38,184 nucleotides of DNA from positions 1 to 38,184 of IMG/VR virus record IMGVR_UViG_3300045996_001654, one strand, 5' to 3'. This DNA is from a virus. This document shows, piece by piece, positions 1 through 38,184 of this stretch. The position numbers were made by a program, and so were the translations under genes. Below the pieces are notes generated by a model that saw only the letters and a program-made list of their open reading frames with translations, was not told the DNA's origin and searched no databases. Numbering within the stretch: position 1 is the stretch's first letter; each line of letters begins with the position of its first letter.

Positions 1-121
1 GCGCCCGGACGGGGATGTGCTCGACGCTGGCGAGCACGGTGCACACGGCGGTGGCGACGGGCTGCTCGATGCGCTTGGCGACCACGTCCACCGCGTGCTG
101 CTGCACGATGACGGTCCTCAC
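1..121 (-). CDS. Hypothetical protein, 3' part beyond window edge
   Basis: This leftward reading frame starts at GTG 121, overlaps the stop of the preceding gene by GTGA, and runs off the window edge after 40 codons. The visible residues (VRTVIVQQHAVDVV...) match no family I recognise. The start-stop overlap and the continuation of a tightly packed leftward operon are the reasons for calling it. Confidence 0.5.
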   Translation of the reverse strand, partial: MRTVIVQQHAVDVVAKRIEQPVATAVCTVLASVEHIPVRA

Positions 122-210
122 AGCTCAGGCTGCTGCATGAGGTCGAACAGCCACAGGAGGATGCCGAGGGTGACGGCGGCCAGCGGGCTGAGGATCTTGC
201 GCTTGGTCAT
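118..210 (-). CDS. Small single-pass membrane peptide, 30 aa
   Basis: It starts at ATG 210, overlapping the stop of the upstream gene by ATGA, and encodes 30 residues: a basic N-terminus (MTKRK) and a hydrophobic stretch at about residues 6-23 that could span the membrane. Function is unknown. It is called because it is coupled on both sides by four-base overlaps and sits next to another small membrane protein. Confidence 0.5.
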   Translation of the reverse strand: MTKRKILSPLAAVTLGILLWLFDLMQQPEL

Positions 211-356
211 CGCCCGACTCCCGTCATGACGATGCCGGCGATGCCGCCGACGACCCAGATCCCGGCGGCGGCGATCAGCGCCGAGGTCTCCTGGGTGAGC
301 GGGCGGCGGTGGCGGCCGCGGTAGCGCGGCGGCGGGACGGTGCTGTAGGTGCTCAT
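207..356 (-). CDS. Small membrane protein, 49 aa
   Basis: It begins at ATG 356 after a GAAAGG Shine-Dalgarno-like sequence. The first 20 residues are rich in proline and arginine and are followed by one hydrophobic helix at about residues 25-45. Its stop overlaps the next gene. No family recognised; with the downstream 30-residue peptide it forms a pair of tiny membrane proteins. Confidence 0.55.
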   Translation of the reverse strand: MSTYSTVPPPRYRGRHRRPLTQETSALIAAAGIWVVGGIAGIVMTGVGR

Positions 357-474
357 GGCTGGTGTGGCCTTTCAGGGAAGTCGTGGCTTAGGGGTGGCCC
401 GGGGTCGCGGGGAGGTGCGGCCCCGGGCCGGCTCGGAGATCGGCGACCGAGGAAGTGGCCGCCGAGCCCCGCGA

Positions 475-723
475 TCAGGTGGTCGGCCCGGGCAGCCGGA
501 TCGAGTCGCGGTAGCCGTGGTCGAGCCGGAACGCCGCGTCGCACGGCTGGCACGTCCGGTGCCGGATGACGTACTCCTCGCCCTCGTGCACGCGGACAAT
601 GTGCGTGGAGAACACGGCGGGCCGCGGACACTCCGGCATCTCCGCCGGAAGCTCGTGTTCGTCGGCGGCAGCCAGGCTGTGGACCATGGCCGCGGCGCGG
701 CAGTCGAGGGCCATCAGACGCAT
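475..723 (-). CDS. Hypothetical small protein with Cys pair
   Basis: An 82-residue frame from ATG 723; a second in-frame ATG at 714 overlaps the upstream stop as TGATG and is an equally good start (79 aa). It has a CQPC motif near residue 62 and a CPRP segment, suggesting weak metal binding. The frame has typical G/C third positions. Function unknown. It lies in the leftward operon downstream of the excisionase-like genes. Confidence 0.6.
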   Translation of the reverse strand: MRLMALDCRAAAMVHSLAAADEHELPAEMPECPRPAVFSTHIVRVHEGEEYVIRHRTCQPCDAAFRLDHGYRDSIRLPGPTT

Positions 724-1067
724 CCGTCCACGACCAGGTCGTCGCCGTCGACGACCGATCCGGACAGCAGCATCCCCCGCGCCGGCGACACCGGCGTCGG
801 GTCGTCGACCTCACGGGAGTAGCCGTACCCGGTGTCGTCAGCGCGGCGCTCCAGCGGGATGCGGGCGTCGGCGAGGAAGTGGTCGGCGTCGAGACGGCCG
901 TCGTCGTAGCGGTAAACGACCATCACCCACTCGCGGCCGCCGGTGCCGGCGTACGCCTCGGCGAACACCACGTCGGCCGGCTCGTACATGGGCAGGAACT
1001 TGGCGGCGATGCGGTCGCCGCGGGCCAGCGTGGCCGCAGGTGCGGGCGGTATCGTCAACGTCATCAT
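714..1067 (-). CDS. Hypothetical protein, 117 aa
   Basis: It starts at ATG 1067 (or the adjacent ATG 1064) behind a GAAAGG ribosome-binding sequence. The product is mixed acidic and hydrophobic, with no signal peptide or membrane helix, and a beta-rich middle (REWVMVVYRYDDGRLDADHF). It is probably a small soluble cytoplasmic protein. No family recognised. Its stop overlaps the start of the next gene. Confidence 0.65.
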   Translation of the reverse strand: MMTLTIPPAPAATLARGDRIAAKFLPMYEPADVVFAEAYAGTGGREWVMVVYRYDDGRLDADHFLADARIPLERRADDTGYGYSREVDDPTPVSPARGMLLSGSVVDGDDLVVDGCV

Positions 1068-1141
1068 CGATCGGCCTTTCGTCGAGGTCTGGCTGTTCGG
1101 TGGCGGGTCGCCTGGGGTCTAGCCGGGCGGCCCGCACTGGT

Positions 1142-1246
1142 TCACAGGGTCGTGCTGAAGCCCCTGCCTCCGTTGGGTGGCTTCGGCTGCTTGGGCTTCC
1201 TCGGTGGCTTACTCGGCGGCCGGACCCCGCGCTTGCCGCGGTTCAC
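1142..1246 (-). CDS. Very small basic Pro/Lys-rich peptide, 34 aa
   Basis: GTG 1246 overlaps the stop of the MerR-like gene (GTGA), and the frame closes at 1142-1144. The 34 residues are dominated by Lys, Arg and Pro (KPPRKPKQPKPP), so binding to nucleic acid is possible but unproven. Only the coupled start and the absence of another gene in the gap support it. Confidence 0.4.
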   Translation of the reverse strand: MNRGKRGVRPPSKPPRKPKQPKPPNGGRGFSTTL

Positions 1247-1434
1247 CCGCCGCCCTCAGCGAGCAGCCGACGTACGTCGGACTCGCGGTACCGGCGGCGT
1301 CCGCCCGGAGTGCGTACCGACGGCAGGCGACCGCCGGAGGCCCAGCGCATGACGGTCTTGCCGCTGACCCCGAACAGGCGTGCCACCTCGGCGGCCTTGA
1401 GCAGGCGGTCGTCGCCCAGCATGGCCGGGCTCAC
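1243..1434 (-). CDS. MerR/excisionase-type HTH protein
   Basis: A 63-residue protein from GTG 1434, which overlaps the upstream stop (GTGA); ATG 1422 is an alternative giving 59 residues. It has the MerR/HTH_17 pattern: helix-turn-helix (LKAAEVARLFGVSGKTVMRW) followed by the wing (G.LPSVRTPGGRRRY) and a terminal helix (RESDVRRLL). Such phage proteins act as excisionases (recombination directionality factors) or small regulators. No integrase is visible here, so the exact role is open. Confidence 0.75.
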   Translation of the reverse strand: MSPAMLGDDRLLKAAEVARLFGVSGKTVMRWASGGRLPSVRTPGGRRRYRESDVRRLLAEGGG

Positions 1435-1796
1435 GGCCGCGCCCAGTGCGGTTCGGTATGTCCCTGCGGCAGGTCGCACGGCCCCTCCGGGAGGCCCTGC
1501 GTGCACGGCTTGGCCAGGTCCCGCATCTTCTTCAGCTCGCGACCGGCGGCCTCGACGTTGAACCCGACGACCTCGAACCCGGCGTCGGCGACGTGACCCA
1601 GTGAGCCCTTCGGGTACGACTGCGGGTTGATCGGCCGCTCGAGGATGGTCAGGGCCTGATCGAGCAGGCGGCCGACGTCGTCGAGGACTTCGAGGTAGGT
1701 GGGCCAGCGGCCGGTGTTGGCGTCGAGCCACTGGTCGCGGGCTTCGCGGCCGGGTCCGGTCGGGCCGGGCGGGTGGCCGGGCGGGTGCGTGGTCAT
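1431..1796 (-). CDS. Hypothetical protein with small Cys/His motif
   Basis: A 121-residue protein starting at ATG 1796, overlapping the stop of the first leftward gene by ATGA. The N-terminus is Pro-rich, the middle alpha-helical (LEVLDDVGRLLDQALTIL), and the C-terminus has a CDLPQGHTEPH motif like the short C..GH..H elements common in actinobacterial small proteins. Function unknown; the context between two excisionase-like genes suggests early or lysogeny control. Confidence 0.65.
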   Translation of the reverse strand: MTTHPPGHPPGPTGPGREARDQWLDANTGRWPTYLEVLDDVGRLLDQALTILERPINPQSYPKGSLGHVADAGFEVVGFNVEAAGRELKKMRDLAKPCTQGLPEGPCDLPQGHTEPHWARP

Positions 1797-2008
1797 GCGG
1801 CACCTGCCTGACGGGCGGTGAGGATTTCGTCGACGGTGGTGGAGTAAAAACGGCGGCCGCCGGACGGGAGCGTGATCGATGCGATCTTGCCCTGCCGCGC
1901 CCAGCGGTTGATGGTCTCTTCGTGCAGGCCGCCGAGCTTCGCGCCTACCTCTTTCGCGGTGAGCAGCTGGGGCGGTGCTTCGGTGTCATGCTCCGGAACC
2001 TGTGCCAT
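1793..2008 (-). CDS. Excisionase-like HTH protein, first gene of leftward operon
   Basis: A 71-residue protein from ATG 2008, with a winged HTH of the excisionase/MerR type: LTAKEVGAKLGG..EETINRW, then a wing (ITLPSGGRRFYS) and terminal helix. There is no Shine-Dalgarno sequence; instead a -10-like TAGGTT lies 7 bases before the ATG, so the mRNA is probably leaderless. It is the promoter-proximal gene and faces the divergent repressor-like gene, the arrangement expected of a phage switch. Confidence 0.8.
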   Translation of the reverse strand: MAQVPEHDTEAPPQLLTAKEVGAKLGGLHEETINRWARQGKIASITLPSGGRRFYSTTVDEILTARQAGAA

Positions 2009-2015
2009 GTGTAGG

Positions 2016-2045
2016 AACCTATGGCATCTGTGCGACCTGTGTCAA
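2016..2045 (-). promoter_or_regulatory. Leftward promoter, probably leaderless transcript
   Basis: Read on the minus strand, a perfect TTGACA (2040-2045) is followed after 18 bases by TAGGTT (2016-2021), then 7 bases and the ATG at 2008. The spacing puts the transcription start at or next to the start codon. No ribosome-binding sequence lies before this ATG, which supports a leaderless mRNA. Confidence 0.7.
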
Positions 2046-2068
2046 GCACCGATTCCCTGTGGGAAGTG

Positions 2069-2096
2069 TTGCCATCTGTGGCATGTCCCGTATGCT
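2069..2096 (+). promoter_or_regulatory. Rightward promoter, probably leaderless transcript
   Basis: TTGCCA (2069-2074), a 16-base spacer and TATGCT (2091-2096), then 7 bases before ATG 2104. There is no Shine-Dalgarno sequence. The arrangement mirrors the leftward promoter, so both divergent transcripts would start at their initiation codons. Confidence 0.65.
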
Positions 2097-2104
2097 GTGC
2101 CACA
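2070..2104. promoter_or_regulatory. Candidate operators of the divergent switch
   Basis: TGCCA-TCTG-TGGCA (2070-2083) is a perfect dyad overlapping the rightward -35 box. TGTGGCA (2077-2083) pairs with TGCCACA (2098-2104), flanking the -10 box. Related half-sites occur at 2001-2007 (TGTGCCA) and 2022-2026 (TGGCA) around the leftward -10. The likely ligand is the HTH protein encoded at 2104; this is inferred from position. Confidence 0.6.
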
Positions 2105-2490
2105 TGACTGGAAGATCGGGAGACCCCCCATTCGCGGACGAAGGCCCGGGCTGGACCGTCGACGACAGCGAGTTCGGAGCTCGCCTCGCTCTCGTCCGGT
2201 GGAAGCAGGGCTGGAACACCAAAGAGGCCGCACGCCACTGCGACCTCCCCGCCGCCAGCTGGGCCAGCTGGGAAGGTGGATCCATGCCCCGCCGCTACAC
2301 CGACATCTGCGCCCAGATCGCCCACGCCACGGGCGCCGACTACCTCTGGCTTGTCACTGGGGCACGTGCCACCGTCCCCCCTCCACGGCCGGCGAACCCG
2401 ACGCGACCCCGAGACAACCGCCCGACGACGATGTCGAGCAGTAGGGGTCCCGCCAGGTCAGGTGTCCGGCCCTCACCTCGTGCTGCGTAA
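2104..2490 (+). CDS. Phage repressor-like HTH protein
   Basis: A 128-residue protein starting at ATG 2104. Residues about 20-80 form a Cro/cI-type helix-turn-helix (LALVRWKQGWNTKEAARHCD, then ASWASWEGG and RRYTDICAQIAHATG). The C-terminus is short, polar and Pro/Arg-rich, with no peptidase-like domain, so RecA-stimulated self-cleavage is not expected. It is the first rightward gene opposite the excisionase-like operon, with dyads in the shared promoter region, and is the best candidate for the immunity repressor or its antagonist. Confidence 0.75.
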   Translation: MTGRSGDPPFADEGPGWTVDDSEFGARLALVRWKQGWNTKEAARHCDLPAASWASWEGGSMPRRYTDICAQIAHATGADYLWLVTGARATVPPPRPANPTRPRDNRPTTMSSSRGPARSGVRPSPRAA

Positions 2491-2581
2491 GACTCAACTC
2501 CCCCACGGCTCTTACGGATACGGCCTCCCGGCCGGTTCGGACAGCCGTTCGACAGCCCAAATCATCCGAAGGGACCACGAC

Positions 2582-2785
2582 ATGCCCGCCACTGCAGTCC
2601 GGCCGGAGTCCGGCAGCATCGCCTACTACCGCGACATGCTGGCCGCCCCGGCCGGCGACACGATGATGCTGACGCTGATCGACCAGATCGCCAACGATCT
2701 GGATCTCGACGACGCCGACCGGATCACGCACGTCCGCAACCTGCTGGCCGCGAACAAGATGCTCAAGGCCCAGGCTGCCGCATGA
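2582..2785 (+). CDS. Small hypothetical protein, 67 aa
   Basis: It starts at ATG 2582 after a GAAGGGA ribosome-binding sequence and encodes 67 residues, mostly helical (MLTLIDQIANDLDLDDADRI and THVRNLLAANKMLKAQ). It is a soluble small protein with no recognised family. Its last codons overlap the next gene by ATGA, so the two are probably translated together. Confidence 0.65.
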   Translation: MPATAVRPESGSIAYYRDMLAAPAGDTMMLTLIDQIANDLDLDDADRITHVRNLLAANKMLKAQAAA

Positions 2786-3309
2786 TGCCGCACCGGGACT
2801 GGGAGCCGCCGCCGTGGACGCCGGAGGACATCGACTGGTACCGGCAGCAGATGGCCATGACCGAACCCCTGGCCGCGCCCGGCCCGCCGCCGGTACCGAA
2901 GCCGCCTGCCCCGCCGCGGGGGTCGCGGCGCGACTGGTGGTTCAAGGGCCCCGGCCTGATCATCGTGATCGTCGCCGGCGGTCTGGCCCTGGCCGGCGCC
3001 GGCGGCGTGTTCAGCGAGGGCTCGGCGGCGGTCGACCCGGGCGCGAAGGCCGTGGCGAAGGTGATCAGCTGCCAGCTGCCGAGCACCGAGTCGCACACCG
3101 CGGTCGTCGGCATCGAGGTGGTCAGCCGCAGCAGCACGACGGAGACGTTCCGGATCGACGTCGAGTACCGCGACGACCAGGGACGCCGGGTCGACACGGA
3201 CACGGCGTACGCGCGGAACGTGCCGCCGGGGGATCGGGTGCTGCTGGACGAGTGGACGGTGCTCGACGCGGCGATGCCGTCGGGCACGTGCGGGGTGTCG
3301 GTCCGGTAG
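2782..3309 (+). CDS. Single-pass membrane protein with exported C-terminal domain
   Basis: This 175-residue protein has a Pro-rich cytoplasmic N-terminus (residues 1-50), one transmembrane helix at about 58-76 and an exported beta-rich domain (about 90-175) with Cys near residues 99 and 171 that could form a disulfide. The outer domain looks like the FxLYD-type domain of actinobacterial membrane proteins, but this is only a resemblance. A surface role in the lysogen, such as superinfection exclusion, is possible but unsupported. Confidence 0.65.
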   Translation: MMPHRDWEPPPWTPEDIDWYRQQMAMTEPLAAPGPPPVPKPPAPPRGSRRDWWFKGPGLIIVIVAGGLALAGAGGVFSEGSAAVDPGAKAVAKVISCQLPSTESHTAVVGIEVVSRSSTTETFRIDVEYRDDQGRRVDTDTAYARNVPPGDRVLLDEWTVLDAAMPSGTCGVSVR

Positions 3310-3354
3310 AGCTGGGCGGCGACCAGTCTCAAGCTGGCCGCCGCCCTTCCCCGC

Positions 3355-3384
3355 TTGACGCCCGCTTATAGTTCGCTATAAGGT
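3355..3384 (+). promoter_or_regulatory. Promoter with perfect inverted repeat between -35 and -10
   Basis: TTGACG (3355-3360), 18 bases, TAAGGT (3379-3384) and 6 bases to ATG 3391 give another leaderless-type promoter. Within it CTTATAG (3365-3371) and CTATAAG (3376-3382) are a perfect 7-bp dyad around TTCG, as expected of an operator. The half CGCTATAAG recurs at 3618-3626 before the next gene. Confidence 0.6.
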
Positions 3385-3390
3385 TTGGGC

Positions 3391-3570
3391 ATGGACGACG
3401 ACCTGCGCTCGGAGTTGCGCCGCACGGTGGCGAGGATCGCCGAGCTGCTCAAGCGTCGCGACGAATTGATCCGCCGCGGGCGCGACGCCGATGTCGACGT
3501 CGCCGACCTTGCCCGGGACGCGGGCCTGTCGGTGCCGCGGATCTATCAGATCGCCGGGCCCCGCCGCTAA
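3391..3570 (+). CDS. Small HTH regulator, 59 aa
   Basis: From ATG 3391 the protein has a basic, helical N-terminus (about residues 1-30, ELRRTVARIAELLKRRDELI) and a C-terminal HTH (VDVADLARDAGLSVPRIYQI). It is probably a dimeric DNA-binding protein. The dyad CTTATAG-N4-CTATAAG lies just upstream and a matching half-site precedes the next gene, so autoregulation and control of 3640-4026 are likely. No family name can be given. Confidence 0.65.
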   Translation: MDDDLRSELRRTVARIAELLKRRDELIRRGRDADVDVADLARDAGLSVPRIYQIAGPRR

Positions 3571-3617
3571 GAAGATCCACCACGGCCCGGGCCTCATGCT
3601 CTCCCCGATACATAATC

Positions 3618-3626
3618 CGCTATAAG
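3618..3626 (+). promoter_or_regulatory. Second copy of the CGCTATAAG half-site
   Basis: CGCTATAAG here is identical to 3374-3382, the right half of the upstream dyad. It lies directly before the AGAAGGAG ribosome-binding sequence of the gene at 3640. The left half is not conserved, so binding may be weaker or involve a monomer. Confidence 0.45.
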
Positions 3627-3639
3627 AAGGAGTCACAAA

Positions 3640-4026
3640 GTGGACGGCTACGCCATCAGCATCAATGGCAGGAACGGTGACCGGCGCTACCGCCACGGCG
3701 GCCAGGCCGACTTCGAGCTGACCGAGGCCGCGCAGCTCGCCGCCGACCTGCTCGAGCGGGCGAGCGATGCCGCGTACGTGACCGTCGGCAACGGCGAGCA
3801 CGAGTTCCGCCTGACCCGCGACGACGGCGACCGGTGGGAGGACTGGTACGTCGACGCCGAGATCGGCGAACGCCGCTGGCAGTACCGACCGATGGCCGAC
3901 CTGAGCGACTACGGCGACGCCCAGGACATCGCCGACCCGCTGACCGAGCTGCCTGAGATCACCAGGATCTGGTTCGGCCGGTCCGACGGCAGCGAGGAGT
4001 TCGAGACCGTCACCCGCGAAGCCTGA
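3640..4026 (+). CDS. Hypothetical acidic protein, 128 aa
   Basis: It starts at GTG 3640 with a good Shine-Dalgarno sequence (AGAAGGAG, 7-base spacing). It is a soluble, strongly acidic protein with many Asp/Glu and aromatic residues (DRWEDWYVDAEIGERRWQYR) and no membrane segment or metal motif. Similar small acidic proteins occur in actinobacterial integrative elements, but no function is known to me. Confidence 0.65.
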   Translation: MDGYAISINGRNGDRRYRHGGQADFELTEAAQLAADLLERASDAAYVTVGNGEHEFRLTRDDGDRWEDWYVDAEIGERRWQYRPMADLSDYGDAQDIADPLTELPEITRIWFGRSDGSEEFETVTREA

Positions 4027-4056
4027 CCACACCACCCGATCCTGGAAGGCTCTCCT

Positions 4057-4806
4057 GTGAATCTCGCCCGTGTCCGCTGGGCTGTCCGCGGCACCCTCGT
4101 CCTCGGCGTGGCCGCGTCGGTAACCGCGAACGTGCTGCACGCCGTGGACAACCCGATCAGCCAGGCGATCGCCGCGTGGCCGCCGCTGGCGCTTCTGATC
4201 ACCGTCGAGCTGATCGCCCGTGTCCCGGTCCACCGCCGTTGGCTGGCCGCCGCGCGGCTGATCACGACCGCGGTCATCGCCGGCATCGCCGCATGGGTGT
4301 CGTACTGGCACATGGCCGGCGTTGCCGCCCGGTACGGCGAGACGGGCGCGAGTCCGTACCTGCTACCGGTGTCGGTCGATGGGCTGATCGTGGTGGCCAG
4401 CATCTGCCTGGTCGAGTTGTCCGGGCGCCCTGTCCGGGTGAGCACCCCCCCTGCTCAGGTGCTCACGGCTCCGGACAACGCCCCGGACAACTCCGTCCCG
4501 GCGTCCGACAATCGGCCCGTCAATGGCCCCGCCGCCGCTTCGGGTGAGCAGGCAGTGAGCAGCCCCCCTGCTCAGGTGATCAGCGGCGGTGAGCAGGGGG
4601 ACAGCTCGGGTGAGCAGGCGGTGGACACCTCGGCAAGCGGTGAGCTGTCCACGATGCTCAGGGTGATCGACGCGCACAACCGCAACCCCCGAGCGACCCA
4701 CGCCCAGCTCGCCGAAGAGCAGGGGGTGTCCATCAGCACCATCAGGCGTTACCGGCCGAAGTCCACCCCTGGACAGGCCAACGGACACAGCCACCGATTC
4801 AACTGA
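4057..4806 (+). CDS. DUF2637 (SpdB-like) membrane protein with C-terminal HTH
   Basis: This 249-residue protein starts at GTG 4057. Four hydrophobic helices (about residues 11-27, 38-54, 66-84 and 101-119), with the sequence pattern WVSYWHM...YLLPVSVDGLIVVAS, are typical of DUF2637 membrane proteins of actinobacterial plasmids and integrative elements. A low-complexity linker (about 125-198) with SPPAQV and SGEQAV repeats leads to a C-terminal HTH (about 200-232, ATHAQLAEEQGVSISTIRRY). It is therefore a membrane-anchored DNA-binding protein. The linker DNA carries TGAGCA/TGCTCA sites (4439-4660), probably bound by its own HTH; a role in spread, segregation or replication is inferred. Confidence 0.8.
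   Translation: MNLARVRWAVRGTLVLGVAASVTANVLHAVDNPISQAIAAWPPLALLITVELIARVPVHRRWLAAARLITTAVIAGIAAWVSYWHMAGVAARYGETGASPYLLPVSVDGLIVVASICLVELSGRPVRVSTPPAQVLTAPDNAPDNSVPASDNRPVNGPAAASGEQAVSSPPAQVISGGEQGDSSGEQAVDTSASGELSTMLRVIDAHNRNPRATHAQLAEEQGVSISTIRRYRPKSTPGQANGHSHRFN
4439..4660. repeat. TGAGCA/TGCTCA site array inside DUF2637-like gene
   Basis: Nine copies of TGAGCA or its complement lie in 222 bases: TGAGCA at 4439, 4545, 4556, 4590 and 4611; TGCTCA at 4452, 4460, 4569 and 4655. Two form identical dyads TGAGCA-N7-TGCTCA (4439-4457 and 4556-4574), 117 bp apart. The copies fall in more than one reading frame (Gly-Glu-Gln and Val-Ser) and on both strands, so the repeat is kept at DNA level, not for its protein sequence. 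Confidence 0.7.
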
Positions 4807-4831
4807 CCACCCTGCCCACGGAGGGCCCACC

Positions 4832-5074
4832 ATGAGCATCGACACGCTGCGGCCGTACCGGCTGCGGATCTTCGACGGCAACTACGAGGTGCTGCACAAG
4901 CGGCCCATCGTCGTCGACCTGGACATCGACTCGCCGGTCACGCCCGGCCTGCTGGACAGGCAGCTGGTCACCCTGACCAGGGCTGCCCGGGTGTACGAGA
5001 ACGAGCCGATGACCGAACCGCGCCTCGAGGTGTGGGACGTACTCGACGACCAGAAGGTGCGGGACGTTTTCTGA
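4832..5074 (+). CDS. Hypothetical protein, 80 aa
   Basis: It starts at ATG 4832 after a GGAGGG ribosome-binding sequence. The product is a small soluble alpha/beta protein (PYRLRIFDGNYEVLHKRPIV at the start, LEVWDVLDD near the end). No family recognised. Its TGA overlaps the ATG of the following membrane protein, indicating coupled expression. Confidence 0.65.
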   Translation: MSIDTLRPYRLRIFDGNYEVLHKRPIVVDLDIDSPVTPGLLDRQLVTLTRAARVYENEPMTEPRLEVWDVLDDQKVRDVF

Positions 5075-5598
5075 TGCCGCACATCATGTCGCCGACGGCG
5101 ACGGCGATCCTGCTGCTGCTCGCGCTGATCATCGACTACATGTCCGTCGGGGCGAACAGCATCCGTGACCGACTGGCCTTTTTGATGGGCGTCGCCGCGA
5201 TCCGGGAGGGCTTCAACGGTTCGCCGGCCGACCAGTGGACCGTCGGGATGATCACCCGGGGGATTGAGATGCTGCTGGACTCGCCGCCACTGTCGGGTTC
5301 GTACATCGCCGGCGCCTCGATCAACGCCCTCGTGGGCGCGGCGGTGGGGTTGCTGTTCATCTACACCGTCGGCTGTCTGCTGCCGATGAAGGCCAGCAAG
5401 AAGCTGGGCCGGTTCGCGACGCTGACGTTCCCGCAGTCGCCGCTGTTCCGCCTGAACGTGAAGCTGTGGGTCGCGGCGATCCTGCTGGGGATGCTGGCGG
5501 ATCTGCCGACGGGTTTCATCGGCGGCCTGACCGAGGGCTCCGTCGTTTTCCTGACCGGGCTGTTCGCCCCGGTCCCCGAGTGGCTATTCGGAGCGTGA
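5074..5598 (+). CDS. Multi-pass membrane protein, 174 aa
   Basis: The start ATG 5074 overlaps the previous stop as TGATG. Hydrophobic segments at about residues 8-24, 79-103, 130-150 and 153-168 suggest three or four membrane helices with a polar loop at about 25-75. No family recognised. It belongs to the rightward operon of membrane proteins around the DUF2637-like gene and may be a partner in the same membrane complex. Confidence 0.65.
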   Translation: MPHIMSPTATAILLLLALIIDYMSVGANSIRDRLAFLMGVAAIREGFNGSPADQWTVGMITRGIEMLLDSPPLSGSYIAGASINALVGAAVGLLFIYTVGCLLPMKASKKLGRFATLTFPQSPLFRLNVKLWVAAILLGMLADLPTGFIGGLTEGSVVFLTGLFAPVPEWLFGA

Positions 5599-5600
5599 CC

Positions 5601-5906
5601 ATGAACGACCTGATTGAGTTCATCAAGGCCCGACTGCACGACGACGAGCGGACCGCGCGGGAGGCGGGCACGACTGGCCCTTCCGGTCCGGCGATGTTCG
5701 TGATTGATGACGACTATGCGCACGACACGGTGGCCATCTCCGCGGATCGCGTGCTGGCCGAGGTCGACGCCAAGCGGCGAGTTCTCGGTGAGATGCAGAG
5801 CCATCTAGCCGACGACGAGACGGATCAGACGGCTCAGTGGTTCGTCAAGATCATGGCCGTGCCGTACGCCGGGCACCCGGACTACCGGCAGGAGTGGGCG
5901 CCGTGA
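5601..5906 (+). CDS. DUF6221-like protein
   Basis: A 101-residue protein from ATG 5601. The N-terminus NDLIEFIKARLHDDERTARE, followed by DRVLAEVDAKRRVLGEM and a C-terminal YAGHPDYRQEW, matches the pattern of the DUF6221 family, common in actinobacterial genomes and mobile elements and of unknown function. It is soluble and helical. The family assignment is from memory of the pattern and was not searched. Confidence 0.65.
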   Translation: MNDLIEFIKARLHDDERTAREAGTTGPSGPAMFVIDDDYAHDTVAISADRVLAEVDAKRRVLGEMQSHLADDETDQTAQWFVKIMAVPYAGHPDYRQEWAP

Positions 5907-6556
5907 TCGCCGCCGCCGCGTCGGAGCCGCAGCGCGGGTGGGGTGGCCCGGTCGCCCTGCTCGCCGCGCTCGCACTGTTCTGGCTGTTCCGCGAAATCCA
6001 CCAGCGGAAGATCATCAACCGCTCCCCTACCCCACCGGCCACCGCTGACCCTAAGGCCATCACCGCAGGTCGCGCCCGGTTCACCCCCGCCGGTGGCACT
6101 ACGACACGCCGCCCTGACCCCACCCTGCGGCCGCGTGACCCTAGGCGTGACCCCACCCCGGGCGCGTTTGACCCTGGGGTTGACACCGATCCGCCGCTGC
6201 GTGAGACCGAATTCCCCGGCCGTGACACCGAGGGTCCGGCCCCTGACCCTGGCACTGACACCTGGTACGGGCGGATCGTCGAGAGTGGCGGCCGGCGCTT
6301 CCGGGCGGCCGCGCACATCGCCCGCACCGGAGACAGCCCGCCGCCGGAGCCCGAGCCCGAGCCCCGCGACGACTTCGACGACGCCCTCGACCTGGTCGCC
6401 GAGCCGGAGCCGAACCACCTCGACGACTGGCTGGAGTGGGCGGCCGGCCTGGGCTACAACGAGCGCGTCCGGCGGGCGGTGGCCCGGTTCGGGGTGTCCG
6501 AGTCGAAGGTCAAGCGCCGCATCCGTGACATGACTGATCGGGAGGAAGAGGCATGA
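5903..6556 (+). CDS. Membrane-anchored protein with repeat linker and C-terminal HTH
   Basis: GTG 5903 overlaps the previous stop (GTGA). The 217-residue product has one membrane helix (about 15-29), a disordered Asp-Pro/Asp-Thr repeat linker (about 48-122), an acidic Pro-Glu segment (146-155) and a C-terminal helix-turn-helix (about 183-210, VRRAVARFGVSESKVKRRIR). The plan (membrane anchor, repeat-encoded linker, HTH) is the same as in the DUF2637-like protein at 4057, although the sequences are unrelated. The linker DNA is an array of TGACnCn motifs. Function is unknown; membrane-tethered DNA binding is the inference. Confidence 0.65.
   Translation: MIAAAASEPQRGWGGPVALLAALALFWLFREIHQRKIINRSPTPPATADPKAITAGRARFTPAGGTTTRRPDPTLRPRDPRRDPTPGAFDPGVDTDPPLRETEFPGRDTEGPAPDPGTDTWYGRIVESGGRRFRAAAHIARTGDSPPPEPEPEPRDDFDDALDLVAEPEPNHLDDWLEWAAGLGYNERVRRAVARFGVSESKVKRRIRDMTDREEEA
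6046..6262 (+). repeat. TGACnCn iteron-like array with 21/12-bp phasing
   Basis: Ten copies of TGAC(C/A)C(C/T), one of them TGAGACC, start at 6046, 6115, 6136, 6148, 6169, 6181, 6202, 6223, 6244 and 6256. From 6115 on, the steps are 21, 12, 21, 12, 21, 21, 21 and 12 bases. All ten have T before GA, which is the third base of a codon, in a gene that otherwise prefers G or C there. This points to a DNA-level constraint such as an iteron origin or operator. Confidence 0.65.
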
Positions 6557-6783
6557 CGAGTTCGGGACCGACGGGCACCGCCACCCTGGGAGGCTTCGCG
6601 CTGGCCGCGCTGCTCCAGGCGCTGAGCGTCGCCCTGAAGCTGACAGGCGAGACGACGATGTCGTGGTGGTGGGTGCTGCTGCCGACCTGGGTTGCGCTCG
6701 GCGTGCTGGCCGTGGTCGGCGGCGTCCTGCTGGCCGTCGTGGCGCGAGACAACAGCGGACGACGGGGGCCGCGAGGATGGTGA
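6553..6783 (+). CDS. Small two-helix membrane protein, 76 aa
   Basis: It starts at ATG 6553, overlapping the previous stop by ATGA. Two hydrophobic helices (about residues 12-31 and 38-66) are separated by a short polar loop, and the C-terminus is basic. The size and shape fit a holin-like or accessory membrane protein, but it lies in the lysogeny-side operon and not beside the endolysin, so a lysis role is not favoured. Confidence 0.6.
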   Translation: MTSSGPTGTATLGGFALAALLQALSVALKLTGETTMSWWWVLLPTWVALGVLAVVGGVLLAVVARDNSGRRGPRGW

Positions 6784-6956
6784 CCGTGCGCACGATGTGG
6801 TGGTGCTCGGCATGCCAGCGCCGGGTGGAGCCGCAAGGCAGGACCGCTGGCGGGCGAGGCGTCCACGTCACCGGCATGGTCGAGCACTTCGTCAGCTCGG
6901 CGCCGTACATCGAGGGCGAGCTGGTGCCGCAGCGCGAGGAGGCGATGGCCCGATGA
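6777..6956 (+). CDS. Small protein with CxxC motif, 59 aa
   Basis: ATG 6777 lies inside the end of the previous gene (7-base overlap), and the frame ends with an ATGA overlap to the next. A single CSAC motif near residue 9 is the only recognisable feature; one pair is not enough for a full zinc ribbon unless the protein dimerises. GTG 6780 is an alternative start. Confidence 0.55.
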   Translation: MVTVRTMWWCSACQRRVEPQGRTAGGRGVHVTGMVEHFVSSAPYIEGELVPQREEAMAR

Positions 6957-7183
6957 GCGAACCGACTAACGTCGACGTGGCGGCTACGGCGCTGCTCACC
7001 TACCTGGCCCAGCCGCGACGGTGCAGCATCGGCGCTGGCACCGACGATGCGTGCAAGCGCCCACCGGCGATCCGGTTCCGGGGCCACGACATGAGCGGCG
7101 ATTTCTGGGTCGGCCGGTGCGCCGAGCACGATGAGGGCCTCGACCCGGAGATCTTCGCCATCGAGCCCCTGGAGCAGGCATGA
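6953..7183 (+). CDS. Hypothetical protein, 76 aa
   Basis: It starts at ATG 6953 with an ATGA overlap. Three Cys and several His residues (RRCSIG, DDACKRPP, VGRCAEH) suggest metal binding like that of many small phage zinc proteins. It is soluble, has no known family, and is coupled to the genes on both sides. Confidence 0.6.
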   Translation: MSEPTNVDVAATALLTYLAQPRRCSIGAGTDDACKRPPAIRFRGHDMSGDFWVGRCAEHDEGLDPEIFAIEPLEQA

Positions 7184-7422
7184 GCGATGCCGCCGACCGG
7201 GGGCCGGACTGCACGTGCTTCCCGTGGGAGGTCGTCACGCACCAGTGGCTGTGCCCGCGCGTGAAGTGGCTCGACGAGCAGCACCTGGCGCGGAAGGTGC
7301 AGATCCCTCAGCAGCGTGACGCGTTCCACGGGCGCGAGATCGCCCGTGACGGAGTCCTGGCGCCGGGGTGGGCGGCCAGGCAGGCGGCCCAGCCGGACCC
7401 GCACCGCATCGTCGAGAAGTGA
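7180..7422 (+). CDS. Hypothetical protein, 80 aa
   Basis: It starts at ATG 7180, again with an ATGA overlap. The N-terminus contains DCTCFPWEVVTHQWLCPR, a Cys/His/Trp cluster that could bind a metal ion, followed by a basic helical stretch. No family recognised. It is the last of a run of four-base-overlapping small genes; a 130-base gap follows. Confidence 0.6.
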   Translation: MSDAADRGPDCTCFPWEVVTHQWLCPRVKWLDEQHLARKVQIPQQRDAFHGREIARDGVLAPGWAARQAAQPDPHRIVEK

Positions 7423-7552
7423 CCGGAGGGTGGCGGGCCGCGGCCACGCTGCCAGGCGACCCGCCTCCCCGATCCCGGCGACGCTACGCCCGGCCCGCCC
7501 ATGATCGGCAGACCTGTTTCATGCACAGCAAGAAACGGACTAAGGAAACGTC

Positions 7553-7960
7553 ATGACCAGTGACTACGTCGAGCTGACCCCCGCCGATCTCGCGCACCGG
7601 TGGCGCGAACGCACAGTGCTCGAATCCGTCGACGAGGCCATCGCGAACGCCGACTCGACCGAGGAGTACGCCACCCCGGAGGCGGCGATGCGCTGGCTGC
7701 TCAAGCTGGCCTGGGACGACCTGCAGCGCTCGCGGCGCGAGGCCATCAACGGGCGCTGGTCGATGGCCTGCGACCACCACGTTGACCGCATCATCGGCCT
7801 GACCCGGCTCGTGGGTCCGGTGCCGTGGGAGGAGATCCAGGTCGACCTGCTGCTCGACGGCATCTACGAGCGAATCCACGAGGCCATCGGGCATCCGACG
7901 CCGCTGTCGGACGATGACCGGCGGCGAGCTCGCGAGGTGCTGGAGCGGCGCGCCAGGTGA
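7553..7960 (+). CDS. Helical hypothetical protein, 135 aa, last gene of rightward operon
   Basis: It starts at ATG 7553 behind AAGGAAA. The protein is mostly alpha-helical and acidic, with regularly spaced Trp/Leu (AMRWLLKLAWDDLQRSRREA) and no membrane segment. It is separated from the preceding gene by about 130 bases that show no convincing promoter. A strong hairpin follows its stop directly. Family unknown. Confidence 0.65.
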   Translation: MTSDYVELTPADLAHRWRERTVLESVDEAIANADSTEEYATPEAAMRWLLKLAWDDLQRSRREAINGRWSMACDHHVDRIIGLTRLVGPVPWEEIQVDLLLDGIYERIHEAIGHPTPLSDDDRRRAREVLERRAR

Positions 7961-7974
7961 CCCGGACAGCGAGA

Positions 7975-8010
7975 AACGCCCCCTCTCGCCCGTAGGCAAG
8001 AGGGGGCGTT
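7975..8010. terminator. Strong bidirectional-type terminator hairpin
   Basis: AACGCCCCCTCT (7975-7986) pairs perfectly with AGAGGGGGCGTT (7999-8010) around a 12-base loop, directly after the last rightward gene. A U-rich tail is nearly absent (TTCCGTT), as is common in high-GC actinobacteria. It lies between convergent operons and could also stop leftward late transcripts. Confidence 0.8.
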
Positions 8011-8254
8011 CCGTTGGGCGCGAGGCGGTGCACCCCCGGTTAGAGGCCTGGGCACCTCGCTACGGACGCGGTGAGGCGCCCGGTTCTCGGCGGCGGGGAA
8101 AGGGTGAGGGCGACAGCCCACCAGCCGTCGCCCTCGAAGTTCCTGCGGCCCAGGGCCAACCAGACCAGATCGCAAGAGGAACGGCACGAACGTACCGCCG
8201 CCGTCGAGATCGGGTCCAGCTGCGGGAAACGCCGTGAAACGCGGCGAAACGCGG
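8011..8254. other. Non-coding stretch between convergent operons
   Basis: No credible reading frame was found in these 244 bases: frames here lack ribosome-binding sequences and start-stop coupling. It contains a tRNA-Arg-like fragment that does not fold (see rejected items) and ends in a short tandem repeat. The convergent setting would suit an unseen attachment site, but no direct evidence exists. Confidence 0.5.
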
Positions 8255-8255
8255 C
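8226..8255. repeat. Tandem decamer repeat GAAACGCGGC
   Basis: Three adjacent 10-base units, GAAACGCCGT (8226-8235), GAAACGCGGC (8236-8245) and GAAACGCGGC (8246-8255), lie exactly at the 3' end of the last leftward late gene, whose stop codon overlaps the final base. Function unknown. Confidence 0.6.
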
Positions 8256-8578
8256 TAGTTCAGGTACGTCGCCGTCGGGGTCTCCGCCCACATGATCCGG
8301 GGCTGGCCGTAGCCGCGGGCCACGTCGACAAGCACCTGCTGCAGGCGGGCGACGATGCCTTCCTTGAGCTCGATCCACACGACCCGGCCCTGCCAGTGCG
8401 CGTTCGGCAGCGAGTACCAGTCGGCGTGGATGCGGCCGCCGGCGCGGATGATTTCCTCGGTGATCTGGTCGGCGTACTTCGCCCACTGCAGCGGGGACAG
8501 GCCGGTGTCGTTGCCGATCGACACGTACGCGGTGATCGGCGGTTCCCGGCTCGCGATGATCGGATGCTCGTCGGTCAC
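8255..8578 (-). CDS. Hypothetical protein at end of late operon, 107 aa
   Basis: It starts at ATG 8578 and ends at the TAG of 8255-8257. It is a soluble alpha/beta protein (ITAYVSIGNDTGLSPLQWAK; HADWYSLPNAHWQGRVVWIE) without signal peptide or membrane helix. It follows the holin candidate by 4 bases and is the last gene of the leftward late operon. No family recognised. Confidence 0.65.
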   Translation of the reverse strand: MTDEHPIIASREPPITAYVSIGNDTGLSPLQWAKYADQITEEIIRAGGRIHADWYSLPNAHWQGRVVWIELKEGIVARLQQVLVDVARGYGQPRIMWAETPTATYLN

Positions 8579-8582
8579 CGGG

Positions 8583-8930
8583 TCACACCTGCGGGGCGCC
8601 GGCCGCGGACACCGGGGCGGTCACCTGCGTGCGGATGAACATCGCCGCGGCGACGCCGACGAACGACATGATCGCGGCCTGGCCCTCGGCGTCGATGTTC
8701 GCGCCGAAGCCGACCGCCACGGCGAGCAGCGCCGAGGCGGCGCCGGTGAGGGCGGCGATCTGCCCGTCGCGCTTCACCCAGACGGCGATGACGAGACCGC
8801 CGATCGCGGCGACGGCGGCGTTGAGCCAGGTCTGCTGGTCGGCGGACAGGTCGATCCAGAACGCGGCGACGAGCCGGATGATCGTGGTGGCGAGCACGGT
8901 GTAGAACGCCGGGTCACGGGACAGCTTCAC
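8583..8930 (-). CDS. Holin candidate, 115 aa membrane protein
   Basis: It starts at ATG 8930. There are three hydrophobic segments (about residues 9-25, 37-51 and 60-76, the last with a further weak segment at about 86-98), a short basic N-terminus and a small polar C-terminus. The size, topology and position downstream of the endolysin and nuclease-like genes fit an actinophage holin, which would permeabilise the membrane at the end of the lytic cycle. Two other membrane proteins in the lysis region (10015 and 10305) are alternative holin or spanin-type partners. Confidence 0.6.
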   Translation of the reverse strand: MKLSRDPAFYTVLATTIIRLVAAFWIDLSADQQTWLNAAVAAIGGLVIAVWVKRDGQIAALTGAASALLAVAVGFGANIDAEGQAAIMSFVGVAAAMFIRTQVTAPVSAAGAPQV

Positions 8931-8979
8931 GATGGACTCCTGACAACGGGAAGTGACGGAGCGGTAGCGGATTGTGGAT

Positions 8980-9019
8980 ACACCATAAGCGGAGGTATGG
9001 TGTGTGCCTGCACAAACAC
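8980..9019. promoter_or_regulatory. Two palindromes in the gap before the holin candidate
   Basis: ACACCATA (8980-8987) and TATGGTGT (8996-9003) form a perfect 8-bp dyad around 8 bases. Directly next to it TGTGC-CT-GCACA (9003-9014) forms a second dyad. The 110-base gap is unusually AT-richer than its surroundings. It could be an operator, a processing site or a minor promoter; no clear -35/-10 pair was identified. Confidence 0.4.
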
Positions 9020-9040
9020 GCTTACTGGTGCAAGGTAGGA

Positions 9041-9421
9041 CTAGCCGTCAGCCGGTCGAGGGCCGCGGCCGTCCCAGTAGACGGCGAGCCCGGCGGCGAC
9101 GAGCGCGTCGGACAGGTTCCGCCCGTCGGGCAGCACCACCTCGGCCATGTACTCCCCCGCGTAGTCGGCCGGGCCGCCGTACTTGTACGGCTTCAGGGTG
9201 ATGATCTCCAGCGGGGCGCCGCCGGTCAGCGCGATCGTCATCGCCGTGGCGGACAGCCCGGCAGGGGACTTCGCCTTCGCCGCATTGATCCGGGCCAGCC
9301 GCAGCCGCACCGGGAACGTCACCGTGCCGCCGAAGCCGATGTCGCGGGTGAGCTTCGCGTCGAGGGTGTCGCCGTCGATGACCCGGGCGACGTAGCTGCC
9401 CGGCCAGCGCCACTCAGCCAC
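9041..9421 (-). CDS. Thermonuclease (SNase)-like protein with altered catalytic residues
   Basis: GTG 9421 with a GAGGAG ribosome-binding sequence gives 126 residues. The SNase fold pattern is clear: VIDGDT (residues 14-19), a VRLRLARINAAK strand-turn (38-49) and the NLSDALVAAGLA helix (about 102-113). In active SNase the turn is R-L-x-x-x-D-T-P-E; here Asp40, Thr41 and Glu43 become Asn46, Ala47 and Lys49, and no YGR arginine is seen. It is likely catalytically dead or altered, perhaps a DNA- or ligand-binding derivative. It lies between an HNH gene and the holin candidate. Confidence 0.7.
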   Translation of the reverse strand: MAEWRWPGSYVARVIDGDTLDAKLTRDIGFGGTVTFPVRLRLARINAAKAKSPAGLSATAMTIALTGGAPLEIITLKPYKYGGPADYAGEYMAEVVLPDGRNLSDALVAAGLAVYWDGRGPRPADG

Positions 9422-9429
9422 GGCACTCC

Positions 9430-9930
9430 TCAACTGTTCTGCCGCGCCGCTCGATCCTTGGCGCACAGGCGGCAGCGTGCTTGACGGGCCGCGCCGGAGT
9501 AGACGCGGTTCTCGGGGAAAGCGTGCAGACCGCGGCGACAGGTCGTGCGAGAAGCGACACGGGGAGGCACGTCGAGGTTGCGATGGCACCGCGCGCACAG
9601 CGAGCGGTACCGGTTCAGATCCAAGCTGTAGGGGCCGCATTCGGCATCGACCAGCTGGCCAGGGTCGCTGTGGTCGTACGACCATTCCCGTGCCGGCGCG
9701 CCGCACTCAGCACACGTCTTGCTATTGGCCGGGCCCCGCACGCTCCGGAGTCGCTGGTGAACGGCAGTATAGGTAGCCGAGTTGCCGGTCCATTGCGGGT
9801 GATTCTCGCCTGAGGCGTACGCCTTGCCCAGTGCGCCCGATCGACGCTGGCGCTGGTAGTGGGGGTTACACAGGCCGCGGCAGTACAGAGCGCGGTCGCA
9901 GTCAGGCTCGGAGCAGGTACGGTTACCCAT
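9430..9930 (-). CDS. HNH-like zinc protein, 166 aa
   Basis: It starts at ATG 9930. An N-terminal Cys cluster (C6, C11, C17, C21, H24) resembles a zinc knuckle. The central part has CAEC (73-76), DHSDP (86-90) and LCARCHR (111-117), the layout of HNH nucleases in which two Cys pairs hold zinc around the DH...H motif. A third Cys group (C131, C153, C156) lies at the end. It could be a homing-type free-standing endonuclease inserted in the lysis region or a phage DNA-processing enzyme. Confidence 0.7.
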   Translation of the reverse strand: MGNRTCSEPDCDRALYCRGLCNPHYQRQRRSGALGKAYASGENHPQWTGNSATYTAVHQRLRSVRGPANSKTCAECGAPAREWSYDHSDPGQLVDAECGPYSLDLNRYRSLCARCHRNLDVPPRVASRTTCRRGLHAFPENRVYSGAARQARCRLCAKDRAARQNS

Positions 9931-9956
9931 GTCGGCACTCCCATAAGTGTCGGCCG

Positions 9957-9985
9957 GGCCCGGGGTGGTGACACACCGCCGGGCC
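9957..9985 (-). other. Hairpin upstream of HNH-like gene
   Basis: On the minus strand GGCCCGG and CCGGGCC pair over 7 bp, and after one mismatch GGTG pairs with CACC, around a 5-base loop. It lies between the stop of 10015-10308 and the start of the HNH-like gene. It may end part of the late transcript or protect the 5' end of the HNH mRNA. Confidence 0.45.
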
Positions 9986-10014
9986 GTTCTTGTTCGTCAT
10001 TTTACCAGGTCAGG

Positions 10015-10308
10015 CTAGGTAATGAGCCCAGCTGGATATGGCGGCGGTGGCGGGGGGTCACCGTTGGCAATGTGCCGACGCAGCTCGCCGATGTAGTCGC
10101 CCTGGATCCGAACGATCCGCTCCAGCCTGTCAATGCGCTGACTGTCCGACCGTCGCTCCCCGCGGAGTTCCCTGATGTCCTCTTGGTGTTGATCCAGGAG
10201 CTGCTGTCCCGTATCGGCCTTCTGCTTAGCGCGAGACGCCAGGAACCCCAGCCAGCCGACGACCACCGAGGCGACCGCAGCGATCAGGGCCGCCAGGTAG
10301 GGATTCAC
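10015..10308 (-). CDS. Membrane-anchored coiled-coil protein, spanin-like
   Basis: GTG 10308 overlaps the upstream stop (GTGA). The 97 residues comprise an N-terminal membrane helix (about 5-24), a long charged coiled coil (about 30-80) and a Pro-rich tail (PPPPPPYP). The topology resembles inner-membrane spanin-like or accessory lysis proteins of actinophages. It is adjacent to another membrane protein and the endolysin, supporting a lysis role. No family name is certain. Confidence 0.6.
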   Translation of the reverse strand: MNPYLAALIAAVASVVVGWLGFLASRAKQKADTGQQLLDQHQEDIRELRGERRSDSQRIDRLERIVRIQGDYIGELRRHIANGDPPPPPPYPAGLIT

Positions 10309-10721
10309 GGGCCGTCCTGTCTGGTCAGGGGTGTGACCTGCTGTTCCACCCCTGCCATGATCACATAGACGCAGGCGGCGAGGGCCAGACAAAAGGCCAT
10401 GGTGATGTAGCCGCGCGTCACTGTTCCGCCCAGCCATCCGATGCCGATGAACAGCCCCCACAGCACCTTGATCATGATGGCCGCGGTGAAGGCCACAGTG
10501 TCGTGCCGGCGGAACGCGTAGACCAGCAGCACCACGCCGACAGCCGCCCACAGCAGCGCCCACCAGCACAGGCCGACGACGTCGCTGGGGAACAGGTAGA
10601 TCGGGGTCACCGGTTTCGGCGGGTTGAGCAGGCCGTACGCGTAGGTCAGGTCGAGCAGGCCCAACGCGATCAGCGCGATTCCGCGCAGCCCGACACGTCC
10701 CCGGATTCCCCGAATCGGCAT
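10305..10721 (-). CDS. Four-helix membrane protein in lysis region
   Basis: ATG 10721; 138 residues with about four hydrophobic helices (about 13-30, 47-69, 78-95 and 105-122) and a basic N-terminus. It lies three bases downstream of the endolysin gene, where actinophages often keep a second holin-like protein. Whether this protein or the one at 8583 is the functional holin cannot be told from sequence. Confidence 0.6.
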   Translation of the reverse strand: MPIRGIRGRVGLRGIALIALGLLDLTYAYGLLNPPKPVTPIYLFPSDVVGLCWWALLWAAVGVVLLVYAFRRHDTVAFTAAIMIKVLWGLFIGIGWLGGTVTRGYITMAFCLALAACVYVIMAGVEQQVTPLTRQDGP

Positions 10722-10724
10722 AGG

Positions 10725-11561
10725 TCAGGCCGTCGGCTTGTCGACGTTGGCGGCCTTCACTGCGAGAACGGCGATCTTCACGTCGGCCAGCACGGCCTTG
10801 ACCGCATCCAGCTCGGCCCTGACCTCGGCGAAACCCGTGGCGACCGCCGCGTCGTCGCCCTGGGCGTCCTGCCCGGCGGTCTCCGGCGAGGCCCCGAGGC
10901 GCTGGTTGTGCCAGCCCTGACCGGCGATGACCTTCATGTCCGCACGGATGTCCGGTTCCTTCAGCGCGTTGCGGAACAGCTTGTTGAACGTGTCCTGGTC
11001 CATGTCGTCCTCCTCGGGGATCAAGCCGATGTGCTGCAGCCAGCGGGTCGCCAGGCGCAGCATGCGGTGCCCGTCGGCGTCGCGGTGCTCCGACAGGTGC
11101 GTGTGGAACAGGTGCGAGCTGTCGCCGGTCGTGCGCCGGCCGAGCCGGTCCCAGCGCTTCACGGTCCGGCCGTCGGGCGAGTAGATGACCTCGCGCAGGT
11201 CGTCGGTGTCGGGGTCGTTGGCCTTGCACAGTTCGACCAGCCAGAGGCTGAACGAGCGCAGGTCGGCGACGCCCTTGCTGGTGGTGACCCGGAACCAGCC
11301 GACGTCCATGCCGGAGGCGTAGTTGTCGAGGCCGCGCTTGTCGCGGGCGGACTCGTCGACGGAGTACCGGTCGCGGCCGCCGCGGGATCGGATCTGGTCG
11401 GCGCCGAGGTGGTAGCTGTCGCCGCCCTGGGCGTGGGCGGTGTCGCCGACGATTCCGACCTCGGCCGGGTCCAAGTCGGATTCGACCTGGCCGGGGTGCA
11501 TGTCGAGGTGGCGCAGCAGCAGGGCGCGGGCGGCCTTGTGGTTGGTCTTCGCGGACGTCAC
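10725..11561 (-). CDS. Endolysin candidate, M15-like zinc peptidase
   Basis: GTG 11561 with GGGAGGAAG gives 278 residues. Residues about 40-165 show the M15 (VanY-type) metal ligand pattern: GGDSYHLGAD (His51), SGMDVG (Asp86) and SSHLFHTHLS (His153/His155), as in peptidases that cleave peptidoglycan stem peptides. After residue 186 a helical region rich in Ala, Asp and Val follows. An internal ATG at 11003 has an ideal GAGGAGG site and could make a separate 92-residue C-terminal subunit. The neighbouring membrane proteins support a lysis role. Confidence 0.65.
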   Translation of the reverse strand: MTSAKTNHKAARALLLRHLDMHPGQVESDLDPAEVGIVGDTAHAQGGDSYHLGADQIRSRGGRDRYSVDESARDKRGLDNYASGMDVGWFRVTTSKGVADLRSFSLWLVELCKANDPDTDDLREVIYSPDGRTVKRWDRLGRRTTGDSSHLFHTHLSEHRDADGHRMLRLATRWLQHIGLIPEEDDMDQDTFNKLFRNALKEPDIRADMKVIAGQGWHNQRLGASPETAGQDAQGDDAAVATGFAEVRAELDAVKAVLADVKIAVLAVKAANVDKPTA

Positions 11562-11575
11562 TGGCTTCCTCCCGA

Positions 11576-12589
11576 TCAGGCGCAGGCCCGGGCGGCCCGC
11601 GCGCTGTAGTAGGCGACCTGGGCCAGCCGCACGGCGTCGCCCCAGTTGGCGGTGGCGTACGCGTCGGCCTCGTTCAGCCACGTGTCGCCGAGCAGGCACC
11701 ACACCGTCGTCGTGCCCGACATGGCGGTCGGTGCTGGCGGCAGACCGGCCAGTCGCATGCCGACGAGCGCGGTCTGCGGGTCGGCGTCCGGCTCGGCGTA
11801 CATGGCCACATACGCGGCCGAGTAGCCGACCGGGTATGCCAGGTGGTACATCGACTCGACGGTGTACGAGTTGTGGTCGGCGTCCTGGGGGGCCGGGGCC
11901 ATGTTGTCGCGGTACGGCCAGAACCTCGTCGACGCGTTGTAGGCGCTGAGCTCGCGTTTGACGATGCCCTGCACCAGCCACCACGGGACCGCGAAGCCGT
12001 CCTTCCCGGCCTCCATCAGGAACCACGCCGCGCCCGCGTTGACGTTGTGCACGCACAGGCCCGCCTTGGCGTCGTTCGCCGACCGACTGTAGGCGATGCA
12101 CCGGCCCGCCGCAGTGTCGATCCGCGGCGCGGTCGCGACCAGGTCGAACACCGCCTGGACCTTCGGCCGCGGGACCCGGCCGGCGCGGTAGCCGTCGAGC
12201 AGCACCGGGCCGACGTGCCCGGCCAGCGACACCACGTAGGAGGTGCTGGCCGGGTTGGTGGTGCCGTCGCCGTGGGCGTCGTAGGCGTAGCCGAGGCCGT
12301 ACCCGCCGTCGGGCAGGGCGGTGGCGTACACCCGGTCGAGGTAGGCCAAGGCTGCCGGGTCGTTCCAGCCGTCCGGCGACAGCCACACCGTGGCCTGGGT
12401 GGCATACGCCAAGGTGAACGAGCGGTGAACGCCGGTGGCGGTGAGGACGTCGACGCGGTCGAGGGCGCGCTGGGCGATGGCCCGCCACGCCTCGGCCCGG
12501 GTCGGGTCGGCCCGACCGGACGCCGGGATCGGATACAGCAGGACCGCGGTGAGGGCGGCGACGGTGAGCAGGGTGAGGCGGCGGTGCAT
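11576..12589 (-). CDS. Secreted protein with signal peptide, 337 aa
   Basis: ATG 12589. Residues 1-25 are a classical signal peptide (MHRR, hydrophobic core, PASGRA as likely cleavage zone). The mature part is helical and rich in aromatic residues, with LPDGGYGLGYAYD and similar segments that faintly recall alpha/alpha-toroid proteins, and four Cys (about residues 181, 196, 305 and 336) that could form disulfides. It lies between the fibre gene and the endolysin. An exported product is unusual in a phage late operon; it may aid lysis, modify the envelope or be a cargo gene. Function unknown. Confidence 0.6.
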   Translation of the reverse strand: MHRRLTLLTVAALTAVLLYPIPASGRADPTRAEAWRAIAQRALDRVDVLTATGVHRSFTLAYATQATVWLSPDGWNDPAALAYLDRVYATALPDGGYGLGYAYDAHGDGTTNPASTSYVVSLAGHVGPVLLDGYRAGRVPRPKVQAVFDLVATAPRIDTAAGRCIAYSRSANDAKAGLCVHNVNAGAAWFLMEAGKDGFAVPWWLVQGIVKRELSAYNASTRFWPYRDNMAPAPQDADHNSYTVESMYHLAYPVGYSAAYVAMYAEPDADPQTALVGMRLAGLPPAPTAMSGTTTVWCLLGDTWLNEADAYATANWGDAVRLAQVAYYSARAARACA

Positions 12590-12600
12590 GGCGGCGGCTC

Positions 12601-13149
12601 CTAGCTGAGCGGCAGAACAGCGATCTCCCGCTCGTCGAAGTCGGCGGTCCCGGTCGCCACGACCGAGTACTTCGCCGTGAAGGTGTTGCTGCCGACGGTA
12701 AGGCCGGTCTGCCAGTTCGCGGCGGTGGCCCGGGCCCGTTCCGATGCGGCACCGGACATGATCCGCAGGGTACGTTCCGCCGACGCCGCGATGGTGGTCG
12801 CGCCGGTCACGCCGTACCCCATGTACCCGCCCTGACCTGCGGTGTTGTTCGCAATGAACGCCGTCACGAGCACCAGGGCGGCGGTGCCGGTGGACAGGGT
12901 GACGGTCGGGCCGACGGTGACCAGGTCTACGAAGCTGGCCGAGCTCGTGGTCTGGCTGCCGCCGGCGACCCGGTTTGCGCCGACCGACCGGGCCGCGCCG
13001 GCGTTGGCGGCGGTGGAGACGAACAGCTGGCCGGCGGCGGTGAACTTCGCCGCCGGGGTCTCGAGGAGGTTGTCGCGGACGGACGCGTTCCACTGCGCGG
13101 CCGTGAGGGCGGCGTTGCTGACCGCGGTCAAGGGCGTCGTCCAAGCCAT
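12601..13149 (-). CDS. Tail fibre/appendage protein
   Basis: ATG 13149 overlaps the upstream stop as TAATG. The 182-residue protein opens with MAWTTPLTAVSNAALTAAQW, then NASVRDNLLETPAAKFTAAG and a Ser/Thr/Gly-rich beta region. This N-terminus is a recurrent pattern in actinophage minor tail or fibre proteins. It ends the tail module in the transcription order, a common site for host-range proteins. Confidence 0.7.
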   Translation of the reverse strand: MAWTTPLTAVSNAALTAAQWNASVRDNLLETPAAKFTAAGQLFVSTAANAGAARSVGANRVAGGSQTTSSASFVDLVTVGPTVTLSTGTAALVLVTAFIANNTAGQGGYMGYGVTGATTIAASAERTLRIMSGAASERARATAANWQTGLTVGSNTFTAKYSVVATGTADFDEREIAVLPLS

Positions 13150-13577
13150 TAGTGCCCTCCGAGGGTGGCTGCTTCGATCTGGTGGCGGCGGGTGTCGGAG
13201 GCGATGAGCAGCCCGACGGGGCCGGAGATGATGCGGTCGTCGTCGCTGGTGACCATGAGGGTCTGCGACACGTCCGGGTCGACGACCGGCGGGAATATGC
13301 CGTGAGCGAGGTTCTCGGCCAGCAGCTGCTGCAACGTCTCGCCCGGGTGCCAGTTGCGGACCTTCGCCGCGGGCCGCAACGCCAGCAGCGCCTCGATGCC
13401 CTCCGGGTCGGCAGGCCAGATGAGCTGGGTGATCGGCTCGCCGCAGTCGCCGCACGCAGTGTGCTGCTGGCCCGGCCACACCTGCATGGCGCCATCGCAC
13501 CAGCGGGCTGGGCAGTTGACCTTCCATGCGCCCCAGTTCACGAACACCGGGTTCCCGATCAGCACCAGCTCGGTCAC
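13149..13577 (-). CDS. Zinc-ribbon-type minor structural/accessory protein
   Basis: GTG 13577 overlaps the upstream stop (GTGA). The protein of 142 residues has CPARWC, then CGDCG at about residues 42-46, forming a four-Cys zinc ribbon, followed by a helical domain. Such small zinc proteins lie between tail-tip and fibre genes in actinophages; the function is not known. Confidence 0.6.
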   Translation of the reverse strand: MTELVLIGNPVFVNWGAWKVNCPARWCDGAMQVWPGQQHTACGDCGEPITQLIWPADPEGIEALLALRPAAKVRNWHPGETLQQLLAENLAHGIFPPVVDPDVSQTLMVTSDDDRIISGPVGLLIASDTRRHQIEAATLGGH

Positions 13578-13945
13578 GCCTGCCCCCGCTCCCGATCCCG
13601 GCGCTCGTTCATCTCCCGCCCCTGCTTGTTCAGCTGGGCGACGCTCAGCCCGCGCGGCAGGTCGTGCTCGACGGCCAGCGGGTGGTCGGCGGGGTACCAG
13701 GTCCGGTCGCCTTCCTCGGTGCGCTGCGCGACCGCCTTGTCGATCTCGGCGCGGTTACCGGGCATCACGATGCGGAAGCGGTGGCCATTGGCGCAGGTCT
13801 GCTCGTACTGCGGATCGACGGCGAAGCTGCCGTCCTTCTGCTGTGGGTGCAGGGCCCGGGCGTCGGTGCACTTCAGCTCCGGGCAGTCAGCGACCCACTT
13901 GTCCCAGTTCAGGTAGCCCAGGGACTCAGGAAGCGAATCGGCCAT
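13574..13945 (-). CDS. Hypothetical protein with Cys motif in tail region, 123 aa
   Basis: It starts at ATG 13945, 20 bases inside the end of the tail-tip gene. It has CPELKC near residue 21 and YEQTCANGHRFRI near 47-59, which together suggest a zinc-binding fold, and a charged C-terminal helix. It is paired with the next zinc protein. No family recognised. Confidence 0.6.
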   Translation of the reverse strand: MADSLPESLGYLNWDKWVADCPELKCTDARALHPQQKDGSFAVDPQYEQTCANGHRFRIVMPGNRAEIDKAVAQRTEEGDRTWYPADHPLAVEHDLPRGLSVAQLNKQGREMNERRDRERGQA

Positions 13946-15494
13946 CGTTGAATCCCCTGCCGGCTACGTCGAAGGTGAACATGGTGGACACGCTGGACCC
14001 GGCCTCGAGGGCGAACCGGCCGTCGTTGAACCCGGCCCCGGCGAGGTCGAACGTGAACGGCACCGTCGCCTGCAGCGGGGCGGACAGCTGCGCGCCGATG
14101 GTGACGCGGTGGCGGATGCCGAGCTGCTGAATGGTGTGGGTGACCTGCTCGACGTGGAACGTGGTGTTCAGGCCGAGCTCGTCGTTGCGGACGGTGATCA
14201 GGTCCGACACGGCGGTGGCGAGGTTGCGGGTGAACGTCGCCGCCGACAGCACCCCATCCACCTCGAATGTCACCGACGGGCGGGCCCCGGCGAAGTTGGA
14301 CACGACGATCCCGGTGATGGCCTCGGCGTCGTAGAAGTACGCCCACGGTGCGGTCTTGTCCCAGTCGCTGCTGCCGAACGTGTTGATCGACCCCTGGTCG
14401 GCCGCGCTGAACTTGCGGGCCGCGCCCTGGGCCAGCGGCACCCCGCGCACCCGGATGCCGGTGTCGAGGAACGCCCCGCCAGCACCCGCGGTCAGGGTGA
14501 GCAGCGCCGACTGGCCGGTGGTGCGGGACAAGGCGGCGGTGACGGTGCCGGACGCCAGCCGGAAGTCACCCGGCCCGGTCGCCGGAGTCTGCAGGTTGAT
14601 GAACGGATCGTCGGCGCGGATCGTCAGCGTCAACACCTGGTTGGCGATCAGCAGGATCGGATCCGGGGATTCCCACACGACCTGCAGGTCGCCGGGCACG
14701 CGCGGGGTGACGTCGAGTTCGGCGGTGTTGACGATGTGGTCCTGGCCGTGGTCGTAGCCGAACGTGTCCGTCAGTATCTTGTGGTCGCCGACGACCGCGC
14801 CGGCCGGCTTCGTGTGGGTGTAGGTGCCCTGCGACACGGTCGACTTGGTGGCCATGATCCGGTGGTGGCGGTCACGGAAGGTGAACACCCCGCCGGCGAC
14901 GTAGGCGATTGCCGGCGGCCCCTCGGACTGGACCAGGTCGGTGACCGCGGTCGCGGCGTCGGTGCCCTCGAGCCACCAGTACGGCACCAGCGTGGCGCCG
15001 GGGTCGATGGCCCGGCGGTCGGCCGGCCAGCCGATCAGGTCCAGGATGATCGTGATCAGGTCACCGGTCCGCTGCCCCTGGTAGACCGGCGTGCTGAGCT
15101 TGGTGTCGCCGGGGGTGCCCCAGCCGTCGCCGACCTGCGCCACGAACTCCGGCGTCGCCGACGGGTCTGCGGTGAAGCTGGTGATCGGGCCGCGGATCAG
15201 GGTGGTGATGCCCGCGGTGGCCGGGTCGGTGATGTCGTAGCGGGCCGGAGTGCCCTTGAGTACCTTCCCGGCGATGAACGACGAGACGTTCTCCGGGGAG
15301 AACTGCCGGTCCATGTTGTTCAGGGCGATGCCCATGGTGCCGGCCTTGGAGTTCTCCAGCGCGCGCGGCGCCGATCGGCCCCAGGCGATCTCGACGTCGT
15401 CGTCGGTGACGTACGACGACACGTCCTCGAGGGTGCCGGTGAACAGACCGGACCGCGACCAGTCGATCGCCGGGCGGTGGCCGCGCACTGTCAT
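13926..15494 (-). CDS. Minor tail protein / tail-tip protein
   Basis: ATG 15494 overlaps the tape measure stop (ATGA). The 522-residue protein opens with VRGHRPAIDWSRSGLFTG, then describes a beta-rich protein with domains typical of the siphovirus tail tip (distal tail or hub proteins) encoded right after the tape measure. The C-terminus carries a duplicated 16-residue motif (FTFDLAGAGFNDGRFA and FTFDVAGRGFNDGRFA), which may trimerise or bind receptors. Assignment rests on gene order and composition. Confidence 0.7.
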   Translation of the reverse strand: MTVRGHRPAIDWSRSGLFTGTLEDVSSYVTDDDVEIAWGRSAPRALENSKAGTMGIALNNMDRQFSPENVSSFIAGKVLKGTPARYDITDPATAGITTLIRGPITSFTADPSATPEFVAQVGDGWGTPGDTKLSTPVYQGQRTGDLITIILDLIGWPADRRAIDPGATLVPYWWLEGTDAATAVTDLVQSEGPPAIAYVAGGVFTFRDRHHRIMATKSTVSQGTYTHTKPAGAVVGDHKILTDTFGYDHGQDHIVNTAELDVTPRVPGDLQVVWESPDPILLIANQVLTLTIRADDPFINLQTPATGPGDFRLASGTVTAALSRTTGQSALLTLTAGAGGAFLDTGIRVRGVPLAQGAARKFSAADQGSINTFGSSDWDKTAPWAYFYDAEAITGIVVSNFAGARPSVTFEVDGVLSAATFTRNLATAVSDLITVRNDELGLNTTFHVEQVTHTIQQLGIRHRVTIGAQLSAPLQATVPFTFDLAGAGFNDGRFALEAGSSVSTMFTFDVAGRGFNDGRFAS

Positions 15495-18091
15495 ATCCGC
15501 CGCCCCGCCTTCGCCGACTTGTACGCCTCGACCAGCAGGTCCTCGGCCTGCCGCTTCGACGCGATCACCGAGTTGTTGATCACGATGGTGACGCCGCCGC
15601 CGACGCCGGGCGTGACGGTCTCGGGTCCGCGCTCACCGAAGGAGTAGGACCGGCCGGAGGCGCCGACGCCGATGACCGGCTCGCCGATCACGCCGCCGTT
15701 GGCCATGGCGATGTGAATATGGTTGCGGTGGGCGTTCATCAGGCCCTCGCTGAAGCTGCCCTTGTTCCTGCCCCGGGTGTAGGCGTAGTCGCGCTGCCGG
15801 GTGCGGTGGATCAGCTCGAGCGGCTTCTTCGCGGCCAGGTAGCTGGCCAGGCCGTCCATGTTGAAACCCATCCAGTCGACCGCACGTCCGGATCCATGCC
15901 ATTTGGGGTCTCCTGGGCGATATGCGTTCCCGAAGCTGCCCATCTTCGGGCCCGACCGGATCAGCGCCAGGACCTTGCGCCACACCCCGGAGTCGCCGCG
16001 CTGGGCGGACGGGCTCGACGGCCACTGCCCGAACGCACCGGGCGCCATCGCCACCTTCGACGCGGCCTGCGCCTTGCTCATCACGTACGTGCCGCTCATG
16101 TCCGCGGCGAACGGCCACCGGCGCGACGAGTCCACCGGCGCGACCAGGCCGCCGCGGGCGTGACCCGGCAGTTGGCCGGTGGCGTTCATCTCCTCGAGCA
16201 GGCCCGGCGCCTGATTCTCCAGCCGGCGGCGGGACTCCTTGCGGATGACGAACTCGTCGGCGTGCACCACGCCGGCCGGCTGCATTTTTGCACCGGGCCC
16301 GGTCCAGCCGCCTTCGTGGAAGCCGCCGCCGCGCTTGGCCGGGCCGTTGTCGGAGCCGGTGCGCATCTTCTGCTCGATCGACTCCGTCGACCGGCCCTCA
16401 GCCAGTGCGCGCTGGTAGATGTACAGGTTGGTCAGGGCGCGGACGACCTCGCGGACGCCGTCGAGGATCAGGTCGGTTTCCTTGCGCGGCGGGATCTTGC
16501 CGTACGTGCCGATCAGGTCCTGCGTCTTGTCCCGGTTCAGGCCGAGCTTGACCGACTCCCGCTCGATGGCCTTGATCCGGTTCTCGTGCTTCGTGCGCGC
16601 CTTGTCGATCGCCACGCCCGCGTTGATGTCCGCCAGGTACGCCTGGTTGGTGGAATTGATCAGCGCGACGAGGGCGTCGCGATTGGTCCGGCCCGCCTCG
16701 GTGTGGATGTCCAAGCTCTTTTTGTTGCCCTTGACAGCGCCGGACAGCGAGTCCCAGCTGGCCTCGTACGCGACGTTGGCGTCGGCCTGCCGGATCGTCG
16801 CGCCGTACAGGTTGTCCATGGCGGTGGTCAGCGCCGCCGAGGTGCGGCCAGCGACCGTGTTCTGCCCGCCGAGCCGGTCCAGGGTGGTCGACAGGGCGGT
16901 GTTCGCCACCGTCACCGTGTCCTGGACGGCCTTGAGCGCCTTCTGCTTCTCCTTCAGCACCTCGGCGGACTCGGCAGCCTTGATCATGTCCTGGCTCATG
17001 CCGAACGTGCCCGCGCCGGTGCGGCGCGCGGAGTCGCCGACCTTGTCCATCTCGGCGCCGGTGACCTTGAGGAAGGTCTGCAGGACGAAGTCCCCGCCGA
17101 TCTGCTTGCTGATCCCGTACAGCTCCGTCAACGCGTTGACCAGCTGGAACGTCACCGTCACCGCCGAGCCGGTGATCTCGAACAGCGTCTTCAGGGCGTT
17201 GGCGCCCTCGTCGGCGTTGTCCGCCAGCGACGACAGGCCCTCGGCCGCAGCGGAGCCGATCAGGCTGATGCCGTCGGCGATCTCCCGGACCGGGTCGCCC
17301 GCGTTCGCCGTCAGCTTCTCCAGCGCGTCACCGATCGACGTCACCGCCGACGACACCCCCGCGGCCAGCGGCTGCACCAGGTCGGCGGTGTTGGCGAAGA
17401 TCGCCTCGAGGTCGATCGCGTCGATGGTGCGCTGCACCTGGTTGAGGCCTTCGATGGCCGGCTTGACGAACGCCCCGGCCGCCCGGTTCAGGCGGGTCTC
17501 CAGCCGGTCACCGACCGCGTCGGCTGCGGCCTTGACCCGGGTGTCTTTCGCTGCCAGCGACAGGCCGCCGACGACACCGCCGATGCCGACGCCGCCGATG
17601 ATGCCGCCCGCGACGGCCGCGCCCAGCAGCGGCGCAGCGGATGCGCCGGCTGCGGCCATGGCCGCGCCCATCGGGCCGGAGATCGGCAGGCCGGCGACGA
17701 GCGGGCCGAGGCGGGTGCTGAACCGGGCGAAGAACCCGGAGGCGGCCTCGTCGCCGCCGTCCTCGACGACCTCGCCGAGGGTCTTGCGGAAGCGGCCGAT
17801 CTCCTTCAGGCCCTGCTCGGCGCGGACCTTGATCTCGACGGTCGAGGCGTTGCGGGACAGGGCCAGCAGCTTCGCCTCGGTCGCGCCGATCGCGGCGAGG
17901 GCCCGCTTCGGGTCGGCCTTGACGTCGATCGGCGTCAGGTCGAGCCGGGACAGCGCGCGGTTGAGCTGGCCGCCGAGCTGCTTACCGGCCTTGCCGCCAG
18001 GGTCGGTCCGGGCGAACTTCTGCTGCAGCTTCGCGTCGAAGCCCGATACGTCCGGCTCGACCTCGATATACGCGCGGCGGAGGACGCTCAC
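15491..18091 (-). CDS. Tape measure protein with embedded M15-like peptidase motif
   Basis: GTG 18091 overlaps the upstream stop (GTGA). The 866 residues include long helical stretches, a Gly/Ala-rich hydrophobic region (about 128-182) and further helices to about 580, all typical of siphovirus tape measures that set tail length. Residues 731-740 (WHGSGRAVDW) and 788-795 (HRNHIHIA) reproduce the ligand pattern of M15/VanY peptidases (His732, Asp739, His791 or His793). A peptidoglycan-cleaving domain for cell entry is the likely role. A GGGxxG-rich region with HEGGWTGPG precedes it. Confidence 0.85.
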   Translation of the reverse strand: MSVLRRAYIEVEPDVSGFDAKLQQKFARTDPGGKAGKQLGGQLNRALSRLDLTPIDVKADPKRALAAIGATEAKLLALSRNASTVEIKVRAEQGLKEIGRFRKTLGEVVEDGGDEAASGFFARFSTRLGPLVAGLPISGPMGAAMAAAGASAAPLLGAAVAGGIIGGVGIGGVVGGLSLAAKDTRVKAAADAVGDRLETRLNRAAGAFVKPAIEGLNQVQRTIDAIDLEAIFANTADLVQPLAAGVSSAVTSIGDALEKLTANAGDPVREIADGISLIGSAAAEGLSSLADNADEGANALKTLFEITGSAVTVTFQLVNALTELYGISKQIGGDFVLQTFLKVTGAEMDKVGDSARRTGAGTFGMSQDMIKAAESAEVLKEKQKALKAVQDTVTVANTALSTTLDRLGGQNTVAGRTSAALTTAMDNLYGATIRQADANVAYEASWDSLSGAVKGNKKSLDIHTEAGRTNRDALVALINSTNQAYLADINAGVAIDKARTKHENRIKAIERESVKLGLNRDKTQDLIGTYGKIPPRKETDLILDGVREVVRALTNLYIYQRALAEGRSTESIEQKMRTGSDNGPAKRGGGFHEGGWTGPGAKMQPAGVVHADEFVIRKESRRRLENQAPGLLEEMNATGQLPGHARGGLVAPVDSSRRWPFAADMSGTYVMSKAQAASKVAMAPGAFGQWPSSPSAQRGDSGVWRKVLALIRSGPKMGSFGNAYRPGDPKWHGSGRAVDWMGFNMDGLASYLAAKKPLELIHRTRQRDYAYTRGRNKGSFSEGLMNAHRNHIHIAMANGGVIGEPVIGVGASGRSYSFGERGPETVTPGVGGGVTIVINNSVIASKRQAEDLLVEAYKSAKAGRRI

Positions 18092-18420
18092 TGGTCACCG
18101 CCGCGCAGGGTCACGCCGTTCTTGATCGCAGCGGGGACGAGGTGGGGCCGGGCCGCAGCGCGCTCGGTGCCGGTCTCGACCAACCAGCCGTACCAGCCCT
18201 TGTCGCCCCAGCCGACGGCGTAGCCCTCGACGCCGGTCTCGAGGTCGGTGATCTCCTCGACGACGATGTGGCGGCGCAGGTTCCCGGTCCGCTTCGGCGC
18301 CAGCCGGCGCGCGTCCGTCTTGACGGCCTCGGCCAACTCCCGGGCCACGGCCTGCGGGCCGGCGCTGTTGGCGAGCTCGCGCAGCGCGCGCGGGTTGCTG
18401 CGTCCTGGGACGAGCTTCAC
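18088..18420 (-). CDS. HK97 gp10-like protein
   Basis: GTG 18420 gives 110 residues. The pattern is helical N-terminus, DARRLAPKRTGNLRRHI and then a beta hairpin with YAVGWGDKGWYGWLVETGTE and a final R-P-H-L-V-P segment, which is the signature of HK97 gp10-like head-tail joining or tail completion proteins. Here it lies between the chaperone genes and the tape measure, an unusual position for this family, which is normally encoded before the tail tube gene. Confidence 0.7.
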   Translation of the reverse strand: MKLVPGRSNPRALRELANSAGPQAVARELAEAVKTDARRLAPKRTGNLRRHIVVEEITDLETGVEGYAVGWGDKGWYGWLVETGTERAAARPHLVPAAIKNGVTLRGGDQ

Positions 18421-18433
18421 GGCAGCCTCCCGG

Positions 18434-18724
18434 TCACGATTTGATGCGGCCGCCGAAGGCCCGCTCGATGGCTTTCTCGCGCCGCCTGTCGGCGGCGGTG
18501 ACCGGGCCCTCGACCCACCGGCCGTAGGCGTCGGCACCGTGCTGGTCGCGTAGGTGACCGGCGATGATGTTGAGCAGCAGCCTGGTCGAGATCAGGTCAG
18601 GCCATTGATGCGATCTTCGACCGACGCCAGCCCCGACGAGTCCGGGGTATCCGAGGCAGACGAGTTCGACGGTGTCGAAGTTGGCTGCTCCCCAGGCGGC
18701 GAGGTGGGCGGCTGCTCGGCTGCT
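18434..18724 (-). CDS. Tail assembly chaperone C-terminal extension (gpGT-type, -1 frameshift)
   Basis: This frame has no start of its own; it is reached from the upstream chaperone by a -1 slip at GGGAAAA (18724-18730). It adds 96 residues, helical and charged (RLLLNIIAGHLRDQHGADAY; ADRRREKAIERAFGGR), giving a 215-residue fusion. The pair matches lambda gpG/gpGT, where the fusion product and the short form help the tail tube assemble on the tape measure. Confidence 0.8.
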   Translation of the reverse strand, partial: SSRAAAHLAAWGAANFDTVELVCLGYPGLVGAGVGRRSHQWPDLISTRLLLNIIAGHLRDQHGADAYGRWVEGPVTAADRRREKAIERAFGGRIKS

Positions 18725-19080
18725 TTTCCCGCCTGCGCACCGACCAGCGTCCAGACCAGGTCGGTGAGGCTGTCGTCGTCGGCTTTCTTGCTCACGGCCA
18801 GCTGGTAGAAGCGGCGGAACTGTGTCCGGTCCTCCGGGATGGCCTCCCCGTCGGGGCCCTCGTGTGCCGGCTTGGTCAGGGCGGCCTGCAGGGCCTGCCA
18901 CATCGCGGCGTTGCCCTCGAACAGTCCGGCCTTGCCGGCCATGGCCGCGCCGAGGTGCAGCATGAGCATCGGCGGGATGACGCCCTCGACGGTGAACTCC
19001 TCACCGAACAGGTCGAACGTGTCGCGCTCGACGTCCGGGTCGAACTCCTTGACGGCGGCACTGAACGATCCGAGCTTCAC
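18592..19080 (-). CDS. Tail assembly chaperone (gpG-type)
   Basis: GTG 19080 gives 162 residues, overlapping the upstream stop (GTGA). A folded N-terminal part (DTFDLFGEEFTVEGVIPPML; GLFEGNAAMWQALQAALTKP) is followed by a Pro/Ser/Thr-rich tail after the slippery site. It lies immediately before the gp10-like and tape measure genes in transcription order, as in other siphoviruses. The zero frame ends at 18592. Confidence 0.8.
   Translation of the reverse strand: MKLGSFSAAVKEFDPDVERDTFDLFGEEFTVEGVIPPMLMLHLGAAMAGKAGLFEGNAAMWQALQAALTKPAHEGPDGEAIPEDRTQFRRFYQLAVSKKADDDSLTDLVWTLVGAQAGKAAEQPPTSPPGEQPTSTPSNSSASDTPDSSGLASVEDRINGLT
18724..18730 (-). promoter_or_regulatory. -1 ribosomal frameshift site GGGAAAA
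   Basis: On the minus strand G GGA AAA sits in the zero frame (codons for Gly-Lys after Ala). It fits the X XXY YYZ rule and is one base different from the lambda GGGAAAG site. The downstream -1 frame stays open for 96 codons and looks coding. Confidence 0.85.
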
Positions 19081-19301
19081 GCTTCCTCGCCGCCCTCGGG
19101 CCGGACGACCGCGAGCTGCCGCACGTTGTCGAGCACGATCACCTTGACGCCGATCGGGTCGAGGCGGGCCTGCATCTGCGTGGCCACGGCGGCCACGTCG
19201 CTGTCGGACTCGGCCAGCGCGACGATCAGGGTGTCTCCCGGCTTGACGACGTTCGCCCAGTCCAGGGACACGGGGATGCGGACTTCCTTGGTCACTGCCA
19301 C
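19077..19301 (-). CDS. Hypothetical protein between tail tube and chaperone genes, 74 aa
   Basis: GTG 19301 with GAGGAG, 5-base spacing, is the best start. The small alpha/beta protein (IPVSLDWANVVKPGDTLIVA, then a helix and VKVIVLDNVRQLAVV) has no recognised family. It overlaps the chaperone start by GTGA and is probably co-translated. Confidence 0.6.
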   Translation of the reverse strand: MAVTKEVRIPVSLDWANVVKPGDTLIVALAESDSDVAAVATQMQARLDPIGVKVIVLDNVRQLAVVRPEGGEEA

Positions 19302-19332
19302 TTCTGCTCCTCGGCGGCTGCTGGCGGCTGAA

Positions 19333-19423
19333 GTGCGGGCCCGGCCGCCGCCAGGAAGCTGGGCCCGCACGATCTGGGTGGAGACGCGCGGGCCAGAGCT
19401 CGGGAGGAGACCCGGCCCGCGCG
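19333..19423 (-). terminator. Two hairpins after the tail tube gene
   Basis: GTGCGGGCCC (19333-19342) pairs with GGGCCCGCAC (19361-19370), and CGCGCGGGCC (19385-19394) pairs with GGCCCGCGCG (19414-19423), each over 10 perfect pairs. They follow the major tail protein in transcription order. Without U-tracts they may act as partial terminators or RNA-stabilising elements that raise the tail tube yield relative to downstream genes. Confidence 0.6.
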
Positions 19424-19430
19424 CGACTGG

Positions 19431-20021
19431 TTACGGGTTCAGCGCGAGCGCGCCGGCGACGAACCGCTTGTACGGCGTGGTGTAGCCCGACGCCGGGATC
19501 TCGGCGTTGAACTCCATCGACAGGCCGGCCTTGGTCTCGAAGTCGCCGCGGACGAACTCGACGGAGCCGACCTGGAACACCTGCGGCCACACGATGATCT
19601 CGGTGTCGAGGTTGTTCTGGAACGCGAGCATGACCCGGACCTCGGCGTCGGCCAGCGGTGGCGAGTACTCGACCAGCTTCGTCACGCCGGTGCCGGACGT
19701 GGTCAGGGTGCCGCCGTTCATGGCCAGTTTCCAGATCAGGTCGGACACCTCGTTCGCGGTGAACGCGATACGGGACGACTTGCTGGTCGTGACGGTGCGA
19801 ACGGGGTACTTCGACTCGGCGACGCGGATGTCAGCGGTCTCGGTGCCCTCGGTGTAGGTCAGGCCCGAGTCGGTGGAGCCGACGTCCGACCAGCCCGTCC
19901 ACGTCGCCACGACCTTGCTGGCCGCGGCGGTGATCGTCGGGATGGCGGTCGCCAGCGGTGCGTACCGGATCCGGCCGGGGCCGGCCTCGATCAGCGCTGA
20001 GGTGATGGGTGCGATGGCCAC
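19431..20021 (-). CDS. Major tail (tube) protein
   Basis: ATG 20021 gives 196 residues. It is beta-rich with SKVVATWTGWSDVGSTDSGL, a DIRVAESKYPVRT region and a SVEFVRGDFETKAGL region, the general look of siphovirus tube proteins. Its position upstream of the chaperones and tape measure and the two strong hairpins after it fit a highly expressed structural gene. Confidence 0.8.
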   Translation of the reverse strand: MAIAPITSALIEAGPGRIRYAPLATAIPTITAAASKVVATWTGWSDVGSTDSGLTYTEGTETADIRVAESKYPVRTVTTSKSSRIAFTANEVSDLIWKLAMNGGTLTTSGTGVTKLVEYSPPLADAEVRVMLAFQNNLDTEIIVWPQVFQVGSVEFVRGDFETKAGLSMEFNAEIPASGYTTPYKRFVAGALALNP

Positions 20022-20023
20022 GG

Positions 20024-20272
20024 TCAGGCCTCCTTGGTGCTGTCAGGCGCGCTGCGGCGAGTGCCGGTCGTGGTGCCGCTGCTGGTCTCGAAGTCGGAGA
20101 CGGGGCGGCCGGTGATCTCGGCCTTGATCTCCCGCGCTTCCTTGGTGTTCTCGCCGACGACGTAGTCCTGCAGGCCGTTGGCCTCGACCCAGTCGCCTTC
20201 GACGGTCGATCCCCGGTTTGCAGCCAAGACGCCGCCGATCGGGATGTTCTCTTTGGCTACGAACCGAGCCAC
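20024..20272 (-). CDS. Hypothetical protein between tail terminator and tail tube, 82 aa
   Basis: GTG 20272 lies behind AGGAGGAG. The first half is a small beta-type module (VLAANRGSTVEGDWVEANG), and the end is Ser/Thr-rich and probably disordered. Its position just before the tail tube gene in the joining region suggests a structural accessory role. No family recognised. Confidence 0.6.
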   Translation of the reverse strand: MARFVAKENIPIGGVLAANRGSTVEGDWVEANGLQDYVVGENTKEAREIKAEITGRPVSDFETSSGTTTGTRRSAPDSTKEA

Positions 20273-20286
20273 GGTGCTCCTCCTGG

Positions 20287-20682
20287 TTATGCGGGGTGAA
20301 CGGTGAACGCGAGATCGGCTCGATACCGCGGTCGGTTGGTGTCCTCGTCGGGCGCCCACAGCGGCGCCAGCCGCACGGCGACGCCGGTGACGTGGCCGCC
20401 GGTGACGGCCTGGCCGACGAGGTCGTAGGCGGCGGCAGCGGCGGTCCGGGCGATCAGGTTTGCCTCGCCCTTGTCGCCGCCCCACGCCGACAGGGAGAAC
20501 TCGACGGTCGCTTCCCACGGCCACGGCTGGGCGCCGCCGAGCGCGGTGATCGTCAGGCAGGTGTCGTCGCCCTCGGGGAGTTCGGTCGACACCCGGTTGC
20601 CGATCAGCGGGGTCAGGCTGGGGTGGGCGGCGAGGAACTCCTGCAGCCCCTGCTCCATGTCGGGCAGAACGGCATACGCCAC
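20287..20682 (-). CDS. Tail terminator-like protein
   Basis: GTG 20682 gives 131 residues. Pattern: N-terminal helix (MEQGLQEFLAAH), PLIGNRVSTELPEG, then beta strands with EATVEFSLSAWGGDKGEA and a helix (ANLIARTAAAAAYDL), which is the layout of siphovirus tail terminators (neck proteins of the gpU/gp17 type). An upstream in-frame GTG would lengthen it, but this start is close to the other families. Confidence 0.65.
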   Translation of the reverse strand: MAYAVLPDMEQGLQEFLAAHPSLTPLIGNRVSTELPEGDDTCLTITALGGAQPWPWEATVEFSLSAWGGDKGEANLIARTAAAAAYDLVGQAVTGGHVTGVAVRLAPLWAPDEDTNRPRYRADLAFTVHPA

Positions 20683-20803
20683 ACGGCACCCCCCGGGCTT
20701 ACGCTGGTCGGATGAGATGGTGCGGGTGCGTAACCTCGACGTGGCTGTGGATCTGGCACGCGGGCAGGCCCGACCGGTGCAGGAAGTGGAAGGACGCCCA
20801 GGC

Positions 20804-21133
20804 CTAGCTGCCGGTGCTGATCTTCTTCAGCATGGCCCGCACGTGGTGCAGCACGCCCTGCCGGTAGGACCGCATCACGTCGCCGTCGACCTCGAAGGTC
20901 TCGCCCTGGAACACGACCCGGTCGGTCGCCTCCAGATCCAGATCCGGCCCGCCGAAGACCTTGCCCCGGACCACCGTGCGGGCCTCGTCGCCGACGACCT
21001 CGTCGACCGTCTTCGTCGACCAGTGCACCAGGAAGTCCTGCTCGGTCGCCGCCGCCCAGTCGCGTTTGCGGTTGCCGTAGCTCGCGGCGACCAGCGGGGC
21101 GCGGACACGGGTGATCGTGTCGTGCAGCTGCAC
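20804..21133 (-). CDS. Head closure/connector-like protein, 109 aa
   Basis: GTG 21133 with AGGAGG. Pattern: TRVRAPLVAASYGNRKRDW, then beta strands (DFLVHWSTKTVDEVV, RVVFQGETFEVDGDV), the usual look of small head-tail stopper proteins. It ends with TAG 20804-20806, after which the same frame stays open for 34 further codons. Confidence 0.6.
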   Translation of the reverse strand: MQLHDTITRVRAPLVAASYGNRKRDWAAATEQDFLVHWSTKTVDEVVGDEARTVVRGKVFGGPDLDLEATDRVVFQGETFEVDGDVMRSYRQGVLHHVRAMLKKISTGS

Positions 21134-21141
21134 CGCGCCTC

Positions 21142-22437
21142 CTAGGGTCGGGCCGTGGTGCCGGCCAGCGGGCGGGTGGTGACCGTCGACGACGGGCGGG
21201 CCGTCGTGCCGGTGCTCGGCCGCAACGTCACCTTCGACACGGTCAGGCCGACGCCGTTCGCGGCGGCAACCAGTGCGCCCAGCGTCGCCGCCGCCATGCC
21301 GGAGCGGGCCACCTCGCCAACCGCCGCCGCCGTCAGGGCGCCGAGGTTGGCTGCGGCCGGGCCGGACGTGGTGCGGGAACCGCCCGCAGTGGCCGTAAGC
21401 GCACCCAGGGTGATGGTGGTGGTGCCGGGGACCGTGCGGAAGCCGGCGGCGGTCGCGGTCAGCGCGCCGAGTGTGGTGGCCGTGGCACCGGACGCCTGCC
21501 GGACCCCGGCCGCCGTGGCAGTCAGGCCAGCCAGGGTGGCCGCCGCGGTGCCGGTGACGTCGGTGGTGCCGGCCGTTACCGTGCCCGCGCCAGTGGCGGA
21601 CAGGCCGCCCAGGTCCGCGGTGGCGGTCGCGGTGACCGACCGGACACCGACTGCGGTTGCGGTCAGTCCGCCGAGGTTGGTGGTGGTCGCGCCGAGCGAG
21701 GACCGGACACCCAGCGCGGTGGCGGTGAGGCCGCCGAGGTTGGCGGCCGCGGTGCCGGACACGGCCCCGCCGGACGGGGCGATGTTGAAGCTGTCGACCT
21801 CGGCGAAGTTCGTCGTACCGTCGCCGCGGTGCGACTCGAAGAACAGCTGCATGTCGCTGTTGATCAGCCACGTCGGGGGCTGCTCCAGCGTCCGCCGGAC
21901 CGTCCACGTCAGGCCGTCCGGGGCGGTCTCGTACAGCAGCTGGCCGGACGCCATCCGCAGCCGGAACCAGGCGTGTGCGACCGGGTCGTACGGGATCGCC
22001 ACGGTGTTCGCGTCGGAGAAGCTGACCCAGTTGATGAAGCTGAGCGTGTTGTTGACGACGTCGATGATGACGCCGACGTCGGTGCCGGGGACCGCGGTGT
22101 TCTGCTTCGCCGACTGCACGAAGAACGCGAAGTAGCAGTCGAACGTTCCGCCGTTCAACGCCGGCGGCCACCACCGGGCGAACACCTGATCGAACGAATA
22201 CTTCGCCTGGGTAGCCAGGCCGGAGTAGCTGGTTGTCGTCGGCACCCGCGCCCGGCCGCCGACCTCAGCGACAGCGCCGTACGAGTTCGGCCACTTCACC
22301 CAGTCGAAGCTGTTGTCGTCGAAGTCGTCGGTGTGGCTCGACGCATACGGGCCGGTCAGGAACTCCTCGGTGAGCAGGTCGCCGACCAGCCCCGCACCCC
22401 GGCCGTACCCGCGACGTTCAGAGACCCCGGAAATCAC
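21142..22437 (-). CDS. Lectin-like structural protein with eight 21-residue repeats
   Basis: ATG 22437; 431 residues. The N-terminal half (about 35-225) is beta-rich with a jelly-roll look (DDFDDNSFDWVKWPNSYG; FARWWPPALNGGTFDCYFAF; FRLRMASGQLLYE), resembling concanavalin A-type domains that bind glycans. Residues about 228-400 are eight near-tandem repeats of about 21 residues with the core LGxLTATAxGxR, and the C-terminus has a repeated TGTTARP. It lies among head-joining genes, so it may be a head fibre or decoration protein instead of a tail fibre. Confidence 0.65.
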   Translation of the reverse strand: MISGVSERRGYGRGAGLVGDLLTEEFLTGPYASSHTDDFDDNSFDWVKWPNSYGAVAEVGGRARVPTTTSYSGLATQAKYSFDQVFARWWPPALNGGTFDCYFAFFVQSAKQNTAVPGTDVGVIIDVVNNTLSFINWVSFSDANTVAIPYDPVAHAWFRLRMASGQLLYETAPDGLTWTVRRTLEQPPTWLINSDMQLFFESHRGDGTTNFAEVDSFNIAPSGGAVSGTAAANLGGLTATALGVRSSLGATTTNLGGLTATAVGVRSVTATATADLGGLSATGAGTVTAGTTDVTGTAAATLAGLTATAAGVRQASGATATTLGALTATAAGFRTVPGTTTITLGALTATAGGSRTTSGPAAANLGALTAAAVGEVARSGMAAATLGALVAAANGVGLTVSKVTLRPSTGTTARPSSTVTTRPLAGTTARP

Positions 22438-22446
22438 GGCGCCTCC

Positions 22447-23232
22447 TCAGCCCTGGGCGATCGAATACCCGCCGAGCACGTTCGGCGCCGTCGTGCCCTG
22501 CGGCAGCCACATCAACTCCAGGCAGGAGTCGTTCCCGACTACCTCCAGGTCAGTCTCCGGGTATCCGAGGTTCGCGCTGGCCCCGACGGCCAGGATGTTG
22601 ATCGGGCAGATGACGCGGCGCAGGACCGCATTGAGTTTGCCCGTGGTGGCCGTGGTCAGCTGCACGCTGGTCACCGACCGGACACCGTAATCGCCGGAGG
22701 CCAGCGACACCGGCAGGGCCCGGCCGGCTGGCGCCGACGCCGGGAACTGGCCTACCGACGTCGTGCCCGCGGCGTTGCCCTGGTCGGTGTAGTTGATGGT
22801 GATGTTGCCGGTTTGCGTGGCGCCCAGCGCGGTCTCCACCTCGAGCCACAGCTCCATGTCGGTGTAGCTGGTGGCCCGGGTCGGCAGGGTCACCGCGCCC
22901 ATCGACTGCGAGGTGTTCACCGCCGCGTCGACACCCCACTGCGCGATCCGGTCGCACAGCATCAAGGTGCCCGGGGCGTTACCGCCCGCGTCGAAAGCCG
23001 CCAGGTAGCTGGTGTTCGACGGGGCGGGGATCGGCAGCGCGCCGGTCGACGCCGACGTCAGCGCCACGCCTGAGCCGTTCGCCGGTCCTGCGGCGCCCGC
23101 GGCTGGGTTGCCGAACGCGCGCCACAGCGACGCGTACGCGCCGGCGACGGTCGTGACGCCGCCCTTGTAGAACCGCATGCGTTGGCTGGCCGCCATCGCG
23201 GCGATCAGGCCGTCGCGGGTAGTGATCGCCAT
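22447..23232 (-). CDS. Structural protein, 261 aa (likely virion surface or tail part)
   Basis: ATG 23232 gives 261 residues, mostly beta-rich with Ala/Gly/Thr, e.g. YKGGVTTVAGAYASLWRAF and PSNTSYLAAFDAGGNAPGTL. It belongs to a block of beta-rich structural proteins between the connector and the lectin-like protein. A virion structural role is probable from context; the exact protein is not recognised. Confidence 0.6.
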   Translation of the reverse strand: MAITTRDGLIAAMAASQRMRFYKGGVTTVAGAYASLWRAFGNPAAGAAGPANGSGVALTSASTGALPIPAPSNTSYLAAFDAGGNAPGTLMLCDRIAQWGVDAAVNTSQSMGAVTLPTRATSYTDMELWLEVETALGATQTGNITINYTDQGNAAGTTSVGQFPASAPAGRALPVSLASGDYGVRSVTSVQLTTATTGKLNAVLRRVICPINILAVGASANLGYPETDLEVVGNDSCLELMWLPQGTTAPNVLGGYSIAQG

Positions 23233-23234
23233 GA

Positions 23235-23636
23235 TCAGGCGGCCGTGGGGATCGCGAGGTCGATATCGCCCGTGGGCAGGGTGAACGTGTCGCCCGTGGT
23301 GACGGCGTTGGCCGTGATCGTGCCGGAGAACAGGAACGTCCCCGACGTCGACGCCGACCATGCCGACCAGTGCGTGTAGTCCTCCGTGCCACCGACGCCG
23401 GTCCACACCACCGGCGCCGTGTTCGAGATCGTCGAGCTGCCGGCCGAGTTCGCCGCGACCGTCCCGAACGTCGCCGAGGTCCGGTCGGTCTCCACCGCCA
23501 CGTTCGCAGTCCCGGCCGCGCCCGGGTCGCCGACGTGCAACTGCACGAAGCAGCCGGCCGGCGGTGTCCATGCGGTGGCCCGGCAGAGCAGGTTCAGGAT
23601 GCTGTTCGCCGTGCTCGGCGCGAATCCGACAGCCAT
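23235..23636 (-). CDS. Phage structural protein, head decoration or fibre-like
   Basis: ATG 23636 gives 133 residues. The pattern SILNLLCRATAWTPPAGCFV, QLHVGDPGAAGTANVA, then THWSAWSASTSGTFLFSG is a recurring actinophage structural family. It is beta-rich, with a conserved HxGDPGxxGT element. Adjacent structural genes support a virion location. Confidence 0.7.
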   Translation of the reverse strand: MAVGFAPSTANSILNLLCRATAWTPPAGCFVQLHVGDPGAAGTANVAVETDRTSATFGTVAANSAGSSTISNTAPVVWTGVGGTEDYTHWSAWSASTSGTFLFSGTITANAVTTGDTFTLPTGDIDLAIPTAA

Positions 23637-23646
23637 GGGGTGCCTT

Positions 23647-24183
23647 TCAGGCGATCAGGGCGCCGCGGTAGCCGGCGGCGAGGGCAGCGGCGGACGGGGT
23701 GAGCTGGACGCCGCCGCCGGTCGTGGCGTACCGGACGGCCCAGTCGTCGATGGTTTCGGAGATGAGCGCGCCGACGGGGATCTCGTACGCCTGGGCGGCC
23801 ATCTCCAGGACCGCGCCGCGCACGTCGTCGGTCGCGGTGGTGTAGCCGTAGGTCAGGTCGACGCCGAGTTCGTCGGGTGGCCAGGCGTGGACGTAGCCGA
23901 ACCCGGCGGCCCGGTACAGGACGCCGTTGCGCAGCGTCCAGCCGGTGATGACCGCACCGTTGACCCGGACTTCGGATACGGCGGTGACGGGCCGGTACGG
24001 CAGGACGATGGTGGTGCTGCCGTCGAGGGTGTCGGTGTAGGTGACGTTCGTCGGCGACCACGCCGTTTCGGCCTCACGGGCGAACCGGGCCGACGCCGAC
24101 TCCAGCACCAGCGTCGCCGTGGCCGTGTCGAGGTCCTTCTGCAGGTAGGAGGCCAGCTCAGGCACCGATGCGTACAGCGCCAT
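23647..24183 (-). CDS. Head-tail connector (gp6-type adaptor)
   Basis: ATG 24183 gives 178 residues. It starts with YASVPELASYLQKDLDTATA and continues with a beta region (TTIVLPYRPVTAVSEVRVNG) and a helix (VRGAVLEMAAQAYEI), the typical organisation of HK97 gp6-like connectors that join the portal to the tail. Its place just downstream of the capsid genes agrees. Confidence 0.75.
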   Translation of the reverse strand: MALYASVPELASYLQKDLDTATATLVLESASARFAREAETAWSPTNVTYTDTLDGSTTIVLPYRPVTAVSEVRVNGAVITGWTLRNGVLYRAAGFGYVHAWPPDELGVDLTYGYTTATDDVRGAVLEMAAQAYEIPVGALISETIDDWAVRYATTGGGVQLTPSAAALAAGYRGALIA

Positions 24184-24210
24184 TACTGGCCCCCGTCCTG
24201 TGTCGGTCGA

Positions 24211-24849
24211 TCAGCGGGTGGTGGCGTTCTTGCCGACGTCCTCCGGCGGAACCCCGGGCGGGGTCTGCTGGTAGCCGCCCGGCGTGCGGTACATGTCCGT
24301 CGTGTAGATCGGACCCGGGGTGGGCGGCGGCGGGATCTCACCGCGGGCGATCTGCCCCAGCGTCTCGTCGTCGATGCCCATCTTGTCGACGAACTCCCGG
24401 GTCAGCGACGGGGCCTTCGCCTGCGCCGCCGCCAGCAGCTTGTCGCCACCGGCGTCCGGGGACACCCCCGGGGTGACCTCGGCCGGGATCCGCTTCGGGT
24501 CGACACCCGGGACGACCGAACCGGTCGCCTCCAGGACTTCCTCGCCGTGGGTGCCCTTCAGGCCGCCGCGGTCCTCACCGAACGACTGCCCGGTGCGCGG
24601 GTCGACCGGCACGTCCGACGCGGTCGTCGAGAACGGCGCCGACTGGCCCTCGGTCACGACGACGTCGCCACGAACCTGCGTCGAGGTGCTCTGCGACGCG
24701 TCACCGGCGACAGCCTGCTGGCCCTCGGCCGGCGCGGACGCGGCCTGCGCCTGCCGGGAGGTGGTCGCCTTCGCGGGCGTGGCCGAAGAGGCCGCCTTCG
24801 CCTCCGTGGCGGCCGCAGCCGCCTGACCCTTGCTCGTGCTCTCTGCCAT
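24211..24849 (-). CDS. Low-complexity structural/decoration protein, 212 aa
   Basis: ATG 24849 gives 212 residues. The N-terminal third is an Ala/Ser/Thr/Gln-rich disordered region, the rest is Gly/Pro/Glu-rich with only a short helix (PSLTREFVDKMGIDDETLG). It lies directly after the capsid gene. It may be a small capsid-associated protein, but no homology can be stated. Confidence 0.6.
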   Translation of the reverse strand: MAESTSKGQAAAAATEAKAASSATPAKATTSRQAQAASAPAEGQQAVAGDASQSTSTQVRGDVVVTEGQSAPFSTTASDVPVDPRTGQSFGEDRGGLKGTHGEEVLEATGSVVPGVDPKRIPAEVTPGVSPDAGGDKLLAAAQAKAPSLTREFVDKMGIDDETLGQIARGEIPPPPTPGPIYTTDMYRTPGGYQQTPPGVPPEDVGKNATTR

Positions 24850-24879
24850 GTCTTTCCTTCCTGGCTAAGCGAATTGGGG

Positions 24880-26334
24880 CTACGTGGTCAGGGTCAGGAC
24901 ACGGAAGGCGCCGGCGACTGACACATCGGCTCCAGTCCTCCAATACGCATACCATCCGCCCTGCCCCGTTGGCCTGCGGTTCGCCCCCAGGACGATCGGG
25001 TCGTAGACGACCGACATGCCGATCCGGTCGACGATGAAGTACTGGCGCATGTCACCGAACGCCAGGACCTTCGCCGCGTTGGCGTACGTGCCGGTGACGC
25101 TGGTCGACTCCATGAACGGGTAGCCGAGCAGCGTCGGGCCGTTCGGGCCGTCCTGCACGATCGACGTGGTCGAGCCGGTGAAGCTGGGCACGTTGCGCAG
25201 GGTGTTGATGGCGGTCATGTTCGCCACCCACGCCAGGCGGGCGCCCGGGCCCCGCCAGCGGGCCGGCAGGGCTGCCAGCATGCTGTACACCGACGCGGCG
25301 GTCGGGCCGGACGCGGCGGTACCGGCGGCCGCGGCCAGGGTCGTGCCGCGGGTGATCAGGCCGTAGGGCTGGCCCGAGCCGGTGCCGATCGCGAACGCCG
25401 CCTCCTCGAGGCGGTCCTTGGCGTCGGTGAGCAGCGTCGGCAGCTCCTGCGCCAGGTCGGAGTCGCCGAGGACCTCGTAGGAGCCGAACAGGTACGCGTC
25501 GGCCTTCTGCGGGGTGATCTTCAGCTGACCGAAGGTCGGGGACGCGTCCGCGGCCTCGATGCCTTCCGCCGTCCACTCCGCGCTGACGCCTGCGGTGGTG
25601 ACGCCGTTCCAGTCGTTCGTGGCGGTGGTCTTGATCGTGGCGAGCTGACGGTACGGGTTCGCCGACCCGTTGTTCGTCAGGATGATCGTCGGGTCCAGCG
25701 TGAACGGAACCAGGTACCCGCCGTTGGCCGGGGTCAGCGACAGCGCCGCACGCGAGCTGAATCCGGTCGGGTTAGTCATGTACTGCTGGAACGCCTCGAG
25801 GTACTCCGGCGTCGAGGTCTGCAGGATGTGCTCGGCGACGGCGGTGCCGAAGCGCGGGCCCATCTTCTCGACCATGCGGGTGACGTGCTCCGCGCCGTCG
25901 TGCTCGAGCTGCCAGTGATCCGAGCGGGTCGCGTACTTCTCGATCGCGGCCAGGCCCCGGGCCCGCAGGTCGGCCGGGCGCACCATGCCGTTGCGCACCG
26001 ACTCCATGTCGGCGTACGGGTCCAGGTTCCGCTTGATGTGCACGTCGGGGCCGGCGGCGCGGGTGACGGTGTCGGTGCCCGCCTCCTCGCGGTTGCCCTC
26101 GTTCGCCGCGGCGCGGGTGACGCGGGCGATGCGCTCCTCGCGCTCAGCCAGCGGCTTGAGTTCCTCGGCCAGCATGTCGGCTTCGGCAAGCAGGTCGTCG
26201 AGCCGCGTCGCCGCAGCCTCGTCGGCCTCACCCTTGGCGTCGAGCGCCTCCAGGACGCCCAGGTCGGACCGGATGGCCTGCATCCGGGTGCGGATCTCGT
26301 CCGCGCGCTTCAGACCCATGAGGGTCACTCCCAT
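24880..26334 (-). CDS. Major capsid protein, HK97 fold
   Basis: ATG 26334 overlaps the protease gene by 10 bases (alternative ATG 26319 avoids the overlap). The N-terminal ~110 residues are a charged coiled coil, the scaffold-like delta domain expected to be removed by the protease. The core shows NGGYLVPFTLDPTIIL and RQLATIKTTATNDW, then the typical FGSYEVLGDSDLAQELPTLL and ALPARWRGPGARLAWVANM, with strong resemblance to HK97-type capsids. Confidence 0.9.
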   Translation of the reverse strand: MGVTLMGLKRADEIRTRMQAIRSDLGVLEALDAKGEADEAAATRLDDLLAEADMLAEELKPLAEREERIARVTRAAANEGNREEAGTDTVTRAAGPDVHIKRNLDPYADMESVRNGMVRPADLRARGLAAIEKYATRSDHWQLEHDGAEHVTRMVEKMGPRFGTAVAEHILQTSTPEYLEAFQQYMTNPTGFSSRAALSLTPANGGYLVPFTLDPTIILTNNGSANPYRQLATIKTTATNDWNGVTTAGVSAEWTAEGIEAADASPTFGQLKITPQKADAYLFGSYEVLGDSDLAQELPTLLTDAKDRLEEAAFAIGTGSGQPYGLITRGTTLAAAAGTAASGPTAASVYSMLAALPARWRGPGARLAWVANMTAINTLRNVPSFTGSTTSIVQDGPNGPTLLGYPFMESTSVTGTYANAAKVLAFGDMRQYFIVDRIGMSVVYDPIVLGANRRPTGQGGWYAYWRTGADVSVAGAFRVLTLTT

Positions 26335-27119
26335 CCTCGTGCGATTCGAGCCGCGCGGATGCGCATGCTCAGGGGGATGGACCGGGAGTGGCGCGGGGCC
26401 GGGTCGTCGGTCACAGGCACGGCGTCGTCCGGTTCGACCGGAGTGCCGTCATTGCCCACCCGTTCCGGGTCCACCTCGTCGCCGAGGGGAGTGGCCAGGT
26501 GGTCGAGCTGGTCGAGCAGGGCCGAGCGGCGCTCAGCCGGGGCGGCGAGCAGGCCGGCGAGGACCTGCTGCGCGCGGATGCCGGTGATGGCGGCGCCGGC
26601 GAACGCCGGGAACGGCGTCGGACCAAACTCGCGCATCGCGACCTCCATGCGGGTCACCGTGCGGAGCTGGCCGCCGGCGCTGCGCCGGAAGCCGCCGCGG
26701 GGCGGATTCGGGTCCGAGCGGATGAAACGGCCCCCGTACGACTGGGCCTTGACCGCACCCATGCGGATCGCCTCGAGGACCTCGTCGGCGAGCTCGCTGT
26801 TGCCGTACTCCGAGATCGTCAGCACGCCGCGCTTGTCGACGCGGACTTCCTTGCTGACGCCGATCGGGACGCTGCCGCGGTCGGACGGGGTGCCGGCGAT
26901 GGTCATGCCGTGGTTGTAGACCACCGGGAAGCCGCCCTGACGGTGCGCGATGGTGCGGGCGAACGCCGTCGGGTGGTTCACCTCGAAGTAGTGGCCGTCG
27001 GCGTCGATGATCTCAGCGGGCTCGCCGAAGATCGCGGCGTACGCCTCGACGGTGCGGCCGGTGCCACCGGATCGGATCCGGATGTCATCGAGCGCTACGG
27101 CGCGGATGAAGTCGGTCAT
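26325..27119 (-). CDS. HK97-type prohead protease (S78 family)
   Basis: ATG 27119 gives 264 residues. The protease domain includes VVYNHG (catalytic His70) and VKAQSYGGRF (catalytic Ser127), with VEAYAAIFGEP at the start, the standard S78 pattern. It would process the capsid delta domain. The C-terminal 60 residues are acidic and then basic and may help it enter the prohead. Confidence 0.85.
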   Translation of the reverse strand: MTDFIRAVALDDIRIRSGGTGRTVEAYAAIFGEPAEIIDADGHYFEVNHPTAFARTIAHRQGGFPVVYNHGMTIAGTPSDRGSVPIGVSKEVRVDKRGVLTISEYGNSELADEVLEAIRMGAVKAQSYGGRFIRSDPNPPRGGFRRSAGGQLRTVTRMEVAMREFGPTPFPAFAGAAITGIRAQQVLAGLLAAPAERRSALLDQLDHLATPLGDEVDPERVGNDGTPVEPDDAVPVTDDPAPRHSRSIPLSMRIRAARIARGWE

Positions 27120-27808
27120 TTCATTCCTCCAGCCGTGCCGATGAGATTGTCGACAGCCTTGATGATCTTGTTGGCGGTTGCGGGCGAACCCACGTAGAAC
27201 GGCTCACGCAGCGCGTCGGCGTTGCCCGGTGCCGGGTCGATCGCCAGCGACCACGACCCGCCCGGGCCCAGGTCGGCGCCGCCGACGGAGTAGTCGTCGC
27301 CCTCGTCGCGCATCAGCTTCCAGTGCACGTCGCCCCAGGCAGAGCCGGGCACGGTGCCCTCGGCGATGTCCGCCTCGGGGCTGGGCCACTGGTCGGCCGG
27401 CCGGTCCTCTTTGTGGGCCTGGCGCAGCTCGGCGCGGAACTCGGCGACGTTGGCCTTGCCGTCGGTCACCGCCTTGGCGACGACGTCGCGCAGACCGCGG
27501 GCGCCGACGGTGTCCAGCTCGACGGTGCGGCCCTTGTTGCCGGCCTGCCACTTGCGGGTGTCCTCCGGGTTGACCACGCCCAGCCGCAGCTTGGTGCCGT
27601 CCGGGCCGTCGATGCGGGCCATCACCACGGTCTGGTCACCGGCCTGGTCGTGGATGCGGGCACTGCCGGCGAACGTCTCACCCGCGGCGAGTTCGATGCG
27701 GCCGGCCAGCTTCAGTGGGTCGCCGGCGGGGCCGGGGATGCCGTCGGACCACTGGCCGTCCGGGTCGCGCTTCTGCGCTGGGTTGAAGGCGCGGGAACGG
27801 TCGGCGCT
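27116..27808 (-). CDS. Downstream domain reachable by -1 frameshift from portal
   Basis: A 230-residue frame in which no ATG, GTG or TTG occurs before GTG 27628, yet codons upstream of that GTG already look coding (DPDGQWSDG; KLAGRIELAAGETFAGS). It is joined to the portal at CCCAAAA, 27808-27814, in the -1 frame. Residues after 60 are charged and helical with AEFRAELRQAHKEDRP. It resembles small minor head proteins with an RDPDGQW start, found next to portals in actinophages. A separate start at 27628 cannot be excluded. Confidence 0.6.
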   Translation of the reverse strand, partial: SADRSRAFNPAQKRDPDGQWSDGIPGPAGDPLKLAGRIELAAGETFAGSARIHDQAGDQTVVMARIDGPDGTKLRLGVVNPEDTRKWQAGNKGRTVELDTVGARGLRDVVAKAVTDGKANVAEFRAELRQAHKEDRPADQWPSPEADIAEGTVPGSAWGDVHWKLMRDEGDDYSVGGADLGPGGSWSLAIDPAPGNADALREPFYVGSPATANKIIKAVDNLIGTAGGMK

Positions 27809-29157
27809 TTTGGGTCGGCACCACCTGCCGTCGTCCCGGGCGGCTGCAGCTGCACGCTGACCAGACCGGAGTGCACCAGCAGTGTCGTGTCCTCGGCCTC
27901 GACCGCGCGGGCCGCAGAGTCGGGGGTGAAGCCGTCGCGGACGTACGCCACGATCGTCTGCGCCTTGATCAGCTCGATTTCGGCGGCGTCCTTGCGGTCC
28001 TCTTGCAGGAAGCTGATCTCCGACTTGTCGTACCAGAGCTCGGAGTCGACCTCACCGGTGCGCGGGTCCGTCGGCGCCTCGACGATCGTGGCCAGCGCGG
28101 CGAACATCGACGACCACAGCGGGTACAGGGTGCGGTCAGCGACCAGCCGGCACGCCGCCCGGAAGTTCCCCGCGTTCAGCGACGAACCGGACAGGCCCTC
28201 CGACAGGGCCGCCACGACCGGGTGCACGCCCGACGCCGCGGCGATGCGGGTCTCACCGGCACCCTGGGTGGCCTTGAAGTCCAGCTGATGGAGATCCTTG
28301 CCGACCACATGCGGGGTGGCGCCCTGCAGGGCCAGGGTGCGGTAGGCGTTGTTCGCGCCGACGTGCGAGGCGTTGATCGTCTGCATCATCTGCAGCATCT
28401 GGTCACGCTTGATCGTCGGGTCGAGCTGGAGGAACAGCTGCGGCGTCGCGCCGTTCTCGAAGAACTTGCCCTTGTGGATCGTCGCGCCCAGGTCGGAGTC
28501 GACCTCGCGCAGGGCAGCGGTCGGCCAAGGGATCCCGCGGTACGCGGCGAGGGGGTCGGGGATGGGCGCCCACACGGCGACCTCGTCGGCGAGCAGGATC
28601 TGCGGCTCCCGGCCGGAGCCCTTGCCGCCCGGGTGGTACATGACGCCGAGGAAGTCCGCATCCAGGGCGAACTGGGCGTCGGCGTCCGGGTCGTCGTACG
28701 AGCCCAGGATCATCGTCACCCAGTCGGGCCGCATCCGCAGCAGCCGGTCCGGGCGCTCCCGGCGGCGGCCGACGAACGCCGTACCACCGAACGCCGCGTC
28801 CAGCTCCATCTTCGCGGCCAGGGACGCGAACGTGCCGCCCGGCCACGGGTTCTCCAGCACCGACAGCTCGCGCGTGCCGAACAGGTCACCGCGGCGGCCG
28901 TTACGCAGCCGGCGCCACACCGGCCGGGCCTGGCTGATCAGCGCCATCCGGGTGAGTTCGCAGGAGGCGACGACGGCGTTGCCCTTGAAGCCGCGGGTGA
29001 CCAGGGCAGCGAAGTCGCCGGAGATGCCCTCGTGGCCGGGCTCCCACGCCGACAGGATGCTGTTCCAGTACTGGTTGCCCTGGAACAGGTGGTAATCGTC
29101 GTGGCGTTCCGCCTGAACGCCCAGCGAGCGGGTGACGGCGCGCAGCAGGTTCGTCAC
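27712..29157 (-). CDS. Portal protein
   Basis: GTG 29157 overlaps the preceding stop (GTGA). The 481 residues include FQGNQYWNSILSAWEPGHEG, SLAAKMELDAAFGGTAFVGR, PDWVTMILGSYDDPDADAQF, and a C-terminal helix with ALSEGLSGSSLNAGNFRAAC, all typical of HK97-type portals. In the zero frame the last 31 residues are low-complexity (PSTQRRSATRTASG), which looks like out-of-frame sequence after the slippery site. The -1 product would be 680 residues. Confidence 0.85.
   Translation of the reverse strand: MTNLLRAVTRSLGVQAERHDDYHLFQGNQYWNSILSAWEPGHEGISGDFAALVTRGFKGNAVVASCELTRMALISQARPVWRRLRNGRRGDLFGTRELSVLENPWPGGTFASLAAKMELDAAFGGTAFVGRRRERPDRLLRMRPDWVTMILGSYDDPDADAQFALDADFLGVMYHPGGKGSGREPQILLADEVAVWAPIPDPLAAYRGIPWPTAALREVDSDLGATIHKGKFFENGATPQLFLQLDPTIKRDQMLQMMQTINASHVGANNAYRTLALQGATPHVVGKDLHQLDFKATQGAGETRIAAASGVHPVVAALSEGLSGSSLNAGNFRAACRLVADRTLYPLWSSMFAALATIVEAPTDPRTGEVDSELWYDKSEISFLQEDRKDAAEIELIKAQTIVAYVRDGFTPDSAARAVEAEDTTLLVHSGLVSVQLQPPGTTAGGADPKAPTVPAPSTQRRSATRTASGPTASPAPPATH
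27808..27814 (-). promoter_or_regulatory. Candidate -1 frameshift site CCCAAAA in portal gene
   Basis: On the minus strand C CCA AAA lies in the zero frame (codons CCA AAA, after GAC). The X XXY YYZ form is satisfied, and A-runs are rare in this high-GC genome. Slipping back one base enters the open frame that ends at 27116. Confidence 0.7.
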
Positions 29158-29378
29158 CGGTACCGCACCCCCGCCTGGTCGTTGTCGTAGGGCAACGGTT
29201 CGTCGACGCTGTACAGCAGGACGAAGTAAGCGACCATGCCGACACCCGCTGCGATCAGGGCCCAGCCTAGGCCCAGCACCAACCACAGACCGGAACTGAT
29301 CAGCAGCAGGCCGGCGAAGTAGCCGGACCGGGCCCGCGCCGCCCGGGTAATCCGGCGCGGCCGCCGGGACTTAGACAT
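29154..29378 (-). CDS. Small two-helix membrane protein, 74 aa
   Basis: ATG 29378, overlapping the upstream stop (ATGTCTAA). A basic N-terminus (KSRRPRRITR) is followed by two hydrophobic helices at about residues 20-38 and 39-57 and an acidic end. It is a membrane protein inside the head gene module, an unusual place. An extended start at ATG 29402 is possible. Function unknown. Confidence 0.55.
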   Translation of the reverse strand: MSKSRRPRRITRAARARSGYFAGLLLISSGLWLVLGLGWALIAAGVGMVAYFVLLYSVDEPLPYDNDQAGVRYR

Positions 29379-29580
29379 CGCGGCGGCCGCGAACATTGGC
29401 AATCACCCGTGCGGGCTGATCCACATGGCGCAGAGCCTCACGGGTGGCGTACCGGATAGCCCGTCGACGCCCCCAAAGCACGGGCCCAGAGAAGCTCATC
29501 CAGCCGTCAAGGACATGGGTGACACTGAAGCGCCATCGGCCCACCTGTCGAACCTGCCAGGTCTCGCTGATCTCAGACAT
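29371..29580 (-). CDS. Hypothetical protein, 69 aa
   Basis: ATG 29580 overlaps the large terminase stop (ATGTCTGA). The small basic protein (TWQVRQVGRWRFSVTHVLDG; WGRRRAIRYATREALRHVDQ) has no known family. Its Arg/Lys and Trp richness might suggest nucleic acid binding. It is tightly coupled with the terminase and the next membrane protein. Confidence 0.55.
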   Translation of the reverse strand: MSEISETWQVRQVGRWRFSVTHVLDGWMSFSGPVLWGRRRAIRYATREALRHVDQPARVIANVRGRRDV

Positions 29581-31186
29581 CCAGCCACATCGCGAACGCC
29601 TCGACTTCCTCGGCCTCATTCAAGGCGCCGTCCTCGATGGCCTGCCCGCGGGCGTGATACGCCAGCACCGCCGCCACCGAAGCGTCGATCAGCTGCCCCG
29701 TGCCGCGCTTGGCCATCTTCATGTAGTGCTGAGCGATGTCCTCGTCCTCACCCGGCCGGGCCTTCTTCTTCCCGCCCTTGACCAGCACCGCGTTCTTGCA
29801 GTGCCGGGCCAGGGTGTCGTCGCCGTCGTGCCGGATCTGCCCCGAAGCGAACGCCGTGGTGAACCGCTCGATCGCCTTGTCCATGCGCTGCTCAACGTTG
29901 GTCGGAAACTCCACGACCTGCTTCGGCCACTTGCCGGCCCACGCATCCAGGTAGTCCTGCCACCGGTAGGGGTCAGCGAACATCAGCGTCACGTCGTACG
30001 CGTCGAACGTCTCGGCCATCACCTTGTCGACCTCGACGCTGGGGACCTTCCACTGCAGGACGTCCTTCGGCCGCTCCCACGTCCGCAGGTTGAACAGCTT
30101 CCCGTCAGACATCCGCGCGGCGATCAGCGACGTCGCGTCGCGAGCCTTCGACCCGTCGAACCCCAGCGCGATACTGTCGCCCGGGTGGAGCTGGTCGTCG
30201 GGGTCGCCGGCCAGCGCGTCCCAGCGGATCGGATCCACGAAGACGGACTCGCCGACGACGATCTCGTTCAGGAAGAACCGGCGGCGGTCCGCCTCGAGGT
30301 GCCGCGGCGAGCGGACCTCGTGCATGATCCGGCCCTTGATGTTCACCCAGCCGCCGCGCTCGCGCGCACTGTCGCCGTACTGCCGCAGCAGCTCCGCGTA
30401 CAGGGCCCGGTCGTCGGCCAGGTCCTCAACCCGCACCGGCTCGACCGTGTCGATGTAGACCCGGTCGTCGGGGTTGTCGTGGGTGACCTGCGCCTCGGAA
30501 CCCTCCGTCGGGTCCCAGGCGTTGGTGAGCTCGATCCAGCGGCCGTCCATGCCGGCGACGTTGCGCTTCACCGCGCCCGCGACCTTGCGGTAGCCGCCCT
30601 GCAGCGTGAACAGGTGCGACTCCGTCATCGTCAGGAACGTCAGCGGCGCACCCAGCCGGGCCTTCGCGCTGGTAGTCACCGGCTCGACCTTGCCGCCACC
30701 CGGCAGGATGCACCGGGTCAGGCCGATGTCCAGGCCCGACATGTTCGTCAGCGGCCCCAACTGGCCCATCGCCACGAACGGGCGCCACGTGTTGTCCGTC
30801 TGCTCCTCGGACGTGCCCAGGCAGACGATCAGCGGCGTCGGGTACGGCGCACCCACCGGCTCACCGTCGGCGTTCCAGCCGTCGAAGCGCGTCGGCCCCA
30901 AAGCCTCGGCCCAGATCATCGCCGCGCCGAACGGGTCCTTGCCCCACTTCTGCGACCGCCGCAACTGCCCGCCGGTGTAGCGCAGGGTGTCCGGCGCCGG
31001 CCACGGGGCGGCGTGCGGGTACAGCCGGTAGAAGTGGATCAGGAACTTCCACATCTCATCCGTCAGCCGGTACGGCCTGCCCTGCAGGTAGCCGTCGGGT
31101 ACGACGCAGTGCGCCTCGATCCACTCGCCGACGTCGTAGCCCAAGGTCGGGAACTCGCCCGGCTCGGTCGGTCCGCGCCACGGCAT
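29573..31186 (-). CDS. terL: Terminase large subunit
   Basis: ATG 31186 overlaps the small-subunit stop as TGATG; 537 residues. A Walker A-like segment, RRSQKWGKDPFG (about 76-87), and a hydrophobic strand ending in TMTES (about 182-190) form the ATPase. The nuclease domain has FDGSKARD (Asp344, Asp350) and FADPYRW (Asp405). It cuts concatemeric DNA and powers packaging into the prohead through the portal. Motifs are as expected for the phage terminase family, but the Walker B acid pair is not canonical. Confidence 0.9.
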   Translation of the reverse strand: MPWRGPTEPGEFPTLGYDVGEWIEAHCVVPDGYLQGRPYRLTDEMWKFLIHFYRLYPHAAPWPAPDTLRYTGGQLRRSQKWGKDPFGAAMIWAEALGPTRFDGWNADGEPVGAPYPTPLIVCLGTSEEQTDNTWRPFVAMGQLGPLTNMSGLDIGLTRCILPGGGKVEPVTTSAKARLGAPLTFLTMTESHLFTLQGGYRKVAGAVKRNVAGMDGRWIELTNAWDPTEGSEAQVTHDNPDDRVYIDTVEPVRVEDLADDRALYAELLRQYGDSARERGGWVNIKGRIMHEVRSPRHLEADRRRFFLNEIVVGESVFVDPIRWDALAGDPDDQLHPGDSIALGFDGSKARDATSLIAARMSDGKLFNLRTWERPKDVLQWKVPSVEVDKVMAETFDAYDVTLMFADPYRWQDYLDAWAGKWPKQVVEFPTNVEQRMDKAIERFTTAFASGQIRHDGDDTLARHCKNAVLVKGGKKKARPGEDEDIAQHYMKMAKRGTGQLIDASVAAVLAYHARGQAIEDGALNEAEEVEAFAMWLDV

Positions 31187-31605
31187 CAGCCGACCGCCCG
31201 GATCCGCCCCCGTGCGGTGTTGACCGGCTCGCCCGCGGCCTGGTCACGCTTCTCGGCGACCTCGTCGTGGCTGATCGTCCACATCAGCATCTGCATCGCC
31301 TTCGGCGTCAGACCGAGGCGGTCCTCCAACTGGCGGGCCTCCGACAGGGCGTCCTTGTCCAGCTTCTCCGCCTCGAGGACGACACGCACGTACCGGGCGA
31401 CGACACGGTCCCAGCCGTGCTCCTCCCATGCGCACGCCTGCGGAGTGGCCCACAGCGACTTCCACAGGTCCGCCTCGGCCAGGCTGGCGGGCTCGAACGG
31501 CCAGTTCGGGGCCAGCTTCGTGCGGCCGCCGGCCGGCAGGACCTTCGGCCCGCTGCGGGCGTTGCGGCGGATGGCGTCGGGCTTCGGGGGAACGGTCTGG
31601 GCCAC
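31186..31605 (-). CDS. terS: Terminase small subunit
   Basis: ATG 31605 gives 139 residues, immediately before the large terminase. It is helical with a conserved-looking WPFEPASLAEADLWKSLWAT, REHGWDRV-like segment and a C-terminal LTPKAMQMLMW motif, as in the phage small subunits that bind the packaging site. The repeats just upstream (31648-31826) are a likely binding region. Confidence 0.8.
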   Translation of the reverse strand: MAQTVPPKPDAIRRNARSGPKVLPAGGRTKLAPNWPFEPASLAEADLWKSLWATPQACAWEEHGWDRVVARYVRVVLEAEKLDKDALSEARQLEDRLGLTPKAMQMLMWTISHDEVAEKRDQAAGEPVNTARGRIRAVG

Positions 31606-31647
31606 GGAGGGTCACCTCATCACGGTGCGTGCTGGCGGCTGGATATG

Positions 31648-31826
31648 ACTGTGCGTGACGGTCGGTGAGATCGATCAAGCTGAACAGGCCGTACAGACTG
31701 CGAGAAGCATCTCACGGGGGTTCTCTGACCTGCGGCGATTCGCGTGTTCGACCCGCCCCCCTACCCTGCGTGACCCACTGTCCTCGCGTCTTCAGTGACG
31801 CACAGTGAGTTGTCGCAGTGGGTGAC
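31648..31826. repeat. Repeat cluster before terminase genes, possible packaging (cos/pac) region
   Basis: ACTGTGCGTGAC (31648-31659) is an inverted partner of GTGACGCACAGT (31795-31806, 11 of 12). GTGACCCACTGT (31770-31781) is an inverted partner of GCAGTGGGTGAC (31815-31826, 10 of 12). All four contain GTGAC with a CACTG/CACAG element. They fill the 220-base gap between the HNH gene and the small terminase, where packaging sites commonly lie. Confidence 0.5.
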
Positions 31827-32155
31827 TAGTCCTGTGCACCACGGTTGCAGTGCGAGTGTTCGAGTCGATCACCGATCGCGTTGCGGTTGATGCGCAGTGG
31901 TGTGCTGTGACCTAGGTCCAGTGCCTGATCCACACTCATGGGCTGGCCACAGCGTGGGCATGGCTGACCTGGTCGCATGCGTAGGTCCTCGAGCAGGGCT
32001 GCACGTCGGGCGAGGTGGGCTGCTCCGTAGCCACGTGCCTGCCGTGTGCCGCGCCTGTTGTCCCTGACCTTGCCCTTGGCACTGGCGCAGGGTGGGCAGC
32101 GGGAGTCGGTCCGGAGGGTGAGGCGCCCGCACCCTAGGCAGGGTCGCTGCGGCAT
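31826..32155 (-). CDS. HNH endonuclease at packaging region
   Basis: ATG 32155 with GGAGGGG gives 109 residues. N-terminal Cys pairs (C6, C9, C20, C23) form a zinc site; the HNH core has CPRCG (66-70), DLGH (80-83) and HSHCNR (100-105). Phages with cos-type ends often keep such an HNH gene next to the terminase, where it is needed with terminase for DNA maturation (shown for HK97 gp74-like proteins). Confidence 0.85.
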   Translation of the reverse strand: MPQRPCLGCGRLTLRTDSRCPPCASAKGKVRDNRRGTRQARGYGAAHLARRAALLEDLRMRPGQPCPRCGQPMSVDQALDLGHSTPLRINRNAIGDRLEHSHCNRGAQD

Positions 32156-32178
32156 GCGCCCCTCCAGTGCCTGGCCGG

Positions 32179-32216
32179 CAGGGTGGCCCAGTCGTCCCGG
32201 TCCTGGGCCAGCCCTG
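32179..32216. other. Long hairpin in leader of HNH gene
   Basis: CAGGGTGGCCCAG (32179-32191) and CTGGGCCAGCCCTG (32203-32216) pair over 13 bp with one bulged base around an 11-base loop. It lies between the terminator at 32256 and the HNH start. It may be an mRNA leader structure or a DNA dyad at the start of the late operon; no clear promoter is seen beside it. Confidence 0.45.
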
Positions 32217-32255
32217 CCGCTTCCCCCCAGGGCCCACCTGGTCTGGGTACGACGA

Positions 32256-32279
32256 AGGCCCCGTGGTGAGGCGGGGCCT
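32256..32279 (-). terminator. Terminator-like hairpin between early and late operons
   Basis: On the minus strand AGGCCCCG and CGGGGCCT pair over 8 bases around an 8-base loop, followed by TCGTCGT. It lies between the stop of the last early gene (32379) and the late HNH gene, so it likely ends the early transcript. The region 32280-32378 holds no gene. Confidence 0.65.
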
Positions 32280-32378
32280 GGTCGTGGTCTAGGCGCACTG
32301 CTCCTAGCGCCATCCGGATCATTGCACCTGATCACCACTGCTGCAAGCAGGCGTCACGGACGCCACTCCGGCAGGTCA

Positions 32379-32642
32379 TCAGTAGATCCCGGAGTGGCTG
32401 ATGCTGGGCGGCTGGTCGCACCAGGCGGGGGCGTGGGGCTGCGGGTGGCGCCAGCCTTGGGCCAGGTTGAGGCAGACGTGGCCGTGGCCGCACACGCCGT
32501 AGGTGGGCGTGCCGCCGAACATCCCTGCACTGTCGGCGAGGTAAACGAGGCGTGCGTGGCTCCAGGCGTCGCCGACGGGCACGAACGCCCGGACGACGGC
32601 GCGCAGCGTGTCGGCCAGCTGCTCAGCGGTGGGCATGGTCAT
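32379..32642 (-). CDS. Hypothetical protein, 87 aa, last early gene
   Basis: ATG 32642 overlaps the upstream stop (ATGA); ATG 32636 is also possible. The product has a helical N-terminus and a Cys/His-rich C-terminal part (YGVCGHGHVCLNLAQGWRHP), which could bind zinc. It is the last gene before the early/late boundary. Function unknown. Confidence 0.6.
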   Translation of the reverse strand: MTMPTAEQLADTLRAVVRAFVPVGDAWSHARLVYLADSAGMFGGTPTYGVCGHGHVCLNLAQGWRHPQPHAPAWCDQPPSISHSGIY

Positions 32643-32833
32643 GCCTCCTCCCGCAGGTCGAGGTGTTCCACGGCGGCAGCGAGCCTCTGCATGGCCGGGT
32701 CTCCCGCGTACCGCTGCCCGATGCGGACCACGCAGCTGCGCAGGGCGTCGGCGAGCTGGCCGGTGGACTGGACCCGCAGGTGTTCACCACCGGTGATGCC
32801 GCCGTTGTCGATGGTGATTTCGATCTCGCTCAT
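32639..32833 (-). CDS. Hypothetical protein, 64 aa
   Basis: ATG 32833 overlaps the preceding gene's stop by ATGA. A short beta N-terminus (MSEIEITIDNGGITGGEHLR) is followed by helices (QLADALRSCVVRIG, QRLAAAVEHLDL). It is a small soluble protein without recognised family in a coupled early operon. Confidence 0.55.
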   Translation of the reverse strand: MSEIEITIDNGGITGGEHLRVQSTGQLADALRSCVVRIGQRYAGDPAMQRLAAAVEHLDLREEA

Positions 32834-33702
32834 GCTGCGTTCTCCTTGCGTCGGGCTCGCTTGGCTTGCTGTTCGGCGCGGCGGGCGGCGTCGGCTGCGG
32901 CGAGGTCGAGGACGTCGCCGACGTTGTAGAGGGGCTTGTCGTCGCGGTCGCGGCCGTGTTCGACGAGCTGGCCGCGTGCGGCCCAGGACCGGATGGTGTT
33001 GGTGTTGACGCCGTAGGCCTTGCCGATGTCGGTGGCGCGGAAGGCGTGTGCGCGTACCTCGCCGTCGAGCCAGGCTCTGCGTTCGTCGGTGGACACTTCG
33101 GCTTCGCAGGTGCGGCAGCGGCCGATTGGGGAGCCTTCGCGGGCGTACACGTCGCCGTCGCAGTACCAGCCTTCGACCTGACTCGCCTGTGTCTCGGCTC
33201 CTGGTTTCGTCCACTGTTGCGCCCCGCATGGTCCGAGGTAGCGCTGGGCGGCCGGGCCGCGGGCGATTCCGGCGACGACGCGGGCGGCGGCGGCGATGTC
33301 GGTCAGGAGCTTGTCGACGTCGGGGCGGTGGCGGGCCCATTCGAGGTTGCCGTGGCCGAGGAGGAATTGGGCGGCGGCGGTGATGGGGTCGCCGTGGTGG
33401 GTGAACCAGGGGCGGGTGAGGCCGCGGATGGTGGCGGTGCGGTCAACGGCGAGGGTTAGGGCGGCTTGGACGGCGTCGAGCTTGGACGTGGCGCCGAGGT
33501 CGAGGGGCAGGCGGCTGCCGGGCTTTCCGCTGCTGCCGCCGCCTGCGCGCCGGCTGAGGCCGTGTGCGATGTCGCGTGCGGCGGGGGTCATGTCTGCGAT
33601 GGTGGCGAGCTGCTCGGTGGGTTTGGTGACGCCGCAGCGTTCGCAGGCGTAGGCCTGGTCGGGCATGGGGCGGTCGCAGATGACGCAACGGGTGTCGGTC
33701 AT
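32830..33702 (-). CDS. Zinc-ribbon and HTH DNA-binding protein, 290 aa
   Basis: ATG 33702 gives 290 residues. Residues 6-23 have CVIC...CERC (a zinc ribbon), a middle helical domain (about 70-160), a second Cys group (CGAQQW; CDGDVYARE; CRTCEAE) and a C-terminal MerR-like HTH (about 225-270, FRATDIGKAYGVNTNTIRSW). Such proteins recur in the early region of actinophages; they probably bind DNA, but the role is not established. Confidence 0.7.
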   Translation of the reverse strand: MTDTRCVICDRPMPDQAYACERCGVTKPTEQLATIADMTPAARDIAHGLSRRAGGGSSGKPGSRLPLDLGATSKLDAVQAALTLAVDRTATIRGLTRPWFTHHGDPITAAAQFLLGHGNLEWARHRPDVDKLLTDIAAAARVVAGIARGPAAQRYLGPCGAQQWTKPGAETQASQVEGWYCDGDVYAREGSPIGRCRTCEAEVSTDERRAWLDGEVRAHAFRATDIGKAYGVNTNTIRSWAARGQLVEHGRDRDDKPLYNVGDVLDLAAADAARRAEQQAKRARRKENAA

Positions 33703-33941
33703 CGGGCGGCCTCGGTCGGGCAGCCTTCGCAGTCGGGCGTGCCCTCGCAGTCGTAGCTCCACCGGCATCTGTCAGCCCGCTCGACGAAGTTCAGCGCCTT
33801 GACGATGCGCTCGGCCAGCTCCGGGGTGTCGACCATGCCGACGAGGGCGTCATCGGGGCGCCGGCCGTCGTGGTCGGCGGGCTGGGTGCCGACGCGGACG
33901 ATGGTTCGCTGCCAGTGACCGCCGGTCCGGTAGGTGCTCAT
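33699..33941 (-). CDS. Small Cys-rich protein, 80 aa
   Basis: ATG 33941 overlaps the upstream stop by ATGA (an earlier ATG at 33950 would enlarge it by three codons). The C-terminal third has four Cys (CRWSYDCEGTPDCEGC), a probable zinc site. Function unknown; it is coupled to the LuxR-type gene before it. Confidence 0.6.
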   Translation of the reverse strand: MSTYRTGGHWQRTIVRVGTQPADHDGRRPDDALVGMVDTPELAERIVKALNFVERADRCRWSYDCEGTPDCEGCPTEAAR

Positions 33942-34222
33942 GTCGGCCATCCGGTGCCGGTGAGGCGGGCGCGGGAGATGCGCCGGTGCCCGGGCCGCCC
34001 GGCTTCAGGCAGCAGGCCGTTGCGCATGGCGATGGCGACGGCATGGGCGGTGTTGCGGGCCCGGAGCCGGTTGCGGACAGCGATGAGGTCGTTCTTGATC
34101 GTCCAGGCGCTGACGTAGAGGCGCTGGCCGATCCGTTCGTTCGTGAGGCCGTCGGCGGCGAGGGTGAGGGCTTGAAGCTGCCGGGCGGACAGCTTCCATC
34201 CGGGCGTAGCGGTCGCGCTCAC
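33938..34222 (-). CDS. LuxR-type (GerE) HTH regulator
   Basis: GTG 34222 overlaps the previous stop (GTGA). Of the 94 residues, about 9-75 form a LuxR/GerE helix-turn-helix: LSARQLQALTLAADGLTNER then IGQRLYVSAWTIKNDLIAVR. There is no sensor domain, so it may be a stand-alone DNA-binding regulator of early or late transcription. Similar proteins occur in actinophage early operons. Confidence 0.8.
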   Translation of the reverse strand: MSATATPGWKLSARQLQALTLAADGLTNERIGQRLYVSAWTIKNDLIAVRNRLRARNTAHAVAIAMRNGLLPEAGRPGHRRISRARLTGTGWPT

Positions 34223-34500
34223 GAGGTCTCCTGTCGGGCGGCGAGGGTGGCCTCGGGTACCACCGGGCCGTTTTCGTCGGCGGTAGGCAATCCCCGAGAG
34301 GCGGAAAGGCCATCGGGGTCGCGGGTGTCCATGCGCCAGATGCCGTTGCGGTCGCGGTGCATGGACAGGGTCGCCGGGTCGAGGCATTCGCCGGCACGAC
34401 GGTGCTTGTCGAATCCGCTGACGGAGCCGAACGTGACGTGGCAGGCGGAGCAGTGCGCGTTGGTAGGGCTGGGCTGGATGCAGATGGCGAGGCAGGGCAT
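34219..34500 (-). CDS. FDXHR family zinc-binding protein
   Basis: ATG 34500 overlaps the upstream stop as TGATG; 93 residues. The segment CSACHVTFGSVSGFDKHRR matches the pattern of actinophage 'FDXHR' proteins (C..C...F..F..HR), a zinc-finger-like family of unknown function. The C-terminus is acidic and polar. It lies between the replication-initiator-like and LuxR-type genes. Confidence 0.8.
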   Translation of the reverse strand: MPCLAICIQPSPTNAHCSACHVTFGSVSGFDKHRRAGECLDPATLSMHRDRNGIWRMDTRDPDGLSASRGLPTADENGPVVPEATLAARQETS

Positions 34501-35480
34501 CAGGAGACCCTCCGGGAGTCGAGTCGGATGACGGGGGCGACGCGTTCGGCCGCGCAGGTGCGGCAGCGGTCCTTGCCGGGAAGGGGCGTGTGATCGCACC
34601 GAGCCGGATGGTTGGGCGGTGGGTAGGGGTCGGGCGACCCGGTGCGCTGCTCGCGGCGGCAGAACGTGCACTCGGGAAGCCCGTCGGGTCGCAGGCCGCC
34701 CCCGAGGCCGTGGGTCGGGCACTTCGCAGGACGAGACGAGGAATCGGGGTTTGGCGGCTCTTCGGCGGTCGCGCGCGAAGGGTGACCGGCCGCACCAAAA
34801 TCTTCATCGTCAGTTGGGATGGTGCTCTTTAGGTGTCTGGTCTCTGCTTGGTTAAGGGTGTCCGGCGGCACACCCATGTCTTGACCGGCGGCACACCCAT
34901 TCGGAATCTCGGGTGCTCCGGCGGTACACCCATTGCCAGGGCCGTCCGGGCCCCCATCGGGCGGTTTTGGGTGGTCCGGCGGCACACCCATCAGTTCCTC
35001 ATTGGGTACTCCGGCGGTACACCCATTCCGGCTCTTGGCCTTCGACTCGCGAGCCTTCGAGCGCATCGCTTTCGCCGTGTCGACCACCTCCGTCGGGGTC
35101 AGCACGACCACCAGCTCGGTGAGGTCCGAGGGCAGCGTCAGCCGGTACATCGGGGTGTGCCGGTAGCGGCCGGTCTGGCGGATCAGACCCAGCTCGATCA
35201 GCTTCTCCCGGACGGCCTTGACGGTCCGGGGGTGCACCTCGGCCAGGATGGCCACGCGCATGTCGCCGGGCCGGATCGCCGTACCGTCCTCGTCGGCGTG
35301 CGCGGCGAAGACCAGGGCGACGGCCTTGAACACGGCACCGGAGACGCCGCCACGGGTCTGCTTGCCGGTGCGCTCGCTGACCTTGCCGCTGCCAGCGATG
35401 ACGCCATCGAGGCGGGCGCGCATGACGATGCGCTCCCAGGTGAAGCGGTCCTCGGCGTGGACCTCCGTGCCGTCGTCCAT
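34500..35480 (-). CDS. Replication-initiator-like winged-HTH protein with internal iterons
   Basis: ATG 35480 gives 326 residues. An N-terminal winged helix (about 30-105: VAILAEVHPRTVKAVREKL, ELGLIRQTGRYRHTPMYRL) precedes a flexible middle with Gly/Pro repeats (about 150-215) and a C-terminal Cys-rich region (CTFCRRE; CDHTPLPGKDRCRTC). The middle is encoded by five identical-type iterons. This is the layout of lambda O-type proteins, which bind origin iterons inside their own gene. It may therefore start phage DNA replication; a partner helicase loader is not visible here. Confidence 0.7.
   Translation of the reverse strand: MDDGTEVHAEDRFTWERIVMRARLDGVIAGSGKVSERTGKQTRGGVSGAVFKAVALVFAAHADEDGTAIRPGDMRVAILAEVHPRTVKAVREKLIELGLIRQTGRYRHTPMYRLTLPSDLTELVVVLTPTEVVDTAKAMRSKARESKAKSRNGCTAGVPNEELMGVPPDHPKPPDGGPDGPGNGCTAGAPEIPNGCAAGQDMGVPPDTLNQAETRHLKSTIPTDDEDFGAAGHPSRATAEEPPNPDSSSRPAKCPTHGLGGGLRPDGLPECTFCRREQRTGSPDPYPPPNHPARCDHTPLPGKDRCRTCAAERVAPVIRLDSRRVS
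34862..35026. repeat. Five 16-bp iterons CCGGCGGYACACCCAT within replication gene
   Basis: Copies at 34862-34877, 34885-34900, 34918-34933, 34976-34991 and 35011-35026 differ only at the Y position. On the coding strand three are read as Asn-Gly-Cys-Thr/Ala-Ala-Gly and two as Met-Gly-Val-Pro-Pro-Asp, in two different frames. Equal DNA with unequal protein shows selection on DNA. The spacings (23, 33, 58 and 35) fit a replication origin. Confidence 0.8.
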
Positions 35481-35710
35481 CAGACACCACCCGCGCGGGT
35501 GGTGCGAATTGGCACAGGGGTGTCGGTACGCCACAGAGGGCGAGGCCATGGCATCATCTGAGCCAGGGCTCCTTCCGGTTCGGTGAAGCGAACGGGTGTT
35601 GCCTTAGGCCGGGCTGAGGTGTTAGCGCACCTCGTCCGGCCGACCCATTCTCCCAGCTCACGACGCATGTGAATGCGCGCCGCGCCGGATTCCTCTGCTA
35701 TGTGGATCAC
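35480..35710 (-). CDS. Possible small protein upstream of replication gene, 76 aa
   Basis: GTG 35710 to the stop at 35480-35482, overlapping the replication gene as TGATG. It encodes EPEGALAQMMPWPRPLWRTD and other Pro-rich segments. Its third codon positions are less GC-biased than those of neighbours, so it could be a recent acquisition or a non-coding region. The coupled stop is the main support. Confidence 0.4.
   Translation of the reverse strand: MIHIAEESGAARIHMRRELGEWVGRTRCANTSARPKATPVRFTEPEGALAQMMPWPRPLWRTDTPVPIRTTRAGGV
35485..35504. promoter_or_regulatory. Perfect 20-bp palindrome before replication gene
   Basis: CACCACCCGC (35485-35494) and GCGGGTGGTG (35495-35504) are perfectly complementary and end four bases before ATG 35480. 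This is a strong dyad without loop, more like a protein-binding operator than a hairpin terminator. An autoregulatory site is likely. Confidence 0.6.
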
Positions 35711-35784
35711 AATTCCCTCGCGCTATTCAGTGCCGATATCGGGCGGCCGGGCCGCTATTCCTCGCATCGCATTCCGGCCCTGTG

Positions 35785-35970
35785 TCAGTCGTCCTCCCGT
35801 TCGCCGGCCCAGCGCCGCGCCTCGGCCTGTTCCGGCACGCTGGGCATGTCGTGGTGGGCGTCGTTCGGGCGGCCGACCAGGTGGCACTGCGAGCACACCT
35901 CCCGGCCGTTGATGTCCGGCGGCAGGTCCGGGTCGGCCACGAACACATGCGGGCCTGGGCGGGTCGTCAC
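35785..35970 (-). CDS. Small protein with CxxCH motif, 61 aa
   Basis: GTG 35970 overlaps the previous stop (GTGA). The 61 residues contain REVCSQCHLVGRPNDAHHDM, which could be a small zinc-binding element, and an acidic C-terminus. The 74-base gap to the next feature (35711-35784) has no gene. Confidence 0.55.
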   Translation of the reverse strand: MTTRPGPHVFVADPDLPPDINGREVCSQCHLVGRPNDAHHDMPSVPEQAEARRWAGEREDD

Positions 35971-36326
35971 GCCCGCGACCACTCGACGCCGCCGCAGCGG
36001 TGCATGCCGGCGTGGCCGTCGGGACGGGAGCACAGCCGGTCGGCGTCGCGGCCCGGCATCCGGGTCACGCAGACCTTCTCGTTGGCGCGCAGCACAACGC
36101 CGTCGGAGCCGAGCTTGCCGCAGTAGCACCGGCCGCAGGCGATGGCGTCCTTGCGGCACGTCTCGGTGATCGGCCGCCACGGCAGTGCCGCACGGACGCC
36201 GGTGTCGCGGATGCGCTCGCTGTCGAGGACCCACGAGACGAGGTCGGCCCAGCACTGGCGGCGGTGGAACAGCTGGTTGATTCGATCGGCGATGCGCCAC
36301 TTCCAGCGCTCGATGCGGTCAGCCAC
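35967..36326 (-). CDS. Cys-rich early protein, 119 aa
   Basis: GTG 36326; the stop of the upstream gene overlaps it by 8 bases. The product has a basic helical N-terminus and seven Cys (CWADL; TCRKDAIACGRCYCGKLG; VCVTRM; LCSR; RCGGVEW), a probable multi-zinc fold. It is typical of the many small zinc proteins in actinophage early operons. Function unknown. Confidence 0.6.
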   Translation of the reverse strand: MADRIERWKWRIADRINQLFHRRQCWADLVSWVLDSERIRDTGVRAALPWRPITETCRKDAIACGRCYCGKLGSDGVVLRANEKVCVTRMPGRDADRLCSRPDGHAGMHRCGGVEWSRA

Positions 36327-36546
36327 GGTCGGCTCCTTCCTTGCGGGCGGCCTGGAGCCGCCGCTTGCGTTCCCGGCGGGTCAGCGCCAGGTAGTCGGTG
36401 AGCGGGAGGCTGAGCAGCGCGGCGTTGGCCTGCTGCCGGGCGGCGGCCTTGCGGGTGACGACCTGGACGCCCTGGCAGACGCCGTCGCCGGGGAAGCAGC
36501 CGACGGTGATCGGGTCGCCGCAGCGCGGGCACAGCTGGTCGGTCAT
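36319..36546 (-). CDS. Zinc-ribbon small protein, 75 aa
   Basis: ATG 36546 gives 75 residues. The start MTDQLCPRCGDPITVGCF and GVCQGVQVV gives Cys at about 6, 9, 17 and 24, a likely zinc ribbon; the rest is a basic helix ending in RRERKRRLQAARK. It overlaps the next gene by a few bases. A nucleic-acid-binding accessory is plausible. Confidence 0.6.
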   Translation of the reverse strand: MTDQLCPRCGDPITVGCFPGDGVCQGVQVVTRKAAARQQANAALLSLPLTDYLALTRRERKRRLQAARKEGADRG

Positions 36547-36659
36547 TGCAGCCACACTCCGCAGATCAGGCCGAGGGAGAACAGGCCGCCGCCGAGCAGG
36601 GTGTAGCCGAGCCAGAGCGGCTGCTGGGCGAGCAGCCACAGCACCTCGACGGGGTCCAT
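36543..36659 (-). CDS. Short membrane peptide, 38 aa
   Basis: ATG 36659 overlaps the upstream stop (TGATG) and its own stop overlaps the next start (ATGA). The 38 residues form a single hydrophobic helix (LWLLAQQPLWLGYTLLGGGL). Function unknown; it is called because it is coupled on both sides. Confidence 0.5.
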   Translation of the reverse strand: MDPVEVLWLLAQQPLWLGYTLLGGGLFSLGLICGVWLQ

Positions 36660-36919
36660 CAGAACGGCTCCTCGTCCTGCGCGGCCTGAGCGTGCATCTC
36701 GGACCAGCCCGCTTCCAGCTCGTCGATGCGGGCCCGCTCGATCTCGGGGTGGTCCCGCTCGATGATGGCGAGCACGGCGGCCAGTGCAGCGTCGCGCCAA
36801 GGCATGGGATCGCTGACCTCACTCTCGGCCATCTGCGCCGCGTCCTCTTCGTCCATGCCGATCGCGTCGAACCAAGCCCTGGCGTAGGCCCTGCGGATCT
36901 CGTCGGTCACTTCGATCAC
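36659..36919 (-). CDS. Hypothetical acidic protein, 86 aa
   Basis: GTG 36919 overlaps the previous stop (GTGA). The helical acidic protein (TDEIRRAYARAWFDAIGMDE; WRDAALAAVLAIIERDHPEI) resembles small actinophage proteins of unknown role. No metal or membrane motif is present. Confidence 0.55.
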   Translation of the reverse strand: MIEVTDEIRRAYARAWFDAIGMDEEDAAQMAESEVSDPMPWRDAALAAVLAIIERDHPEIERARIDELEAGWSEMHAQAAQDEEPF

Positions 36920-37143
36920 GACAGCACCGCCTTGCGTTCGGCCTGTTGGCGTGTGGTGCGGCAGCCGCCGAGGCAGACGAACCGGCCGCCGATGATGTCC
37001 CAGCGCGGGTTGCCGGCCGTGTCGGACAGCGGCGCCTTGCAAAGCCGGTTGGCGCACTTGGGGATGTAGAACGGCTGGCAGTCGATTCCGAGCCGCAGCA
37101 GCGTCTGCGGCCGGGTGTGCCCGGCGGGCGTCCCCCGGCTCAC
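36916..37143 (-). CDS. Zinc-binding small protein, 75 aa
   Basis: GTG 37143 overlaps the previous stop (GTGA). A C-terminal domain with CANRLCKAPL and FVCLGGCRTTRQQ has four Cys spaced as a zinc ribbon. It is coupled with its neighbours in the early operon. No function known. Confidence 0.55.
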   Translation of the reverse strand: MSRGTPAGHTRPQTLLRLGIDCQPFYIPKCANRLCKAPLSDTAGNPRWDIIGGRFVCLGGCRTTRQQAERKAVLS

Positions 37144-37469
37144 GTCGTGCCCCCGTGCAGCTGCTCGAGCTCGTTGAGGGCTTCGGTGAGGTCGGTGCGC
37201 AGCTGGTCGCGTTCCCGGCGCAGGTGCCCCAGCTCGGTGCGGTCCTTGTCGCGACCGAGGCGATAGGCAGCCAACCGAACAGCGCTCTCGGTGAGCCGGT
37301 CGCCGAGTCGGGCCTGGGCGGCCAGCGCCTCGTCGCGTTCCTGCTCGACGCGACGCAGCAGGGCCGAGGTGGACTCGCCCAGGCGCCGCAGGTAGTCGGC
37401 GCCCTCCCACTTGGCGGGCAGGTCAGCCGTCCCCGGCCCGTCGAACGTCAGGTCGCTCTCGTCGCTCAT
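37140..37469 (-). CDS. Coiled-coil protein, 109 aa
   Basis: ATG 37469 overlaps the previous stop (ATGA). After an acidic start (MSDESDLTFDGPG), a long heptad-like coiled coil (about 30-104) contains ALLRRVEQERDEALAAQARL and RRERDQLRTDLTEALNELEQ. It probably dimerises. No family recognised. Confidence 0.6.
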   Translation of the reverse strand: MSDESDLTFDGPGTADLPAKWEGADYLRRLGESTSALLRRVEQERDEALAAQARLGDRLTESAVRLAAYRLGRDKDRTELGHLRRERDQLRTDLTEALNELEQLHGGTT

Positions 37470-37810
37470 GACGCGTACCAGCGGTAGGAGCCGTTCACGG
37501 CGGTCCGCAGCGGCGGCGGGGCGTCGTGCAGCACCTCGGAGTCGGCCGCCGACGGTTGCAGCGCCAGCCGCACCTCCAGCGCCAGGTTGAGGCGTTCGAC
37601 GTTGCGGTGCCCGGTCGGCTTGGCCCGCTCGACGTACAGGGCGGCGTCGACCAGGCGCAGCGCCTCCCGGGCGCGGGATGCCTGCTCGATCGCCTCAGCC
37701 TCGGCGGGGTCGATGACGGGCCGGCGGGCCGGGATGACGTCGGCGGGCGGGACGGTGTTGTCGACGGTGGCCGGGCCGTACAGGCCACGGGCCAGGGTGC
37801 GCCAGCTCAC
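37466..37810 (-). CDS. Hypothetical protein, 114 aa
   Basis: ATG 37810 overlaps the previous stop (ATGA). A Pro-rich N-terminus is followed by a helical middle (AEAIEQASRAREALRLVDAA) and a RLNLALEVRLALQP segment. It is a soluble small protein without recognised family, in the early operon. Confidence 0.55.
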   Translation of the reverse strand: MSWRTLARGLYGPATVDNTVPPADVIPARRPVIDPAEAEAIEQASRAREALRLVDAALYVERAKPTGHRNVERLNLALEVRLALQPSAADSEVLHDAPPPLRTAVNGSYRWYAS

Positions 37811-38028
37811 GACCCGCTCCGGTTCAGGATGTGACGCCCCAGCGGCCCGGGCTGGATGACGCCCATGTCGAGCATGTTCTGGACGGTGGCGACCATCAGG
37901 GCCTTGTTGTTGTCGGGCACCTTCGCCCAGTCGACGGCGCTGGCCGGGCGGGTCTCGTAGCCGTGCTCGGGGGCGAGGGTCTCGTAGGTGGCGTGGAAGT
38001 TCTGCGCGATCAGCTCGGCGGGGGTCAC
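37807..38028 (-). CDS. Hypothetical protein, 73 aa
   Basis: GTG 38028 overlaps the stop of the partial gene to its right (GTGA), giving 73 residues. The helical product (TPAELIAQNFHATYETLAPE; NNKALMVATVQNMLDMGVI) has no known family. Its size and coupling are like the rest of the early operon. Confidence 0.6.
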   Translation of the reverse strand: MTPAELIAQNFHATYETLAPEHGYETRPASAVDWAKVPDNNKALMVATVQNMLDMGVIQPGPLGRHILNRSGS

Positions 38029-38184
38029 GTCGTCTCCTCGGTGAAGGTGCGGCAGGTGCAGTTGGAGTTGGAGCAGGCCCCGCGCACGCCGGTGACGTCG
38101 TGGGGCTTGTGCAGGCTCGACAGGCACCCGCACACGCAGCGGCTCAGCTCGGTCGGGATCTGCCCGGTCGCTGCACCCGGGTCC
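38025..38184 (-). CDS. Partial Cys-rich protein, 5' end beyond window
   Basis: The frame is open at the window edge and ends with TGA 38025-38027. The visible 52 residues include CVCGCLSSLHKPHDVTG and CSNSNCTCRTF, probably zinc-binding. The start lies outside the window. Confidence 0.55.
   Translation of the reverse strand, partial: DPGAATGQIPTELSRCVCGCLSSLHKPHDVTGVRGACSNSNCTCRTFTEETT

What the first reader, a model, noticed from the sequence alone, without database searches (positions are those of the whole stretch)
27116..29157. Possible programmed -1 frameshift joining portal protein to a downstream domain
Seen: a CCCAAAA heptamer (minus strand, 27808-27814) lies in the portal frame as C CCA AAA. 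After it the zero frame carries 31 residues of low-complexity sequence, while the -1 frame continues open for 230 codons with normal G/C third positions. That frame has no ATG, GTG or TTG between the heptamer and GTG 27628, although the codons before 27628 already look coding (RDPDGQW, then AGRIELAAGETFAGS). Known: X XXY YYZ heptamers drive -1 frameshifts in tail chaperone pairs. Inference: the phage makes a short portal (481 residues) and a minor portal fusion (680 residues), so a few portal subunits could carry an extra internal head protein. I know of no described portal fusion of this kind.
Basis: partly seen in the sequence, partly recalled or inferred. Interest (0 to 1): 0.85.

Follow-up and report, generated by a model that had tools for sequence, protein, structure and literature searches.

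The report
Frameshift adds a domain to portals
This phage appears to make two versions of the protein ring through which its DNA enters the head: ribosomes that slip back one base at a CCCAAAA site add an extra, probably nucleic-acid-binding domain, and about two dozen other environmental phages carry the same slip site where a head protein meets a swappable extra domain.

Summary
CCCAAAA (minus strand 27814-27808) reads C CCA AAA in the portal frame. The zero frame stops 31 codons later. The -1 frame codes for a 230-residue domain with no start codon before 27628.

Relatives settle most of the doubt. L001 and L002 encode the same domain as a separate gene with its own ATG, and that ATG aligns with the AAA of the heptamer. 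Twenty-five other environmental contigs carry CCCAAAAG in frame where a head protein (PF04860 portal, Mu-type portal, once an S78 protease) meets an extension module. In L054, L056, L059 and L069, as here, the extension lies in the -1 frame with no nearby start. In most others the extension is in the zero frame and a -1 slip ends the chain within 3-20 codons, as in dnaX. None has it in the +1 frame. Twenty-five unextended portals lack the heptamer. An SD-like GGTGRT sits exactly 5 nt upstream in most GC-rich cases.

Best explanation: programmed -1 frameshifting makes a short portal plus a minor portal-domain fusion. Extensions are swapped at the heptamer (zeta toxin, ADP-ribosyltransferase, MuF); here the domain has a predicted PUR-like fold. 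I found no earlier report of frameshifting in a portal gene. Nothing has been tested experimentally.

The parts
27712..29157 (-). Portal protein, zero-frame product, 481 aa (GTG start; an upstream in-frame GTG at 29286 exists)
   Evidence: PF04860 3.7e-18; phrog_2662 and phrog_12 portal
27808..27814 (-). Slippery heptamer CCCAAAA, read C CCA AAA in the portal frame (Pro449-Lys450)
   Evidence: same 8-mer CCCAAAAG at 25 other head-protein/extension junctions
27820..27826 (-). SD-like AGGTGGT, 5 nt upstream of the heptamer; candidate 5' stimulator
   Evidence: GGTGRT-type element at exactly this spacing in window, L041, L045, L048, L049, L054, L056, L059, L066, L069 (GTGGT in L057)
27712..27807 (-). 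Zero-frame tail after the heptamer, 31 residues and TGA; low-complexity, overlaps the conserved -1 frame
27116..27814 (-). -1 frame extension (PK + 230 residues, TGA 27116-27118); predicted tandem PUR-like fold from about residue 46
   Evidence: AF2 pLDDT 74 and 71; Foldseek to Pur-alpha repeats 1.8e-4 and 2.7e-6, TM 0.3-0.54
27728..27787 (-). Conserved tag FNPAQKRDPDGQWSDGIPGP, in the -1 frame and upstream of every possible start codon
   Evidence: similar tags in L001, L002, L025-L028, L033, L050, L054-L064, L066-L071
27626..27628 (-). First conventional start codon (GTG) in the -1 frame; judged not to be the real start because conserved coding lies upstream
26325..27119 (-). S78 prohead protease, ATG overlapping the extension's TGA (ATGA)
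   Evidence: PF04586 5.5e-11
18724..18730 (-). GGGAAAA slip site of the tail assembly chaperone pair: the phage's conventional -1 site, used as an internal comparison

Best explanation
The portal gene carries a programmed -1 ribosomal frameshift site. Most ribosomes read C CCA AAA in the zero frame, run through a meaningless 31-codon tail and stop, giving the ordinary portal subunit. A minority, probably helped by pairing of 16S rRNA with the SD-like AGGTGGT 5 nt upstream, slip to CCC AAA A and continue for 230 codons, giving a portal subunit with a tag-linked extra domain (predicted PUR-like, probably nucleic-acid binding). A few extended subunits would join the 12-subunit ring with the extra domain inside the head. 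Shown by sequence: the architecture, its repetition in other phages, and constraint on the heptamer and on the -1 frame. Inferred: the frameshift itself, its efficiency, assembly into virions, and function.
For: Heptamer and frames confirmed. Homologous -1 coding begins about 9 codons after the heptamer and about 50 codons before any start codon. Same architecture and polarity in L054, L056, L059 and L069; the portal of L054 is only about 48% identical to the window's, and that of L056 is not detectably similar by BLASTP though also PF04860. Reversed polarity (zero frame = fusion, -1 stop after 3-20 codons) at the remaining junctions. Extensions occur in the 0 or -1 frame and never in +1. In searches not selected for the heptamer, 4 of 7 fused portals have it and 0 of 25 unextended portals do, Fisher p = 9.7e-4. 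CCA is 9% of Pro codons and AAA 14% of Lys codons there, and other in-frame XXXAAAZ number 2 in 10,505 codons. SD-like element at fixed 5-nt spacing. Portals stay alike while extensions are swapped just past the heptamer, for example L054/L059 91% against 42% DNA identity and L055/L061 99% against 38%.
Against: There are no expression, reporter or proteomic data. Some portal fusions have no heptamer (L033, L039, L042), and L026, L001 and L002 use separate starts, so frameshifting is not obligatory for this domain family. L058 and L060 have the heptamer but also an ATG just after it. No conserved downstream hairpin was found: energies lie mostly within 2 SD of shuffles. Many junctions were found with a pattern that contained CCCAAAAG, so their number is not a prevalence, and several are near-copies of one another. 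The short distances to the -1 stop are only weakly unusual (combined p = 0.022).
Confidence: 0.87

Rival explanations
1. Sequencing or assembly indel: the true gene is one continuous portal-domain ORF, as in L066 or L027.
For: In-frame portal fusions of the same domain family exist (L066, L027).
Against: Four other contigs show the same frame relation at the same heptamer. The zero frame there ends within 20-34 codons in each. The structural genes checked in the window are otherwise intact, plus one expected tail-chaperone frameshift.
Confidence: 0.03
2. The downstream domain is a separate protein started internally, either at GTG 27628 or by termination-reinitiation at the CTG that overlaps the portal stop (CTGA, 27712-27715).
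For: A GTG exists at 27628. The ordered fold begins only about residue 33-46. L001 and L002 do use a coupled ATGA start.
Against: Both sites leave the strongly conserved tag FNPAQKRDPDGQWSDGIPGP untranslated, although it is kept at protein level in the -1 frame. L054, L056, L059 and L069 also lack a start between heptamer and tag. CTG is rare as a bacterial start (general knowledge).
Confidence: 0.06
3. CCCAAAAG is kept as a DNA junction used for module exchange and has no role in translation.
For: Extensions are swapped right after it, and it sits beside unrelated head genes.
Against: It is always in the C CCA AAA register of the upstream gene, extensions are in 0 or -1 but never +1, and a stop follows soon in the other frame. 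It persists in genomes of 49-70% GC while flanks diverge. A pure recombination site would not protect these frames, and eight bases is short for homologous exchange.
Confidence: 0.05
4. The domain is a decaying insertion (pseudogene) acquired from an L001-like phage and no longer made.
For: The closest portals (L003-L007) have no domain, so it is an acquisition, and its own ATG is gone.
Against: 230 codons without a stop, GC3 of 0.91, an intact frame against homologues 46-74% identical, and the same start-less state in L056, L059, L069 and L054.
Confidence: 0.03

Closest known systems
Tail assembly chaperone -1 frameshift of dsDNA phages (lambda gpG/gpG-T; Xu, Hendrix and Duda 2004)
   Same: X XXY YYZ heptamer, minor C-terminally extended product, short low-complexity zero-frame end; the window phage has its own (GGGAAAA at 18730).
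   Different: Acts on the portal, a 12-subunit head-entry ring, and not on a tail chaperone; the extension is a swappable domain.
dnaX tau/gamma frameshift (review PMC5009743)
   Same: C-terminal domain on or off by -1 slippage with an upstream SD-like stimulator; both polarities known, with the zero-frame-stop version in a few bacteria.
   Different: Cellular DNA polymerase gene; slip site A AAA AAG; nearly 1:1 products.
MuF polymorphic toxins of temperate phages (PMC5576092)
   Same: A head protein next to the portal carries swappable C-terminal toxin domains, ADP-ribosyltransferases included.
   Different: Carrier here is the portal (or protease), and the join is through a slip site; that paper has no mention of frameshifting (0 occurrences).
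Portal-MuF fusion proteins of Microbacterium phages, clusters EA and EB (PMC7302621)
   Same: Portal with an extra head domain in the same protein.
   Different: Reported as single-gene fusions; no frameshift at the portal is described in the passages read.
Frameshifted capsid extensions (phage T7 10A/10B, from general knowledge; Orsay virus and carboxysome cso2 in PMC5009743)
   Same: A fraction of a shell subunit carries a C-terminal extension made by frameshifting.
   Different: Shell protein, not the portal.

Membership tests
Programmed -1 frameshift site (X XXY YYZ) | Heptamer in the zero frame | tested here: met
   C CCA AAA in the PF04860 portal frame
Programmed -1 frameshift site (X XXY YYZ) | Overlapping coding ORF in the -1 frame without its own start | tested here: met
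   no start until +186 nt; conserved coding from about +27 nt
Programmed -1 frameshift site (X XXY YYZ) | Conservation of the site in relatives with the same architecture | tested here: met
   L054, L056, L059, L069 and reversed-polarity set; absent in 25 unextended portals
Programmed -1 frameshift site (X XXY YYZ) | Stimulators: upstream SD-like element and/or downstream structure | tested here: inconclusive
   SD-like at fixed spacing in most GC-rich cases; downstream folding not consistently better than shuffles
Programmed -1 frameshift site (X XXY YYZ) | Measured frameshift product | not testable with these tools
   needs reporter or mass spectrometry
HK97-type phage portal (PF04860) | Profile match over the portal core, next to terminase and S78 protease | tested here: met
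   3.7e-18, residues 81-318; TerL upstream, S78 downstream
MuF polymorphic toxin | MuF domain N-terminal to a toxin domain | tested here: not met
   window portal and extension have no MuF or toxin hit; MuF and toxins occur only in related extensions
PUR (Pur-alpha) nucleic-acid-binding fold | Tandem beta-sheet/helix repeats with structural match | tested here: inconclusive
   top PDB hits in two models, prob 1.0, TM only 0.3-0.54; no sequence-family match

The most novel reading that the evidence does not exclude
CCCAAAAG plus an upstream SD-like element is a widespread, mobile regulatory junction through which tailed phages in the environment hang exchangeable effector domains (PUR-like, zeta toxin, ADP-ribosyltransferase, MuF, SAP, others) on a fraction of portal or protease subunits, with frameshifting in either polarity setting how many copies each virion carries and delivers.
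Probability: 0.5. Interest if true: 0.9.

Novelty: new variant of a known kind. Interest (0 to 1): 0.8.

Why it matters
Portals are 12-fold rings through which DNA is packaged and released, and every subunit is usually assumed to be alike. A conserved slip site that extends only some of them would give a genetically set way to break that uniformity and to load head-borne proteins, toxins among them, in controlled numbers. It also explains a class of genes that annotation pipelines would cut into a truncated portal and a start-less fragment. Synonymous changes to the heptamer in a laboratory reporter would test it directly.

Tried and rejected
Pfam, PHROGs and cultured-phage searches with the extension found nothing, and genome-contig scans gave no relative, so the family is known here only from environmental contigs. 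Searches of cultured phages with extensions of relatives or with the tag alone found nothing; cultured phages share the portals but without extension. A conserved downstream RNA hairpin was looked for and not found. The hits L051-L053 and L065 were discarded as unrelated chance matches. The short distance to the -1 stop in zero-frame fusions was tested and is only weakly unusual. Transcriptional slippage was set aside because four A's are too short a run (general knowledge). Papers naming portal together with frameshift terms gave no portal frameshift in the titles, abstracts and passages read; the library lacks most subscription journals.

Full report
THE OBSERVATION. The minus strand at 27814-27808 reads CCCAAAA, and the portal frame reads it as GAC CCA AAA GCG. 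The protein upstream is a portal (PF04860, 3.7e-18), placed between the large terminase and an S78 prohead protease. After the heptamer the zero frame gives 31 residues of Pro/Ser/Thr/Arg-rich sequence and a TGA. The -1 frame gives PKSADRSRAFNPAQKRDPDGQWSDGIPGP... for 232 codons and ends in an ATGA overlap with the protease. No ATG, GTG or TTG occurs in that frame until +186 nt, nor in the 79 open codons upstream. Every number in the finding is right.

IS THE -1 FRAME CODING? Yes. Two environmental contigs, L001 and L002, encode the same domain at 74% and 59% identity. There it is the start of a separate 595-596 aa protein, begun at an ATG that overlaps the portal stop (ATGA). Aligned with the window, that ATG falls exactly on the AAA of the heptamer (MTERIMAAWSPGQKRD / KSADRSRAFNPAQKRD). 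The window has therefore lost the coupled start. GC3 of the -1 frame is 0.91. In the overlap, substitutions against L056 fall 7/4/11 on -1 codon positions 1/2/3, so the -1 frame is the constrained one within a few codons of the heptamer.

CLOSE RELATIVES OF THE PORTAL. L003-L007 (65-85% identical) have no domain: the portal is followed by the protease directly or by a small gene. None of 20 such portals contains any in-frame X XXA AAZ. Domain and heptamer are thus both peculiar to the window's lineage among these portals.

REPETITION. Searching outward found CCCAAAAG at 25 further junctions. Group A has the window's polarity (zero frame stops, -1 frame is the extension): L054, L056, L059 and L069 with no start codon between heptamer and tag, and L058 and L060, which also have an ATG close after the heptamer. 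Group B has the reverse polarity (zero frame continues into the extension, -1 frame stops after 3-20 codons): L027, L036, L038, L041, L045, L048-L050, L055, L057, L061-L064, L066-L068, L070, L071. No case has the extension in the +1 frame. The upstream proteins are PF04860 portals of groups too far apart for BLASTP, Mu-type portals (PF06074), and in L057 an S78 protease. L056, L059, L069 and L058 (group A) and L066 (group B) carry homologues of the window's own extension. One domain family is therefore found as a separate gene, as a -1 extension and as a zero-frame extension. The review of Atkins and colleagues describes the same two polarities for dnaX (PMC5009743).

CHANCE. In the ten portal ORFs first examined, other in-frame XXXAAAZ sites number 2 in 10,505 codons; CCA is 9% of Pro codons and AAA 14% of Lys codons. 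In searches that did not use the heptamer, 4 of 7 fused portals have it and 0 of 25 unextended ones do (Fisher p = 9.7e-4; sets). Many later cases came from patterns containing CCCAAAAG, so their count shows recurrence and not prevalence. In one search, whose pattern left the frame of the tag free, 17 of 18 matches were head-protein junctions with the heptamer in the C CCA AAA register. Several of these are near-copies.

STIMULATORS. A GGTGRT-type element able to pair with the 3' end of 16S rRNA lies exactly 5 nt upstream of the heptamer in the window, L041, L045, L048, L049, L054, L056, L059, L066 and L069, and as GTGGT in the protease case L057. Downstream hairpins are possible but not consistently better than shuffled sequence. 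By general knowledge, SD-like elements about 10 nt before the slip site stimulate -1 shifts (dnaX).

MODULE BOUNDARY. L054 and L059 have portals 96% identical in protein; their DNA is 91% identical over the 300 nt ending at the heptamer and 42% identical from 108 to 608 nt past it. L055/L061 give 99% and 38%. L062/L064 show the opposite, 56% and 94%. Extensions include ADP-ribosyltransferase (L038), SAP (L045, L048), zeta toxin (L060) and MuF (L055) domains. This resembles the MuF polymorphic toxins (PMC5576092), but the carrier is the portal and the join is a slip site.

THE WINDOW'S EXTENSION. AlphaFold2 models (pLDDT 74 and 71) show a disordered tag of about 33 residues and then a two-repeat sheet-helix fold. 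Foldseek's best PDB matches are PUR repeats of Pur-alpha (E 1.8e-4 and 2.7e-6, probability 1.0, TM 0.3-0.54). Nucleic-acid binding is a lead and not a result.

MECHANISM. Shown: two overlapping coding frames joined at a classical slip site, under constraint and repeated elsewhere. Inferred: -1 slippage on C CCA AAA to CCC AAA A gives a minority of 680-aa subunits beside the 481-aa portal; the ring holds a few extended subunits whose extra domain lies in the head. In the reversed group the short form would be the frameshift product, which would avoid an extension of hundreds of residues on all twelve subunits.

NOVELTY. -1 frameshifting for tail chaperones, capsid extensions and dnaX is known, as are direct portal-MuF fusions (PMC7302621). 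In the papers searched no portal frameshift turned up, though the library is partial. I file this as a new variant of a known kind.

Noticed in passing
window 18724-18730 (-): GGGAAAA slip site in frame at the tail assembly chaperone pair, with a T-like -1 continuation (AQAGGKSSRAAAHLAAW...): a conventional -1 frameshift in the same phage.
   Followed up: partly
L057 3804-6296 (+): The same CCCAAAAG junction and tag follow an S78 prohead protease instead of a portal.
   Followed up: partly
L060 1387-2748 (+): A zeta-toxin domain lies in the -1 frame after CCCAAAAG behind a Mu-type portal/MuF-like protein, with an ATG (TCATGA overlap) 18 nt after the heptamer: possible double route of expression.
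   Followed up: no
L027 2900-6859 and L036 2907-7244 (+, runs off the end): Portal polyproteins of over 1300-1440 residues with several repeated modules (RDP-tag, HPGGEELKHYWVYGEGAAKW module, kinase- or ART-like ends by eye).
   Followed up: no
L028 4613-7945 (+): Single 1110-aa ORF that by eye seems to join the tag domain, a peptidoglycan-binding-like domain, a protease-like part and a major capsid-like C-terminus.
   Followed up: no
L026 3640-6840 (+): Separate gene overlapping the portal end, with tag domain, PG_binding_1 and a PI3/PI4-kinase-like (HipA-like) end, started at its own GTG and without a heptamer.
   Followed up: partly
L033 5482-7590 (+): A low-GC phage with a direct in-frame portal fusion through the same kind of tag (FDPNQKRDKDGQWSDGG) to a GNAT-like domain, without CCCAAAA.
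   Followed up: no
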